In this document: positions 1 through 64,000 of the stretch, in pieces
Layout of the letters: each line of letters starts with the position of its first letter
Position numbering within the stretch: position 1 is the first letter of the stretch
Assembly (NCBI GenBank): GCA_004565275.1
Contig: SDOX01000158.1
Location: forward strand, 366,680 to 430,679
Reading direction: 5' to 3'
DNA: 64,000 nucleotides
Origin: Nannochloropsis salina CCMP1776
Lineage: Eukaryota; Sar; Eustigmatophyceae; Eustigmatales; Monodopsidaceae
Made by a program: the position numbers and the translations under genes
The notes under the pieces: model-generated
The model's input: the letters and a program-made list of their open reading frames with translations, nothing else
The model's database searches: none
What the model was told of the DNA's origin: nothing

Positions 1-3000
1 TTTGATTGCCAAGGGGAATGCGGACCGGGTGTCCTACCTGGACGAATACTACAGGGGCCTGACGTCGGCCATCGAGACGGTGGAAGGAGCCATTGACAGG
101 TGAGGACAGGAGGGAGGGGGGAGGGATCCAACGGAGGGAGGGAGGGAAGGGGGGGGGTTCATGCTGAAGGTGGGAGGAAAGGGGGGGGGGTTCATGCTGA
201 AGGTAGAAGGAAGGAAGGGAAGACATGGAAGTCATGGTGGCGGATGATATCTCGCCGAGTCCCCGTGTGCATCCCCGTTACCCATTCTCCCTTCCCGGTC
301 CCGTGCCGCAGGAAATCAGCCAAGCGCGTCCTCCTCCCGTCCTTGGGTGAAAATGCCACCGGCGGGGTCTTCGTCGGCCCATATGGCCCCTACGTCCGGG
401 ACCTCCTGCCCGGCGAGCCCTCTGACGCCCTGCTCCTGCGAGATCCTGGGGCCGCAAAGGCCTTCTATCAGGACGTGTGGGCAGACGACGATGCCGGATT
501 CATGAAGAGTACTAGCGAGGTGGGCGGCAGGCAGGGAGGGAGGGGAACAAGGGAGGGGCGGGGCATGCTTACCAGCGATGTGGGAGGGAGGGAGGGAGGG
601 AGGGAGGGAGGGAAAGAGGGAGGGCAGGCGCGCAGGTTTTCCCCTTGAGCATTTGAAGCCAACGCCCGGTCCGGTGGGTATTTACAAATATTTCACCCCC
701 CGTCCTCGTTCTGCCTTACTTTGTGTCCTGCTCTTCAGGTGCGACGGGCCCCTGTCCCCGCCGAGTTCACGAACGATCCCGCCTCCATTACTGCGGAGGC
801 AGTAGAGTCGCTCTTGGAAATGAGCGGTCAGGGGAAAGGAATCACGTTGGGGCGCGATGCCAGAAGCGGCTCGGAAATTTTACTGAGGGCGACCAAGTAC
901 GGACGCTCTTTGGAAGTGACGGTAGGAGGGAGGGAGGGAGGGAGGAAGGGAAGAAGGGAGTGGGGGAGAAAAGAGCAAATAGAATTGCCTTTCGAGACGG
1001 AAGGGATCTTATGCTATCTTTTGCTGCGCAACGGTCTGGAGCGGTCCATCAATCTGGGTGCAGCGTTTATGCCGGTGGTGATCTCACTGCCCCCCACATT
1101 CCTTCCCACCTCTCTAGGTGAACGAGACGCTGCACAGGGTCCAGGTCCCTCAGAGCATTAATGCCTCGTCCTGTTCCCCCGGTACCCATTTCCTCCCTCC
1201 CTCCCTCCCTCCCTCCCTCCCTCCCACCCTCTCATCCTTCCCATCTTGCCTCCTTCCCTCCCTCCCTTCCTCCCTCATTTTCTTTCTTCCTGCCGCCCTC
1301 CATCCTTGCCTCCCCCTCTCCCTCCCCCCTCCCTCCTTCCCTCCCTTCCTCCCTCCCTCCTTCCTCCCTCCCTTTCCTCCCTTGCTGTCTTCCTCTTTCC
1401 TCCCTCCCCTTTTTTCCTCTTTTCCTTTCTTTTCCTCCTTCACTTTTCTCCTGCACCCCTCCCTCGCCGCTCTCCCCCCTCATTTCCTCCTCCTTCCCTT
1501 CCTTCCTGCCCATCGTCCTCCCTATCAGCCATGGCCGCCCGCCTTCTACACGATTTCCCCCGCTCCCTCGGTCTCCACCCCACCCTGAAGGAGGAGATGC
1601 TCGTCAATCTCGGACATTATCCTAACTTGCGGGTAGGCAACCGCTCCTTCGGCCTTCTCTCCCAGGTAAAGAGAGGAAAGGAGAGCCCGGGAAAGACGCG
1701 CAGGCGGCGTGGAAGGAAGAGATCGATGTTGCATCGGCCTATCAGGATATAGAGGGGCGAGAATCAAGTCCGGGAAGATGGGTGGGATGGAACGCAATAG
1801 GGGAGGGAAAGACGGGGGGGAGGGGGCTTCCTGTGGTTTTCGCTCCTTGCATTGCCCAAGGCGGACGCCGCATGGGCAAGACAGGGGAAGACGCGAAGGC
1901 CCCGGAATTTTCACGGAAGCCGATTGTTCCCTCCCTCTTTCCGTCTTGTCTTCCTTTCCCATTCCTTCCCTACCCTCGCACACTTTTCATTGTAGGGCGT
2001 GGCGGAGCTTTTGTCTATGACGGCGGACGACGCCATTCAAATTATTGCGGCCGGGAAACCTACCTTCTACCTCGGCGACTACAAGGTCCCCCTTTCCCTC
2101 CCTCCCTCCCTCCCTTTCTCCTTCTTTCCTCCATCCCTCTCTCCTTCTCCCCTCTTGTCGCTTCTTTTCCTCTCTCTGGATTTGGATCCCCCGGTGGGAC
2201 TGGGCTTGGAATGTTCAAGTCCATTTCTTTCCCCCCACCTCCCGTGACCCGTCGGTCCCCGATGGCGGGGGGAGGCCGGGGCTGCATTCTTTCTTCCTGT
2301 ACACAACCGCCCTTGGTAATGGAAATGACTATAAATTCGATGAGCTGCGGCCTTTTTTCAGCATCCCCCCACCCCTCCCAGCTGCTTTTACTCCTCGTTC
2401 TCTCTGTTGTGACCCACCTCCCCTCCCGAGCCACTAGTTCACCCCGCGCGCCTCCTCCCACCCATGTGCCGACAACAGGGATCTTCCATGTGGTTTGTCC
2501 CAAAAGGCCGCTACTCTTACCCCCACATTCGCTGGAATCAAATCAAGGTGGGAGACGGTGTCCTTTTCCTCCTGTGTCTTCCGTCCTCACTCCTGCCTGT
2601 CACCCACCATTCTTCCTCCTTTCTCCCCTGCCCTCCCTCTAGCTCTACTTGAAAGAAGACATGCTAGGTCCAGGAGGTTCTCCCCCTTCCTACAAAGCCG
2701 CCACTGCCTTGGTCGATTCCAAAGGAGGGGGAAGCGGGCCGGGTGGGGGCGGACGGGGCGGAGGAAGCGAGGGAGGGAGGGCCCGCGGAAGCAAGGAAGT
2801 GAAGAAAGAAAAGATCACGCGCTCTCCCTCTGCTTTTTTGCTCTTCACCAAGGAGAAACGGCCGGAGATGGAGAAAGGATTGACCTTTGGGGAACAACAG
2901 AAGGTGCTCTCTGCAGCTTGGAAGGTAAGAGGTGGGGGAAAGCGGGAGGGAGGGAGGGAGGGAAGGAGGGAGCAAAGTGGAAAGGTCAGATGGAGAACAA

Positions 3001-3646
3001 AAAAAGTGTGGCAGCGTGGATGCTGATTGTTCGATTTTCATTGGATGATGGTGCCACAGGCCTTGCCGGAAGATAGCCAAGAGCGGCTGATTTTCCTGGA
3101 CAAGGCGGAAAAATTACGAGGTATGTCCTGATCATCTGCCTTCTAATCCCGTGCGCATGCTCTGTCCCACGGCATGCGCAGAGACGAAAATACTGTATTC
3201 GATGATGCCAAGCGTCCCATTGGCAGGGAATAAGCACGTATATATATAATATAATGATAATAGTAGCCTTCCGTCTTAAGGGCACGCTCGGCTTCCTCCA
3301 TGGCCGTTCACCACTGCACTCAAGGCATCGGGCATCCCACCACCTTCCCTCTTGACTTTCCCACCTTCTTCCCCTTTCCCATCCCTATAACAAAGAAACA
3401 AGCAGTCCGTCTTCCGGGAAAAAACGCGCCAGTTCCGCCTCCTTGGTCCCCCGCAATGCCTACCAACTCTTTTGCCACGAGGCGCGTCCTTCGCTGTCGA
3501 AGGGCATCAGCGTGGTGGAACAAGCCAAAGCCCTGTCCGCAAAATGGAAGGAGGTGGATGAGGAGGCGAGGAGGGAGCTGGGGAGGAGGTTAGAGGCGAT
3601 GAGGGAGGAGGAGAGGGAGAGGCAGGCGGAGGAGGCCGTGGTCTGA
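1..3646 (+). CDS. topA: Bacterial-type (type IA) DNA topoisomerase, C-terminal part, fused to two HMG boxes
   Basis: This is the 3' end of a multi-exon gene; the catalytic toprim/tyrosine part lies left of the window. Exons read in one continuous phase: 1-99, 312-519, 739-921, 1118-1181, 1529-1665, 1996-2085, 2479-2547, 2643-2924, 3060-3120 and 3396-3646, giving 480 visible residues. The first 280 residues match the C-terminal repeats of bacterial TopA: the helix before the repeats (ADRVSYLDEYYRG), then repeats such as GPYGPYVRDLL, ILLRATKYGRSLEV, LPRSLGLHP and MTADDAIQIIA. Instead of zinc ribbons, a Gly-rich basic linker (about residues 300-340) leads to two HMG boxes: about 341-397 (SPSAFLLFTKEKRPEMEKG, then ALPEDSQERL) and about 415-470 (RNAYQLFCHEARPSL). 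TopA relaxes negative supercoils; the HMG boxes should add non-specific DNA binding or bending. Whether it acts in plastid, mitochondrion or nucleus cannot be told without the N-terminus. Introns and HMG boxes rule out bacterial contamination. Confidence 0.88.
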
Positions 3647-3970
3647 GACGGGAGGGAGGAAGCAAAGCAAAAATCACGCGGTCTCACTCTGTCGACAGGG
3701 AAACATCGAATGCCACTGACCGGATCCAAGAGGGGAAAAACGATGCCGGCAACGGGTCACGAGTTCATTTCATTCCCTCCCCTCTGTGATGGGGGCGTGC
3801 AAGTCATTAGTTAGCAAGCACCCACTCTATCACCGAGCTAACCCCCTTCCCCTGGCCGATGTCCGTGCCTGTAAGCCCTTTGGGCGAAATCTCGTCCGAA
3901 AATTCCCTCTTCCTCCTTCCAACATCCTCTATCCTCCCCCTCCTTCCCCCTCCTACCACTTCTTTTCCCT

Positions 3971-6635
3971 CTATTTGTGTTTATTTCGGTATGAGAAGAA
4001 CGCAAAGCCGCCCAAGACCGCCATTCCCAGCGTGATCAACGTATACATCTCCGTCTTTTCGTTCCACCACCCCTCCTTCCCTCCTCCCTTCCCTCCTTCC
4101 TTCCCTCCCTTCTTTCCTTTCCTTCTTCTACCCTCGACGGCGCGTGCTTTCCCCCCCTCGGAAGCTCCCACCCCAGAGGTCGCTCCTGTTAAGGACGCAG
4201 GCAGGGAGGAAAAGAGAGAGGAAGCAGGCAGGCCGGTACCGCCGGTAGCAGCCGTGGGGGGGGAAGGCTGTGCTTCTCGGTCCTCTTCAGCCGTCGCCTC
4301 CGACGACAACTGGAAGGCCTGAGAGCATGGCGACAAGGAACAAGGAGGGAAGGAAGAATGGAAGCGGGAAGGGAAGGAGGAAAGGGGGAAGGGGGGGAAG
4401 GAGAATAGTGTGAAGAATACCTGTCATGTGCCTGACGCGATCCCCAAGACGCTGCCTCCCTCCTCCTTCCGTTCCTCTCCCCTGCTCTTCCCCCTTCCCA
4501 CCCACGCCCCTCGCCCTCCCTCCCGCCCTCCCTCCCGTCCTCCCCCTATACCTTGCTCCACACCGCCTTCTCCTTCTTGTCCTGCTTCACTTTCCCTTGC
4601 CGGGCCCGGGCGAGGAGCGAGGCGGCCTCTCGGCTTTCCAGCGTCTTCCCCGCCGGGTCCAGGAGCATGTCTACGGCCCGCGCGCTCTCCAAGAGGCTCA
4701 AAGCTGCCGCCCATTCCTGCAAATTGACCAGAGCCTTGCCCGCGAAGAAGGCGGCCTTCCGCTTGTACCGACGGAAGAGCTGGAGGGAGGGAGGGAGGGA
4801 GGGAGGGAGGGGAGGGGAGGGAGGGGAGGGCCGTGGGCTAAGCGACAAAGGACACATGGACACAGTCCCTTTCAAATTAAGCAGAAAGCCCCTAGACTTT
4901 CAACCACTCGCAAAATACAAGCTCTCTCCCCCCATCGCGTCGTATCTTCGACGCTCTCCTTCCCTTCCTCCCTCCCTCCCTCCCTCCCTCCCCGACCCCC
5001 TCCCCACCTGTTCCTCCGTCAGCCCCAATGCCAACAGCTCCTGCAACACCGCGCTGGAGGATCCTCGTTTCTCAAGCTCATCGATCAGGTGGTAGGCCTG
5101 GGGAGAGGGAGGGAAAGAGGGGGGGAAAGACGGGGGGAAAGAGGGGCAGGGAGAGGGGGAGGGAAAGGGAGGAAGGGGTTGGGGGGAACGGAAGCCGTGC
5201 TTAGTGTCGCGGAAGATAAAACAAGACGAAGAACGGGAAGGAGGGAGGAAGGGAGGGAGGGGGAGGGGGAAGGAGGGAGGACGCACGCTTCGGGCGACGA
5301 CACAAGCCTCCGTATCCTTGGACCGCTTGAGCCGCGCGGCCGCCAAGTTGTTTAGGGTCGGAAGAAGCACCTCTAGCTTTCGAGCCTTTTCTTTGTTGTC
5401 CAGCTCACTGTCCGTCATGAGCTGGTGACCGAAAGACAGGAGAGAGAATCAATCAAGAGGCCACTATCCGTCTTCTCTCTTTCCCATCCTCCTTCCCTCC
5501 CTCCCTCCTTCCCTCCCTCCCTCCTCTCCTCCCTCCCTTCCTCCCCACCTGGACAACGCCTATCGTCTCCAGGTACCGAGCCTCAGCCTTGACCAGATCC
5601 TTGGCTTTGAAGGACCGATTTCCTTCCTCCTTGCAGAAGACAGCGCGCTGAGTAGGGAGGGAAAAGGGAAAAGAGGGAGGACGCTCTCCGAATCAGGGCT
5701 TCGGGCCAGGGAGGAGGGGAGGGAGAAGGGGAGGGAGGGAGGGAGGGAGGGAGGGAGGGAGGACAGGACAACGAGGTGCACGTACCGCGAGCTTCTTGTG
5801 CGTGGGCCACTTGTAAAGCACGTAGGGCGTCAACTTCTCGATGTGCGCCCGCTGCGTGCAAAACAAAGAAAAAGATGCGTCAGATCCCAAGAGAGAGGCC
5901 TTCAAACGACCCCGGGAGGGTCTCCTCTCCATACCCCCCCCTTCGCCGTCCCCCCCCTCCGTCTACCTGCAGGAACATGGTGGGCGCTTTGCCGTCCGCC
6001 ATGCGCCAGGTCAAGGCCTTGACCACGTATGTCTCTCCGGGGCCCTTGGCCTGCGGCGTGCTCCCGGCCCGAATGTCCGTGATGACACCCAACCCCCACG
6101 TGGTCGACACTTCCTCGCCTTCTTCCAGGGGGTCCATGACCTCGGGCGTGCTTTCTGGTGGGCTGGAAGCCGCGGGCCCCGCCGTGCAAGGCACATTCTC
6201 TTCCACTGCACGCGTGCCTCCCTGATGCATGTTTTCCATATGTCCCTCTTTTTCGGCCGACGATTCTCCTTGTCTCTCCACCCGCGCCTCCAAGGCGGTT
6301 GTTGAACCCGTGTTCTCCAATGGCGAGGATGGGGGAGAAGACGGAGGCAAGTTGGACGACACAGCGTCGTCGACGGGCATCCCTTCTTCCGTAGGCATGA
6401 CTCTCTCCCCTTCCTCGGGGGGAGGTTGCAGGAGTTCATTGTCCTGAATGGGGTCTTCGACAGCACCATCCTTGCGTTCTTGCATCTTTCCTTCCAAGAG
6501 TGTTGGCGGGTGTTGTGATTTCTCTTTGACCACGTCGTTTTTTTCCAGGTCAGTCATCATCCCCTCTGCTGCTGTTCCATCGTGCAAGATTGTGGGGACG
6601 AGCACGGGCGACACGTTCTCTTCGGTGCCAACCAT
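3971..6635 (-). CDS. TPR-repeat protein with C-terminal membrane anchor
   Basis: Seven exons on the minus strand keep phase: 6635-5967, 5851-5786, 5647-5549, 5421-5287, 5097-5008, 4779-4552 and 4318-3971, for about 544 residues. The first in-frame ATG is at 6635. Residues 1-150 are acidic and low-complexity. About 165-245 hold a small beta domain with the pattern WGLGVITDIR ... TYVVKALTWRMADG, a type I associate with stramenopile proteins. Residues 246-430 are TPR-like helices (KEEGNRSFKAKDLVKAEARY, TLNNLAAARLKRS, KAAFFAGKALVNL), closest in style to the TPR of FKBP-type co-chaperones; the last ends KKEKAVWSK. No peptidyl-prolyl isomerase domain is seen. The final 25 residues are hydrophobic (TLITLGMAVLGGFAFF) and end in a basic RNKHK, typical of tail-anchored ER or outer-membrane proteins. 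A role as a membrane-bound chaperone adaptor is inference. A GGGA-rich stretch inside the last exon (about 4035-4130) could be a further short intron. Confidence 0.72.
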
Positions 6636-7095
6636 GAATCCAATACGTCGCAATACCTTAACTTACGTCAATGAACGTAGGTGGTGTCGTCGGGTGCCGC
6701 AGTGTGGGCGAAAAGTACGTGGGGAAACGTGGGATAGAAACAGCGTTAGGAATAGAACAAGCGACATGATACGCAGGGCACCGCAAGAGCGCCGACCGCC
6801 AGCACTCAATTTAGGTTTTTTCCACCGCACACATCCACGCCAGGCCTATCGTAGTTGAGCACCATGGCTACGTAAGTTTCCTTCTGAGGACCGTCCTGGT
6901 TTTCTTTACAAAGAAAACCTGAAAAAGGCTGGGTGCCCCTGCTACTCGCCCCGTGTCGTGAGGGAAAGGTTCGATGACGGAAGGGGGGAGGCAAATTTTC
7001 GTTTTTGCCGCGTAAAACCACGTCTAATAACCCCCACATAATCCCATCCTGGACCACAACAGGCCCACGACTGACAGTCCTCACGCTGGGACGAT
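6636..7095. promoter_or_regulatory. Head-to-head intergenic region (TPR gene / ATAT gene)
   Basis: There are 460 bases between the two divergent start codons, with no reading frame I would call coding. It must hold both 5' untranslated regions and both promoters. I see no TATA box at a sensible distance. Confidence 0.45.
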
Positions 7096-8251
7096 ATGGA
7101 AACGACTAAAGACAGTGGATGCGATCATGTGGCACAGGATGGTCGAACCACTTACTCTGCCCTTCGTTTTGACAAAGCCGCCTTAGGTCCGGCCGCAACT
7201 ATACCCCCCACCCCCTCGTCTTTCATCCCACCACTTCCCTCCCGCTTATCCATCTCGTTCGTCCACGCACTTCCTCACATGCACGACAGCGTGTCTTCCT
7301 CCTTCGGCGTGTGCAGCCATCGACAGCCTGGCTGCCTGCTCTGCCCGTGCCCAGGGACTGCGGAGGCCCATCTCCACTATCCGCTCCCTTCAGGAATCAG
7401 ATGATCACATCCTTTACATACTTGCCTCTACCGCGAGCAACGTCGCCGACACGCCTCCTTCCTCTGCTTCTTTCTCGTCTTCCCCTCCTTTTGTGCCCTC
7501 CCCGCCCTGCTCCCAGCCCGCCGAGGCCGTGACACCCTCCACGTCCCCGCCGTACATCTTCATCCTACCGTCTTCTGCCTCCTTCATTGCCTTTGACCTG
7601 CCGCACGCTCCTTCATCCCCTTCCTTGAGCAGTCCATTATCGCCATCCCCATCGCTTCCATGCACGGCGTCGACTTCCTCCCCCGCTGCCTCTTTCCCTT
7701 CCTCCCCCTCCTCCTCCTTCCTCGCCTTGGGCCTTCTCAAGCTCGGCAAAAAACACCTGTACCTGACAAATCCTCAAGGACAGGTAAGGACGTGCGAAAA
7801 CAAGAGGACAGACGACCCTGCAATGTCAGCGCCGCATATTGACATGGTTTCTTCTGCCGACCTTCCCTCCCCTCCCCATTCCCTCCCCCCTTCCCTTCAT
7901 CCCTCCCTCCAGCTCGTCGAAACCAATCCCTTTTGCCTCCTCGACTTCTTCATCGCCTCCCCCTGGCAACGGAAGGGTCTGGGCGCCTCCTTGTTGCGCC
8001 TGGCGCTGTCTCACGAAGGAATTTCTGGGCCCCACTGTCTGGCCTTCGACCGACCCTCCCCTCGACTCCTCCCCTTCCTAGCCAAGAACTTTGCCTTGAA
8101 GAAGCACCGGGCCCAGCACAACCATTTCCTTGTCTACGACGACTTTTTCTCCCCCCTCCCTTCCTTCCCTTCCTGCTCCGTCACCTCCTCCTCCCCTTCC
8201 TGCCCGCCCTGGCGCTCCTCTGGGGGGCCGTTGCCCTACTTCTGTGAATAA
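7096..8251 (+). CDS. ATAT1: Alpha-tubulin N-acetyltransferase (MEC-17/ATAT1 family)
   Basis: Three exons, 7096-7186, 7317-7783 and 7913-8251, join in phase to give 298 residues. The enzyme acetylates the luminal lysine 40 of alpha-tubulin using acetyl-CoA. The N-terminal helix IDSLAACSARAQGL fits the family's IDELGKASAKAQ segment. The core reads LLKLGKKHLYLTN, then NPFCLLDFFIA, the acetyl-CoA loop QRKGLGASLL and LAFDRPSPRLLPFL. The cysteine and aspartate aligned with the catalytic pair of human ATAT1 (C120 and D157) are present as C194 and D232. About 75 residues rich in Ser and Pro (roughly 75-150) are inserted between early strands, and there is little C-terminal tail beyond the domain. The ATG at 7096 is the first that gives a phase-matched splice into the core. 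An AATAAA lies 130 bases after the stop. Presence of this enzyme normally goes with stable, acetylated microtubules. Confidence 0.92.
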
Positions 8252-8380
8252 TCACTTTCTCGAATGAAGGTACGCACAGAGGAATCGTAGGATAGGACCG
8301 GGAGGAGGAAAGTGGACAAAATATGCACATGAAGAAGGAGGTCTTGCGAACGAAGATGGCGAGGCCGGAAGTTTGAAAGA

Positions 8381-8386
8381 AATAAA
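8381..8386 (+). terminator. Candidate poly(A) signal of the ATAT gene
   Basis: An AATAAA hexamer lies 130 bases after the stop of the tubulin acetyltransferase gene. Three other plus-strand genes here also have AATAAA within 38-113 bases of the stop. Confidence 0.4.
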
Positions 8387-8763
8387 AGGAAATCAAATTC
8401 TCCCCGGCCCAAGGACTCGGGCTTGCGTGATTTTGCGAGGAAAATGGAATATTGATATCCGTAGCTTCCCTCCTGTCCGTCACCCTCTGGGCATCAAGAG
8501 CCTCCCTGTCGACTCATCCCTTCCTTGCTCGCCTTGGTGGTAGTTCTCCGACTCTTGCTCTTCCTGATCCCTTTCGTCATCATCAATGGCCTCGTTCCCA
8601 CAATGAATAAGCCGTCTCCTCCCCCTCGCTTTCTCGATCATTTCAGGTGCTGCTCCTTTTCTTTTTTCGTGCCATTTCTCGTCGTGCATGCGTCCGTTTA
8701 CCGCCGTTTCCTCCCCCCTTTCTTCCCTTTTCTTTCCAGGTCCTCCACAGGAGGCACTTTCCA

Positions 8764-9780
8764 TCAACCTTCCACATTGATACTATTTTTTCTCGTGTGA
8801 GGTCTCTGAAGGCCGTTCACACCCCTCCACTTCCGCGCGAAATCCTCCTCTTCCCCGCCTTCTTTCTCTCCCTCCTCCTCCCCCTCCCCCTCCTTCGATC
8901 CAGGCTCACCTTCCCACTGCTCAGGGCCCCTCTCTTTTCGCCCCCTCTTTTCTTTCTCATTCTCCCGTTCAAAAAAGCGCGCAGGTAGCGTGCTTTCCAT
9001 CTGCTCCCACAGTTCTTCCTCCTCCTCCTCTTCATCTCCGTCCCTTTGTTCTCCCATCGCACCCTCCCTCGTCTTTTTTCGCCTAGCCACGTGCACATAA
9101 TCTTCCGTTCCTCCCTCCTCTTCCACCACCACTCCTTCCCCCATGATTTCGCGGTAGGTATACTCAACCCTCTCTCGATGGGCTCTCCCGCCTCCCTTGC
9201 CGTCTCCTCTCCCGCCTGGCCCTACCTCCCATTCCACGTGAAAGACCTCCTCCACCGTCCTTTCCTCCTCCCACAGGGACTCCGCTTTCCCCTCAAGGTC
9301 CACTGTAATATACTCGACCATCCGGATATGCTGGGTGAGCTCCCGCTTTTGCCAACGGGGATGTTGGGGCAGGGTGGGCGGGCTGGAGGGGGAGGGAGAC
9401 ATGGGGACAAGGCTGCAGGATGTCGTGAAGGCGGCGCCGGAAGGGGACTCATGCGGACAGGCATGAGAAACTACATGCAGAGTTGGAAAGGGAGAGGTTG
9501 GATGGGTCTGGGGTGGTGCTGGAGCGCCGGGGGAGGAAGGAGGAGGGCCCCTCTCGCAGGGAAAGGGAGGGTCCGGCAAGGTGGGAGGCCGTGGGGGAGG
9601 AGGAGGGCAAGGAGGAGGATTGGATTGGGGGGGAAGGACACCACGTTCGAGAAAAGTGACAAGGTCTTCCAACTGAATACTATGCTCTTTCTGGACGTTT
9701 CCGAAAGAGAAGAGGGGAACAAGCCATGGAGGTTCCCCTTCTTCGACGGCCAGGCCTAATGAGGCGACAATGTCCGCCAT
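8764..9780 (-). CDS. Hypothetical acidic protein
   Basis: An open frame of 338 codons starts at an ATG in a strong context (ACCATGG) at 9780. The frame stays open upstream to about 9993, but a polypyrimidine tract ending in TTTTGCAG at about 9964 looks like a splice acceptor, so an upstream exon and an earlier start (for example at 9936, which would add a basic, possibly mitochondrial, leader) are possible. The protein begins MADIVASLGLAVEEGEPP and has a short helical segment (IQLEDLVTFLERGVLP). A Pro-rich stretch (about residues 55-120) follows, then a moderately conserved-looking block (MVEYITVDLEGKAESL, then GTEDYVHVARRKK). It ends in a long Glu/Lys/Gly-rich tail. I do not recognise the family, and no enzyme motif or membrane span is visible. 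It converges with the tubulin acetyltransferase gene. Confidence 0.55.
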   Translation of the reverse strand: MADIVASLGLAVEEGEPPWLVPLFSFGNVQKEHSIQLEDLVTFLERGVLPPQSNPPPCPPPPPRPPTLPDPPFPCERGPPPSSPGAPAPPQTHPTSPFPTLHVVSHACPHESPSGAAFTTSCSLVPMSPSPSSPPTLPQHPRWQKRELTQHIRMVEYITVDLEGKAESLWEEERTVEEVFHVEWEVGPGGRGDGKGGGRAHRERVEYTYREIMGEGVVVEEEGGTEDYVHVARRKKTREGAMGEQRDGDEEEEEEELWEQMESTLPARFFERENEKEKRGRKERGPEQWEGEPGSKEGEGEEEGEKEGGEEEDFARKWRGVNGLQRPHTRKNSINVEG

Positions 9781-10428
9781 GGTGAGGATTTTTTCCTTGC
9801 TTGTGTCACATTTGTTTTTGGCAAGAGAGATGGGCGGACAGTAGGAGTTAAAAAAAGATCTAAAGGTTTGGTGCGGTGCTCGACACGCAGTGAGGAGAAT
9901 TAAACGTTTTCGTAGGCGGCGGAGAACTGCGGAAGACATGACCCAGGGGAAGAGGCCAAGAATCTGCAAAAGGAGGTAGGAATTAGTCTCCACACAACAC
10001 AGAGCGTGTAAATGCCATCATTTGGCGGTCTATATGAGATGAAAGAGAATATCGCAGACATACCGATTTGCGAGCAGCTTTAAAAGTTGGGGCCCTTTCA
10101 ATTGGCATTTCTAATCTCTCGGCAACGAACAATATCGGAAAAAAATGACTACTGACATATTTGACACAATTCGTTTCGGCAAGGTAGTATCAATGGCAGT
10201 GATACGCACGTCGCGACGTAGCATACTTTCGTAAAAACTACGCGCTTGGCTTTTGGCCCTCAAATAAAACGTGACGTCACGGCGGGGGCAAGCGTCTGCC
10301 TTTCCAATGACTTTGCATCTTGGCACGCCGAGAACCGCACTCAGGGCCGCGCACTCCGTAGAAATCAGCCAACCCTTGTCTCACAACACAGGAATAGGGT
10401 GAGGAGGGACAGAGACGGTGCCGCGGCC
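9781..10428. promoter_or_regulatory. Head-to-head intergenic region
   Basis: These 648 bases separate the divergent starts of the acidic hypothetical protein and the PH/adaptin-ear gene. The left 200 bases may hold a 5' exon of the minus-strand gene (acceptor-like TTTTGCAG at about 9964). The rest is AT-richer than the genes and shows no convincing coding frame. Confidence 0.4.
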
Positions 10429-13400
10429 ATGGGCAATCAATTGTCTGCGAAGATCCCGTCCTCGGTAAGCCTCGATCCTGCTTCATCTTTTCTTCAGTCG
10501 AGTCCTCTTCACTTAATCCCTCCCCGTCCCCATAAAACTCAGAAGAGATCCCTGGATGGAGACACCTCGTCCGGCACCCACCTTGACAGACACCAACAAC
10601 TTAAGGGGGAGCAGCATGCCAACCCGTCTGACGTGGAAAGCGAGGACAACATCCTCCATTTCGCACAATCCTTCCCCGCGCGTCTCGTCGATGCTGCCAC
10701 CGTAGATGCCGCCCTCCTTCCCTCCCCGACTCAAACCTCTTCGCCTGGACAGCCCTCCTCCGCAGTGTCCTTCATGCCCCCGATGTCTCCACGCGCTTCT
10801 GTGCCCCCCCGCGGCAAATTTTTCGGCCGGCCGGTGACTGCGAATCAAGCGGCCATCCGGGAGGGCAATAACACGGAAAACTATGGGATGCCGGTCAGAA
10901 TGACGATGGTCGACGACCGGTTGCTTCTGGAACCGGAAGAGCTTATCGTGGGTCGTCCAGAAGCCCAGGCGTTGGTGGCGACAACCTTTGCCAATGTGAG
11001 GAGGGCGGGGGGGATGGAGGGAGGGAGGGAGGGAGGGAAGGAAGGAAGGAAGGAGGGAGGGAGGGAGGGCCTCCCGGTCGTCGTGATTTCAAAGGTAGAG
11101 AATGTTTGAGACGAGCGTAATCCTCTCATTCACAACGCTTTGACGGCTTCCCACACATGTTTCCCTGCTGTCATGTCCTGCAGTTGAGTGAGGTGTGCTG
11201 GGACCACGCGCACTCCGCCGTGCGGCTCTCGTTGGAGGGCCGTGGGGAGGAAGGGAAGGAGAGAGGGAGGGAGGGCGAGATCCAAGAAGGAGTAGAGAGA
11301 GGAAGCGGAGGGGGCGAGAGGCAGCTTTTCATCCTGATCTTCCCGAACTCTTTGGAGGTGGAACAAGACTTAAAACTCCGCCTCACAGGTAGTAGCCAGG
11401 GCCTTCTCGGTCTCTCGCCCTCCCACTCCTTCCCTCCTACCTGTTGCTCTTCCTAACACCGCGCTTTCTCGTCCCGTCGTCCATCGTGCGATCTCTTGGC
11501 GGACCCCTGTCCCTTGCCCACTGGCTTCCTGCGGCCAGCCTTCCTTCCCTCCCTCCCTCCCTCCCTCCCTCCCTCCCTCCCTCCCTCCCTCCTTCCCTCT
11601 TTTCCTCCTTCCTTCATTCATTCCTCCGCCCCTTCAATCCTTCATGTCTTGATGTAAAATCCATCACAGCCCCTGGCCGCTCTCTCTCTTTCCCCATTCC
11701 CTCCTACCTTTACCTTACACGCCCTCCCTACGTCACCCTCGCCGTTACCTTAACAGCGCTCCGTCGACCGGGGCGGTCTCCGCACCTGAAGAAGCAGGTC
11801 CCCTTCCAGTACATCGGCATGTTCGCCGGTACGTCTGTTGCTTCCTCTTCCTTTCAATTCTTCCCTCCTCCCCTCCTTCTCGCCCTCCCTCTACATTGGC
11901 CTCTCCGCCTCCAGCCCCCCTCCCTATGTTCCCTCCTTTACTCTCTTGCCCCCCCATCCCTCCCTCCCCCTCCTTTCCTCTCTTCGTTTCCCCTACTCTT
12001 CGTCCCTCCCACACGCCCTTCGTCTAAGCCAAGCCCGGCCGTCCGACCTACCCGCCCTGCCTCCCTCCCTCCCTCCCGCCCTCCTTCCCTCCCTCCCTTT
12101 CTCCCTCCCTCCCTCAGGTCCCACCAAACCCAAGCCCTTCCAACGCAAGCGCGCGAATCTTTCCTGCCTCAAGGCTGGGACCCTCCCTTCCCTTGAGAGG
12201 ATGAGGGAATTGGCCGTGGCTCAGGTGCAGGGAGCCTCCGTCCCGGTCGCGAGGGCTGCCTCCCGGCGCCTCTCGCTCGGTCCGTCCTCCTCCCTTCCCT
12301 CCCTCCCTCCCTCCCTCCCTCCCTCCCTCCCTTGCTCCCTTCCTTCCTTTCTCCCCTCCTTCCCTTCCCTCTTCCTGCCTACCCTCCTCCTCTTTCTCCT
12401 TCGCTTCCACTCTATTGCTTTACAAACTTCCCTCCCTCCCTCCCTCCCTCCCTCCCTCCCTCCCTCCCCCAGCCTTGCAGCACATCCATACAGGCAGCGT
12501 CTGCTTTCCCGTGCTTAGAATCAAAGATGGAGACGCTATATTCACTTCTGCCTCCCGCCCTCCTTCTTTCCCCTCTGGCAGGGCTGGCTATTAAAGAAGG
12601 GCGGCTTCAATCGCAAGTGGCTCAAACGCTACTTCGTGCTCTATAAAACGTGCATGGGCCACATCCTCTGCTACTACTCCGACGTCCACGAAACCGCCCT
12701 CTTCGCCCATCACCCTCAGGTCGTGCCCTCCCCCCGCCTCCCTCCCGCCCTCCATTTCTCCCTCCCTCCCACCCCTTCCTTCGCCGTGATCGTCCGTCGC
12801 ATTATCAATCGTCGCCTTTTCTAAAGCAACGTCGAGTTGTCTGTCCATGCCTCACCCGCCCATCTCACCCCCCCTCCCTCCCTCCCTCCCTTTCCAGGAA
12901 CGCAACGTGATCGACTGCTGCCGTGTCGAGTTACTTCGGCCCGTCTCGAGTACGCCAGACACGCCGTCCTGCGCCTTCGACGTCCAGTCCATTGAGCGGA
13001 CATGGACGGTCTGCGCGGCAAACGAGGTCGGGAAGGAGGGAGGGCGGGAGACGGGGGGGAGGGCGGGGGAGAGGAACGGAGAAGCAAGAGGGGAGGAGGA
13101 AAAATCAGAGGATGCCGACGTGCCGGCCCATCTCCAGGGCCCTTTGCCTAATATTTGCTACGCCCTGTTCTCACACGACGCCTCCCTCCCTCCCTCCCTC
13201 CCTTCCCTCCCTCCCTCCCTTCCTCCCTCCCTCCCTCCAGACGGACCTTCAGCAGTGGCTCCTCCTCCTTGCCTCGGCCATCGACATGGACGTGGCCGTT
13301 CTCCCCGACGACGAAGTCTCCTTCCTGGTCAAGCCCCGGTAGGCGTCTCCAACCGCCTTCGTCTCCCTCCCTCCCTCCCTCCCGACCACCCTCGCCGCCT

Positions 13401-15847
13401 CTCTCTCGCTCTCTCTGTCCCTCTCTTCCTCTCGCTTTCCCAAACGTGGCCAGTGCCAGACCTTCTTCTTTGTGTATGGCAGTCTCTTTTATTTCTCTCC
13501 TCGTACGCTGCCCTCGCTTTCTAAGCTGCCCACGCCTTCTTCAGCTTGCATTAAACTTGCATTCCCAAAATCCAATTACAGCGCTGAATGAACGTTGATC
13601 ACATGTCCCTAACCTCCCTCCCTCCCTCCCTCCCTCCCTTTCTCCCTCAGAGTCGACCCGAGCATGAAGCTCTACCTAGATGAATACAGCACCATTTTGC
13701 GCGTCCACGCCTGGGGCGTCAATGTCGACATGATGGAAGGTAGACCCATACCCCTCCCTCCCTCCCTCCCTCGTTCCCTCCCTCGCTCCTTCCTTCCCTC
13801 CCTCCCTCACTCTTCCCCTGTATCCTTCTCTCCCTCCCAATCCTGACTCGTGTCAACGCTTTCTTGCTTCCTATCTTTTTCCTGCAGGGGAGAAGCGTCA
13901 CACGGTGTGTTTCTGGCCGTACACCGACTTGTTTCGGTGGACCATCCTGTCGCAGAAGGTAAGCAATGGAGGAGGGAGGGGTGGAGGGAGGGGTGGAGGG
14001 AGGGAAGGAAGGAGGGGAGCGGGGAGCGGAGCGTGTGGCATCCGGTCCTGGTGCGTTCCGCCTGGCTTGTAACCCCCCTCACGCCCGCGTTGTCTCTCTC
14101 CCTCTCTCTCTTTCTCTCCCCTTCACTCCTACCTTTCCTCTCCCTGCCTCTTCCCTCTTCCTCCCTCTTTCGCTTCCTCCTTCCCTTTCTCCACCTCACA
14201 GGGCAAGATTGCCCTTCAACTCACTGTATTCAAAGAGGATTACAGCGCCAAGAGTGACTACATATTCCGGACACGGAAAGCCTCTCAAATCGCTCGCACG
14301 CTCGAGTTTTACATCGAAAAATACATGGCATGGGCCCACATGCGGCTTGAACTGGAAGATGGTGGGGAGGGCGAGAGGGAGGGAGGGAGGAAGGGAGGGA
14401 GGGAGAAAGGGAGGGCGAGCGGAAGGGGGGAGGGGTCAGCAAGGCAGAAAGGAACATTTCTCTCCATGCACCCGATGTACCGGCAACCCCATCATCTCCG
14501 CTGAGCCTCTCCGTCTCACCCCTCTCCCTCCCCTCTCACTCCCACCATCTCTCCAGTCCCCCCCTCCCCCCTGCACGGCGACGTCCACACCCAGACCGGG
14601 CTGCACAAAGGACCGTCCTACCCCCCCCCCACGGAGATGCACCATCCACGACACGCCCGGCGCCATTCCGGGGGCTCCGAGCCTGCGTCCGCCCCCAGCG
14701 GCCACGGCACAGGCGGTGGGGGGACGGAGGGGGGGACGGAGGAGGACACCGGGGGGGACGCGGGGGTCTGGGCATCGGATGACGAGGGCGGGAACGATGA
14801 CCGCCAGGAGGATTTCTTGGAACTGGACGCGGCCTGCCACGCTTTCCTCCACGACGACGACAAGCCCCAGCCCAGTCCCTCCCCTTCCCCTTCCCCCCTT
14901 CCCCCCCCTCCCCCCAACCCCCTGCGCTCTCCCACACCACCTCAGCCACCTATGTGGCGAAGGGCATCCCCCCCTCCCTCCTTCCCTCCATGGTCCAGTG
15001 GTCGTGCACGCTGGCGGCCTCCGGGCAGGGGCTTCTCTTCCAGTACCCCTCCCTTCTGCAGGTCCTCCTCCGTCACAACTACCAGGGGCATCAAGGCACT
15101 TTGCTGATCGTCTACAAGAACGTCTCCCCCCTTCCCTCCTCCCCGACCTCCGCTGCCCCCTCCCTTCAATTTCGTACATTCCAAGCTAGTCCGTCCTCCA
15201 CCGTCCCCGGACTGCTCCTTCAAGCGTCTCCGCTCCAAGTGTCGGTCTTGGGACCGGGAGAAGAAGCCTCGCAGACGGTGCGAGTGGTGTGTCTGGAGCC
15301 CTTTGATGCCTCGGCGGGGGGCATCGAGGTCCTGGTGGAGTTTGGGACGGAAGAGGAGGAGGACGGGACGAATGCGATCCCTGTGCGGTATAGCTTACCT
15401 TTGCCCTTGCCTGTCTCGGTCCTGCACTTTGTGTGGGGCTTGTCCCTGCGTAAAGAGGACTTTCTAGCCCAGTGGGAGGCGATCACGGTTCCCCAAGTTC
15501 AAGATACCTTCTTGCCGAAGGAGGAGGATGGGAAAGGGGAGGGACTGGAAATGGGACCCTTGATTCGTCTGTTGACGAAACAATTCCATCTGCAAACGGT
15601 GCCGGAACTGTGTCAACGGTCGCGGCAGGCACAGACTTGGACGTTTGCGGGGAGCTTGGAGACGGGGTCCCTGTCCCCCCACGGCAAGCAGTTGCGCGTC
15701 CTGGTTCTGGTCCGACTGGAGCAGTACGAGGAAGGAGTAGAGCGGTGTGCACGAGGTCGGAAGGGCTATCGCCTGACCGTGCGTTCTGAGCACCCGGCGT
15801 GTGCCATGGGCGTCTTCAAAGCAATCAAACTTCAATTGGGCGCGTGA
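10429..15847 (+). CDS. PH domain / PTB-like / alpha-adaptin appendage protein with N-myristoylation motif
   Basis: Thirteen exons keep phase and give 982 residues: 10429-10995, 11184-11388, 11757-11828, 12118-12279, 12473-12510, 12582-12719, 12898-13026, 13241-13338, 13651-13739, 13888-13958, 14202-14361, 14557-14874 and 14946-15847. It starts MGNQLSAK, a fitting N-myristoylation signal (G2, S6). Residues about 349-470 are a PH domain (GWLLKKGGFNRKWLKRYFVLYK, ending TDLQQWLLLLASAID). About 471-577 look like a PTB/FERM-F3 fold (ILRVHAWGVNVDM, KIALQLTVFKED, ASQIARTLEFYIEK). After an acidic, Pro-rich linker comes an alpha-adaptin ear from about 684: the sandwich part (LLIVYKNVSP, LGPGEEASQTVRVVC) and the platform part (KEDFLAQWEAI, YRLTVRSEHPACAMGVFKAI). 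No adaptin trunk is present. The likely role is a membrane-bound endocytic or sorting scaffold that recruits the partners AP-2 normally binds; this is inference. The small exon at 12473-12510 is the least certain. Confidence 0.82.
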
Positions 15848-15884
15848 CAAGTGCCGCAATGTGTGTCATGTGGGGTTTAAGGAG

Positions 15885-15890
15885 AATAAA
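15885..15890 (+). terminator. Candidate poly(A) signal of the PH/adaptin-ear gene
   Basis: AATAAA sits 38 bases after the stop codon. Confidence 0.4.
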
Positions 15891-18645
15891 TTTGTGCTAC
15901 TTGAAAATGTGTTCTCGGCGATGGGCAGGCTAAGGGAGCACGTCAACGAACGAAAATGCAGGAGAATTAATGAAATCTCTGAATTGACGAGCTCCCTTGC
16001 TGTTTTTTTGGGGGGAATTCGATTCACGAAAGTCACCTGACAACACGGGTTAAGGCTGCCAAGGGATCGGTAAGATAGCTTTCAAATCCTTTGGACCCGG
16101 GTGGACAATGAAGTCTACTTTTTTATTTGACTTCCCGTAGTACATTGGAAGGGGTAGGCCGGGCGTCGACGTGCACTCCAAAGCAGTTCTTCGAGCACGT
16201 AGAGGCATTGATTATGATCTGCCACAGCCCCCTAAAGACAACCTTAGAGTATTTCTTCTTTACTGATGTGTAATTTCTTTTCTCGCAACAAATTGCACAC
16301 CACTATGGCAGGAGGAAGATGGCCCATTTCGGTGTGCTATGGGGGATTAAGTCGAAGCGTCTTTGGAAAAAACGGCGAACCGTACACGCATCCAGGCAGA
16401 CAGATGTGCTTCTGCCATTTCTTTCCTCCAGCAATTACAAGAGATTTTCGTGCTTACTTGACCCATTTGTATTTCTCCTGCACCTAGCAGCAATCTTTTT
16501 ACCACAATGCAATGTAACCTCCTCCCTCGTCCACCGAAGGACGAGTTAAGGTAGGACGCCGTAGCGTCCTGTGTCAACACCCCAAAAAGCCAAATTCCTC
16601 TTTATGAATATATCAACATACCCTGATCGTAAAAACATGTCCGATCCCACTCGTCAACGTTGCACTGGAGAAGATCGAGCCGTAAAAGTGCATTTGGTTT
16701 GCGCAGAAAGAAGCAAGGAGTGGAGCGTTCCCTCGTTCCATACCAACGGATTTCTCGTGGTAACGGTTCAAGTGCATGCACTAGTCCCCTACGCCCGCAA
16801 CCAAAAGCCCACGAACTTCCCATTCTTCCCTCCGCGTTCTCATGCAATGCCTGGGTGGGACGTGATGCTACCTAGTGCCAGCGAGGCATATTTTGGGAAA
16901 CGCCGGCACGATGCATATTCGTGAAGATACCAGCCACGAGGTTTGACCCGTTCTCTCCGTGCTGTTAAAGCTTGTTGGCCTGCCGGGGATGTCCCTCCAC
17001 CAATGAAGGGCGTCACGCAATTTCGTGGGGACTAGTGATGTATCGCAAAGGGCATATGAAGTACACATGTCCACGGAAAGCTGTTGCGTGGCGGAATGGA
17101 GCCGTAAACAAGAGTGGCGTGTATGCCATAAGAATCCACTACGACGGGTCCCAGTGCGATCGGACCTTCTGACCATGCTGCACTCATTTCCCAGCTAGCT
17201 TCCATGACCAACGCATACGGTAAGTGCCATGGATATAGCAGGTGAAATTGAATCGTTTTGTTTGTCAGATGACTGAGTGAATGCTAATGTACATGCGAAT
17301 GATATGTATTAGTGCCGCGGAGGAGAGAATTACCGTGCTGAGCACCTCCCCCCTTGCACCCCCCTGCCATGCACACACCTCGGAAGCCCCGTCTCCTCTT
17401 GGCTCCAGCCTACATGCAAAGGGCAGTCATGACCGGTTCCTTGATGCGGGGCCTGACTCTCGCACGCCAGGATGACAAAGCAGTAGCCAAGGCGTGCTTA
17501 ATCAAGAGGAGTCAGGGTCCGGTCAAAGCGTAACCCAGATGCATGGGCCGTCGTCCTCTTCCCTGCCCCGGACCACTTGCACCACAAAGGCCCTCCAATG
17601 CATTGCTTCAGATCCGTCCTCCCTCCCGCTATTAAAGGAGGTAGACATTCCCCGCTAACGACATACTCTTGGACCCATGCCAGTCCCGGCCTTCCCACTT
17701 CTTTTGATCCCGCTCCCTACAACGGGGCTGCTAGGACTTGGACAAAAGATGGTATTGCGTGGAAGAGGGACCACCTGAGCTGGCATCATGTCGCGTGGCA
17801 TGAAGCGTCAATTTTATCTTCCAAGCTGTGAAGTTCTGCCTTGGTGCCAGTCTTGGTGAAGAAAAAGGCTAAAAAGATGCTGCAGAGGTAACACAGGAAC
17901 AAGCGGAATCTGTAGCGATGGAGGTTGAGAGGTGTGACATCACGGCGTAAGACCGAGGCTGAAGTGATCCACAGGGGATGGCGTCAGAGGTCAGGACAGG
18001 CTTGTTCAAACCCAGGCGTATACACGTTGATAAAATGATGGGGGAAAAAACGAGTTGAATGACATGCATATTGTAGGGGACAACAATGAGATCCACGTCG
18101 TAAAAAAAATGGAATGCACTGTCAAAGGTTGAAGGTGTCGACGGCATTCATCCGAATTATTTTGTCCAGTGCGGGAGAGGAAAGAGGAGAAGTAGCCACG
18201 TGCTGGCCATCGCTCCTTGGAAGATTCTTCTGTTCTTTCCCCTTTCCTTTTGGGCCTTGATCTTCTCTAGCCTTTGTGATCGCCTCGTCAGAAAGATTTG
18301 TGGTGGTGTGGCACACTGGCAGGAGACTTCTTGTCCATCGTGTGGAGCAACTTAGTACCTCCCCCCCTTCTGTCCGTTCCTTGAATCCCCCTTGGCTGTA
18401 TTCATCCACGCGAAAAATGTTTACCATTAATCGACGTGAGACTTGCAGGGAATACAGAAACTTTAGACCAGTCTGTAGATGAATGTCTGCATGGGCACGT
18501 AAGCTCTTTTTTGGCCCATTGAAAGTATCTTACCCCCTTTGAAAGATCAGCGCCTGTCCCACGGCGCAACATGTGAATGGAAAGGACCAAAATTCCGTCT
18601 GAATAGTAACATCTATCTTAAAGTGATATTTGAAGAATAATACCA
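15891..18645. other. Gene-poor region, nothing recognised
   Basis: About 2.7 kb without a reading frame I can support on either strand. Frames are short (under 120 codons) and overlap in several phases. The base composition is clearly more AT-rich than the genes, and the CCCT/GGGA runs typical of introns here are missing. I saw no tRNA cloverleaf, reverse transcriptase or transposase motif. It may be plain intergenic DNA or a decayed element. Confidence 0.4.
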
Positions 18646-19854
18646 ATGCGTACTAATGAATTTCCCCATAAATGTTTTTTAACTTTACATTCTAATATCT
18701 CTTCCTCTTTCCTCTCTACCCCGCCAAGCTTTAATATGCCCACCGACCTCTATGGCGTACGCCCTAGCCTTCCGCGTCGTTTTGTGCTGCCTTTGGGATA
18801 TGCATATGTGTCAAAGGGTACTTGTCCAGTTTGCCGGCAGCATCAGCGTTTATGGGATACCCGACAGGATGTCCTCCGTGATGCTAGGGCTCCGAAGCGG
18901 CCCATCCTGCCTGACCCCCTCCGTCCCTCTGCCTTGGTGGAGCCCCATTTTGATACATCCTTCCTTCACACTGTGTATATTAAGCATAGAAAGAGGGAGG
19001 TACTGAGCTGGAGGGAGCGGGCCCATTTGGAACTTGCCATCTGGTGCTGTGCTCCCAGGAAGCTTTTTCCCAGCGGAATCCACAACCCCCAAGACCCACT
19101 GCTGCCATTGTACGGTTGTCGATGTGCATACGTGGCTGATATTCGAGGGAGCTTAAGGATGTCGGCAAAGGAGGCAGCAGAGGCCACTGCAGCCATGGCA
19201 ACCGCTAGGGTCGTTCCGGGGATATGCGTCCCATCGTCCCATGGCAGCTTCCAGCCGTCGGTCGTTGCCCCGCCACTTTCCCTTGACGAGGGTGCGGATT
19301 TTTCGGAGACTTTGTCAGCCCTGTTCGATAGAGAAACATGTTCACCGAGCAAGTGGCAATGGCAGGAACGACAGGAACCACCCAGCGGCGCCGGTCAGAT
19401 TGTGACGACAAGATCAGACGAGGATGCTTCTGAGCTGAATGTGGCCCGCCCGGTGTCGGAAAGCGGGGTCATCCTGTCCACAGAGAAGGGAGGGCTAGTG
19501 ATCCCCGACTTGAAGCTGCCACGTGAGGAAGGGATGAAAGTACCTGGGACTACCTGGGCTGTTGGAAAGGCCGCAGTGGCCTCTGATCCCTCCTCTGGCA
19601 ACAAGTTTAAATTTCCTCTTATGTCGGCCATTCATGCATATTGGCAACCGTTTTATGGCAGTAACCAGCTTCGGGAACCGGGGATTGCACTGCAGGAAAC
19701 TTCTTTCGGTGCACTGCCAGATAGCGCTACCGGAGCTCCTTCTCGCTTCGCTTATTTGCGCACTGCCATTTCCTCAATAGTCGGTTCCAAGGGCTTCTCC
19801 GTACTCGGAGCCCTTGTCACCCGCGCAACGGAGCTTCTGGCCGCGGTATTTTAG
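18646..19854 (+). CDS. Doubtful 402-codon open frame crossing an inverted repeat
   Basis: An ATG-initiated frame of 402 codons runs through both arms of the inverted repeat described separately. The product has no recognised domain, signal peptide or membrane span. Parts of the sequence encode similar peptides on the two strands (for example ADIRG, EATAA and VVPG on plus, with ADIRG, EATAA and VVPG again on minus from the other arm). So the frame may be a chance fusion of repeat arms rather than a gene. Upstream sequence is AT-rich with no clear promoter. Confidence 0.22.
   Translation: MRTNEFPHKCFLTLHSNISSSFLSTPPSFNMPTDLYGVRPSLPRRFVLPLGYAYVSKGTCPVCRQHQRLWDTRQDVLRDARAPKRPILPDPLRPSALVEPHFDTSFLHTVYIKHRKREVLSWRERAHLELAIWCCAPRKLFPSGIHNPQDPLLPLYGCRCAYVADIRGSLRMSAKEAAEATAAMATARVVPGICVPSSHGSFQPSVVAPPLSLDEGADFSETLSALFDRETCSPSKWQWQERQEPPSGAGQIVTTRSDEDASELNVARPVSESGVILSTEKGGLVIPDLKLPREEGMKVPGTTWAVGKAAVASDPSSGNKFKFPLMSAIHAYWQPFYGSNQLREPGIALQETSFGALPDSATGAPSRFAYLRTAISSIVGSKGFSVLGALVTRATELLAAVF
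19010..19745. repeat. Diverged inverted repeat 1
   Basis: The left arm, about 19010-19345, matches the reverse complement of the right arm, about 19410-19745, with a spacer of some 65 bases. Matching landmarks include ATTCGAGG/ACATAAGAGG-flanked ADIRG codons, the shared AGAGGCCACTGC at 19172 and in the complement of about 19575, and the shared GTGGCAGCTTC/ATGGCAGCTTC. Identity looks near two-thirds with small indels, so the arms are old. Peptides from the two arms, read outward-in, are more alike than the DNA, which suggests the duplicated unit was once coding. Confidence 0.7.
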
Positions 19855-20012
19855 CAGCAAAGGCGTCCGATCATAAATGATTTTACTCTTGATAATACGG
19901 CTGCTGATTGTCGCTGCAGCACGGAATTCAGAAGCTCTGTTGCGCGGGTTCGTAGGGCTTCGTGTACAGAAAAGACCTTGGAGCCGACAATCGAGGCCGT
20001 GCGCAAATAAGA
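19749..20012. repeat. Diverged inverted repeat 2
   Basis: The left arm, about 19749-19850, pairs with the reverse complement of about 19921-20012, around a 70-base spacer. Both arms contain CTTATTTGCGCAC at the outer end and CCCGCGCAAC near the inner end. Both encode YLRTA, SIVGSK, FSV and TRATELL in the same order, on opposite strands. It adjoins inverted repeat 1, so the two were probably made by related events. Confidence 0.75.
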
Positions 20013-20059
20013 GATATGTATATGGACAGTACCAGTACCCATTTGATACACTATAGTTT

Positions 20060-20865
20060 CTCAACGGATACATGTTTTTATTAAAAAGGGCCATGAAAGC
20101 AAAGAAACTTGTCGTAACTGGTTTGTATACTGACCAGAAAATACTTCACTACACGTGTTAGAAGAAGTTTGAGCATTCTAAAAAGTAAGCGGATAGCGGA
20201 TTACGAGCATCGATTTCATCCCTTTTACGCGCTACATTTTGTTTGTTAAAGGAAAACCATGCCTTGATACTTCTTCATGTTCTGACAATTGATTAAAATG
20301 GCCTACGACTTCGCCAGCTCGAAGATACCATCCAACCCATGGGCCACAGCAAAAAATCAAATCGTCAGATACGAGGCTAAAGGTCCCACTAACGTGGCTC
20401 CCGGCATAACTCTAATACAGGCAAGCTGTAAAGGCACAATTCTCCAACAGAAAAAGAGAAATGAAATCAAGACCTTCCTTGAAAGGGCGGTGTATTTTAC
20501 TGATTGAGGGAGCTACTTGGCGCCGGAATGGACTCGCCAACTTTTTGGAACTTAAAAATTCGCTTTATGATGGACGCGAACATTCATCCCATTGCCGGTC
20601 CTGATACCGTCAGCCCGCGTTTATCATTCAAAGGGTCTGCGACGGAAATTGGCACATGTTTCTTGACGTTGTTCTATAAGTTTAAAAAGAGTACCTTTTC
20701 TTGTACCAACACAGGTCAATGAATGAATCGTCGCTGAAGGAGACCACTTGTTCCATACCGACAAGGTTGCATCCCATTTCCAGTATGCGCGTGTATTTTC
20801 CTTCACCATAAATCTCGCGGATACAATCTCGAGACTGAGACAGTGCTGCTGTGCCTTCGAAAAAT
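20060..20865. other. Intergenic region upstream of EXO1
   Basis: About 800 AT-rich bases with only short frames in several phases and no motif I recognise. It should hold the EXO1 promoter and 5' untranslated region. Confidence 0.4.
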
Positions 20866-23800
20866 ATGGGAATACAAGGATTGCTCCAAGCCCTGGCACC
20901 TGTCACACGATCTAACGTCTCTTTGGAGGAATACCGCGGAAAGACCTTGGCCATCGATGGTGCCACCATGCTTTACCGGGCAGCCTACGGTATTGCTGAA
21001 GAACTGGCCCTTTGCTCACAAGAGCCGTCGTCAAAACCCTCAATTCCTTCCGAGACCACCTCCTCCTTCATCCCCCCCACGTCCACCTCCCTCTCCTCCC
21101 TCACCACCTGGGGCTCGTCCTCAAGCACGCACAACACCACTGCCTCCTTTGCCTCATCCATTGGCATAATTGGAGGAAGGACATCGTCGCGAGAGCAAGG
21201 TCTGCCTCTTCCTTTTGATTCCCCTCTCGCCCATTCGGGCCCCTGCACCATCCCCTCCCGTTACTGGCCGTACATCGAGCGCCGAATTGATGCCCTACGC
21301 CACCACGGAATCACCCCTATCTTTGTCTTGGACGGGCGTCGTGCGCCTTTGAAAGCCGGCACGGACTCGCAGCGTTCCACCGCCCGGAAAGCCTCCTTGG
21401 CCCGGGGACTGGCCTTCCGACAGCGTGCGCTCGCCCTCCCTCCGTCCGTCCACTGCGATGCAGAGCGCGCCGCATTGCTGGAGCAGGCCAAATCCCACTT
21501 CCAACGGGCCCTCTCCCTTCCCCATGTCCTCCTTCACGACTGCACCCTCCGGCTTCGGGCCTGGGGGATCCACGTTCTCGTCGCTCCGTACGAAGCGGAT
21601 GCGCAGGTGGCTTGGCTCTGTCGTCGGGGTTTAGCCGACGGGGTTTTGACCGAGGACTCCGACGTGCTGGTCTACGTGGCTCTATCACCGAGACCTTTTC
21701 CCGTGCTGTTCAAATTGGAGGTGGTGGGTGGGGCGCGCGGAGGGAGGGGTTGGGGCCGGCCGGGGGAGGGAGGTGGAGGAGGGACAGGCATGGATTACCC
21801 TGAAGCTAAAGCCCAAGAGCTGCTTTTCGACCCAGAGGCCTTTGCGCGGTCGGGGAACGCAACGACTCCGTACTTGAAAGACCTTTGTCAAGTAAGAGGG
21901 GGTCTTGTCTTCTTCCTCTTCCTCCTCGGTTCCTCCCCGGCGAATCTCTTCTTTCCCTCTCAACTCGTTTACTACAGTCATCCTTTTCCCTCCCCCATCT
22001 CACCCAATCGCCTGCCCTCCCTCTCTCCCTCCCTCCCTTGCTCCTTTCCTCTCCCCTTCTCCAGATATACCTCTCCTCCACCATTCCCGGTGAGGCGGGA
22101 CGCCTATTTTGCGCCGCATGCATCCTCTCCGGCTGCGATTATTTGCCCTCCCTTCCACGTGTGGGGCCCGCCACGGCCATGGCCTTAATCAAGCAAAGCC
22201 GACCCGGCAGCCCTGACCCCGAGCGGCGACTGGGAAACGTGGTCAGGCAGTTGCAGAGGAAGGCACGGGGGAGGGCGGGGGGGAGGGAGGGAGGGAGGGA
22301 AGGGTGGCAGGACTACGTGGCTCGGGCCCGGCAGGCGGAGCGATTGTTTGCCTACCATCGGGTCTTTGATTGTCGGGGGGGGAAGAGGAGGATGACGACG
22401 TTTTTGCCCGTGAAGTGGAAAAACGGAGGGAGGATGCAGGCGGGGCGGGGGGAAGGCGTGGTTGGGAGAGATGGAAAGGGCGAATGGGTAGACGGGAAGC
22501 AGCCGGAGGAGGAGGAAAAGACGGAGGAGGAGGAGGTGGAGGAGGAGGAGGAAATTAGGATGAGAGACCTTCCCGTCGTGGAGGATAACGAGATTTTGTG
22601 CGACATTCTGGGTCCGCCCATGCTACCCTGGGAGGCAGAGGCCGTGGCCAAGGCGCGAATCCATCCCGAGACCCTCGTGCAGCTCCCACACGGGCAGGGG
22701 GAGGGACAAAAGGAGGAAGGGGAGGTTGGAGGGTGGGAGGGAAGGAAATTAGGGGCGAGGAAGGGCATGGACACGTCGAATAAGGGGCGTGAACACTTCA
22801 CGAGACCATCCCAGGGGAACGGACAGAGACAAGACTACCGACCTGGGCTACCGCAGGGGTTACCACGGCGCCCTCCGACGCCACAAGAAGGACTGAAGCA
22901 GCATGCACAGCCGGAAATAAAGCAAGAAGAGCAAGCCTCAGCGGCTGCTGTCATCGAACATCGGGGGAACGGGTGGGTAGAAGAGGGAAGAGAGTGGGTG
23001 GGGGAAGGCGGGGAGGAAAGAAGGGCGCCGGAGGAGAATGAAAGGAATAGGCGTGCGAGGCCGCTGTCAGAGGATAAGGAGCTACAGGACTTGAGAAATT
23101 TGGTGCAACGACAGGAACGACGCAAGCGGCAAGACTGGGATAGGGTTGGGGTCCAAGAGGTAGTGGAAGGGAGGGAGGGCGGGAGGGAGGGAGGGAAGGG
23201 AGGCCCAGAGGCGGGGGAGGATCGTTCAATGTCTAGATTTCCCGCGGATTCTGTCGCACGTCCTTCCTCGCCATGGAAAAGGCGACATCATCAAGAGGTA
23301 TCCATTGCGATTGTAAATAAAGTGCTGACAGAGGCAAGGGAGGGAGGGAGGGAGGGAGGGAGGGAGGGAGGGGTGCAAGATGAGGAAGCAAGCGAGGATT
23401 TTTATGACTTTTTGGGAGCGGAGACCGCCTGTATGGTGGAGGAGGGGTCAAAAGGATGTCTAGGCCCGAGCGTGGGGCAAATGGAAGATTCAAAGATTGA
23501 ATCTCAAGATTCGTCGGAGAAAAGTGGGGTGGGACGCGTCAAGCGGATGGGAGGAACCTTGGCGTGGAGCGCGAGCGCGAAGGGGCAGAATTGTGAAGTG
23601 GAAATACGGGGAGAAGGAGGAGAAGGGGGAAAATCACAAGGTAAAATAGAAGATACGGGAGCCGCGATGACTGATGGCGACAGGACCAAGGGAGGCATAC
23701 AGGAGAGGAAAGCGTCGAGTGGTAGGAACCCTTTTGCCGTGTCGAGGTCCACAGTTAAAATGAAGCACCAAAAGGTATTTTCCCTGTCGTTCCCAGCCGT

Positions 23801-24380
23801 GGAGGGGAGGGCAATGGGGTCGAAGCAAAAGAAGGAGGAGGTGCCGGAGGAGGCGATCAAGGCGTTGGGGGGGGAAGGGGAGGAGGGCACAGGGCTTGGG
23901 ACCAGAGAGGAGGAAAACGGCGAGAAGGAGGGCGCGGGGGAGGTCGAGGCGGAGGATGAGGTGGTGATCCTGGATCCTCCGACCGTGGTCCTGCCGTCGA
24001 CAATGTCCGACACCCAGGTCCATGCCCGATCCGAGCTGTGCGCTGGACTCATTGCTTCCACCGCGAACCCCCCGACAGCCACGTGTCCGAGTGCCACGGG
24101 CTTGTTCAGATTTATGAATGTGGTCAAACGCAATAACAGCAGTGGCAGCGCCCGCCGGGCGCAGGGTGCGGAGGAGAACGTGGTCGTGGTGGAGGACTGG
24201 GAGGGAAGGGATCCCCCTACAGGTCGCACCGATGGCGATCATAGAGCGGGATTGGGTGAGGGAATTCGGCTTGGAAAGAGACAGGGGAGGATGGGGAAGG
24301 CAGCGCTGCGCGGGGTGCGACGCAAGCCGGTGAAAGGAGGGGTGAGGAAGGATGTGTCGGGTAAGAGGAAGCGGGGGTAA
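20866..24380 (+). CDS. EXO1: Exonuclease 1 (EXO1), XPG/Rad2-family nuclease
   Basis: This is the mismatch-repair and double-strand-break resection 5'-3' exonuclease and flap nuclease. Exons 20866-21727, 21788-21891 and 22065-24380 give about 1,093 residues. The start MGIQGLLQ is diagnostic of EXO1. The N-domain has the metal-binding aspartate in LAIDGATMLYR (D31). The I-domain reads VAPYEADAQVAWL and LTEDSDVLVY, with the expected acidic ligands. The helix-hairpin entry reads CILSGCDYLPSLPRVGPATA. Between the first and second N-domain blocks is a Ser/Thr-rich insert (about residues 50-112). The C-terminal 700 residues are mostly low-complexity, with GGRE repeats encoded by GGGA microsatellites at about 22282, 23165 and 23340. 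The first 60-base intron (21728-21787) is a multiple of three with no stop, so it could also be retained. It converges with the SFSWAP gene, 273 bases away. Confidence 0.92.
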
Positions 24381-24653
24381 GACGACGCGATGGATTGGGA
24401 AGGAAGGTAGCGCGCGAGTCTTTGGAGGCGCTGCGTTACGGAAACGAATGGGTTGGCTCTACTGTCATCACATCGTTCTTTGCTCGGTAAAGCCATGCCT
24501 TCCTCTCTCCACACCCACTTTCAATATCTGCGTCCCTCCCGACTCCCACTCCGACTTGACTTCTTCCTCTCTTTCCTCCCCCTCCCCTCCCTCTTACGCC
24601 TCCTTCCCTCCTCCTCTTCCTCCCTTCCCCTCCCTCGCCCCTCCCCTTGCCCC

Positions 24654-26945
24654 TCACGCCGTCGCCTGGACCCCTTCTTCTCCTCTTCCTCCTCTTCCCT
24701 CCTCCTCCTTTTCCTCTCCCGCCCCTCGCTCCGACCCCGACTTCGACTCCGACTTCCGCCCCCCCCACTTCCCTCTCCTCCTCCCGCCAGAGCCGCCTCC
24801 CTCCCGTCGGCCTTCCCTCTCCTCCCGCCCTTCCCCTCGTCCCTCCCTCCCTTCCTTCCGCCCCCCTTTCTTCTCTCTCTCTCTCGACAAATTACCCGGC
24901 TCCCTCCCCTCTCCCTCCTCCTCCCTCCTTCCATACCTCCGCGGTGCTGCCGCCTCCCTCTCTTCCTCTTTCTTCCTCCTCCTGTCTTTCATCCTCTTCT
25001 CCTCTTTTCGTCCCCTTCCTTCCCCTCCCTCCTCTACCTCCTCCTGAGGACCCTGTCTCCCCCCCCCCTCCTCCTCCTTGTCCCAGCCTGACCCTTCCCC
25101 CTCCTCCACCTCCTCGTCCACCCCTCCTCCTTCCCCTCCTTCCCTCCCTTCCCTCCGCCTCCTTTCCTTTTCAATTTCCAATTGAAAATGACCTTGCAAA
25201 AGCTTCGCCCTTCGCAAACGTATGACCTGCAATCGAGCGCGCTCCTCCTCCAGCTCCCTCTCTCTCCTCTTCTCCTCCGCCTCCCCTCGCATCACCACCT
25301 CCTCCTCCTCCTTCTCACCCCCCCCACCCTCTTTCACAGCTCGTCCCTCGTCATTCCAGACAACTCCTGGGACAGCACCTTCTTCTTCTACCTCCTTCCT
25401 TCCTCCTTCCCCATCACCCGCATCCTCTCCCTCCCCTTCCCTCGAAAACACGTCCACAGCCCTTTCTTTTCCTCTCCCTCTCCCTTGCCGTTTCTTCCAC
25501 TCTATCACGACGCCTCCCTCCGTCGCGCCCACTTCCTCCTTCAATCGCCCTTCCCTCAGCAGTTTCTGGTAGTAAGGATAGTATGCGTCGTTCCGGTCCA
25601 CAAAACGGAACCTCCCGTCGGTCCCCGTCCCTTCTTTTTCGCGCACTTTCTCCTCGAAACTTTCCCCATGCTTCAGCACGAAGGCCACCAACTTCCTCAT
25701 CACTGCTTCCATTTCCTCGCTCGGCTCCAAAATCTCCTCCTCCTCCTCCTCCTCCTCCTCCTCCTCCTCCTCCTCTTCCTCTTCCCCTCCTTCCTCTCCC
25801 TCCCCTCCCCCCTTCCTCGTCCCCTTTCTCTTTCCCCCCGTACCGTTCCACACCGGCCCCAGTAGCAACCGCATCGCCCTTTTCCTTCTGAATTCTTCCT
25901 CCTTCTCCCTCCTTCTCGCTTCTTCCTCCTCCTCCCTCGCCCTCCGCCTCTCCTCCTCCTCCTTCTTCTTCCTCCCCTCCTCATCCAAGGCATAGTCCTC
26001 TTCCACCTCCTTCTCTTCCTCCCGCATGAAGACATAGTACTCGTGCAAACGCCCCCCCGGATAGAGGAAGGAAAAGGCCGGATTGTCGGCTTGCTTCACC
26101 TTCAGCATGATCTCGAGCTGGGGGTCTTCGCGCGCCCTCCGTGACGTCATACCTATGAGGCGATGCTCCTGCCACGTCGACGGGAGGCACACCGACGGAG
26201 GGACGGAGAAGGAAGGCGTGAAATCGCCCCAGCCCTCTGCCGACTCCTCCCCCGCCTCGTCGCCATGCGAGTGCCCACGACCATTCACCTCCTCCTTCCC
26301 CTCCTCCCCTTCCTCCCCTTCCTCCCCCTGCTCCTCCTTCCTCACCATTTTCAGATCCCGATACCTTTCCACGTCGCATTGTCTCTCCACCTCTTCTATC
26401 TCCGCGTCCCTACCATCGTCCTCTTCTCCCTCCCCCTCCGGCTCATCCCCGTTGTCATCATCTTCCTCCTCCGCCCCTCCAGCCTTCCTCCTCCCCCTCC
26501 ACCGCCCTCTCCCTTTTCGTTTTCGGAACATCATCCGGTCATCCAAGAGGGCTCGCCCGTCAAACCGGTCGATCACGATAGGGTCCTCTCTCTCCCCTCT
26601 CCAGTAGATCATGTGTTTTTCTTCCTGCACAGCCATGGCAGCCACAGCATCATTCAATATGTCTGCTCTCAGGCCGTAGACGGTGAAAGAAATACCCTCC
26701 GTGTCGTTCCCCACAGGCTGGTGGTCTCCCTCGACCAAGCCACCCACGCCTTGCAGCGCCTTGAAATACTTCTTAGGAAGGAATTGCTGTTGTCCAGGTC
26801 GATCACTGGGTGCCACCGTGGATGATGCGGTAGACGGGCCATAGTACGATGCGCCCGGGTCCCCGGCAGAGGGACGCTGAGACAAGCGAGGACCCCCTTG
26901 TGAACGTTCCCCCGGTAAGGAAGGCGGTGCCCCCATGAAGGACAT
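24654..26945 (-). CDS. SFSWAP: SFSWAP-type splicing regulator (DRY_EERY plus two SURP modules)
   Basis: A single open frame of 763 codons starts at ATG 26945. About residues 82-140 match the N-terminal DRY_EERY domain of suppressor-of-white-apricot proteins (FTVYGLRADILND, KHMIYWRGE, IVIDRFDGRALLDD). SURP module 1 is at about 262-309 (LEIMLKVKQADNPAFSFL, then LHEYYVFMRE). SURP module 2 is at about 411-468 (VMRKLVAFVLKHGESFEEKV, then RFRFVDRNDAYYPYYQKLL). SURP modules bind SF1 or other splicing partners, so this is a nuclear pre-mRNA splicing regulator. The C-terminal third is Glu/Arg/Gly/Lys-rich rather than a classical RS domain; only a few Ser residues occur near the end (KSESKSGSERG). A poly-Glu run is encoded by a CTC repeat at 25734-25785. 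It contains no obvious intron, although the low-complexity parts could hide one. Confidence 0.85.
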   Translation of the reverse strand: MSFMGAPPSLPGERSQGGPRLSQRPSAGDPGASYYGPSTASSTVAPSDRPGQQQFLPKKYFKALQGVGGLVEGDHQPVGNDTEGISFTVYGLRADILNDAVAAMAVQEEKHMIYWRGEREDPIVIDRFDGRALLDDRMMFRKRKGRGRWRGRRKAGGAEEEDDDNGDEPEGEGEEDDGRDAEIEEVERQCDVERYRDLKMVRKEEQGEEGEEGEEGKEEVNGRGHSHGDEAGEESAEGWGDFTPSFSVPPSVCLPSTWQEHRLIGMTSRRAREDPQLEIMLKVKQADNPAFSFLYPGGRLHEYYVFMREEEKEVEEDYALDEEGRKKKEEEERRRAREEEEEARRREKEEEFRRKRAMRLLLGPVWNGTGGKRKGTRKGGGEGEEGGEEEEEEEEEEEEEEEEEILEPSEEMEAVMRKLVAFVLKHGESFEEKVREKEGTGTDGRFRFVDRNDAYYPYYQKLLREGRLKEEVGATEGGVVIEWKKRQGRGRGKERAVDVFSREGEGEDAGDGEGGRKEVEEEGAVPGVVWNDEGRAVKEGGGGEKEEEEVVMRGEAEEKRRERELEEERARLQVIRLRRAKLLQGHFQLEIEKERRRREGREGGEGGGVDEEVEEGEGSGWDKEEEGGGRQGPQEEVEEGGEGRGRKEEKRMKDRRRKKEEEREAAAPRRYGRREEEGEGREPGNLSREREKKGGRKEGREGRGEGREEREGRREGGGSGGRRRGKWGGRKSESKSGSERGAGEEKEEEGRGGRGEEGVQATA
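25734..25785. repeat. CTC trinucleotide repeat coding poly-Glu
   Basis: A run of CTC/TCC triplets lies within the SFSWAP-type gene and is read on the minus strand as a chain of glutamates between the two SURP modules. Its length may vary between strains. Confidence 0.85.
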
Positions 26946-27646
26946 GGTTTTAAAAAGTGCTAATCCCTGTATTTACGCATTTTGCGATGTGAAATTTCAC
27001 TCGTGGAGGCATCTTTTATACCATTTGTATTCTGGTTCCAGCCGTTGCTGGAAGTCGAAGTGCTGGGGGGGGGGGGAGGTTATTCCTCTCTGAAATATTT
27101 TCTTTTTATTTTATTTCATTCACCATTTACGACATCTATACAGATCCAATGAGTCTTACTCATTGCCTGTATGGACATTCTGGGCCAGAGCTTTCCTTCG
27201 AGAAAGGCCGTGTAATCCTTCATGCGTGGCTAGCCGAAAGTCCCTCCCTGGGAGAAAACGGAGTTTCAATATGCGAAACAAAGTTACAAAACCAACGATG
27301 TCTGAGTGTTATGTGGAGTTCAATCGTCCTGTGGTGTACTCCTCTTTTTTTCACGATCTATACATACGCACTATGTACCCCAGCCTTTTCCTCTCCAAAG
27401 TCGCCCCGTGCTCTCCCTTCCGCCTCCTCCTCGTCCTACCCCCTTCATCAAGCCCATCTCTTCCGCCCCCCCCCTTTCCAGATCTGCCGCTTCCCTCCTT
27501 TCTCTTTTCCACCGTCACTTCTCCTCCCCCAAATTTGTGAGCCTTTGTCGTCCACTGCTGGTACGTTTACCTCGATGATAGCAAAGTCTCAACCATGACC
27601 CGCCATAATCAATGCCTCGTGGCAGTATTCTTTTCCGCCAACATCC
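26946..27646. other. Intergenic region between SFSWAP and TraB genes
   Basis: These 700 bases lie upstream of the SFSWAP start and downstream of the TraB stop. Included are a G homopolymer at about 27065-27076 and AT-rich stretches around 27090-27125. A plus-strand frame of 150 codons (27149-27598) shows no recognisable domain and overlaps CCT-rich sequence, so I do not call it. Confidence 0.4.
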
Positions 27647-28999
27647 TCAAAAGGCCATGCTCGGGTCCTTGTGCCGGACCACACCAAACGTTTTTTGAGA
27701 AGGCGCCGAGAGAAAGAGGATGCTTTGACACAGCATGTAGCTGATAAGGACCAGAATGACCACACCCACAAAGGGCCACGCCCAACCTCCTCCTCGGGCC
27801 CCCCGACAAGAAATCAACCTGCGCCTGTCCACCGGAATTCCCCAATTTCTTTGGATGTGAGGTATCAACGAGGCGCCCACAACGGCCAAGACTACCATCC
27901 TTTCCTCCCCTGTCCCCTCCCGCCCTCCCTCCCGGCTACACACAGGTCTGTCCAACTTTTGCATGGAAGAAAGAAAGTAATCCCCTCCTTCTTTCTCCAA
28001 CGGCGCCAAGGACGGGTGCCGATGGGCGAAGAAACGAAGGATTTGGGACATGGCGTCGGAGCCCCGCGGTATGGGAAGAAAGGGGGGGGAGAGGCCCAGG
28101 GCCTGGCAAGCCGTCCGTCCCGACAGGCAAGGGAGGGAGAGCAAGGCCACGTCTTTGACGACTCCGAGACGGTCCCAGGCGGACAAGGAAAGCCAGGCGC
28201 GGGCCAAGGTCGTGGGCAGATCCCGCCCGCCCAGCACGACACGGGTGTGGTGGCCTGGAACGGGGGTAGTGGCAGCCAACCGGATGCTCTGCACAAATTC
28301 GTGCGCAAACGTCCGGCGTTGCCCCACCAACACAGCCACGGCTTTCCACACCAGGCGGGCAAGCACCAAGGAGGAAAAACGGGAAAAATTCAAGAGAGGC
28401 GTCGCTCCCGCCAACATGTGGTAGGGGCTAAAACCACCTTCCACACCCAGGGCCTGGCCACTGCTGTTGCTGCTGATGGCGGCGTGAATGTCGATCAAAT
28501 AGCTCCAAATGGAGGCGTCGGGGTCGAGCAAGAGGCGGAGGCGGGTGGGGCAGATTTGAACGAGCAGCACGTCCGGCCGCTGCTCTTGCAAGGCACGTTT
28601 GACTAGGGCCAGGCTTTCCGAGCCACCAATGCCCTTGGACCCCAACAAATAGAAATCGGCGTGGTTGCCCGCGATGAAATGCACGTCCGATATGGTGGTG
28701 GAGTGCGCAAGATGGCCAGTCGGATTCATGGGGACGGTGCTGGTGCTGCTGCTGCTGCCAAGTGCCAGGGCCGCATCAAGGGGAACATCGCCTCCCAGAC
28801 TCGAGGATGAGAACGAGGCTGAAGGGTCAGCAGTGCCATCACGTTTCCGAATCAGAGTGGCAGATTCTTCGTCATGCGGGTCAGGACGCTCAAACGGCAG
28901 CTGAGTGCTGGGACGGAGGAGGGACTGTCCCGCAGGAACTGAGGAGGGAAATGCCCGGGAAGCAGGTGGTGGAGGTGGCAAAGGTGAAGCCGAGACCAT
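27647..28999 (-). CDS. TraB-family membrane protein (TRABD-like), probably without catalytic histidines
   Basis: The frame from the first ATG (28999) gives 450 residues; it stays open upstream to about 29089, so an earlier exon is possible. The order of motifs follows human TRABD. First FYLLGSKGIGGSESLALVKR with RPDVLLVQICPTRL (residues about 110-152), where the family has GTAH followed by VVVELC. Then VVLGGRDLPTTLARAWLSLS (about 253-272), matching HLGDRPIPVTFKRA. Then DYFLSSMQKL (about 337), matching the ERDxYL region. Then VVLAVVGASLIPHIQRNW (about 367-385), matching VVGMGHVPGIEKNW. A single hydrophobic span (WAWPFVGVVILVLISYML) near the C-terminus would anchor it in a membrane. Both GxxH motifs thought to bind metal in TraB/TIKI proteins are altered (GSKG and GASL), so it may be a non-enzymatic member. 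It is head-to-head with the VOC gene. Confidence 0.75.
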   Translation of the reverse strand: MVSASPLPPPPPASRAFPSSVPAGQSLLRPSTQLPFERPDPHDEESATLIRKRDGTADPSASFSSSSLGGDVPLDAALALGSSSSTSTVPMNPTGHLAHSTTISDVHFIAGNHADFYLLGSKGIGGSESLALVKRALQEQRPDVLLVQICPTRLRLLLDPDASIWSYLIDIHAAISSNSSGQALGVEGGFSPYHMLAGATPLLNFSRFSSLVLARLVWKAVAVLVGQRRTFAHEFVQSIRLAATTPVPGHHTRVVLGGRDLPTTLARAWLSLSAWDRLGVVKDVALLSLPCLSGRTACQALGLSPPFLPIPRGSDAMSQILRFFAHRHPSLAPLEKEGGDYFLSSMQKLDRPVCSREGGREGTGEERMVVLAVVGASLIPHIQRNWGIPVDRRRLISCRGARGGGWAWPFVGVVILVLISYMLCQSILFLSAPSQKTFGVVRHKDPSMAF

Positions 29000-29448
29000 G
29001 CTCGTTGCTCCAGTGTAACTTGACACGTAGGATTGTGGTAGGGACAGGATGTTGCGTACCCAAGCGAGTAATGCGAGCTCGAGGAACACCGGTGCTCGGG
29101 TGCGTAGCTCCTGCGAAGTTGATGGGGCCTATAAAAAAAGCACGTGCTCCACGTTTAGTCAAAGGAGTTGTCTACCACACGATGCGGACCTCACACATGT
29201 GTACGTCCTCCCGTTGCGTCCTGCTTGGGGGCTGTCGGTGGGCAAGGTGGATGAGATGGAACTTGCCTTAGATATAGCCGCCATATCACAGGGGGAGGAG
29301 GTTAAAAAGTCCTTGCAGAGCAGTATAGAAAAAACAAACAGCAGGACTGCATCACAGTAGTTTTCGATCCAATAATCTCGGAATCGTCATTTTTGTACGT
29401 CCATATACACAGGTTGTCAGGGTCGCTGCTTTCTTTGTGGCCATAACC
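29000..29448. promoter_or_regulatory. Head-to-head intergenic region (TraB / VOC genes)
   Basis: There are 449 bases between the divergent start codons. Part of the left side may be translated as an N-terminal extension of the TraB protein. No other coding frame is convincing. Confidence 0.4.
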
Positions 29449-29988
29449 ATGCAGCGTTTTTGGCCATATTTATTCATCCTCGGGCATCTCCTTGTCCTTC
29501 TACCCGAGTGCCTTGGAGCGGGGGATACTAACGTTTTATTGCTCAACCACGTATCCCGCGAATGCCGCGACCCCGAAACAATGGCAGAATTCTACACCAG
29601 TGTCATGGGCTTCTCACGCGTGCCGGCGCCCCCTTTCCCCTTTGTGACCATCTGGTTGTACCATCCCAGCGGTGTCACTATGCATCTCATCGAAGGTACG
29701 CCGGACTACGGCCTCGTGGAGGGGCCCGCCCGTGACGCGTCCACAGGAAAATGTAGTCAGCATGTATTTGTGCAAGGAAATTTTGACCCGATCCATATCC
29801 GACGCGGTCACCATCTGGCCTGGACTGTAAAAGACTTAGAATGCATCAAGGCGGCGTTGGGCACCCGAGGAATTCCCTTCGGAACGTCCACGGTACCAGG
29901 CACGGACACACGGCAAGTCTTTGCCTTCGACCCCGAAGGAAACGGGCTGGAATTTGTGTATAAACCACCACCGAACCAGGAGCTGTGA
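29449..29988 (+). CDS. Glyoxalase/VOC-superfamily protein with signal peptide
   Basis: A single exon of 179 residues. The ATG at 29449 opens a clear signal peptide (MQRFWPYLFILGHLLVLL) with a probable cleavage near ECLGAG, so the protein enters the secretory pathway or, in algae with secondary plastids, could be a bipartite plastid leader; no aromatic residue directly follows a typical ASAF motif. The mature part is one vicinal-oxygen-chelate module: LLNHVSRECRDPETMAEFY, VMGFSRV, MHLIEG, HHLAWTVKDLE and LEFVYKP. The histidines of NHVS and HHLAW and the final Glu fit the usual metal-ligand positions. Closest in style are plant and bacterial lactoylglutathione-lyase-like proteins, but the substrate cannot be assigned. 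It converges with the giant HECT gene. Confidence 0.85.
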   Translation: MQRFWPYLFILGHLLVLLPECLGAGDTNVLLLNHVSRECRDPETMAEFYTSVMGFSRVPAPPFPFVTIWLYHPSGVTMHLIEGTPDYGLVEGPARDASTGKCSQHVFVQGNFDPIHIRRGHHLAWTVKDLECIKAALGTRGIPFGTSTVPGTDTRQVFAFDPEGNGLEFVYKPPPNQEL

Positions 29989-30545
29989 AGAAACGGGAGG
30001 AAAGACTTTGAAAGCAGACGATGAAAGACACGAACCCCTCTGCCTGAGCGTTTCGGCATTATTTTCCTTCATTTCATTTTTTAAATAAGGCTTAACATTA
30101 ATGCTTGCTCCCTTTATACAATATTTTTATGCAAATGCCGTCAGGCCCTCAATTTGTCATCGCTCCAAATCTAGGCATGCACGTAACGACCGTCTATACC
30201 GTTAGGTCTGCTAGGAGCCCTCCTCTTTACTTTTCAGTCGATTTCTAGTCACAGAATACATTTCAGACCCTTCTTTGACTTGCAGCTCACATTCAAATGC
30301 GAGGTAAGGATGGCCTTCCCTTTAAAACTCCAGATTGTGCTCTGTTCCTCCTCTACACTGCTGCCCATCCACCAAACTTGTCAACAATGTGTTCCTTCTA
30401 GCATCTTCTACTTCCTCCTCCTTATGACTCCTTGATAAAGACTCAAAATCTGCATGCCCTGCTCGATTCGATTGCTCGTCCTGAGCAGCATGCTTTCCTG
30501 AACTTCCGACCTCTGTGTTTGCCGTCTCCTTTGCCTTTGGGAGCC
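29989..30545. other. Convergent 3' region between VOC and HECT genes
   Basis: About 560 AT-rich bases that must contain the 3' ends of both genes. AAATAA occurs at about 30083 on the plus strand. No further gene is visible. Confidence 0.4.
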
Positions 30546-33500
30546 CTACGTATTCAAAATGCCCACCGCCCCATACGTGATGGCTGTCAACAGCCCCTTG
30601 CGCATGGCTGCTTCGCTCTGGTAAGGCGGAAGCTCGATCGAGAAGAAGCACGTGTGGCTGGCGGGCAAGGAATCTTCGCCTGCGTTTCGGCGCGAGATCT
30701 GCATGTTCTTGTACCACGCGTTCTTCGGGGGGAGCCGCGAGCGACCCCAGGCGAAGCGGACGAAGCCACTTTGTTCTTCGTGGCTAAATGATTCTAGAAC
30801 CTTCCAAAACAGCTGGATGGTCAGGTCGTCCTTGCTGTACCCCGCGTAGGTCGTGTGCGCCTTCCAGAAGGCCATGTCGAAGGTAGGAGAGCCACAGACC
30901 AAGGTTTCAAGTTCTTGCCAGGTCAACAGCAAGAGCGTGTCCCGAGCGACCACCGCGTATAGTCCCCGGGCCATGGCTCCCACCTGAGCGTCCGAATCGT
31001 GCAGATATCGCTCCGATAGCAAGTCGCAATAGGCCTGGCGGGTCGCGAATGTCACGTCTTCCATGGAACCTCCGGGTACGAGTTCCACCTCGTCCCCGTC
31101 ATACCCTGTCGCCACGAAGGTCAAGCTTCCTCCAAACTTCCCTTCGAACTCCGCCTCGTCCTCGCAGCCTCGCACCGAGTCCAGGAGGCGGCTCGTCAAG
31201 GTATCCACGGCATCCATGTCGCTCCGGAGCACTTCGTGTCCCAATAGCCGTTTCCAGATCAAGGAAGGGAAGTGAAAAGGGAGGCACAAGTTCGCTCGCA
31301 AGGACATGCCCATCAATTTCCCAACGAATTCAAACATCTCCAAAGCGAGGGGACAGGTGGCAAGCTGCGGGTTGGGAAGAAATTTGTCCGTATTGGTGGG
31401 GAGCCCGTGCTGGGCGTTGGGGCAAGGGATGAGCAGGTTCAAGGTTTCAGGAGAGTACAAATCTTCCAGGACCCGAGACATGCCTTCGCGGAAGACCCCC
31501 CCGGCATCCGAGCCGTTCTCTCCTCGAAACGTGACTTGGAAGACGCGGTCTCCGTCCCAACAGGAGCGCAGCACCTGGGAGTCTTTGTGGTGGAGGGCCC
31601 TAAAGGCCTGAACGAAGATGCAGCGACTGGTGGTCACGTCGCGTTCTGCGGCTTCCATGGACCGGGAGGCAGCGAAGTTATCGAGGGTGATGGTCAAGGA
31701 GTTTCCGCCCGAGCCCTGGGTCCGCTCCTTTCCGGCCTCCACCACGGCCATCTTCACGTCCCGTAGGACCAAGGGGGCCAATGCCCGAAGCTTGGCACCC
31801 AGACTGTGTCGACACGGGTTCGCCAGGTCCACGAAAGGGAGGAGGCGCTGGATGTGTTGATTAAATCCCTGGATCAGGGCAATCCGCAGGTATATGGCTG
31901 GTAGGGGACAATGCTCCAGGTGCAGTCCCACCGATGATTCCCTCCCTCCGTGGCGGAAGTCAAAGGGGGATACGTCCACGGCCGCCCGACCCAGCGCTTC
32001 GCTCGCCGTGTTCAACCATTCCACCACTGCCACGTCTTGATCTAAGGACCATTCCGAGGGAAATGCCACCACACAGTTGTGGTGTTGCACCTGTCGGACC
32101 AATCTGGCCAGGGACTGACTGGGAGTGATCCTTTTGGCGAGGACCGTGAAGCCAAAGCCCCACGTTTCTCCCTTGGTCTCCAGGCCTGCGTCCAACAAAG
32201 AAGTCCTGGATCGTTCTGTCGATCCCTTTCGTACCTCCGACGACGTGGGAGAGGGCGGCGTGGCTTCGGTCCTGGCAAGTCGCGTGGAGGACGCCATCGG
32301 CCCAGCAGGAAGTCCTGCGGTCTCAGCCGGTACCCAAGCCGGACCCAGCGTTCCATGTACCCCTTCCTCTGTCTCGGTCGCCCCGCCCATGTCGGGCTCC
32401 GTCTGCTGCTCTCCTTCCTTCCTGCGCTTCTCATGCGCGGGCCGTAGAGACCATAGGACCCGTGGCCCTTTGAAAACCAGCCTCGTCGTGAACTCTCCCG
32501 GAATCCGCTCCCCTGTACTGGACCAGACTACCAGGCTCTCCTTTTCCTCCTTCCCGTCCCACAGTGCTTCGGGGGCACCGGCGTTCGGATTCCCGCCCTT
32601 TAACGTCAGAAGCAGACCCCTCGGCAGGTCACTCCGACCATCAAAGACGACCTCCACCGCCTCCGCCCCCTCCAACACCACTTCGCCTCTCTGCTCCCAG
32701 ACGTTCGATTTTTCGCATAGACGCGCCATGCTGACAGGGTGCAGTGACTCCACCACTTCCGAGCTGGCCGTGGACCTCAGCCAGGCCTTCAGCGCTGTCT
32801 GGCAAAACGGCGCCACCACGATTCCTTCCTTCTCCTTGCCCAGACTCCTCGAGGCCGCCACAAAGGCCTCGTCTTCCTCGCCCAGAAGCGTCGACGGGGA
32901 GGCTATTCCCGAGGTCGGCGACCCGTCCAGGCGACGGATCCGGTCGAGGCCGCCGTCGTCATCCACCCCACCTCCATCTCCCCTCCCTTTCCGACAGTCC
33001 CCGTTCACGCCCCTCCACAAGAATTCTGCCAGTCCCATCAAATCTTCCAAGGCTTCTTTGTCACTCCCTCGTTCACCTCGGGCCGCCCGTTGCAACTCTA
33101 GCAGCACTCGCTCCAGGATCGTCTGAGGCGTCGCGATCCCGTCCATGCCCCGAGATCGAAGCAGAGAGCCGACAGCAGAGAGGGGCAGAAGGGTGAGGGA
33201 GGCAGGGGAGAAAGGAAGAAAAGCGGAGACGGCACGTTCGACCGCCAAACGAAAGGGTGCGGCCCAATTGATGGTGGTGACAAGCTCCAGAATCTGTTGC
33301 AGGTCCCGAGGCAAGAAAAGGCGGGAGGAGCACGACCCAGAAGCAGTCACAGCCTCTGTGGAATGCCCGTGCAGGTGAATCTGTTCCCGACAATGACGAA
33401 GCAAGGCAGGAGCGACCTCCCCCAAGGCAAGAACGCTTCGAGGAAGAGAGGAAAGGGAGGTGAGGGACATGAGAGGTAAGCCGTCCTCCACATCTTGACC

Positions 33501-36500
33501 ATCGTAGGCCGAAGACATGAGCAGCCCTCGGCGCGTCCGGAGCAAGCGGGTGAGAAGGGAGACGGCGGGGAGCCGGGCTTGATCCCTGCAGTGCGACGCG
33601 TCCAAGATGCAGGTCAGGAGGGCTTCGTAAGTGCGTCGGGACAAAATGCCACCCGCCGTCAATTCCCAGGAGGCACATGTCTCCAGGAAACAATCCAACA
33701 CCCACAGGGCCCATTCCATGGAGGGTTGTCCTTGCGCGTCCTTTTCCGAGCTCCAACCTTGAGGCAAGGTGATGCCGGGGAGGGAGGTTCGCAAAGCCCA
33801 CCCCACGGGACCAGGAAAGGAGGGAGAAAGCGGCGTGGCGTGTCCAGGAACGGCGAAAAACGTCCGGCACTGATTGCCCACGCTCCAAAACGTCACAGGG
33901 CCGCCTCTGTCTGTGGCTTGACCGCTTTCAGGCACCCCGTCCCCGACATTACACGACTGGATTCGGGCAAAGAGGGCTGCTGGCTCCACGGCGTCTTCTC
34001 GTAAGCACCGCACCAACGACAAGGGAGGCTCGGAATTCCCACCCCAGAAGATATCTCCCGTGGCCACAAAGCCTGGGGGCGGGATAGGGCGCCAGAGAGC
34101 TCCAGATTGCTGGGCTGAGGACTGGCTAGTGGGCGGACGAAGGGGGTTGGGCGGCGGCAAAGGCATGAGGAGTCGGTAGCCGCGCGGAGGAGAGAGGAAG
34201 GTACTCTCGTCGGTAGCCACAGTCAAAATGCTCTCTGGGAGGGCATCGCCCCGAGTGATCACGTCGCCCAACACGGCATATCCCAGCCCGGGACGGGGTC
34301 GCCAAATCGTGCAGTGCGCCCGGAGAGGGTCTTGGGCAGAGGAAGGAAAGGCGAGGGCTGGTGGAGGGGGGGCAGAGGAGGAGGAGGGGGAAAATTTCCA
34401 GACAGGTTTGAAATCTTCGCAAGTGCGGGCTCGAATCCCTTCGGACGGAGTGACCTGGAATCTGAAGCCCCAGTAGCAGCGGCGCAACGCTTCCTCCTTC
34501 GCGGCCTCTGCCACGGCTCTGTGTCCCGGAGGCCGATGTTTGAGTGGTGCTTCCCCTTCTCCTCCAAAGGATACCCCGAAGGAACAGGATTTATTGAGGG
34601 TTAGGCAGGGTCGTAGACCTTCGACAAAGTCGATGTCTTCGAAAGCCCTCCCGACCGGAGCCTCCCAGGATCCATTCACAGAAAGGGATAACGTCCTGGC
34701 TTCCAAGTCGCAGGCGAAGCCCAGCACGTCGCCTTCCACCCACGGAAGGCCCCATTTCTGCCCCCCCCCGTGCCACCGGTACACCCGATGTCCGTCCACG
34801 CCCCAGGAATGCAAGTCATCTCCCACTCCCTCGCCTCGAGACGAGTGGCCCACAAAGGCCCCATCTCCCCACCCCAACTGAGCCAGCCCAGGCTTGACAA
34901 TGGTCACTTCGTAGTACCATTTTCCTTTCCGAAGCATCACGCCTTGGGGGGCCACGGAAGGAAAGCCCCGCTGGCACCGGACAATGCCGTCATCCACGGT
35001 GTAGTCATCGCGGCAGTCGTCGTGTGTGGGCGCAAGGTCCACGCCTGGGGGAGGGGAAGTGACAGGAAGCAAAGGAAGGAAGCTATTCCTGCCGTCGACG
35101 TTACTTTGCCCGCGGGCCGCGAAGGAGTAGTAGATCCTCTCCGTGTTGGGTACTACGAAGGATAATTCGCCCGAATCACCTTTTCCCCTTTTCTTCCCCT
35201 GCTGCTGCGGCGACGACTGCAGCTGCTGGCGCCCTTGTCGTTGCCGCTGCCACCAGCCTTTGGTCGGAAATCGTTTCAGTGGCTTCACACCCTGACGTGC
35301 CTCATCCTCTGAGCGCCAAAAACAAAGCGTCGCTTCCCCACTGCCTTGGTCCCCGCGCCTGGCCACTGCCTTTCCAAAGGCACTCCGTGCGTCCAAGCAT
35401 ACCCGGATGGACGTAGCTCCCGGCAAGTGCACTTCTTCTCCGTAGGAGCACGGACCAAAGAAAGGATGAAGAGACTCACGTTGAACGGACTGGCCGGACG
35501 AGAGACCTGCCCTTATCCCACGACTCGCTGGCCATGGAGGGGAACCCTGAGGCGTGGCAGTGCCCCGAGTGGAAGAGGGAAACTTGAGAGGGGCTGCCAA
35601 GCCTCGCAGTTCCTCTACAATGGTGTCCGCCTTCTCCTCGGCTTCCTCCTCATGGGCCGCCTCTAAGGACGAATGTATGATGTAGGAGGAGGTTGAGGCA
35701 CGGACCAAGGCAGGTGGAGGCGGAGGAGGAAGGAGCGGCAGGGGCAAGATAGGCTTTGGAGGGAGAGGCCGCGCTTCCCCCCCCATACTCGCCCGTCCTC
35801 TCTCTCGTCTCCCTTTTCTAGGCAAAGTTGCCGTGACGGTGGGACTGAGAGTCTGGCCCAGGGCGATACTGTACAGGTTCTCCAAAGAATCTGTCAACAG
35901 TGCTTGGAACAAGGAGTCGGGTCCGTGACTGGCAAAAGTTGGAGTCACACACCGCAACCGTTCCCGGGGACCATCTCCTCCGCTCCCATGGTGCGAATAG
36001 TAGGCGTGACTTTCCGCGCCAGCGCGCAACCACAGTACAATTTGCCGCTTCAGCACGGTCGACAAAGTACCTTTCTCCCCACTGTTGCTGCTTCTGCCTT
36101 CTTCGGACATGGCCTCCGTCCTCATTCCACCCCTTTGCTCTGTCAGCCCTTCCACCCTACCGCCCGAGGCCCCGAAGGGCGGGAGGGAGTTGGAGGGTGA
36201 GGTCATTCTCATCACGTCCAACAGGGACGCGGGGGGGTTTCTAAACGTGCCTTCCATCACCCCGATGTACTTGAACAGCTGGATAAAGGGACGCCAAGAG
36301 TCAATGCCGAGCATGGCAGGCGTGGGCGGGTGCTGTGGAGACCAGTGACCGAGCATGGCAACCAAAGCTTGTCGCGCGTAGCGAACTTGCAGCATATGGG
36401 CCGTGGCAGCCGCCTGACGGTGAAGGACTGCGAGGCCGGGGGGTGGGAGCGTGCCCGGCTTGCCCGCAGCAGACCGGGATAGGGGGGGAAGCTCTTCGCC

Positions 36501-39500
36501 ATAGAGGTGCGTGACCAGACGGATGCGAGCAGCAGGGACAGTGTGTGGGACGAGCAGTCCCGTTTCTGCATCCAAAACGTCCACCGTCACGGAGGCCCCA
36601 GGGGCTCCACCCACCGTGCCCTGCGCCCCTCCCTTCTCAACCAGTCCCCTGGCCAGGCCCACTTTTCCGTGGAGGGACTGAACCGGCCCTTCCGCGTCCG
36701 AGATGGTCACCATGACCCCTTCCTGTATCCTTGGGGCGGGAACCACGTACCGAGCCTGGGTCTCCACGTTTCCCACCGTCTTGCACAGGTACTGGGCCTC
36801 CGAGAAGGAGACTCGAACCAACACTTCCTCCAGACGCAGGCCCTCGTCCCGTCCTCTCTCCTGCCCTCCTTCTCTCCCAGGACAGTTGCCTACATGACAA
36901 AGCCGCGAAGACCATGTCTCGGGCGGGAGGATCTCGGGAGGTGCGGATTCAGCTTGCCAGGGACGGGACACGGTATACCTCCCCGCTTGTGTCTTCAAGC
37001 ATAAAGAGGGAACGCCCCCCCCCACCCCCGGGAAACCGACCGCAGAGCAATCGGGGCAACGAAAGACGTACACCTCACACGTGTCATCAGGTCGAAGGCG
37101 AAGAGAAGGCGGAAATGCCCGGAGGAGGAAATGTGCCTCCGGGAAGGCCATGGCCCAAAAGTATTTGTGGGTGGGTGCCCGGCAGATCCTGCAGCCTTTG
37201 TCCCAAGGGGAATGCAGGTCCGTCGCGCAAGGACATTGGGCGCACTTACCGTGTCCGTTGGCTTTCCGGACGGAGAGGAGTTGGCCATGTTGAGAGCAGC
37301 CTGGAAACTCCAAGTAATGACAGCGTGTACAGACCAGAGCCACCGTGATCTTGTGGACCGAAGACGCCCGCGACACTTCCAACGGTTCCAGGACAGCTTC
37401 TTCGAAGAGGAGTGGAGAAGGGAGGGAGGGAGTGGAAGACGAGAATGTGGAGGTGGGTAACACACGACGGGAAGCAGGAGGAAGGCTGCGACGCCTGGTG
37501 GTGGTGGAAGGGGACGTGGAAGTAGGGGAGGCCCCTCTTTCGTATAAAAGCACCTCGTTCGCGGCTGAACTCAGACGTGAGGTGAGCTTTTGCATGATCA
37601 GCGCTTCTTCTCCGCCCACGTCTTCTCCCACGTCCTCTTCCCCACCCCCATGGCTGTCCTTGCTGCTTGCGAAAGAAGACATCTCCGTTCCAATTTTCAC
37701 AACCACGCTTCCCTCCCCTTGCCCGTCCCGCTTCGAGTACTTCCCCTGCGGCTCTTCCCACGCCCGGGTGACAAAGCCTAGACTGAGGAACACCGCTGGA
37801 TACAACGTGAGATATCGCCCTTCTTGTGGTAGGTATCGCATTCCGTGGACCTCGCACCATTTTCGTGCAATTATCATGTCTCCCGCTGCCAGCTGAAGGG
37901 CAGCCCGACAGAGAGATAATGGTAAGGAAGTCTGAATGTGCAAAGCTTGTGTCTTCACGTGCTTTTGCACGTCCGTATCCCGCCACGTGTGCAGCGGCCG
38001 CCGGTCGCGGGGCAGGTTGGGTGGGTGGGGGTCGCTGGAAGGATTCTCTCTGCCCTTGTTGTGGCTGCAGCAGCTGCTGCTGCTGCTGCTGCTGCTGTCA
38101 CTCCCAATACTGCTTCTCCTGTCATGACCCAAGCCGAGAGCACCGCCTCGCTGGGAAGACACCAGGGGAGGAAGGGGTCGAGCAAGGAGACCGCGAAGGA
38201 CGCGCTCCTCCTCGCCTTGCCGCCTGCCGTAGGCACCAGAAGGCCCCGTTGCTTTGGCTTCGGCTGTACAGGGCTGATGGACGGGGGTAAGGCCCCGGGC
38301 AGGCTCGGAACGTGTGAGGGGAAGGACCGAAGATGGCTGAGGAGGTGAAGATGGAGGTAGGACCTGCGGAGTGGCGGCAAGCTCCGCGTCCTCCCCTCTG
38401 CTCTCCCCCACGAGAGGCAGGACAGGACGGGAAGACCAAGACGGGGTCCTGGGGGGGGGGGTTGTGTAGGGATCTTTCTCCTCAGCCACCAGGGGGATTC
38501 GTCGCTCCTCCATCTCGTCCAAGGCCCGCAGCAGACCTTGGACAGACTCCTTTTCGCCCTCCTCCTCCTCCTCCTCCTCCTCCTCCTCCTCCTCCTCCTC
38601 TCCTTCCTTGGTGGCGTCGTCCTCGCTCTGCTCCCATGCCCCCACGGCAAGCACGGGGGACCCTGGACCCTCCACCTCCACCTCCCCATCCTCATCATTC
38701 TCGCTGATACTCCCACCACTCCTACGGTCCTCTTCCACACTGCTGTTGCTTGCCGTGCTGGCGCTGCAGCTCTCTTCGTCCTCCTTTTCTTCCTCTTCCT
38801 CTTCCTCTTCCTCTTCCTCAACGTCCCCTATCGTCGCCCCCCGACCCTCCCGCCTCGCTTGCGTCCGAGACGACATCGCAGAGTCAAGAGGGGGAAACAC
38901 GTCCACCGCGTCCTCACCGGCGGTCAACAACTCAATCGCATGTTCAACCACCTGCTCCAAACCCTCCCTCCCTCCCTCCCTCCCTCCCCCCTGCTCGGGC
39001 GAGAAGGTCCCAGACCTGTTCAATGCACTCTGGACAGCGCGACGAGTTTGGTCACTGGCGAATCCCATCTCGGTGAGCTGCAGGTAAGCAACTCGAAAGA
39101 GCGTTTGCGTCACCACGGTGGAAGACGAGGCGGACGGTGGTAGGACGGGAAGGCCGAAGGTGGGGTTCGAACCCAGTAAGCTGCTCGGAGTCGAGGTGGC
39201 GGTCTCTCTCCTGTTCCCATCGTCGAGGGCGTTGACGCGGCCCAGTGCTCCCCGTCGGGCCGCGCGGAGAAACGAAGGTATCCTCGTTTGGCCCTGGGAG
39301 AGGGTCAAAGAAATGGTGGGGGTGGGCTGGTTGTTCGACGAGGTAGTGGCGGAGGTTGAGAAGGAAGACAGGGCAGAGGATACCGCTGCGTCCTCCGCCT
39401 CTGCAGCTCTGGTGCCCGCAGGGAGGAGGGTCGCCAGGAGGGACGAGGCGGACGCAGAAGCAGCAGCGGCGGAGGAGAAGGCAGCCCGCCGGCGTAGGTG

Positions 39501-42500
39501 GCCCTGCTGTCCCGCCCCTGCTTCCCTCACTCCCTCCCTGCCTGCCACAAGGTCTGCAGCATCGCTTTCGTCCCTAACGGATTCCTGATAGCCCGTCCTG
39601 CGCCTGGTCCTCCCTTCCCTCCCCCCCCCGGCCCCACTCTCGGCTGCGCCCGGGTCCATGATGGCTACCAGGGCTTGTGCGTCGGCACAGAAGCAATTGA
39701 CACAGAGCCGCCAGCTTCGGGGGGATTGTGCGGAGACGAAAGCCTGTACCTCGCCCTCCGCCCCTTCCTCCCCAACAATCGGCGCAAAGGAAGCATGGCA
39801 ATGGCTGCATTCCCAGCAAGGCGACAGGGAGGGAGGCGAAGAGGTTGTCCGGGACGAAGGGGTGTGCAGAGGTTTGAGGGGGGCGTCGTGCAGACAATGC
39901 TTGACCCCTTTCGCGGGGAAGGCGGGGGGGGCAAGAAGGGCGGGAGGAAGGGCAGGACGGAGGACGACGTCGTCCGACATGGCGGGGATGAGGCGCTCGA
40001 CGATTTTTTCTTCCGCCCCGCCGTGGCAGCGTTCCGATATCCATCCTTTCGCGGTCCGGAGGCGCCACACCCCCTCCGGGGGCACTGCTTGCGCTTCCAG
40101 CACCTTTATCACGCTCCCTACCTTCAGTACTTTCACTCGGACCGATGTTTCGATGCTGGTCCCCGCGCGAACGACCGCCCCTTCTTTCAACACCACGCGG
40201 TACAAGCCGGGGGTAAAAGCCTTTCTTCCCTCCCGACCTCCTTCGGCATCTCCCTCCCGTAAGCGGGAGGCCGGATGCGAAGAGGAAGGGCGACAGAGAA
40301 AGGGAGGGGGAAGGACGCTTGCCTCGTATGTTCTCTCCAAAAGGACTTGAAATTTGTGCTGTAAGCCCAGGGTGGGGGGGCAGAAGGGCACTGAGAGCGG
40401 GCTGAGAGCCAGGTGGAAGAGAGAGGCGGCGACCCGGGGGATGAGGTGATCCGACCAGGCCTGACGGAACTGGGAAAGGAGGGTGCCGAGGGACCGGAGG
40501 GTGAAAGTGTGGAGATAGAGGAGAGGGGGTGACGGCGAAGACGAGGGGGAGGGGAGAGCGGGCTCAGGGAGGAGAAGGAGGTCGTGGAGAAGGTGGAGGA
40601 GGGTGTGGACTTGGTCGTCGGGAAGGAGAGGGACGGGCACATCAGGGACGGGGGCGGCCCCACGGCCGGAGGGAAAAAGAGAGAGGGACCAGAGTGCTTC
40701 CACAGGAGTGGTAAGCAGCACGGGTGCAGCCATGGCAGCAGCGCTCTTGTTGCTCCCTCCCTCGACGTGGACCGTCTCGTCTCCCACGGGCGCCACTACC
40801 ACCTCCGCGTCCCCCCTCTGATGTTTTATGACCACGGCACGTTCCCGTACACCTCCTTTCCCAGGTTCAGCCTCCCTTTCCACCATCCCACCCACGCGTA
40901 CCATCTCCTGCTCGCTCAAGACAAAAGCGGCGGCCATGGCTCGCGCCATTTGGGGCACGTCGCCTGAGGCTTCAATGGATCTCTTTGACCGAGAGCCGCA
41001 CGGGCCTCCCCCAAGGCCTTGCTCGCGCCCCTGTTTCCCTCCCTCCCCTGTTCTTCCCTCCTGTCTCCTTCCATCACTTTCACCTCTCCCGCTCTCCTTG
41101 GTCTCCTCTCTCCCTCCTTCTCCTTCACCGACTCCCCTGCTCTCCCAAGATAATCCTCCCTCGACCTCCTCCTTCCCGTCCTCCCCAGGTCGAAGCTCCC
41201 TGACCCCTTCCCGCAACGCTTCCGTGACGGCGTTCCCGACTTCTACCGACCAGGGAGCCGCTTTCATGCTCCACAATACCCGGAGAAGACTGGCCTCCTC
41301 GCAAACCAAGGCCATCAGGGCATGCCCCGCCCCGCATCCCAGGAGAGGAGAAGAAGAGGCGGCAAACGAGGAGGAGATGAAGGAGGCGGAGGAGGAGGGG
41401 TGGATGACCAACCCTGTGGCCTTCCCAAGGCGTTGGCCCATGCGTTCCAGCAGCCAGACAACAAAGGAGGTCGGGCCGGACGGGGAGGACGCGGCGGACG
41501 AAGGGTGCAAGCACTGGGTAAGGGCGGCATCCATGAATGAAGGGGAAACCCCCTGCAGCAGGCAACGCAACAAGCGTAAGACGACCCGCTGGACGCGGCA
41601 TGAGCCCGCCTCCAGCCAAGGTAGAAGCACGGGCAGCAAACGCTCCGATGCCGCCCTTTTCCCGTCCCCCATTGGGGAAGGCACCGAGGCGGGCGTGCCG
41701 GTTAGAAGAGGGTACAGGTGCAGGAGGTAGCGCAAGGCCAGGGCCTCCACTTTGGTCGGCTCCGCTTTGGCCAGAGACAGGCCTGTCCCTCCCTCTCTCT
41801 CTTCTCCCGGCTCTTTCGCCCCGCCCTCAGTCTCCCTCCCACCCATGTCCTCGCTCTGCACCCGGTAAAGACCTCCGCACAAACCCAGCTCCCCCGCGAT
41901 GAGGTTGAAACACGAATCAGACAGTTGCCGCGTCCAAAAAAGGGAGTTTTGTGGTATCGCACCGGGCGAAGGGTCAGAATCAGAGGAGGGAGGGAGGGAA
42001 GGCGGACAAAGATCGTCTCCTCGGAACCTCGCTCCTATCAAGCCCGCCGCGTAAGCCGAAGTGAACGAAGGGACCGGCCCAGAGGAGAAGCGGAAGTCCT
42101 CTGCTTGCACGTGAAGGAGTTGGAGCAAAGGCCACGCCATACCCCGAAGCATTTCCAGCTCGGGAACGCTCACAACGCCTACCCACCTCCATTCTTTCTC
42201 ACCCTCGTCCCTTCCTCCTTTGTGTGATGGAGCGTGGACGGGATAGGTTCTGTTCACGGCTGGCAATTTGGGCGCCTGGGACGTGCCTGAACCAAAGTGA
42301 GATATCGACTCGTTCGAGGCGGGGAGTGCCTCACTTCCGCTCTCGTGGGCACGGGGCTCGGGGGTGAGGGAGAAGGGGGAAAGAGGGGAAAATGCGGAGG
42401 CCGCTCCACTGTTCCCAATGTTGGTGGTAGGAGCAGCCATGCTTCCGGCCACGGAAGAGGATTGTGGACCCGACGGCCCATGCGGCACGGAGGAAGGGGA

Positions 42501-45500
42501 AGTGGATGACGCGGGGGGGAGGGGCCAGAGCTTGACCGCCGCCGAGGAGGAACATCGCAAGCTCCTGCTTTCGCCTCCAGGGTCTTCCATTTCCCCAGCC
42601 TGCCCTCCCCGCCCCCTGCCATCCTGCCATTCTTTCATTTCCTCGCCCCGTGAGCGCGGCTGGGCCCACACTTCCTCTCCCTTATATTGGAACACAGGCC
42701 CCAGATTGGCCTCCACGATCTCGCAGTGACTGTGCAACCCAATCAAGGGGAACATGCGTCTCTTTTCCCCCCTATCGCTTCCCTGTTTTGCAGGAAAACG
42801 CGAACGCGGGGCTGAAAGGGAAGGAGACAAGGCGGCAATGTCCACGTCTACAGAGAGCCGGCGGCCGTTGCGGGTAAAGTAAATTTGGCGCGAAGCATGA
42901 TCAATCCCACAGCCCAAGACGTCTCCTTCCGCCAGTGACGGGAGACCGCAGGCTTCCTCCTCGTCTCCATCTTTCCCACCCTCGTCCTCCAAAAAAGACT
43001 CCACCGAATGCGTGGTCCCAGCGGGCTCGCCGGCAAACTCGAGGCTTGGCTTCTCGTTGTCTTCTCCCGATTTCCTTTCTCCTTTCTCGGAGGGACACGC
43101 CTTGGAAGACACGAGGGCGGGGGCATCGCTGGCGTCCAGGAACGCCTGCGCCCCCTCCATCCTGTCCCTTCCCGCCCGTTCCCCTTCCGCTTTTTCCTCG
43201 TCTACCTCGTTGGGAAAACCGGTGCTGGCATGGTCTTTGCTATCCATAGCAGAGGCCGCCTGGCTCCGTGGGGAAGAGCGAGCAGGCGGGCATAAGGGAA
43301 AGTCCTCGTCTTTCTCCCCCTTCGCTTCCTCGCACCCATCTTCTCCCCCTCCCCCGCGAACAAGGGGGGCGATAACGCCATCGACACGAAGTGGCCGATC
43401 GATCGGGTGCGAGGAAGGGGTCGTTTCCCTCCCTCCTTCCAGGCGTCCCTCTGTCCTGAGGTGGGGTAAAAACGGCGGAGAGAAGAAGGATGCCCCCGAA
43501 ACTCCTGATGAAGAAGAACGCGAGCCGCTCCTCTCAGGAATATCGCTAGTGGCCAACGCCATCTCCTGTTCAACCTCCCTTCCTCCGCGGCGACGGAGCG
43601 TCGGCAGCGAGGAGACGAAGGGAGCCGCTGCAGGACGCATGTCACGCCTGATGACGGCCCGAGCAGAAGTGAAAGGATGCCGGTGAGAGCCTCCCCTTTG
43701 ACCGTACCCGTCTGCGGTCCCAGGATGGACTCCTAGGGCAAGCCCGCCGGACCTTGTACCCTGCGAGGTACCTGGACGTCGCACTACAGGCGAGGTTGTA
43801 GGTCCATCCCTGTCTGCGAGCCCAACGACGGCGTTGGCCAGGCGGCCCCCATGGGATAGCTGAGGGGAGGGCGGGAGGGAGGGGAAAACATGGATCCGCA
43901 CCCCTCCCACCCACAAGGACCAGTCATCCGCATGCAAAGCGATCGAACCCTCACGCTGACCAGGGCCGATGTCGTCCATGCTCTCCTCCAATCCTTCCTC
44001 TCCTACGACAATTCCCAGAGACACACGACCCATGGCACCCACGCACCGGACCGTCACTTCAAAGTAATTCCCGCCCGGTCCCCCGTCCTCGCTCCCGTCC
44101 TCCTGTGCCTCTTTTCCCAAGGGCCACGCCAGGCCGGTGGAAAGCCTTAACAGGCCCCACCGGTCATCCGAGAGGTTCTTGTAGTAAGCAGTCAAGGGTT
44201 GTAGCGGGGGGATTTCCACAGGGGAAGGAACCAAGGACCCCTCTCCTTCCTTCCCCACCTCTTCTTCCTCGTTTCGCGCACGTTCCCGCCGGAGGAGGAC
44301 GGGGCAAAGGCTTGCTTTCGAGCCCAATCTCAATGTCTCCGCCGGTCCCTCGTCCTCTTCCACATACCGCTCTGTGGCAATGCACCGCATGATTTCCTTG
44401 TCCTTGTACGAGCCCCGGACCCCCACGTCGAACACCCATCCTTCCCCCTGCCCTCCCTCCCGATGTGGGGCCAATTTCATGTACGTCTGCCCACTGGAAA
44501 GGGTAAGCCGGTAGCTTGTCTCCACCACTTCCTGTTGTTTGAAAGAGTGGCCCGTGCGTTCCGCCTTGGTGTCAGGGAGCCTCCGCACCCCCACGCCATT
44601 GCTGGCAGTGACCACATAGGTGTAACGGACGCCCCGGGCCTGCCGTCGTGCCTCCCGCTCAGCTTCTTCCTTGGCAGCTGCGCTCCGACGGTGGGCGTCT
44701 TGGAGGGAGGCCACATGCCGATGCAGATGGTCGTACGCGAGAAGGAGCTGGGGTAGGGTAAGGCGCAGGGTCAGGTATTGAGTGTCGGCATCGGTGAGGG
44801 GCCAGGCGAGGGGTGGGGCCCCCGCGTCGTTGGAACTGGCTAGCACGGGGGGAGAAGAGGTAGAGGAGGGGAGGGAGGAAGGTGGGGAGGAGAAGGTGGT
44901 GGAGGAGGATGTAGGGGTGGGGGGAGAGAGGAAGGGGAGGAGGATGCCGCGAGGTCCTTGCCAGGCAGGCGGGACGCAAGAAGAAGGGACCAAACGCATA
45001 TGCTCAAGAACCAGGCGCTTGGTCAACCGGCCTTGGATTAAGCCTTCCCGAACCGCCTTCCGCGGCCACAAATTCCAACTCCCCGCTCGCCCGCCTGCCC
45101 TCTCGTCTGCGGCCCCCGCCTGGTCCTTGTCCACGCCATCTTGCAGGCGGTGGAGGGAAAGCGTGCTTTGAAGGCTGGGAATAATGCCAGAGGACACCAG
45201 GAATTCCGCGTCCTGGGCGCGGAAATCCAAAGCCCAGACCCCCAGGATTTGACAAGCCAATGGAATATCCTTGTGGCCAAGGGCGGCCTGGAGGAGGCGG
45301 ACGAGCGTGGTGTAAAGGGCGACAAAGTCGGCATGGAGGACTTGCCGGGTGGCCGCAGGGATGCCTTCCAAGCCGGTCAAATAATGGTGCGATTCCCGTG
45401 CCGAAATAGACGTGGGGGAGAGAGACAAGTCTGCCCCTGCAATGGTCGGATTCAAATCCGACGCACCTCCCGCTTCCTCTTCCTCCTCTCGCCCCGTCCC

Positions 45501-48500
45501 CCTCCCTTTCAAGAGAAGAATTTTCCGACCGAGGGCCGGTTTCAAATGGCGAATAACACCAAGCAAACTCGTGGACGGGACCCCCTCATCAATGCCTCCG
45601 GGACCTGAGGACTCGGTAGCTTTTAGTATCAAGGCGCGGAAACAGCGAAGGCCGTAGCGACGGCAGTCGGCCCGGGCCAGGCGGCGTAGAAACAATTGAC
45701 GCAGAGAGCCCATGTCCCGACACTTGGGGTCGAGCAAGAACTCGACACAGGCCTGAGCAAGGCGGGCTTGGGCATCGCCATCCTCTGGGTTGCTTTCTCC
45801 CAGTCCCTCGGAACCGCCCTCGTGGTTCTTAGCAGGGTGGAGTTGGAGGAGGAAACGTGCCTTGGCAATCAATTCCTCCATAGCCTCCACAAACGCGGGC
45901 TCGACAGGCACTGTCGCTTTCAGTTGCAGCGGCTGCCGCTGCTGTCGTTGCTGCTGCTCGTCCTCTGGTTCTTGTGCCCGTAGATGCCCGTGCTGAAGGC
46001 TCTGACTACCCAAGGAGGGATAAAGGGAAGCATCGTGGCTTCCCGATATCCCCCCCACAGTGCCCACGGACGGGGAGAGGGAAAGCAGAGAGGAGAGGCT
46101 CTCGGTGGGAAGGTGGTTCGGGGGGTCGGACTGGGATGGGATCCCTTGATCGGCTGCAAGGAGAAGGAGTGGGGTGGACGGGTGAATGCCCTGGTCAGAT
46201 TCTGTGCTGGTGCTGCGCATCAAATCAATGCGCGCGGAAGGCGAAAATGTGAGGCGGCCATTGGGCGGGAGGGAGGGCGGGAGGGAGGACGGGAGGGAAG
46301 GTGGAAGGGCATCCAAGCTGGTGCTGGTCGTACGGTTGAAGATGGTTGAAGGTGGCTGGGAGGGAGGTGAGGCGGTAGGAGGGGCCAGCGGTTCGCCTGT
46401 GCCAGGGTGGCGGTTGCTGCGAAACGCGCGTGCTTCCTCACCACTTCCACCGTCCTGATCCCCGACGGCCCTGCTAGCATCGGCACTGTCAGTGCTAGTA
46501 ACAAGCGTCAAAGGCGCAGAATGGCCATACATGCCCACTGTGGTGTGGCTACCGTCCAACGAGGACCCTCCCCGGTGCCCGACCATGACCGTCTCCTCCT
46601 TCCCTTCCTCTGCCGCACCCCCTGCGGCCCCTTTCTCGGCTTTTGCCGCCGTTTCCTCCCGCTCCCGCAGCTCCTGCGCCTGCTTTAAGGTCTGGTGCAT
46701 CCGGACGATTGCCAGCCTCACCTCCTGCATTTTCCTCCCTACCGTCCGACTCAACTCACATCCTTCCCTCCCCTTCCGCCCGACCCCTCTCTCGCTCCCT
46801 CCTTCCAGCCCTTCCTCGTCCAATACCCGCAACGCCTCCCGCCAGAGCCCGGTCGCCTTGCACATGGCCGCGAAGCAATGAATTTCGGCGCTTTCCATCG
46901 CTGGGTAGATCGCAGCCAGCCGGCGAGTGACTCGGCCTTGCCCACGTGGATCAATCCATTTGCTTAGGATGGACCAGGCGGGAGAGGGAGGGTTAGGAGA
47001 GGAAGAAGGCAGGAGAGCGCGGAGGAAGCGGTGGATCTCTTTCTGCTCATGGTGCGGGAGTGGAGAGGAGAGGTGGGCTGGGATCGAGCAGGCTAGGGCA
47101 GAAGAGGGGGAAGGGATGGCAATACACTCATCCTCGTCGGCTCTACTACCCTCTGCAACGGTCACTGACACGGCGGGAGTCAGGGAGGGCAACAAACAGA
47201 GCGGAAGGTCCCCTCTTTCCTTCAAAACCGCAGAATCCTGGTGCGAGGGGAGCCCTGCCTGACCGTCTCGACTGACGAAGGATAAAGGGAGAGGCAAGGC
47301 TCGTTCGTTGTCCTTTTCCCCTTCCCCTCCCGTCACATCCAAACTCCAGTCCCTAATGTCAGACCGTGTCAATGCTGCTCCCAGGGCCGCGTCGCCCTCC
47401 TCGACCTCCCCCTCGTCCAACCCCCCGGCAAACAAGGGGCTTCTCAACCATTTCTCCCACCGTCGTTCAGAGCGGCTGAAACCCGGTCCCGCCACCAAGG
47501 CCGCCGCCCACATGCCCCCAACCGTCGTGAGAATACCCTCCATGTCCAGCAACCAATGCATGTCCAAGGTGCCCATGCTTCCCGCAGGCCGCAAACGCAC
47601 TTGATCGTGGGGCTGGGAAAGGGAGATGGCCGGGAAAAACGCCAGGCCTCCTGAGGGGGCACCCTCCCGCCCGCCCCCCTCTTCTGGAAGCTCGAGGGGA
47701 TAAACAGCCTCGGCGTGGGAACGACCGGGTCCAAAAGCAGTCCGGAGCGCACGACCATTCACAGCAAAAGAAAGCGTTCGATTGGGCAGATCCAAGACCA
47801 CCGTGATGACGTCGCCATCGGCCAGTGGCTTGTGGGGTCGAAGGTTACCCGGAGAGGGAGAAAGAGGACGGGAGAAAGGTGGGCCGTCATCCGAGGCGAC
47901 TTGCTTCCCATGCGCCCACAGGGTCCCGTCGGAGCGCCAGGCCCAGGTGTAGGGCTGGCCCCCGACGTGCGTGGGCGAAGAAGGGAGCGAGGAAATAGGC
48001 GAGGAGACCGTAGATGCCACGACCCCGACAGCTAGCGTGCCTTTCGCGCATTTTTTCACCGCATATTCCCACACGTGCCTTCCGTCCTGCAAACCCCGGC
48101 TGGCCATCGCCGTGACCCATCCCTCCTCATTTTCCTTCGTGACGTGCGTAAAGGTGTTCTCCAACACGTCGACCTGGCCGCCCGAGGACCCTGGATCCAG
48201 ACGCAACCACAGCGGATGCGATGCTTCCGCCGTGCTTCCCCCTCCGCCACCCCCCAGCCCACCTGCCCACCATTCTACCTTCAAGAGGCGCACCTCAATG
48301 CCCGCTCGGTACGAGCACACGCAGGGAAAGACCTCGCCTTCCACGTCCGTGAAAGCCACGCCTTCGTCCACTCCGTTCTTGGAGAAACTCAACGTGTGAG
48401 CATCCAAATCCACTTCCACCCGCAAGATGTCCCCGGGGTGCAGCTTGCTCATGGCGGGGAAGCCCGAGGCTGTTCCATGGTAGAGCTGGCCATTGTACGA

Positions 48501-51500
48501 CCGACGCATCCACATGTTGGGGGAGGACTCGTACGAGGATCCGGGGGAGAGCGGCTTGACGGCCGCCCCAAGGGCGGAGCACTCGTCGTTGGGACTGTCG
48601 CTTTGCAAGAGAAATTCCCAGGCGGCTTTTCCGGAGCGAAAACCTCGGTTTCCCAAGGCGTACTGGTTGGAAGAAGAAGATGACCGGAAGACCTGCCCCT
48701 GCTCCTCCAGAGACACGTCTTCCGAGCACTCCTCCAGGTCAAAACTCGCGCTGCTGCTGTCCCCACCGCTGCTGCCCGTGCTACCTTCGGAAATGTGGGC
48801 GATCGTCCATTCCGTCCGAGCCACGGCACGGGCCTGGGCGCGTATTTGATGGCGAATGGAAACAAGGGAGGGAACAAGGGCAATCACAGACTCCAGCTTC
48901 CCCAACAACTGGATGAGTGGAGGCAGAAGCCGGGCGGGAAGTTTCAGCTGGTCCGGTTGGAGGAGGCAGACGGCAGCTGTCAGGAAGGGAGGGAGGAGCC
49001 GAAAGAGGGTGGGGGAGGAATGGAGGTAGGCCTCGACCGAGGAAGGGGTAAGAACCCCTTGACTCAGGTGTTGCGCGACTTGGTCAAGCAGGGATCGGGC
49101 GGACTGCAAGAGGAGGAGGCCCAGGTGAAGGAGGAGTGTGGAGGAGGATGGATAGTCGGTGACATCGTCGTCAGAAGGGGCGGAAGATGTTGAAGAGGAG
49201 GGACAGAAAGTCAGGCCCTCGCTAGCCGCACTAAGAAGCTGGCGCGTGAAGGCTTCTAGGAAAGCACAGCACACCATAGGCAAGGATTGGGAGGTCTCCA
49301 TGCTGCCCTCCTTTTCTTCTTTCTCTTGTCGACTCGATGGCTCAGCGGGAAGCCTTCGTTTCGTTGGGCTTTCGCTTCTGTGAGTACGTCCGTCGGATGG
49401 TCTGTGGTAGCGACCGCGGCACCAGTCCTCAGCTTCAACCTGCCTTCCTGTGTCCCGTGTGCTACCACGGCCTTTGCCCCCTGCAGCCTTCTCTTTCTGC
49501 AAAATTTCCTCCAATGCTCGGCTTTGCTCCGACTCGACTACCTTCAGGAGAGATGCCAGCAGCGTCTTCGACCCCTCCACGTCCTCCTTCCCTCCTTTCC
49601 TCCCCGCCTCCGGCATCAGGGCTACGACTCCTTCATCGGTGCCAAATTTCCGCAGTAGTCGAATGAGAAAGGTGACTTGGACAGAAGACGGGGTCGAGGA
49701 CATGGAAAATATCGCTGTTGTATGCACATGCAAAAGATGGCACAGCAGGGAACATTTGAGGCTTGTGGTCGGGTAAAAAAGTTCTGTGCCAGCAGCCAAC
49801 GCTTCCGCCGCCGCCTCCCCAATTTGGTGGGCGAAGTCCAAGCCGGGAGACGACGACGGGGGTCCTGCGGACGCCAGCATGAGCCTTTCGAGACAAGCTC
49901 TGAGTGCATGTAGAGACCTCAGCGCACCTGGGTGGGTACAGGAGGAAGAGGAGGGGGAAAACAGAGGCTGACAGAGGGTCTCCGAGGTGGGGATGGTTGA
50001 CCCGCGGCCATTGTGGAGTGAGGTTTGGTTCTCGAGACTATACAGATATCGACCGGACGGTTCCTGCTCCTCTCCCTTCTTCCCGCCCAGCTCCATCCCT
50101 TCCCTTCCTCTCCGTGCGTCCGCATGATGGCTTGGGACCGAGGAGGAAGCACGGGCGGAAGACGGAAAGGAGGGCGAGAACGAGCACAAGGAGGGCTCGG
50201 CGCTCAGATCGATTCCTACGTCGACAGGATCGACATGGGAGGCTACCAAACGTTCCAAATTTGAGCGAAGCAAGCGCAAGACTGCCATCACGATTTTCAA
50301 CCCCTCTGGGTCCGGAGCTGCCCCTTCTGTCAGACCGCTTGCTCGGTTGTGGAGAAGCAAGTTGTGAAGCTGGGTAAAGGTCTCCGCGGTGGGTTCCAAG
50401 CAGTAGGGGACGGTCAAGTCTTGGGGGGCGACCCTCGATATGGCATTTTTGTGGGAACGGTCGGTGGGAAAATCGAGCGAGGGCGGAAGACTGGGCGGGG
50501 AAAGACGTGCGCCCAATGGCCCGTCGTAGAGGCTGGCCAACCCTGCCACTTTTTCCAGAACGGCGGCCATGCACCCGCGTCGAGTGGATAGCAATGCCTG
50601 CTTCTCTTCCTCCTCGCGCCGTCTCCGCGCTGCCATTCCACCTTGGCCCCTTTCCTCCCCGCTCTCCATCTCGTCTTCCTTCTCCACACGCGGCTCACCG
50701 CAAGCCATGCATCCTTCCGCCTGCGATCGGGACACGAAACTACAGGCACTACACACCCACCCATCCCATTCCTGGACCGCCGCCGCCAAATCCCTCTCCG
50801 TGGCCGCCCGTTTCCGGACGTCGTGGTCGAAATGAAACACGCCCACCACCTTCCCGTGCTCCACCCAAGCCTGGAGCCCATGCTGCTGGTCGTGCTGCCA
50901 CGTCCCCACCCAGGCGCCCTCGGATGGAAACTGCGTCAAGCGACCGTACCCATGCCGGCGGCCCCCCACCATCTCCCCTTCCCACCGAGACCTCCCTTGC
51001 CCGTCGGGGCTGACCGTGTGTTTGACCCCGGGCCGAATACCCGGACCTAAACCTTCCACTCCCACCAACCGCACCGCTCGATTCGCGCCATAAAAGGCCA
51101 CGGCCGGGAAAATTTCCCCTGTGACCTCCGTAAAACATACGCCTTGGTCCTTTTCCCCGTTCACGATGTAGCGCAAGGTGTGATGTTCGTGGTCGAGTTC
51201 AATCCGCACCAGGTCCTGCGGGTGGATGCGGGCTTTGGAGGCCCCCACCACTTGAGTCCCGCGCCTGTAGAGGTTCCCATTGTAGCACCGGTACATCCAG
51301 AGGGAGGAGGAGGAGTTGTAAGAGGAAGAGGAGACGGGTTTCACCGCCGCCCCCAGGCAAATGCTTTCGTCGTTGGTGATGTCGTCGGCCACCTGGAAAG
51401 TCCAGGCCCAAGATCCGGAGGCAAAACCGAGGGAGAGGAGGGCGTGGGAGTGCGCGGCGGTTTGACAGCGGACGAGGGTGGGGTCGTCAGGGGGAATGCT

Positions 51501-53666
51501 GAGTCCGGAAGGAGGGAGCTCGTCAGGGTCGAAGCTGGCGGCGCGCAGGGCGGCAAGGAGGGAAGAAAAGGCGGACGAGGCCGGGAGGGAGGCGCTAAGG
51601 GAGGCCAAGGTGGCCTGAACGGAGGCGTGCTGATCCTCGAGACAAGAGAGGAAGTGGTGGGTCGCTTGCAGAAGGGGGGAAGGGAGGGGTGGAGGACCGA
51701 GAGGCTTTGAGGCCTCGGCCACACTCAGCCTAGTGAGAGTCGGTGCCTGAGCAGCCCACCCGCTCTCCCACGCGTGTTTTTCGTACGTGCCTTTCCTAGT
51801 ATCTGCGGGCCCCTCCTTCCAGTGCCCCCAATTCGCTTCCTCCCTGGTGGACCCCAGCATGCTCTGAACAAAGACCAGGGCATGGCTCAACAAGCCGGAG
51901 GCCGACGTTACCCGTCCCAAGACCTGCACTGCCAAGCTTCCCACCCCGTCCTCCCCCCCTTCCTCCCCATCTCCCTTTCCGTCCGAAAAACCGCCCACCA
52001 CGGCCGCCAACCACCCTTGCAGTTCCTCGAGGACTTGGCGGACATCGACGACGCAAGCATCGGGGCGAGGGGAGGAAACGGTCACGTCTTTCAATCCGTG
52101 ATACCCACCTTGGTTGTTGGGTCCAAACCCGGATAGCTGCACCCGAACGGCAAGGGCCTTTTCCCTCATTCTTCCGTGGCCCCTGCTGTGTCCTCCCGCT
52201 CGAGACATGGGTTCGCTGCAGGGGATCCGAATCGGGCCCCAGGACGTGGCCGAATGGGCCGAGGAAGCGGGGGAGGGACGGGGCACGTCCTTGACACAGA
52301 CCACCCCCACGTCTTGCCACACGTACTCCTTGCCGCCACGATCCTTCTCAAAGGCCGCCTGGACGCAGACACGGCCAGGAGTGCACACGGAGTTGGCGTT
52401 GGAGATCAAGTGCTGCGGGAACGTCAACGTGACGGCCGATACAACCTGCGGGTCCGGCAAGACCACTCCCCAAGTTGAAGTCCCCGCCCCTTTCTTAGCA
52501 CACCAATACCGATGCTGCCCGCGCGTCCCAGCGGCCAGCACGCCTTCTTCTTCGCTTTTCCCGCCTTCAATCTCCCCTGCCAGGGCTTTCCCAGGCCCTC
52601 GGTGTCCGTCCACAGAGGACGCAAAGGCGCCCGATGCCTCCAGGCGGAGAGGGGCCTCGGGGAGGGAGGGAGGCAGGGCCACATCCGGGAAGAAGCACAG
52701 GGAGGGAAAGGCCTGTGTGAGTGTATGCAGTTCCAACAACGGTAGCCTCAGGAAACTTGGGTCCGCGAGAGCATGTGGATTATTGGCGGCCCTCCGTGGT
52801 GGGGAGATGACGTCCCCACAGGCAGGGGACGCGACCGCTTCCTCCCTTGCTTCTCCAAACTTTCCTCCGGGAGACCCTTTTCCCGCTCGAAGGACGGCTT
52901 GGAGGGCGACCAAACACACCTTGACCATGCTGTGGGAGAGCCGGACCTGGCTCGAGTCCTCCGCGCAGGGGAGGGGCAGGGGCAGCGGGCGATGAAGGAA
53001 AGGGCGTTGAGCAGCGGTGCGGTTTTGCACGAGGTACAAGTGAAGGTGTTGAAGGAGGGCAAGGCGTTTTTGAAAGAGGGAAATGTAGGGCGGAAAAGGG
53101 ATGGTGGTGTCCAGCTCCTCTTCAAGACGCGCCTTGAGAGCCGGCAGGAGAGAAAAGGAGGACGAGGAGGGGGAGCAATCATGGGGCTGCGGGGTAAAGA
53201 CAAGCACCCCCGCCGCTAAGGCCCGCTCATAGTCCGCGGATCGCATTTTAGCGCTTCTGTACTCGGCGTGCGTGTACGCGTGTCCTTTCCTGAGGTCCAA
53301 GGCTGCCAGTAGAGCCGAGTCGAAAAAACGTCCTTGAAGTGTGGTCAGAAAATCAGGCCTGACAGAAGCCTCCTGCCACGTTTCTCCGTCCAGCTTCAAC
53401 ACATAAAGAGGAGAATGAGACGTGCACTGATTGTGGCCATTTCTTGTGCGCGCATTGTTGGTAATCAGGTCGTGACTCGATGACGTCGGGAACGAAGCAC
53501 TACCACGCCTGCCGGTGGATCGAACACCAACCCGAGTCAAAAATTCAGGACCGGACGCTCCTAACCCCCCTCTGTGCTGTTCTGGGTCATCCGACTCGTC
53601 TCTCCCCTGCAGCAAGAATTCGGTGGTCCCGATCCCTTCGATTCCGTGGGAAGGTTGGTTACCCAT
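30546..53666 (-). CDS. Giant multi-SPRY, zinc-finger, UBA and HECT-domain E3 ubiquitin ligase
   Basis: One uninterrupted frame of 7,706 codons from ATG 53666. Domains I can place (approximate residues): N-terminal MGNQPS myristoylation motif; SPRY 740-870; MORN-like repeats 893-942 (HGYGRLTQFPSEGAWVGTW); RanBP2-type zinc finger 966-992 (WVCSACSF, then GCMACG); SPRY 1655-1798; SPRY-like 1836-2030; SH3b-like 3012-3085; SPRY split by a long insert 3150-3670; SH3b-like 4484-4543; Cys-rich finger 4617-4670; UBA 4859-4917; Cys-rich fingers 5440-5546; SPRY 6219-6360; two Vps62/DUF946-like motifs 6410-6560 (IWRPRPGLGYAVLGD, LWRPIPPPGFVATGD); HECT 7356-7706. The HECT active-site cysteine is C7673 in SHTCFFSIELP, 33 residues from the end as in HERC-type ligases. 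It should transfer ubiquitin via a thioester; SPRY, UBA and finger domains would choose substrates. Long acidic, Ser- and Pro-rich linkers separate the domains. No close named orthologue is evident; HERC1/ZZEF1-like giants are the nearest comparison. Confidence 0.9.
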   Translation of the reverse strand: MGNQPSHGIEGIGTTEFLLQGRDESDDPEQHRGGLGASGPEFLTRVGVRSTGRRGSASFPTSSSHDLITNNARTRNGHNQCTSHSPLYVLKLDGETWQEASVRPDFLTTLQGRFFDSALLAALDLRKGHAYTHAEYRSAKMRSADYERALAAGVLVFTPQPHDCSPSSSSFSLLPALKARLEEELDTTIPFPPYISLFQKRLALLQHLHLYLVQNRTAAQRPFLHRPLPLPLPCAEDSSQVRLSHSMVKVCLVALQAVLRAGKGSPGGKFGEAREEAVASPACGDVISPPRRAANNPHALADPSFLRLPLLELHTLTQAFPSLCFFPDVALPPSLPEAPLRLEASGAFASSVDGHRGPGKALAGEIEGGKSEEEGVLAAGTRGQHRYWCAKKGAGTSTWGVVLPDPQVVSAVTLTFPQHLISNANSVCTPGRVCVQAAFEKDRGGKEYVWQDVGVVCVKDVPRPSPASSAHSATSWGPIRIPCSEPMSRAGGHSRGHGRMREKALAVRVQLSGFGPNNQGGYHGLKDVTVSSPRPDACVVDVRQVLEELQGWLAAVVGGFSDGKGDGEEGGEDGVGSLAVQVLGRVTSASGLLSHALVFVQSMLGSTREEANWGHWKEGPADTRKGTYEKHAWESGWAAQAPTLTRLSVAEASKPLGPPPLPSPLLQATHHFLSCLEDQHASVQATLASLSASLPASSAFSSLLAALRAASFDPDELPPSGLSIPPDDPTLVRCQTAAHSHALLSLGFASGSWAWTFQVADDITNDESICLGAAVKPVSSSSYNSSSSLWMYRCYNGNLYRRGTQVVGASKARIHPQDLVRIELDHEHHTLRYIVNGEKDQGVCFTEVTGEIFPAVAFYGANRAVRLVGVEGLGPGIRPGVKHTVSPDGQGRSRWEGEMVGGRRHGYGRLTQFPSEGAWVGTWQHDQQHGLQAWVEHGKVVGVFHFDHDVRKRAATERDLAAAVQEWDGWVCSACSFVSRSQAEGCMACGEPRVEKEDEMESGEERGQGGMAARRRREEEEKQALLSTRRGCMAAVLEKVAGLASLYDGPLGARLSPPSLPPSLDFPTDRSHKNAISRVAPQDLTVPYCLEPTAETFTQLHNLLLHNRASGLTEGAAPDPEGLKIVMAVLRLLRSNLERLVASHVDPVDVGIDLSAEPSLCSFSPSFPSSARASSSVPSHHADARRGREGMELGGKKGEEQEPSGRYLYSLENQTSLHNGRGSTIPTSETLCQPLFSPSSSSCTHPGALRSLHALRACLERLMLASAGPPSSSPGLDFAHQIGEAAAEALAAGTELFYPTTSLKCSLLCHLLHVHTTAIFSMSSTPSSVQVTFLIRLLRKFGTDEGVVALMPEAGRKGGKEDVEGSKTLLASLLKVVESEQSRALEEILQKEKAAGGKGRGSTRDTGRQVEAEDWCRGRYHRPSDGRTHRSESPTKRRLPAEPSSRQEKEEKEGSMETSQSLPMVCCAFLEAFTRQLLSAASEGLTFCPSSSTSSAPSDDDVTDYPSSSTLLLHLGLLLLQSARSLLDQVAQHLSQGVLTPSSVEAYLHSSPTLFRLLPPFLTAAVCLLQPDQLKLPARLLPPLIQLLGKLESVIALVPSLVSIRHQIRAQARAVARTEWTIAHISEGSTGSSGGDSSSASFDLEECSEDVSLEEQGQVFRSSSSSNQYALGNRGFRSGKAAWEFLLQSDSPNDECSALGAAVKPLSPGSSYESSPNMWMRRSYNGQLYHGTASGFPAMSKLHPGDILRVEVDLDAHTLSFSKNGVDEGVAFTDVEGEVFPCVCSYRAGIEVRLLKVEWWAGGLGGGGGGSTAEASHPLWLRLDPGSSGGQVDVLENTFTHVTKENEEGWVTAMASRGLQDGRHVWEYAVKKCAKGTLAVGVVASTVSSPISSLPSSPTHVGGQPYTWAWRSDGTLWAHGKQVASDDGPPFSRPLSPSPGNLRPHKPLADGDVITVVLDLPNRTLSFAVNGRALRTAFGPGRSHAEAVYPLELPEEGGGREGAPSGGLAFFPAISLSQPHDQVRLRPAGSMGTLDMHWLLDMEGILTTVGGMWAAALVAGPGFSRSERRWEKWLRSPLFAGGLDEGEVEEGDAALGAALTRSDIRDWSLDVTGGEGEKDNERALPLPLSFVSRDGQAGLPSHQDSAVLKERGDLPLCLLPSLTPAVSVTVAEGSRADEDECIAIPSPSSALACSIPAHLSSPLPHHEQKEIHRFLRALLPSSSPNPPSPAWSILSKWIDPRGQGRVTRRLAAIYPAMESAEIHCFAAMCKATGLWREALRVLDEEGLEGGSERGVGRKGREGCELSRTVGRKMQEVRLAIVRMHQTLKQAQELREREETAAKAEKGAAGGAAEEGKEETVMVGHRGGSSLDGSHTTVGMYGHSAPLTLVTSTDSADASRAVGDQDGGSGEEARAFRSNRHPGTGEPLAPPTASPPSQPPSTIFNRTTSTSLDALPPSLPSSLPPSLPPNGRLTFSPSARIDLMRSTSTESDQGIHPSTPLLLLAADQGIPSQSDPPNHLPTESLSSLLSLSPSVGTVGGISGSHDASLYPSLGSQSLQHGHLRAQEPEDEQQQRQQRQPLQLKATVPVEPAFVEAMEELIAKARFLLQLHPAKNHEGGSEGLGESNPEDGDAQARLAQACVEFLLDPKCRDMGSLRQLFLRRLARADCRRYGLRCFRALILKATESSGPGGIDEGVPSTSLLGVIRHLKPALGRKILLLKGRGTGREEEEEAGGASDLNPTIAGADLSLSPTSISARESHHYLTGLEGIPAATRQVLHADFVALYTTLVRLLQAALGHKDIPLACQILGVWALDFRAQDAEFLVSSGIIPSLQSTLSLHRLQDGVDKDQAGAADERAGGRAGSWNLWPRKAVREGLIQGRLTKRLVLEHMRLVPSSCVPPAWQGPRGILLPFLSPPTPTSSSTTFSSPPSSLPSSTSSPPVLASSNDAGAPPLAWPLTDADTQYLTLRLTLPQLLLAYDHLHRHVASLQDAHRRSAAAKEEAEREARRQARGVRYTYVVTASNGVGVRRLPDTKAERTGHSFKQQEVVETSYRLTLSSGQTYMKLAPHREGGQGEGWVFDVGVRGSYKDKEIMRCIATERYVEEDEGPAETLRLGSKASLCPVLLRRERARNEEEEVGKEGEGSLVPSPVEIPPLQPLTAYYKNLSDDRWGLLRLSTGLAWPLGKEAQEDGSEDGGPGGNYFEVTVRCVGAMGRVSLGIVVGEEGLEESMDDIGPGQREGSIALHADDWSLWVGGVRIHVFPSLPPSPQLSHGGRLANAVVGLADRDGPTTSPVVRRPGTSQGTRSGGLALGVHPGTADGYGQRGGSHRHPFTSARAVIRRDMRPAAAPFVSSLPTLRRRGGREVEQEMALATSDIPERSGSRSSSSGVSGASFFSPPFLPHLRTEGRLEGGRETTPSSHPIDRPLRVDGVIAPLVRGGGGEDGCEEAKGEKDEDFPLCPPARSSPRSQAASAMDSKDHASTGFPNEVDEEKAEGERAGRDRMEGAQAFLDASDAPALVSSKACPSEKGERKSGEDNEKPSLEFAGEPAGTTHSVESFLEDEGGKDGDEEEACGLPSLAEGDVLGCGIDHASRQIYFTRNGRRLSVDVDIAALSPSLSAPRSRFPAKQGSDRGEKRRMFPLIGLHSHCEIVEANLGPVFQYKGEEVWAQPRSRGEEMKEWQDGRGRGGQAGEMEDPGGESRSLRCSSSAAVKLWPLPPASSTSPSSVPHGPSGPQSSSVAGSMAAPTTNIGNSGAASAFSPLSPFSLTPEPRAHESGSEALPASNESISHFGSGTSQAPKLPAVNRTYPVHAPSHKGGRDEGEKEWRWVGVVSVPELEMLRGMAWPLLQLLHVQAEDFRFSSGPVPSFTSAYAAGLIGARFRGDDLCPPSLPPSSDSDPSPGAIPQNSLFWTRQLSDSCFNLIAGELGLCGGLYRVQSEDMGGRETEGGAKEPGEEREGGTGLSLAKAEPTKVEALALRYLLHLYPLLTGTPASVPSPMGDGKRAASERLLPVLLPWLEAGSCRVQRVVLRLLRCLLQGVSPSFMDAALTQCLHPSSAASSPSGPTSFVVWLLERMGQRLGKATGLVIHPSSSASFISSSFAASSSPLLGCGAGHALMALVCEEASLLRVLWSMKAAPWSVEVGNAVTEALREGVRELRPGEDGKEEVEGGLSWESRGVGEGEGGREETKESGRGESDGRRQEGRTGEGGKQGREQGLGGGPCGSRSKRSIEASGDVPQMARAMAAAFVLSEQEMVRVGGMVEREAEPGKGGVRERAVVIKHQRGDAEVVVAPVGDETVHVEGGSNKSAAAMAAPVLLTTPVEALWSLSLFPSGRGAAPVPDVPVPLLPDDQVHTLLHLLHDLLLLPEPALPSPSSSPSPPLLYLHTFTLRSLGTLLSQFRQAWSDHLIPRVAASLFHLALSPLSVPFCPPTLGLQHKFQVLLERTYEASVLPPPFLCRPSSSHPASRLREGDAEGGREGRKAFTPGLYRVVLKEGAVVRAGTSIETSVRVKVLKVGSVIKVLEAQAVPPEGVWRLRTAKGWISERCHGGAEEKIVERLIPAMSDDVVLRPALPPALLAPPAFPAKGVKHCLHDAPLKPLHTPSSRTTSSPPSLSPCWECSHCHASFAPIVGEEGAEGEVQAFVSAQSPRSWRLCVNCFCADAQALVAIMDPGAAESGAGGGREGRTRRRTGYQESVRDESDAADLVAGREGVREAGAGQQGHLRRRAAFSSAAAASASASSLLATLLPAGTRAAEAEDAAVSSALSSFSTSATTSSNNQPTPTISLTLSQGQTRIPSFLRAARRGALGRVNALDDGNRRETATSTPSSLLGSNPTFGLPVLPPSASSSTVVTQTLFRVAYLQLTEMGFASDQTRRAVQSALNRSGTFSPEQGGGREGGREGLEQVVEHAIELLTAGEDAVDVFPPLDSAMSSRTQARREGRGATIGDVEEEEEEEEEEEKEDEESCSASTASNSSVEEDRRSGGSISENDEDGEVEVEGPGSPVLAVGAWEQSEDDATKEGEEEEEEEEEEEEEEGEKESVQGLLRALDEMEERRIPLVAEEKDPYTTPPPRTPSWSSRPVLPLVGESRGEDAELAATPQVLPPSSPPQPSSVLPLTRSEPARGLTPVHQPCTAEAKATGPSGAYGRRQGEEERVLRGLLARPLPPLVSSQRGGALGLGHDRRSSIGSDSSSSSSSSCCSHNKGRENPSSDPHPPNLPRDRRPLHTWRDTDVQKHVKTQALHIQTSLPLSLCRAALQLAAGDMIIARKWCEVHGMRYLPQEGRYLTLYPAVFLSLGFVTRAWEEPQGKYSKRDGQGEGSVVVKIGTEMSSFASSKDSHGGGEEDVGEDVGGEEALIMQKLTSRLSSAANEVLLYERGASPTSTSPSTTTRRRSLPPASRRVLPTSTFSSSTPSLPSPLLFEEAVLEPLEVSRASSVHKITVALVCTRCHYLEFPGCSQHGQLLSVRKANGHGKCAQCPCATDLHSPWDKGCRICRAPTHKYFWAMAFPEAHFLLRAFPPSLRLRPDDTCEVYVFRCPDCSAVGFPGVGGGVPSLCLKTQAGRYTVSRPWQAESAPPEILPPETWSSRLCHVGNCPGREGGQERGRDEGLRLEEVLVRVSFSEAQYLCKTVGNVETQARYVVPAPRIQEGVMVTISDAEGPVQSLHGKVGLARGLVEKGGAQGTVGGAPGASVTVDVLDAETGLLVPHTVPAARIRLVTHLYGEELPPLSRSAAGKPGTLPPPGLAVLHRQAAATAHMLQVRYARQALVAMLGHWSPQHPPTPAMLGIDSWRPFIQLFKYIGVMEGTFRNPPASLLDVMRMTSPSNSLPPFGASGGRVEGLTEQRGGMRTEAMSEEGRSSNSGEKGTLSTVLKRQIVLWLRAGAESHAYYSHHGSGGDGPRERLRCVTPTFASHGPDSLFQALLTDSLENLYSIALGQTLSPTVTATLPRKGRRERGRASMGGEARPLPPKPILPLPLLPPPPPPALVRASTSSYIIHSSLEAAHEEEAEEKADTIVEELRGLAAPLKFPSSTRGTATPQGSPPWPASRGIRAGLSSGQSVQRESLHPFFGPCSYGEEVHLPGATSIRVCLDARSAFGKAVARRGDQGSGEATLCFWRSEDEARQGVKPLKRFPTKGWWQRQRQGRQQLQSSPQQQGKKRGKGDSGELSFVVPNTERIYYSFAARGQSNVDGRNSFLPLLPVTSPPPGVDLAPTHDDCRDDYTVDDGIVRCQRGFPSVAPQGVMLRKGKWYYEVTIVKPGLAQLGWGDGAFVGHSSRGEGVGDDLHSWGVDGHRVYRWHGGGQKWGLPWVEGDVLGFACDLEARTLSLSVNGSWEAPVGRAFEDIDFVEGLRPCLTLNKSCSFGVSFGGEGEAPLKHRPPGHRAVAEAAKEEALRRCYWGFRFQVTPSEGIRARTCEDFKPVWKFSPSSSSAPPPPALAFPSSAQDPLRAHCTIWRPRPGLGYAVLGDVITRGDALPESILTVATDESTFLSPPRGYRLLMPLPPPNPLRPPTSQSSAQQSGALWRPIPPPGFVATGDIFWGGNSEPPLSLVRCLREDAVEPAALFARIQSCNVGDGVPESGQATDRGGPVTFWSVGNQCRTFFAVPGHATPLSPSFPGPVGWALRTSLPGITLPQGWSSEKDAQGQPSMEWALWVLDCFLETCASWELTAGGILSRRTYEALLTCILDASHCRDQARLPAVSLLTRLLRTRRGLLMSSAYDGQDVEDGLPLMSLTSLSSLPRSVLALGEVAPALLRHCREQIHLHGHSTEAVTASGSCSSRLFLPRDLQQILELVTTINWAAPFRLAVERAVSAFLPFSPASLTLLPLSAVGSLLRSRGMDGIATPQTILERVLLELQRAARGERGSDKEALEDLMGLAEFLWRGVNGDCRKGRGDGGGVDDDGGLDRIRRLDGSPTSGIASPSTLLGEEDEAFVAASRSLGKEKEGIVVAPFCQTALKAWLRSTASSEVVESLHPVSMARLCEKSNVWEQRGEVVLEGAEAVEVVFDGRSDLPRGLLLTLKGGNPNAGAPEALWDGKEEKESLVVWSSTGERIPGEFTTRLVFKGPRVLWSLRPAHEKRRKEGEQQTEPDMGGATETEEGVHGTLGPAWVPAETAGLPAGPMASSTRLARTEATPPSPTSSEVRKGSTERSRTSLLDAGLETKGETWGFGFTVLAKRITPSQSLARLVRQVQHHNCVVAFPSEWSLDQDVAVVEWLNTASEALGRAAVDVSPFDFRHGGRESSVGLHLEHCPLPAIYLRIALIQGFNQHIQRLLPFVDLANPCRHSLGAKLRALAPLVLRDVKMAVVEAGKERTQGSGGNSLTITLDNFAASRSMEAAERDVTTSRCIFVQAFRALHHKDSQVLRSCWDGDRVFQVTFRGENGSDAGGVFREGMSRVLEDLYSPETLNLLIPCPNAQHGLPTNTDKFLPNPQLATCPLALEMFEFVGKLMGMSLRANLCLPFHFPSLIWKRLLGHEVLRSDMDAVDTLTSRLLDSVRGCEDEAEFEGKFGGSLTFVATGYDGDEVELVPGGSMEDVTFATRQAYCDLLSERYLHDSDAQVGAMARGLYAVVARDTLLLLTWQELETLVCGSPTFDMAFWKAHTTYAGYSKDDLTIQLFWKVLESFSHEEQSGFVRFAWGRSRLPPKNAWYKNMQISRRNAGEDSLPASHTCFFSIELPPYQSEAAMRKGLLTAITYGAVGILNT
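38073..38097. repeat. CTG/CAG trinucleotide repeat in HECT gene
   Basis: A short run of CTG triplets is read on the minus strand as a serine tract within the HECT ligase linker region. Confidence 0.8.
38558..38600. repeat. CTC trinucleotide repeat coding poly-Glu in HECT gene
   Basis: The run of CTC triplets gives a chain of glutamates after the UBA domain. A second Glu-rich run is coded at about 38785-38820 by CTTCCT units. Confidence 0.85.
38962..38990. repeat. CCCT microsatellite inside the UBA-coding region
   Basis: A run of CCCT units translates on the minus strand to a Gly-Gly-Arg-Glu repeat that lies in the loop before the third UBA helix of the HECT ligase. No GT donor directly follows the preceding codon, so it is not a missed intron. 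Confidence 0.75.
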
Positions 53667-56600
53667 ACGCCGTAAGTGTTGAAGTGGTTAATCCTAGTGG
53701 GAAGATGGCATTGACAAGTAAAGCCCTGAAGCCTGTGTACTCTCAACGTACTGTAATTGTGCAAGAAAATAATGGTTAAAAAGTTAACGTACAGGATGGA
53801 GCTATGCTTTTTTGCTACCTTCACTTCGAGCTTTTCATAAGGGAAGGGCAAGCCGCACGGACACTTTTCTGCCATCCACTGGATTGGGGGTCGACGTGTG
53901 CACCACTGCATCGCTGCGGCGAGATCATGGCCATCATATTCGGCGGATACACAAAAACACAGGTTACCGCACGATTTTGAGAAAAGTCTCTGGGACGGGA
54001 GCGGCTAACGCATGGGACTCCGCAAGCAGCTCAAGGTCAAGCATGTATCACAGAGGTGAAAGGGGACAACATCAATTTCTCCCGCCACGGAAGTGATGAT
54101 CCCCACACTCACTCCACTTCGTGCCCATCCCTTCGGCAAAATTATACACGGTGTGGACGGTGGGGCCCGAGGTAGCACGGTTGGGCGGGCAGGCGGAAGG
54201 GTATGGGTTTGAAAAGCTGCAACTTGAGCGAGGCGTCGGCGACAAGGGAGGCCGGATAGGGTCCCGCCTGCCAACGCAGGGTGGGCGGTAAAAGTGCAAG
54301 TGGAGGACATCGCCGTGCGATAATGGCGCGTCTGAAAAATATACATTTCTTGGGCAAGCAAAGGCCACAAAATACTCCTGGTGTGTTTCTAAAGGACACT
54401 TTTGCAAGTACAGAGAAGCTGGGGGAGGCCGGAGGGTCACATGATATGATATGGGCCAAGCCCCCCGGTGCTGCCTGACCACGCCCGCAAAGCCAAGCGA
54501 GGCACGAAGGTGTGTTTTTCATACCATCGCATGCGCCAAGTGCGCAAGGAGAGGCGATTTTGAAGTGGGTAGGGTTGGTTTGTATCTTTTGATGGAGCTT
54601 GTGGGCTGTGGGTGGACTTCAACCAAACTGCCTGTCAGGGGGCTTTCGGACTGTGCCATGCCAGGTCGAACGACCTACTGCTGTCCTTCACGGTAGCATG
54701 TCAAGGTCGACAATATCACGTAAAGAAACTGAGGAAAATGGGGACCAATAAGTTGAATTTCGAGGGAATAATATCCTGCAACCGGATATGATTGCGTCAT
54801 TCTCTAGGGAAAAAAGTATGCCAAAGGCAAAGATAAGAGAGGTCTGCCAGTGTGACCTCGTTCTAATGCCATGAAATTTGTCATGGGAAAGGCGATCAAA
54901 ATGTGCGGCTACAAAGCGTACACTTTCTTCGGTTTCGAGCATAATATGTCTGATGGGATTTCGGCACGTGACAGTCACGAACGCAAGCTTCCCCGGAGAT
55001 GCCATGGGGTTGCTGAATATTACATTTTGTCTTGTGCGAGGGTTTATTCGGGTCGAGGGCCTGAACGGGGTACTAATGTTTTGGTTTTGTCAAACGAGTG
55101 CGCGAGACAACTTTGTCGAGGTGGTGGCCTTTAGAAAAGCGTCAAAAATGGCTGCCGTTACATAAATGAATTACACGTAAAGAGCAAGTGAATGATTTAA
55201 TTCCATTTTTCTTTCTTAGGTTCCTTTATTTTGTCCAAAGACAGCTGTTGCTTTCATCAGACGAGCTCTAACACAAAATGAGGGCGATGGGAACACCGAA
55301 AGCCGATTTTTTCAGGGGCATCGATTAAGTAACGGCTCTTTCTCGCTATCTAGTGACGAATATTAGGGTCTACGTTGTCTCCCAGGACTATGCATTGAAA
55401 TGGGTGAAAACAAATCATATCGGCAAGGACATATTCCCACTTCTACGCTGTTCCACACAAGTGGAGCAAAAGGGAGGAAAGAAAGGACAAAGGACAACAC
55501 AAAATGATCCAACTGGACCTTTCCCGACATCTACATATGTATGTGCTTAGAATGTACTATAAGAGGACAAATATCTCCAATGTAGATAGTATCATAGTCA
55601 AAAGTCCATTCCTTCTCTGCTAACATCTCATGAGACCCAAATAGTGGTCATACAACTCGAGAAGATAATATGACAGACCCCTTCTTGAGCAATTATAAAC
55701 GTCTCTTACATGTTGGAGAACCAAACAATTATTAATGCCTCCTAATCGCAGGCGGTGCTCATTTCAGTTCCACCCCCCCGAAAGCCGTCACTATCAATAT
55801 CTTTGGCAGGATGGCAGCCCTCGGTACAACGGGGCCCATGCTGAGAACGTGTTCTCGTCCTGGCTCACGCTCAAATATTGCCAAGTAGGTGCATGCAAGC
55901 ATGCCTCCCTTGTATGTGGTTTGGTTGACATATTGCATTGCAGGATGTGTTTTCGCCCTTGCGACTCGACGTCACTGATGTGTTGTGTGGCCTCAGAGAC
56001 GCAAGCGTGCTTCCCAGCAGGTTTCGCGCAGAAAGACCCTGGTCGAGTCGTTGGCTGTGTCTGCGGAAAATCGAGACGCTCAACGACCAGTGCCATGCAA
56101 CTTCACTGTATCCAGGCCATTCAGTCATATCATGGTTTATGGCACCATTTTATTGCGTGTTTGAAGGCCATGGCCTTCGGGGTGGTCTCTCTCGCAGTTT
56201 GCGAGAGACTCTGCAGCTCTTTGCTTCCCTCCAGGCAACTCGCTGGCATCGCTATTCCTCTGCCCCCCTCCCCCAAAAAATATGGCGCTCTAGTCCCTCG
56301 GCATGGGACGAGAATGTGCTTTCCGACGAGGCGAGCACATGCGCTATGTGTGTACATGGCGCAGTGGAAGGGCGGGTGGGGAGGGGAGGCGGGATGTGGG
56401 ATGGATTTTCCGTGGCGGGGTCGACGTACAGGGTCCTCACTCCCTGTCTCTCATGTCGGGGCCTTTTCAAACATGGGCAAGCTCTTACAACCTGTGTCCA
56501 CGCTGCATTTCGCTTGCCATACACGATGGGTTTCCTTGCCTCGCGTATGACTCGAAATGTGCGCACATTGATTAAAATAACCCTGTGGAATTACTTTTCG

Positions 56601-56758
56601 TGGTTGGATGCTCGGGGGAAGGTACCAGAGAGGAAAAGATATAAATGTACCCACTTTCCCTTATGTCCCCCTCCTGCGTTCTTGCCTTCTCGCATTAAAA
56701 AGCACATTAGATAGGAACAAGTGAGTACCGGTCGGGACAAGTCCAGCAGTAATGGAGC
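53667..56758. other. Gene-poor region between HECT and kelch genes
   Basis: About 3.1 kb, AT-richer than the genes, that must carry the divergent promoters of the two flanking genes. Overlapping open frames at 55735-56550 and 55938-56714 (plus, two phases) and 54072-54522 (minus, two phases) have no recognisable domain. I saw no RNA gene and no transposon hallmark. Confidence 0.4.
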
Positions 56759-59571
56759 ATGGGCAATTCGACCTCCATTGATCCACCTGGAGACGACACG
56801 CGCATCACCGATTTCAGGCCCCAACCACCAGCATCAAGTTCGGGCATTGCCCCCACGGTCCGCACAACAGAAAACGTGCAAACACCTGGCCAAGAAGACC
56901 TTTCCTTGGCAAACATCGTCCCAGTTTCACCGCAAAGCAACGGGATTACGCACACTCCGGCTCCAAGCAGACCGCAAGCCCCTCCACGCAGCATGCTGGC
57001 GCGACGACCTTCCAGGGAACGGACGGGAGGCACCGTCGGGAAAAAAGGGGATGGAAACAGATCAGATTGGGTCTGGGAAAACAGTCATTGGACAAAGGTG
57101 CGACATCTGGGCGGGAGGGGAGGGAAGTTACGCGCGAGTGGGAGGAAGGGGAGTTCCAAGGAGGATAATCCGGCTGTGACCTCTGTTCACTTCTCTCCCC
57201 CCCCACCGCTCCCCTCTTCCTCTACATGTCCTCACCACTACTTACCATCCCTCCCCTTGCCCCAACGTCTGCCTATGACAGCTGAAAGCCAACAAAGAGA
57301 AGGATCGTGAGGTGCCCAAGTGTCGATCAGGTCATGCCTGCGTCCAAATTGGCCACTACATGTATATCATCGGCGGATATTCCGATGGCATCTGTTTTTC
57401 AGGTGGGAGGCGAGGGAGGAAGAGGAGGGCAGGCGGGCGGGCGCGCAGGCAGAGCGGGAAATGGCCCAAACGTGCGTGAATTTCTAATCATACGTCTCTC
57501 CTCCTCCTCCTTCCATCCTTTGCACCGTCGTTTGTCTTGGCAGACGTGTATATTCTGGACCTAAACTCGCATTTGTGGCGACACGTGGAGAACAGCGGGA
57601 CCGTCGTACAGGGACGTGCTTCCCATTGCTGTTGCATCGGCCCTGGGAACCGCGATATCTACATGTTTGGAGGCTCGGGTCCTTGCTGGGGCCGGACCAA
57701 CCTGGGCGACCTGTGCAAGTTCGACACGGAGAAAGAGGTGGGAAAGGGCGGGAGGAAGGAGCGGGGGAGAGGGGTGCTGAGTGGTAGGGAACGCGCAGTG
57801 TTTCATGCAACGTGAGTACTCGGGACTGATGCTGGCATGGTCCTTTTTGCCCCTAGGAATGGTCCATCATGCCGTTGAGGGGTCAAATGCCCCCCCCCGG
57901 GTACGGTCAGTCCCTCTGTGTCTACAAGCACCGTCTGATCCTGTTCGGGGGGACCTGCGGTTCTTTCTTCTACAACCATCTGTTTGAATACGACACGAAG
58001 GAGCAGGTGGGCAGGCAGGATGGGGTCGAAGGGATGGAGGGAGGGAGGGAAGGGGGGAGGAAGAAAACATGCCTTGCTTACGCAGGCATCCGCGATTGTT
58101 TTCTTTCAAAAGTTGACGCGTGTCTTACCGATTCCCTCCCTCCTTCCCTCCCTCCCTCCCTCCCTCCGTTATTAGGTCTGGACCCGCCTCCAGGCTCAAG
58201 GGCGTCCCCCCAACCCGCGCTACAAGCACCAAGCCGTGGTGGTGGGGGACTGCATGTATGTGCTTGGCGGGGGCCAATATTCCCCCGAGGAAGGACCCAT
58301 GGACATCCATTGCCTCGACCTGGAAAAAATGGTACGGGGGGGGGGGTCTTCTTGCTTTTGTCCCACCCTCCCGGTCTCCCACCCTAAAGGGACTCACGGG
58401 CACCGTGCTCGGTTTTCGTCTCCCCCCCCTCCCTCCCTCCCTCTCCCAGGTTTGGACCCAGCAAGACCTGGGGTGCATGGCCCCTCAGGCCCGAATCGCC
58501 CACACCTGTGTAGTTGACGAGGCGCGTTCGCAGATCTTGATATTCGGAGGCCGGAGTGCCAGCGAAATGAAACTTCAGGATTTGTACGCGTGGGACGTGG
58601 AGAAGCAGGAGTTGAGCATGTTGGCCGGGTCGGGCCCCGAAGATGTGCGTGAGGGAGGGAGGGAGGGAGGGAGGGAGGAGGGGGGGGGGGAGGCGGCGCG
58701 AGAGGAAGGGTCGGGGGGGGAATGACTCGCTGAAGTCGAGAGTGACATGCTCTCCTTCCCTCCTCTGTACCCTTCTGCAATGTAGGTCGGCCCTCCCGGC
58801 CGGGAGTTTCACTGCGCCTGTTTCTTTGACGGGCAGATGTTCATTTTCGGCGGCTCCACAGGTTCGAGTCCCCTCGTGCCCCCACTCCCTCTCCCCTTTC
58901 CTCCCTCTCTCCTTCCCTCCTTGTCTGGGGTCTTCGGAATTTTGTCTTACCTAGACCGGCTATTCCTCCGGCCTTTCCTCCCTTTCGCCCTCCTTCGCTC
59001 TCTTGCACACAGGAACACGTCGCATGAACGATACTTGGCGCTACAAGCTGGAATTGGCGCCCCCGTCGCTGCAAGTAAGATTTTGTTTATATTCTTATCT
59101 TGATTTCCTTTCCCCGTTCCTGTGTCCTTCCTGCCCCTCCCTCTCTTCACACTCTTCCCAATTCTCTTCTTCGTGCGTCGTCCCTAGTCTGTCTCCTCCT
59201 CTCTTCTGGTTGCTTGCGTCCTTTTCATCCTTTCTTTCCCGTTCTCAATACCTCAATGCACCCCGCCCTCCCTCCCTTTCTCCCTTCTCCAGGTCCTGGC
59301 CGCCCACTCGTTGCTTCAGCACGTGGAAGACATCGAGGAGCTCCGAGGGAGGTTGGCGGAAGAGGTGGGTTGTTCATTCCCCTCCCGTCCCGCCTGCGTG
59401 CGCACCGTCGCTCCCATTCCTTTTCCGCCCTACGCATGCAAGTCCTCCAGCTAGCCCTCATTTGCTGATCTTGCCCTTTCCCCTCTCCCTCTGCCCCGTT
59501 TTCAGGTGGTGGAATGTCTCCGGACGTTGCGGCCGAATTCCTTTCAATTCACTGCCGGGTTGAGTCGTTGA
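56759..59571 (+). CDS. Kelch-repeat beta-propeller protein with N-myristoylation motif
   Basis: Ten exons keep phase and give 476 residues: 56759-57097, 57282-57402, 57544-57737, 57857-58006, 58176-58331, 58450-58644, 58786-58861, 59013-59074, 59293-59364 and 59506-59571. The start MGNSTSID is a good myristoylation signal (G2, S6). After an unordered Pro/Ser-rich stretch of about 110 residues come at least five kelch blades with the typical double-Gly and Tyr/Trp pattern: YMYIIGGYSDG, DIYMFGGSGP, RLILFGGTCG, CMYVLGGGQYS, ILIFGGRSAS and MFIFGGSTGTRRMNDTWRY. The last 45 residues form a helical segment (LLQHVEDIEELRGRLAEEVVECL) without a BTB or F-box domain. It is probably a protein-interaction scaffold, possibly at a membrane; no partner can be named. 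AATAAA follows 111 bases after the stop. Confidence 0.88.
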
Positions 59572-60297
59572 GGTTCTGAAGGACGGGGTGGGGAATCGAA
59601 GGGAGGGCGGGGGCCTGGCCCCTGAGTACATAGTCCTTGTCGCTAGTTTCTGTTGAAATAGTTTGTGTGATCGGACGAGCTAATAAAGAGGGGAGGAGGG
59701 TGGTGAAAACGGTGGAGACTGCCAGGCTCGGAAGCGTCCTTGGCGAGTCGACAGGTGGGAAGGGGTTGTGGGCGAAGGAAGAGGAAAGGGAGAGGAGAGG
59801 AGGACGTGAAGCAGGCAAGGAAGCGGAAGGGAAGGAGGCAGAAGGAAGGAGAGGAAGGGACGGGCGGACAAAATTTCTTGCACATAGCGGATTCCTGGAT
59901 TGGAAGACTGCGGGGTCCACGGGAAGAGTGGCACAGGGAGGGGCAGTGGGAGCGGAAGGGCGATAAAAAAGTGCAGGGAGAGGACAGAATGGTAAAAATC
60001 AACATGAGAGAGAGTTATAGTTGGAGTGCAAATAGTGGGTTCAGGCGGACTTTCCTGAAAAGATATTACAAAAGAGAAGAGTTGCTTAACGCGCATGTTT
60101 TTCCCTGATGGATGACATGCGCCAGTCGACTCTCACGCAAAGAGGGGGAGAGGAGCATGCGCGGTCGGGAATAGGTGGGGGGGAATTAAATGGGCCTCTT
60201 GATCGAACAAGCGTGTTCGATTCCATGCGAAGACACTTCCTACATCCTTGAGCGAGAATGAATAACGCGCGTGTCGTACAGCGTCACGGAAACGCAG
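59572..60297. other. Convergent 3' region between kelch gene and minus-strand hypothetical gene
   Basis: These bases hold the 3' untranslated region of the kelch gene (AATAAA at 59682-59687), a purine-rich stretch at about 59755-59870, and the 3' end of the minus-strand gene. Frames over the purine-rich part are low-complexity and not called. Confidence 0.4.
59682..59687 (+). terminator. Candidate poly(A) signal of the kelch gene
   Basis: AATAAA lies 111 bases after the stop codon. Confidence 0.45.
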
Positions 60298-61844
60298 TTA
60301 TGCATAGAAGGCATCTGACGTCTCAGGACTCGCATGGACCTTTCGCGTCCCGGTTCCCGCCATCTCGAGCGGCTTGTTCCTTTCCTGGGGAAAGCCTGGT
60401 GTACTGACACACTTCAGTGCTGCAGCATTTTTCTCCAACTTTCTTCTTCTTAATATGGGTCCCTGCATGCACCTTCTCGCACTGATCGCCGCCAACACCT
60501 TTCGCCCTTCCTCCCTCCCTCCCACGAGAAGACGTGTGAGACCCTTCCCTCTCCTCCCCTGGCCCACCCTCACTCGCTCACCAAGGTGCCTCCCCCCCCC
60601 CCTGCCTCCCTCACGCCCGAAGGCTTGCGGTACTCCATCATCCCCACCAGATCCCACTCCCAGGCCCTCCGAGAAAAGACGACGGCCGTCCTCCCCGCCG
60701 TCAAGGCCTCGAATTCCAGCCAGCGACAATCCTGTGGCACCGACTTGAACTTACGTAGCAAGGCCCTTTGAGCCGCCGACATTTCGCCCCTCCCTACTCC
60801 CCCCCCTCCGCCATCCGCTCTCCGTCGCTTCCCTCCCTTTCTCTCCCCTGCCCCGCCACTCCCCACCTTCTCTTCCTCCAACACCGACAAGGCCAGGGCC
60901 AAGTCTTCCTTGCCGCAGGTCCGTCGAGGGGCTCTCCGGGTATCCTTTCGCCCCAGATTTTTCCGGGGTCCCAAGTAGTCCAAGGCGATCACAGGGGCAT
61001 CGCCCAAGCCAAGTGCCATGGGGAGCGTCGGAAGGACCGAGGGGCCCAGGTCCGTGATCAGGCTGTCTGCCGGAAATGCCTGTCCGGGCATCTCCCCGCA
61101 GAATATTGTCGCCTGTTGCCCTGCCACATCGCCGTGCGCGACCCAGCCGGTCGTGTCGACGCCAGCTTTCCTGCTCTCCCGTGCCGTTAATTTCAACGTC
61201 CAGAGGCCCTTCGTCGGCAAAATCACCCTCTCGAAGTAGTACACGCCCCCACCAGGCCAGGGACGGGGATTGTCGGAGACGCCACATTCTTCCCCTGCCT
61301 CATCGACCACTTTCAAGGAGACCGTGAATCCCCGTTGAACCTTGATGGCCTGCGTGGCTGGGTCCACAAAGGCAGCCCCCACGTATTTGATGACGGTTTT
61401 GCCCGCGGGGGACGGGACGTGGGAGGGTGGCAAGGGACAGTCCCAACCACTCCCTTGCGTGGAAATGAAACGGAGGGATAAGCCTTTCAGGAGGCCCAGG
61501 CGGCTCCTCATTTCTGGAACCTGCACCGAGACGGTGTCCGGACGCGGGGGCAAAGGGGGAGAGGGAAGAACCTGTGCATTGCTTTCCGTACGTACCACGG
61601 TGCCATCTTCCCCATTTGTTGACTCCAGAGATTTTAGTGACGCGGTCTGTTGGGCGGTGCAATGCAGCCTACCGCGGGAGCGACGCGATAGACGCAAGGA
61701 GTGCGGCTGGACCTTGGTTGTTGTTCCATCGACGGAGTTGCTGGATCTCGGGCCATTGTTATCTTTGCCCTTTACGTCTGGATTCATAAACGCGACAAGG
61801 TTCTCTTTTAAAAAAAGATTTTCCTGTGCAGCATGTGCGAGCAT
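60298..61844 (-). CDS. Hypothetical protein with an Ig/filamin-like beta segment
   Basis: Two exons, 61844-60615 and 60462-60298, join in phase for 464 residues. The donor GTGAGGGAGG after EYRKPSG and the acceptor GCATGCAG give a well-formed basic C-terminal exon; without splicing the frame would end in a Gly-rich string at 60570. Residues 1-100 are Ser/Thr/Arg-rich. A central block (about 148-220) has the alternating pattern of an immunoglobulin or filamin-type sandwich: KYVGAAFVDPATQAIKVQRG, FTVSLKVVDEAGEECGV, YYFERVILPTKGLWTLKLTA. A later conserved-looking block reads DCRWLEFEALTAGRTAVVFS. I do not recognise the family. No membrane span or catalytic motif is visible; basic stretches (KGGKRRR, LRRRKLEK) hint at a nuclear location. 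Confidence 0.6.
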
Positions 61845-62782
61845 GGAGTTGTAAGCGTTGTGACTTCACAAAGCGTATGAGGGGTGGGAAGATAACGTTC
61901 TGACCCATGACTAAGACACCAGTGGTAGCTTGGTCGGAAAAATAAACATGTAGTCATGCATATACATGGCTTCGACTTGACGTTGACTTAGTATTATACC
62001 GGAAGTCTTGATCCATGCATCTTTAAAAACAAGCCGACATAGTGTGCGTAGGCATCCTTCTTTCTCTTAAAGTGTTCGAACAAGGGCAACGGCGGGAAGA
62101 GTCGCCAAGGTACTCAATCGATGCTTCGCACCAAACCATGGCCATAAACAAAAATTTCAATACGTTTCAAATCAAAACACACAGAAACATGCCATGCCTC
62201 CCCGCAACAGCGCTGGCAAATGGTCTCGTGTCCCTTCCATTTGACATGGTCACGGCCATTTTTACGCTCCTACGTCCCTGAGCCCTCCTTTTTTGGCGCG
62301 AGAACGCTCGTGGCCCCCACTTTCTGGAACGTCCCCTCCGGCTGGCTCCCGGGCCCTGGGACCGAAAATGCAGGGTTTGGACGTCCTGGGATGGAAAAGT
62401 CCAGTCGTGGCGTTCCTGTGCGAGATGGACGTGCCTTGGTTTAACGAATGATTGGGTCGTGTGTTCATTTTGGGCCTTGGCTCGAGGCAACCCCCCCGAG
62501 TCGGGTGGACTAAAAATCCTCACCGATTTATTCCCTGTCGCTGACTTGGTTGCCAATGTTCCATCTTGAGAGGCGGACTACAGGAGTCCATGCTCACGAA
62601 TCCACGCTGTCTCACACGTGTTTACTACATACAGAGCCGGGAGCAGGCGGTGCCACGAGGGAGGGAAGCACGAAGCGGCACCCGCAAGGAAAAAGAAGCA
62701 GTCCTTCGGCTTCCTAGAACCCCTGTCCCCACCGTTACGTCAGACCAACTGGACAGGACATCCCCGCGAAACTGGAAGCAAC
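61845..62782. promoter_or_regulatory. Head-to-head intergenic region (hypothetical / SERF genes)
   Basis: About 940 bases between divergent starts. The left half is AT-rich; the right half has only short frames. It should hold both promoters; nothing else is recognised. Confidence 0.4.
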
Positions 62783-63208
62783 ATGACACGCGGGAATCAA
62801 CGTGAGATCGATCGGGCTCGAGCGGCGGCACGGGCGGCGAAAGGTCGCAAGGAAGGAAACGAAGGCGATCCTAAACTGCGTGCAGAGAGGTATGTGGTCA
62901 GTGGAAAAGATCAGGGAAAAGGACGAACAAGTGTGAGCGGTGGGAAAAGCCATCATCAATGACGCAAACACCATCATCGGGCCTCTCACGTACCACGCCT
63001 CCCATGCTTCGGTGATGTCCATTACCATGGCTTATCATATACATGTGTTTCGCATACCCATTTCTTTGGTTCCAGGGATGCGAAGGCATTGCAAGAAAAG
63101 ATCGCAAAGAAACAAGCCGCGAAAGCGACAGCAGGAGACGGAGGACAAGAGCAGAAAGGCAAAAATAAAAAGGCAGACAAAAATGCCTACACGGTCTTCA
63201 TCAAGTGA
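62783..63208 (+). CDS. SERF: SERF/4F5 family small EDRK-rich protein
   Basis: Two exons, 62783-62889 and 63076-63208, give 79 residues. The start MTRGNQREIDRARAAARA matches the family's MARGNQRxxxRxKN signature, and the second exon adds a Lys/Gln-rich helix (LQEKIAKKQAAKATAG). Human SERF proteins bind nucleic acids and speed amyloid assembly in vitro. The C-terminus KNAYTVFIK differs from the usual basic end of animal members. The intron (62890-63075) falls in the middle of the short protein, which is why each exon alone looks too small to be a gene. AATAAA lies 113 bases after the stop. Confidence 0.88.
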
Positions 63209-64000
63209 GAGATGATGTCGGAAGAGCTGCTTCACCTGTCGGTGACTTTCTGACTACGAGAGGATTTGAAGAGGTAGGAAAAAAGATGGAAGGAAGGAGG
63301 GAGGGAGGGAGGGAGGGAGGAATAAAGCCAAGGGCATGCAGGAGGGAAAACACCCGGGGGTCAGACAAAGCATCCCTAGGCTGACGTGGGAGGGGGCTAT
63401 CAATCCATGCAAAGTCCATCATCGCCATGGGAAGGAAATTCAGGAGGGAAAAGGAGCGTAAACATGGTAGAAAAAGCATGAAATGGAGCTGGGGAGAGAG
63501 GGACATGGGTTCCAGGACGCGAAGGGAGGCGGCCATGGAGAGATGTACGGTGAGGAAGGAAGGAGGGAGGGAGGGAGGGAGGGAGGGTAGGACCGACTGA
63601 GGGGCAAAAGGATTAGCGGCAGGGATGACAAGCGAAATTTGTGGAGTAAAGATGCACAACTACAGGAAGACAAGTCTGCCCCAAAGGCCGGAAAAACAAA
63701 GATTACATTCCTCCCCACTTTGCCTGTGTGGCTTTTCCCCGCCTGCTGCCCATTCGAGCCTATCCTTCTTTTGTGCTTTTCCCTCTCCCCGTTCGTGCGG
63801 GTGGACACGACCTTGAGATCCAGCGAATTTTGGCGGCGGGGCACACGTCCAGGCTCTGGGAGGCTGTCAGGCCTATCCCCTTCCCTCTGAGGGTGTGAAG
63901 CCTCGTTTCCCCCCCCTCCCCCCTTCGGATTATCGCAGACTGGTCCCTCTCCATTGGTCGCCTTATATAATTACTTTTGCCCCTCTTTCCTTGCCCATAC
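63209..64000. other. Right-hand end, no gene recognised
   Basis: It contains two GGGA runs (63292-63320 and 63552-63590) and an AATAAA at 63321-63326 that probably serves the SERF gene. A minus-strand frame between 63201 and 63659 is broken up by these repeats and has no domain. A partial gene reaching in from the right cannot be excluded. Confidence 0.35.

Follow-up and report, generated by a model that had tools for sequence, protein, structure and literature searches.

Gene model and exon layout

The window examined here, a 64,000-nucleotide stretch of DNA from Nannochloropsis salina CCMP1776, contains a gene at positions 10429 to 15847 of the forward strand that is predicted to encode a protein of 978 amino acids. 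The gene model, which comprises 13 exons, was built from homology and splice signals (Table 1). All 12 introns maintain the reading frame, and the joined exons contain no stop before the last codon. CCCT-rich introns are reminiscent of Nannochloropsis/Microchloropsis.

Table 1. Features of the predicted gene, with positions numbered from the start of the window
Feature	Position	Strand	Content
Exon 1	10429..10995	+	MGNQLS myristoylation motif, N-terminal stretch and beginning of an N-terminal domain read as PH-like
Exon 2	11184..11388	+	Remainder of the N-terminal domain (WDHAHSAVR ... NSLEVEQDLK)
Exon 3	11757..11828	+	Beginning of the conserved YIGMFAGPTKPKPFQRKRANLS segment
Exon 4	12118..12279	+	Remainder of the conserved YIGMFAGPTKPKPFQRKRANLS segment
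Exon 5 (as spliced)	12473..12498	+	Ends at the sole phase-compatible donor found by hand
Intron 5 (model)	12499..12581	+	Site where the FERM-F3-like domain of relatives is missing
Exon 6	12582..12719	+	PH domain, first part
Exon 7	12898..13026	+	PH domain, second part
Exon 8	13241..13338	+	End of PH domain, start of PTB-like domain
Exon 9	13651..13739	+	PTB-like domain
Exon 10	13888..13958	+	PTB-like domain
Exon 11	14202..14361	+	C-terminal part of PTB-like domain
Exon 12	14557..14874	+	Acidic linker bearing the relaxed clathrin box FLELD plus a WASDDE stretch; no DPF
Exon 13	14946..15847	+	AP-2 alpha-type appendage and stop codon

At exon 5, weak homology to related proteins extends past the modelled donor, to approximately 12519-12540 (VCFPVLR). 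Relatives carry a FERM-F3-like domain, spanning residues ∼247-496 of relative P0001 with the linker included, which is missing from the window copy at intron 5. Residues 247-496 of P0001 had no match at E ≤ 10 among the first-look candidates scored in the genome from which the window derives, and tblastn comparison of stretches from seven relatives with the window returned matches overlapping exon 5 (E values of 0.068, 0.19 and 4.3), the other rows being chance-like.

Conceivably, this model could have fused two adjacent genes by mistake. This is exceedingly improbable, however, as in 95 of the 120 relatives listed (of 139) a single predicted protein combines PH with an ear domain, and the alignment with P0001 spans both halves of the window protein; the two-gene artefact was rejected on these grounds. 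P0001 was compared at the protein level, and the contig that encodes it exceeds its coding length by just ∼300 bases.

Domains of the predicted protein

The preliminary description had envisaged a myristoylation motif followed by PH and PTB-like domains and an alpha-adaptin ear, with no adaptin trunk, a reading that sequence, fold and relatives support. The start of the protein, MGNQLSA, fits the G-x-x-x-[STAGCN] pattern for N-terminal N-myristoylation, which also occurs in 22 of 38 relatives whose N-terminus is plausibly complete (the other 16 lack it) versus 1 of 120 AP-2 alpha proteins used as controls. A Pfam scan of the 978-residue model at E ≤ 10 returned PH, PH_8 and IRS as the sole families, with PF00169 above its cut-off and PF02174 falling 0.2 bits below, and both domains are found likewise in relatives; the Adaptin_N trunk (PF01602) was not matched at this threshold. 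The fold of the PH-PTB tandem, checked on P0001 alone, matches those of Dok7 (3ml4, E 1.8e-6) and IRS-1 (1qqg, E 1.9e-5). By eye, the basic signature that marks 3-phosphoinositide binding in PH domains is apparently absent from the PH domain. The first domain of P0001 (∼65-176) is read as PH-like from its secondary structure, and has no match of its own among the 50 fold matches listed.

The claim of an alpha-type ear stood at the level of the family, whereas the anticipated PF02883 and PF02296 matches did not materialise in the window protein itself, neither being above cut-off and the last exon having no Pfam family at E ≤ 10. Since this exon alone gives weak matches (phmmer E 0.011), identification of the ear rests on the family profile and on fold. 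A profile of 10 rows, comprising the window ear and nine relatives, returned seven PDB matches at E ≤ 0.01, all of which were AP-2 alpha (best E 1.5e-46), while fold comparison showed that the ear has the alpha-ear fold, with the AP-2 alpha ear being the nearest among the appendages compared.

Residues of the platform are conserved among the 72 near-full trunkless ears: W840 is present in 71, R or K at position 905 in 65, E907 in 65, R916 in 62 and R920 in 71. The window ear has W, R, E, R and R at positions 840, 905, 907, 916 and 920, the last four of which we take to belong to the alpha platform pocket; this ear has a gap at position 849 and Leu at 837 and, in the sandwich, V at 740 and E at 782. 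The review PMC5694535 locates the binding site for DP[FW] and FXDXF motifs on the platform of the alpha appendage, centred on W840, and gives the clathrin box as LPhiXPhi[DE].

Relatives, linker motifs and AP-2 alpha

A search for the same domain order in related species, as suggested in the preliminary description, was successful: PF00169, PF02883 and PF02296 all score above cut-off in a single chain in P0001, P0003 and P0054, for example. Relatives with this layout are present in several algal groups. Organism names are attached to five of the 120 relatives listed (of 139), namely P0008, P0009, P0014, P0054 from Triparma laevis, and P0091; lineage look-up places four of them among the ochrophytes, and the fifth carries the name Pelagophyceae. 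Neither a named diatom nor a named oomycete is among these 120 relatives, for which candidates were limited by shared words, and both groups are present among the 120 AP-2 alphas listed. Among the matches listed, no relative was recognisably of the same kind as the window, although P0121 is 99% identical to the AP-2 alpha of the window's genome; at a guess, introns perhaps hide the window gene from simple gene callers. Pfam PDZ domains occur in P0113, P0116 and P0117 only. The latter two lack an ear and end in tails that, by eye, are rich in DPF motifs and include some NPF.

The linkers of 66 relatives were compared with 500 shuffles. DP[FW] occurs 133 times (shuffled mean 6.0, maximum 13) and is present in 55 of the linkers, and the strict clathrin box occurs 35 times (mean 3.0, maximum 9) in 34 of them. 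Enrichment of FxDxF (9 versus 1.7, maximum 7) and NPF (6 versus 1.7, maximum 7) is weak, and DP[FW] is absent from 104 AP-2 alpha hinges. The window protein contains no DP[FW], FxDxF, Wxx[FW]x[DE] or NPF throughout its 978 residues; its sole strict clathrin box (residue 933) falls within the folded ear, leaving only the relaxed FLELD in the linker, where the WASDDE stretch is common to the window protein and P0001.

The myristoylation motif and the likeness of the P0001 tandem to Dok7 and IRS-1 would also suit a membrane signalling scaffold of the DOK/IRS or FRS2 type, in which the ear is a mere peptide-binding tail and not mainly a coat component. This reading is very unlikely, given that the enrichment of DPF and clathrin boxes in the linkers, and the DPF/NPF tails of the two ear-less relatives, point to endocytosis. 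It is unlikely, too, that a genuine family is represented in the window by a decaying or mis-assembled copy, a reading that is compatible with the others. The absent F3-like domain and DPF motifs, the homology that continues beyond the exon 5 donor, and a divergent ear that scores below all Pfam cut-offs are consistent with decay, but the frame-keeping introns, uninterrupted coding sequence, PH domain above cut-off and retained platform residues argue against it.

The genome containing the window also encodes an AP-2 alpha that has both trunk and ear (Adaptin_N score of 382 bits), as does that of Triparma laevis, and a role for the trunkless protein alongside AP-2 is therefore at least as likely as the hub without AP-2 that the preliminary description suggested. 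In a tree of 66 of the 189 ears (33 of 72 trunkless and 33 of 117 AP-2 alpha), the AP-2 alpha of the window's genome falls together with AP-2 alphas from named oomycetes and ochrophytes, among others. Trunkless ears require two changes in this tree as opposed to one, since the only ear taken from a solved structure is placed, long-branched, in their midst; a single change suffices in 19% of 200 bootstrap trees. Constraining the trunkless ears to one clade gave a score 0.41 higher, and the clade was not rejected (p-AU 0.53). A single origin is the simplest reading.

The presence of AP-2 alpha in both genomes, and the fact that much of the family combines DPF motifs with a DPF-type pocket in a single chain, could also befit a protein that regulates AP-2 instead of acting as an adaptor; it would compete for or store DPF ligands, or its linker DPF would occupy AP-2's alpha ear or its own in autoinhibition or a self-linking network. 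This is somewhat unlikely, as strict clathrin boxes in about half of the linkers suggest direct contact with the coat, and the window copy has no DPF with which to bind.

Proposed role and comparison with known systems

The window protein is probably a single-chain, membrane-tethered adaptor of the endocytic coat. Having an alpha ear mounted on a front end of putative lipid- and peptide-binding domains in place of the AP-2 trunk, it has the look of a one-piece helper, as yet undescribed, in building endocytic coats. The N-terminal glycine would probably be myristoylated, with the PH domain helping to keep the protein on the plasma membrane, while the fold of the PTB-like domain, and of the FERM-F3-like domain in relatives, suggests that these bind receptor tails or lipids. 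Judging from their motifs, the flexible linker may contact clathrin via clathrin boxes and, in relatives, offer DPF to alpha ears, whether AP-2's or their own, and the ear would gather DPF/FxDxF accessory proteins via its conserved platform pocket. Since the F3-like domain and DPF motifs are missing, the window copy probably retains mainly ear-based recruitment. More tentatively, several ochrophyte lineages might possess a second alpha-ear system beside AP-2, in which a one-chain, membrane-anchored adaptor gathers accessory proteins and clathrin by itself, DPF motifs and ear link copies to each other and to AP-2, and coats can start independently of AP-2, the system having arisen once by movement of an alpha hinge and ear onto a PH-PTB scaffold.

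Endocytosis has its main recruiting hub in the alpha ear, which, to our knowledge, has been described only as part of AP-2; no description of such a protein was found in the portions of open-licence papers covered by a literature search. If algae do conserve a trunkless alpha ear, this would demonstrate that hub and core are separable in nature, would allow a direct test of whether an alpha ear located at the membrane suffices to start a coat, and would offer a handle on endocytosis in algae, where the coat machinery is little studied.

The window protein shares the two-part ear and platform residues of the AP-2 alpha (alpha-adaptin) hinge and appendage, but has a PH-PTB front end instead of the Adaptin_N trunk, and hence no AP core; trunkless ears also fall outside the stramenopile-type AP-2 alpha group in the tree. 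The TSET complex of stramenopiles is likewise adaptin-related trafficking machinery from the same broad algal group, although it is a multi-subunit complex as opposed to one chain; 'appendage' and 'PH domain' have no occurrences in the main text of PMC12167817. Compared with endocytic proteins bearing DPF motifs and clathrin boxes, the window linker has neither DPF nor a strict box, whereas both are enriched across the family. The order of PH and IRS-type PTB domains resembles that of IRS and DOK proteins, and the putative lipid anchor resembles that of FRS2, which is myristoylated; however, the window protein ends in an adaptin ear and not in a tyrosine-rich tail. In IRS and DOK proteins, a phosphotyrosine-rich effector tail acts downstream of receptor kinases. 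GGA adaptors combine a membrane module, a clathrin-binding hinge and an adaptin-type ear on one chain, as the window protein appears to, although the VHS and GAT domains that they carry are not among its Pfam families at E ≤ 10. By analogy, the layout would parallel that of GGA, with an alpha rather than a gamma hinge and ear having shifted from a heterotetramer to another membrane module.

A trunkless alpha-type ear kept across a protein family

The preliminary description proposed that a single chain, devoid of the adaptin trunk, carries PH and PTB domains upstream of an AP-2 alpha-type ear; the analysis bears this out and shows the arrangement to be kept across a family. The gene model, which was assembled manually with splice signals and reading frame as guides, predicts a product of 978 aa.

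Coordinates of the gene, its internal features and associated sequences
Feature	Position	Strand	Remarks
Trunkless gene	10429-15847	+	13 exons; 12 GT-AG introns of 71-368 bases; frame kept throughout; TGA stop
Start codon (ATG)	10429	+	first ATG in a frame open upstream to 10222
Model intron	12499-12581		83 bases
Limit of exon 5 homology	about 12516-12540		past the frame-required donor
WASDDE	14769-14786		common to the linkers of the window protein and relatives P0001 and P0009
Open frame	8764-9993	-	409 aa; Pro, Glu, Gly-rich stretches; probably low-complexity sequence, not a gene
AP-2 alpha of the same genome	L012:1557-4748, contig C86		single open frame, no introns (12 in the trunkless gene)

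Thirteen proteins came up at E<=10 in an initial search; a search with a profile raised the number to 139 at E<=1e-3, and the family counts cover the 120 listed of these 139. The recurrence of the domain order in relatives, which the preliminary description had named as a check, was found, PF00169 being accompanied by PF02883 and/or PF02296 in 95 of the 120 listed relatives (of 139), with neither ear family in the other 25. A domain scan of 17 relatives revealed PH followed by ear in 13, and no ear in four. The best match, P0001, aligns with the window model at 35% over 689 columns and 37% over 292. Members with named organisms are from Chrysophaeum taylorii, Pelagophyceae sp. CCMP2097, Pteridomonas danica, Triparma laevis and Tetraparma gracilis; lineages were looked up for four of these five, and all four are ochrophytes. 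When this genome was searched with P0001, no second family copy emerged from the 11 matches: nine fall on the window gene, a tenth on the ear of AP-2 alpha, and the remaining one is PH-like (E 0.65).

According to the analysis's own ear profile, 20 of the 120 listed members have no ear, fragments being among these 20. Four relatives (P0113, P0115, P0116 and P0117) look like an ear-less sub-type of the trunkless family. A PDZ domain lies close to the N-terminus in P0113, P0116 and P0117, and the tails of P0116 and P0117 contain, by eye, many DPF/NPF motifs, as if these substituted for the ear.

A plausibly full N-terminus, judged by the conserved KPKPF at offset 140-210, is present in 38 of the 120 listed members. 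The myristoylation pattern occurs at residue 1 in 22 of these 38, versus 1 of 120 AP-2 alphas, and is absent from 16, including the Triparma laevis member P0054.

The FERM-F3-like domain of relatives is apparently absent from the window copy, the absence falling within the 83-base model intron, and a search of this genome at E<=10 gave nothing for residues 247-496 of P0001. Exon 5 shows weak homology to three of seven relatives (E 0.068, 0.19 and 4.3), and the introns of the gene are CCCT-rich. Either the domain has been deleted and splicing re-routed, or the assembly has collapsed at this position.

Relationship to AP-2 in the same genomes

The AP-2 alpha encoded on another contig of this genome has an Adaptin_N match of 382 bits and both ear domains. 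PF02883 matches two further places, which by eye resemble AP-1 gamma in one case and a beta adaptin in the other. Triparma laevis f. longispina similarly encodes an AP-2 alpha (P0218) and the trunkless P0054; therefore, the trunkless protein coexists with AP-2.

An ear tree was built from 33 trunkless and 33 AP-2 alpha sequences, 66 of 189 ears. All AP-2 alphas except the fragment from the solved structure 7ohi group together (91/93) with trunkless ears outside, and the window ear is sister to that of P0001 (100/99). A single trunkless-ear clade was not rejected (p-AU 0.53), yet appears in just 19% of bootstrap trees; the tree has long branches.

Linker motifs and ear binding sites

Linkers between the PTB domain and the ear were compared for the window protein and 65 of 66 aligned relatives (P0060 excluded), giving 66 sequences whose motif counts are not independent, since the linkers share kinship. 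DP[FW] was observed 133 times, in 55 linkers, whereas 500 shuffles gave 6.0 on average and never more than 13; the strict clathrin box was observed 35 times, in 34 linkers (shuffle mean 3.0, maximum 9). Signals for FxDxF (9; mean 1.7, maximum 7) and NPF (6; mean 1.7, maximum 7) were weak, and W..[FW] was not observed (mean 1.4). Among the 104 of 116 AP-2 alpha hinges of usable length, DP[FW] did not occur (1.2 in shuffles) and the clathrin box occurred 11 times (mean 4.0, maximum 12).

Ear positions were numbered by counting the 7ohi fragment from its C-terminus, its sole Trp being 840; the site residues other than W840 are 837, 849, 905, 907, 916 and 920, with 740 and 782 in the sandwich. In the set of 72 near-full trunkless ears, to which the window ear belongs, position 905 is R or K in 65, E907 is present in 65, R916 in 62 and R920 in 71. 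The window ear has W, R, E, R and R at 840, 905, 907, 916 and 920, with Leu at 837, a position variable in AP-2 alphas too (Met in 104/116), and a gap at 849, where Glu is found in 114/116 AP-2 alphas versus only 36/72 trunkless ears. In the sandwich, the window protein has V at 740 and E at 782 and the family is mixed at both, whereas AP-2 alphas have F at 740 in 105/116 and Q at 782 in 109/116. W840 itself, the residue on which a review (PMC5694535) centres the candidate site, is present in 71/72 trunkless ears. Judging from this residue conservation in platform and sandwich, the predicted DPF/FxDxF site looks largely retained and the predicted WxxF site relaxed.

A candidate one-chain endocytic adaptor

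Linkers are motif-rich in most relatives, and the platform pocket is largely retained. A one-chain endocytic adaptor is the reading moderately favoured here: the protein would be myristoylated and docked at the membrane, and may contact clathrin, gather accessory proteins and have a functional relation to AP-2. Counting against the adaptor reading, the whole window protein contains no DP[FW], FxDxF, Wxx[FW]x[DE] or NPF; additionally, its single strict clathrin box (933) lies inside the ear, the linker having FLELD only.

Searches of the open-licence literature yielded no description of a trunkless PH-PTB-alpha ear protein, and one may exist in subscription journals; PMC12167817 concerns TSET in algae, stramenopiles included. 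Since it has no trunk, the window protein is not an AP-2 alpha subunit. By analogy it may work like a GGA, but it is not a member of that family, because it has no VHS-GAT and its ear differs.
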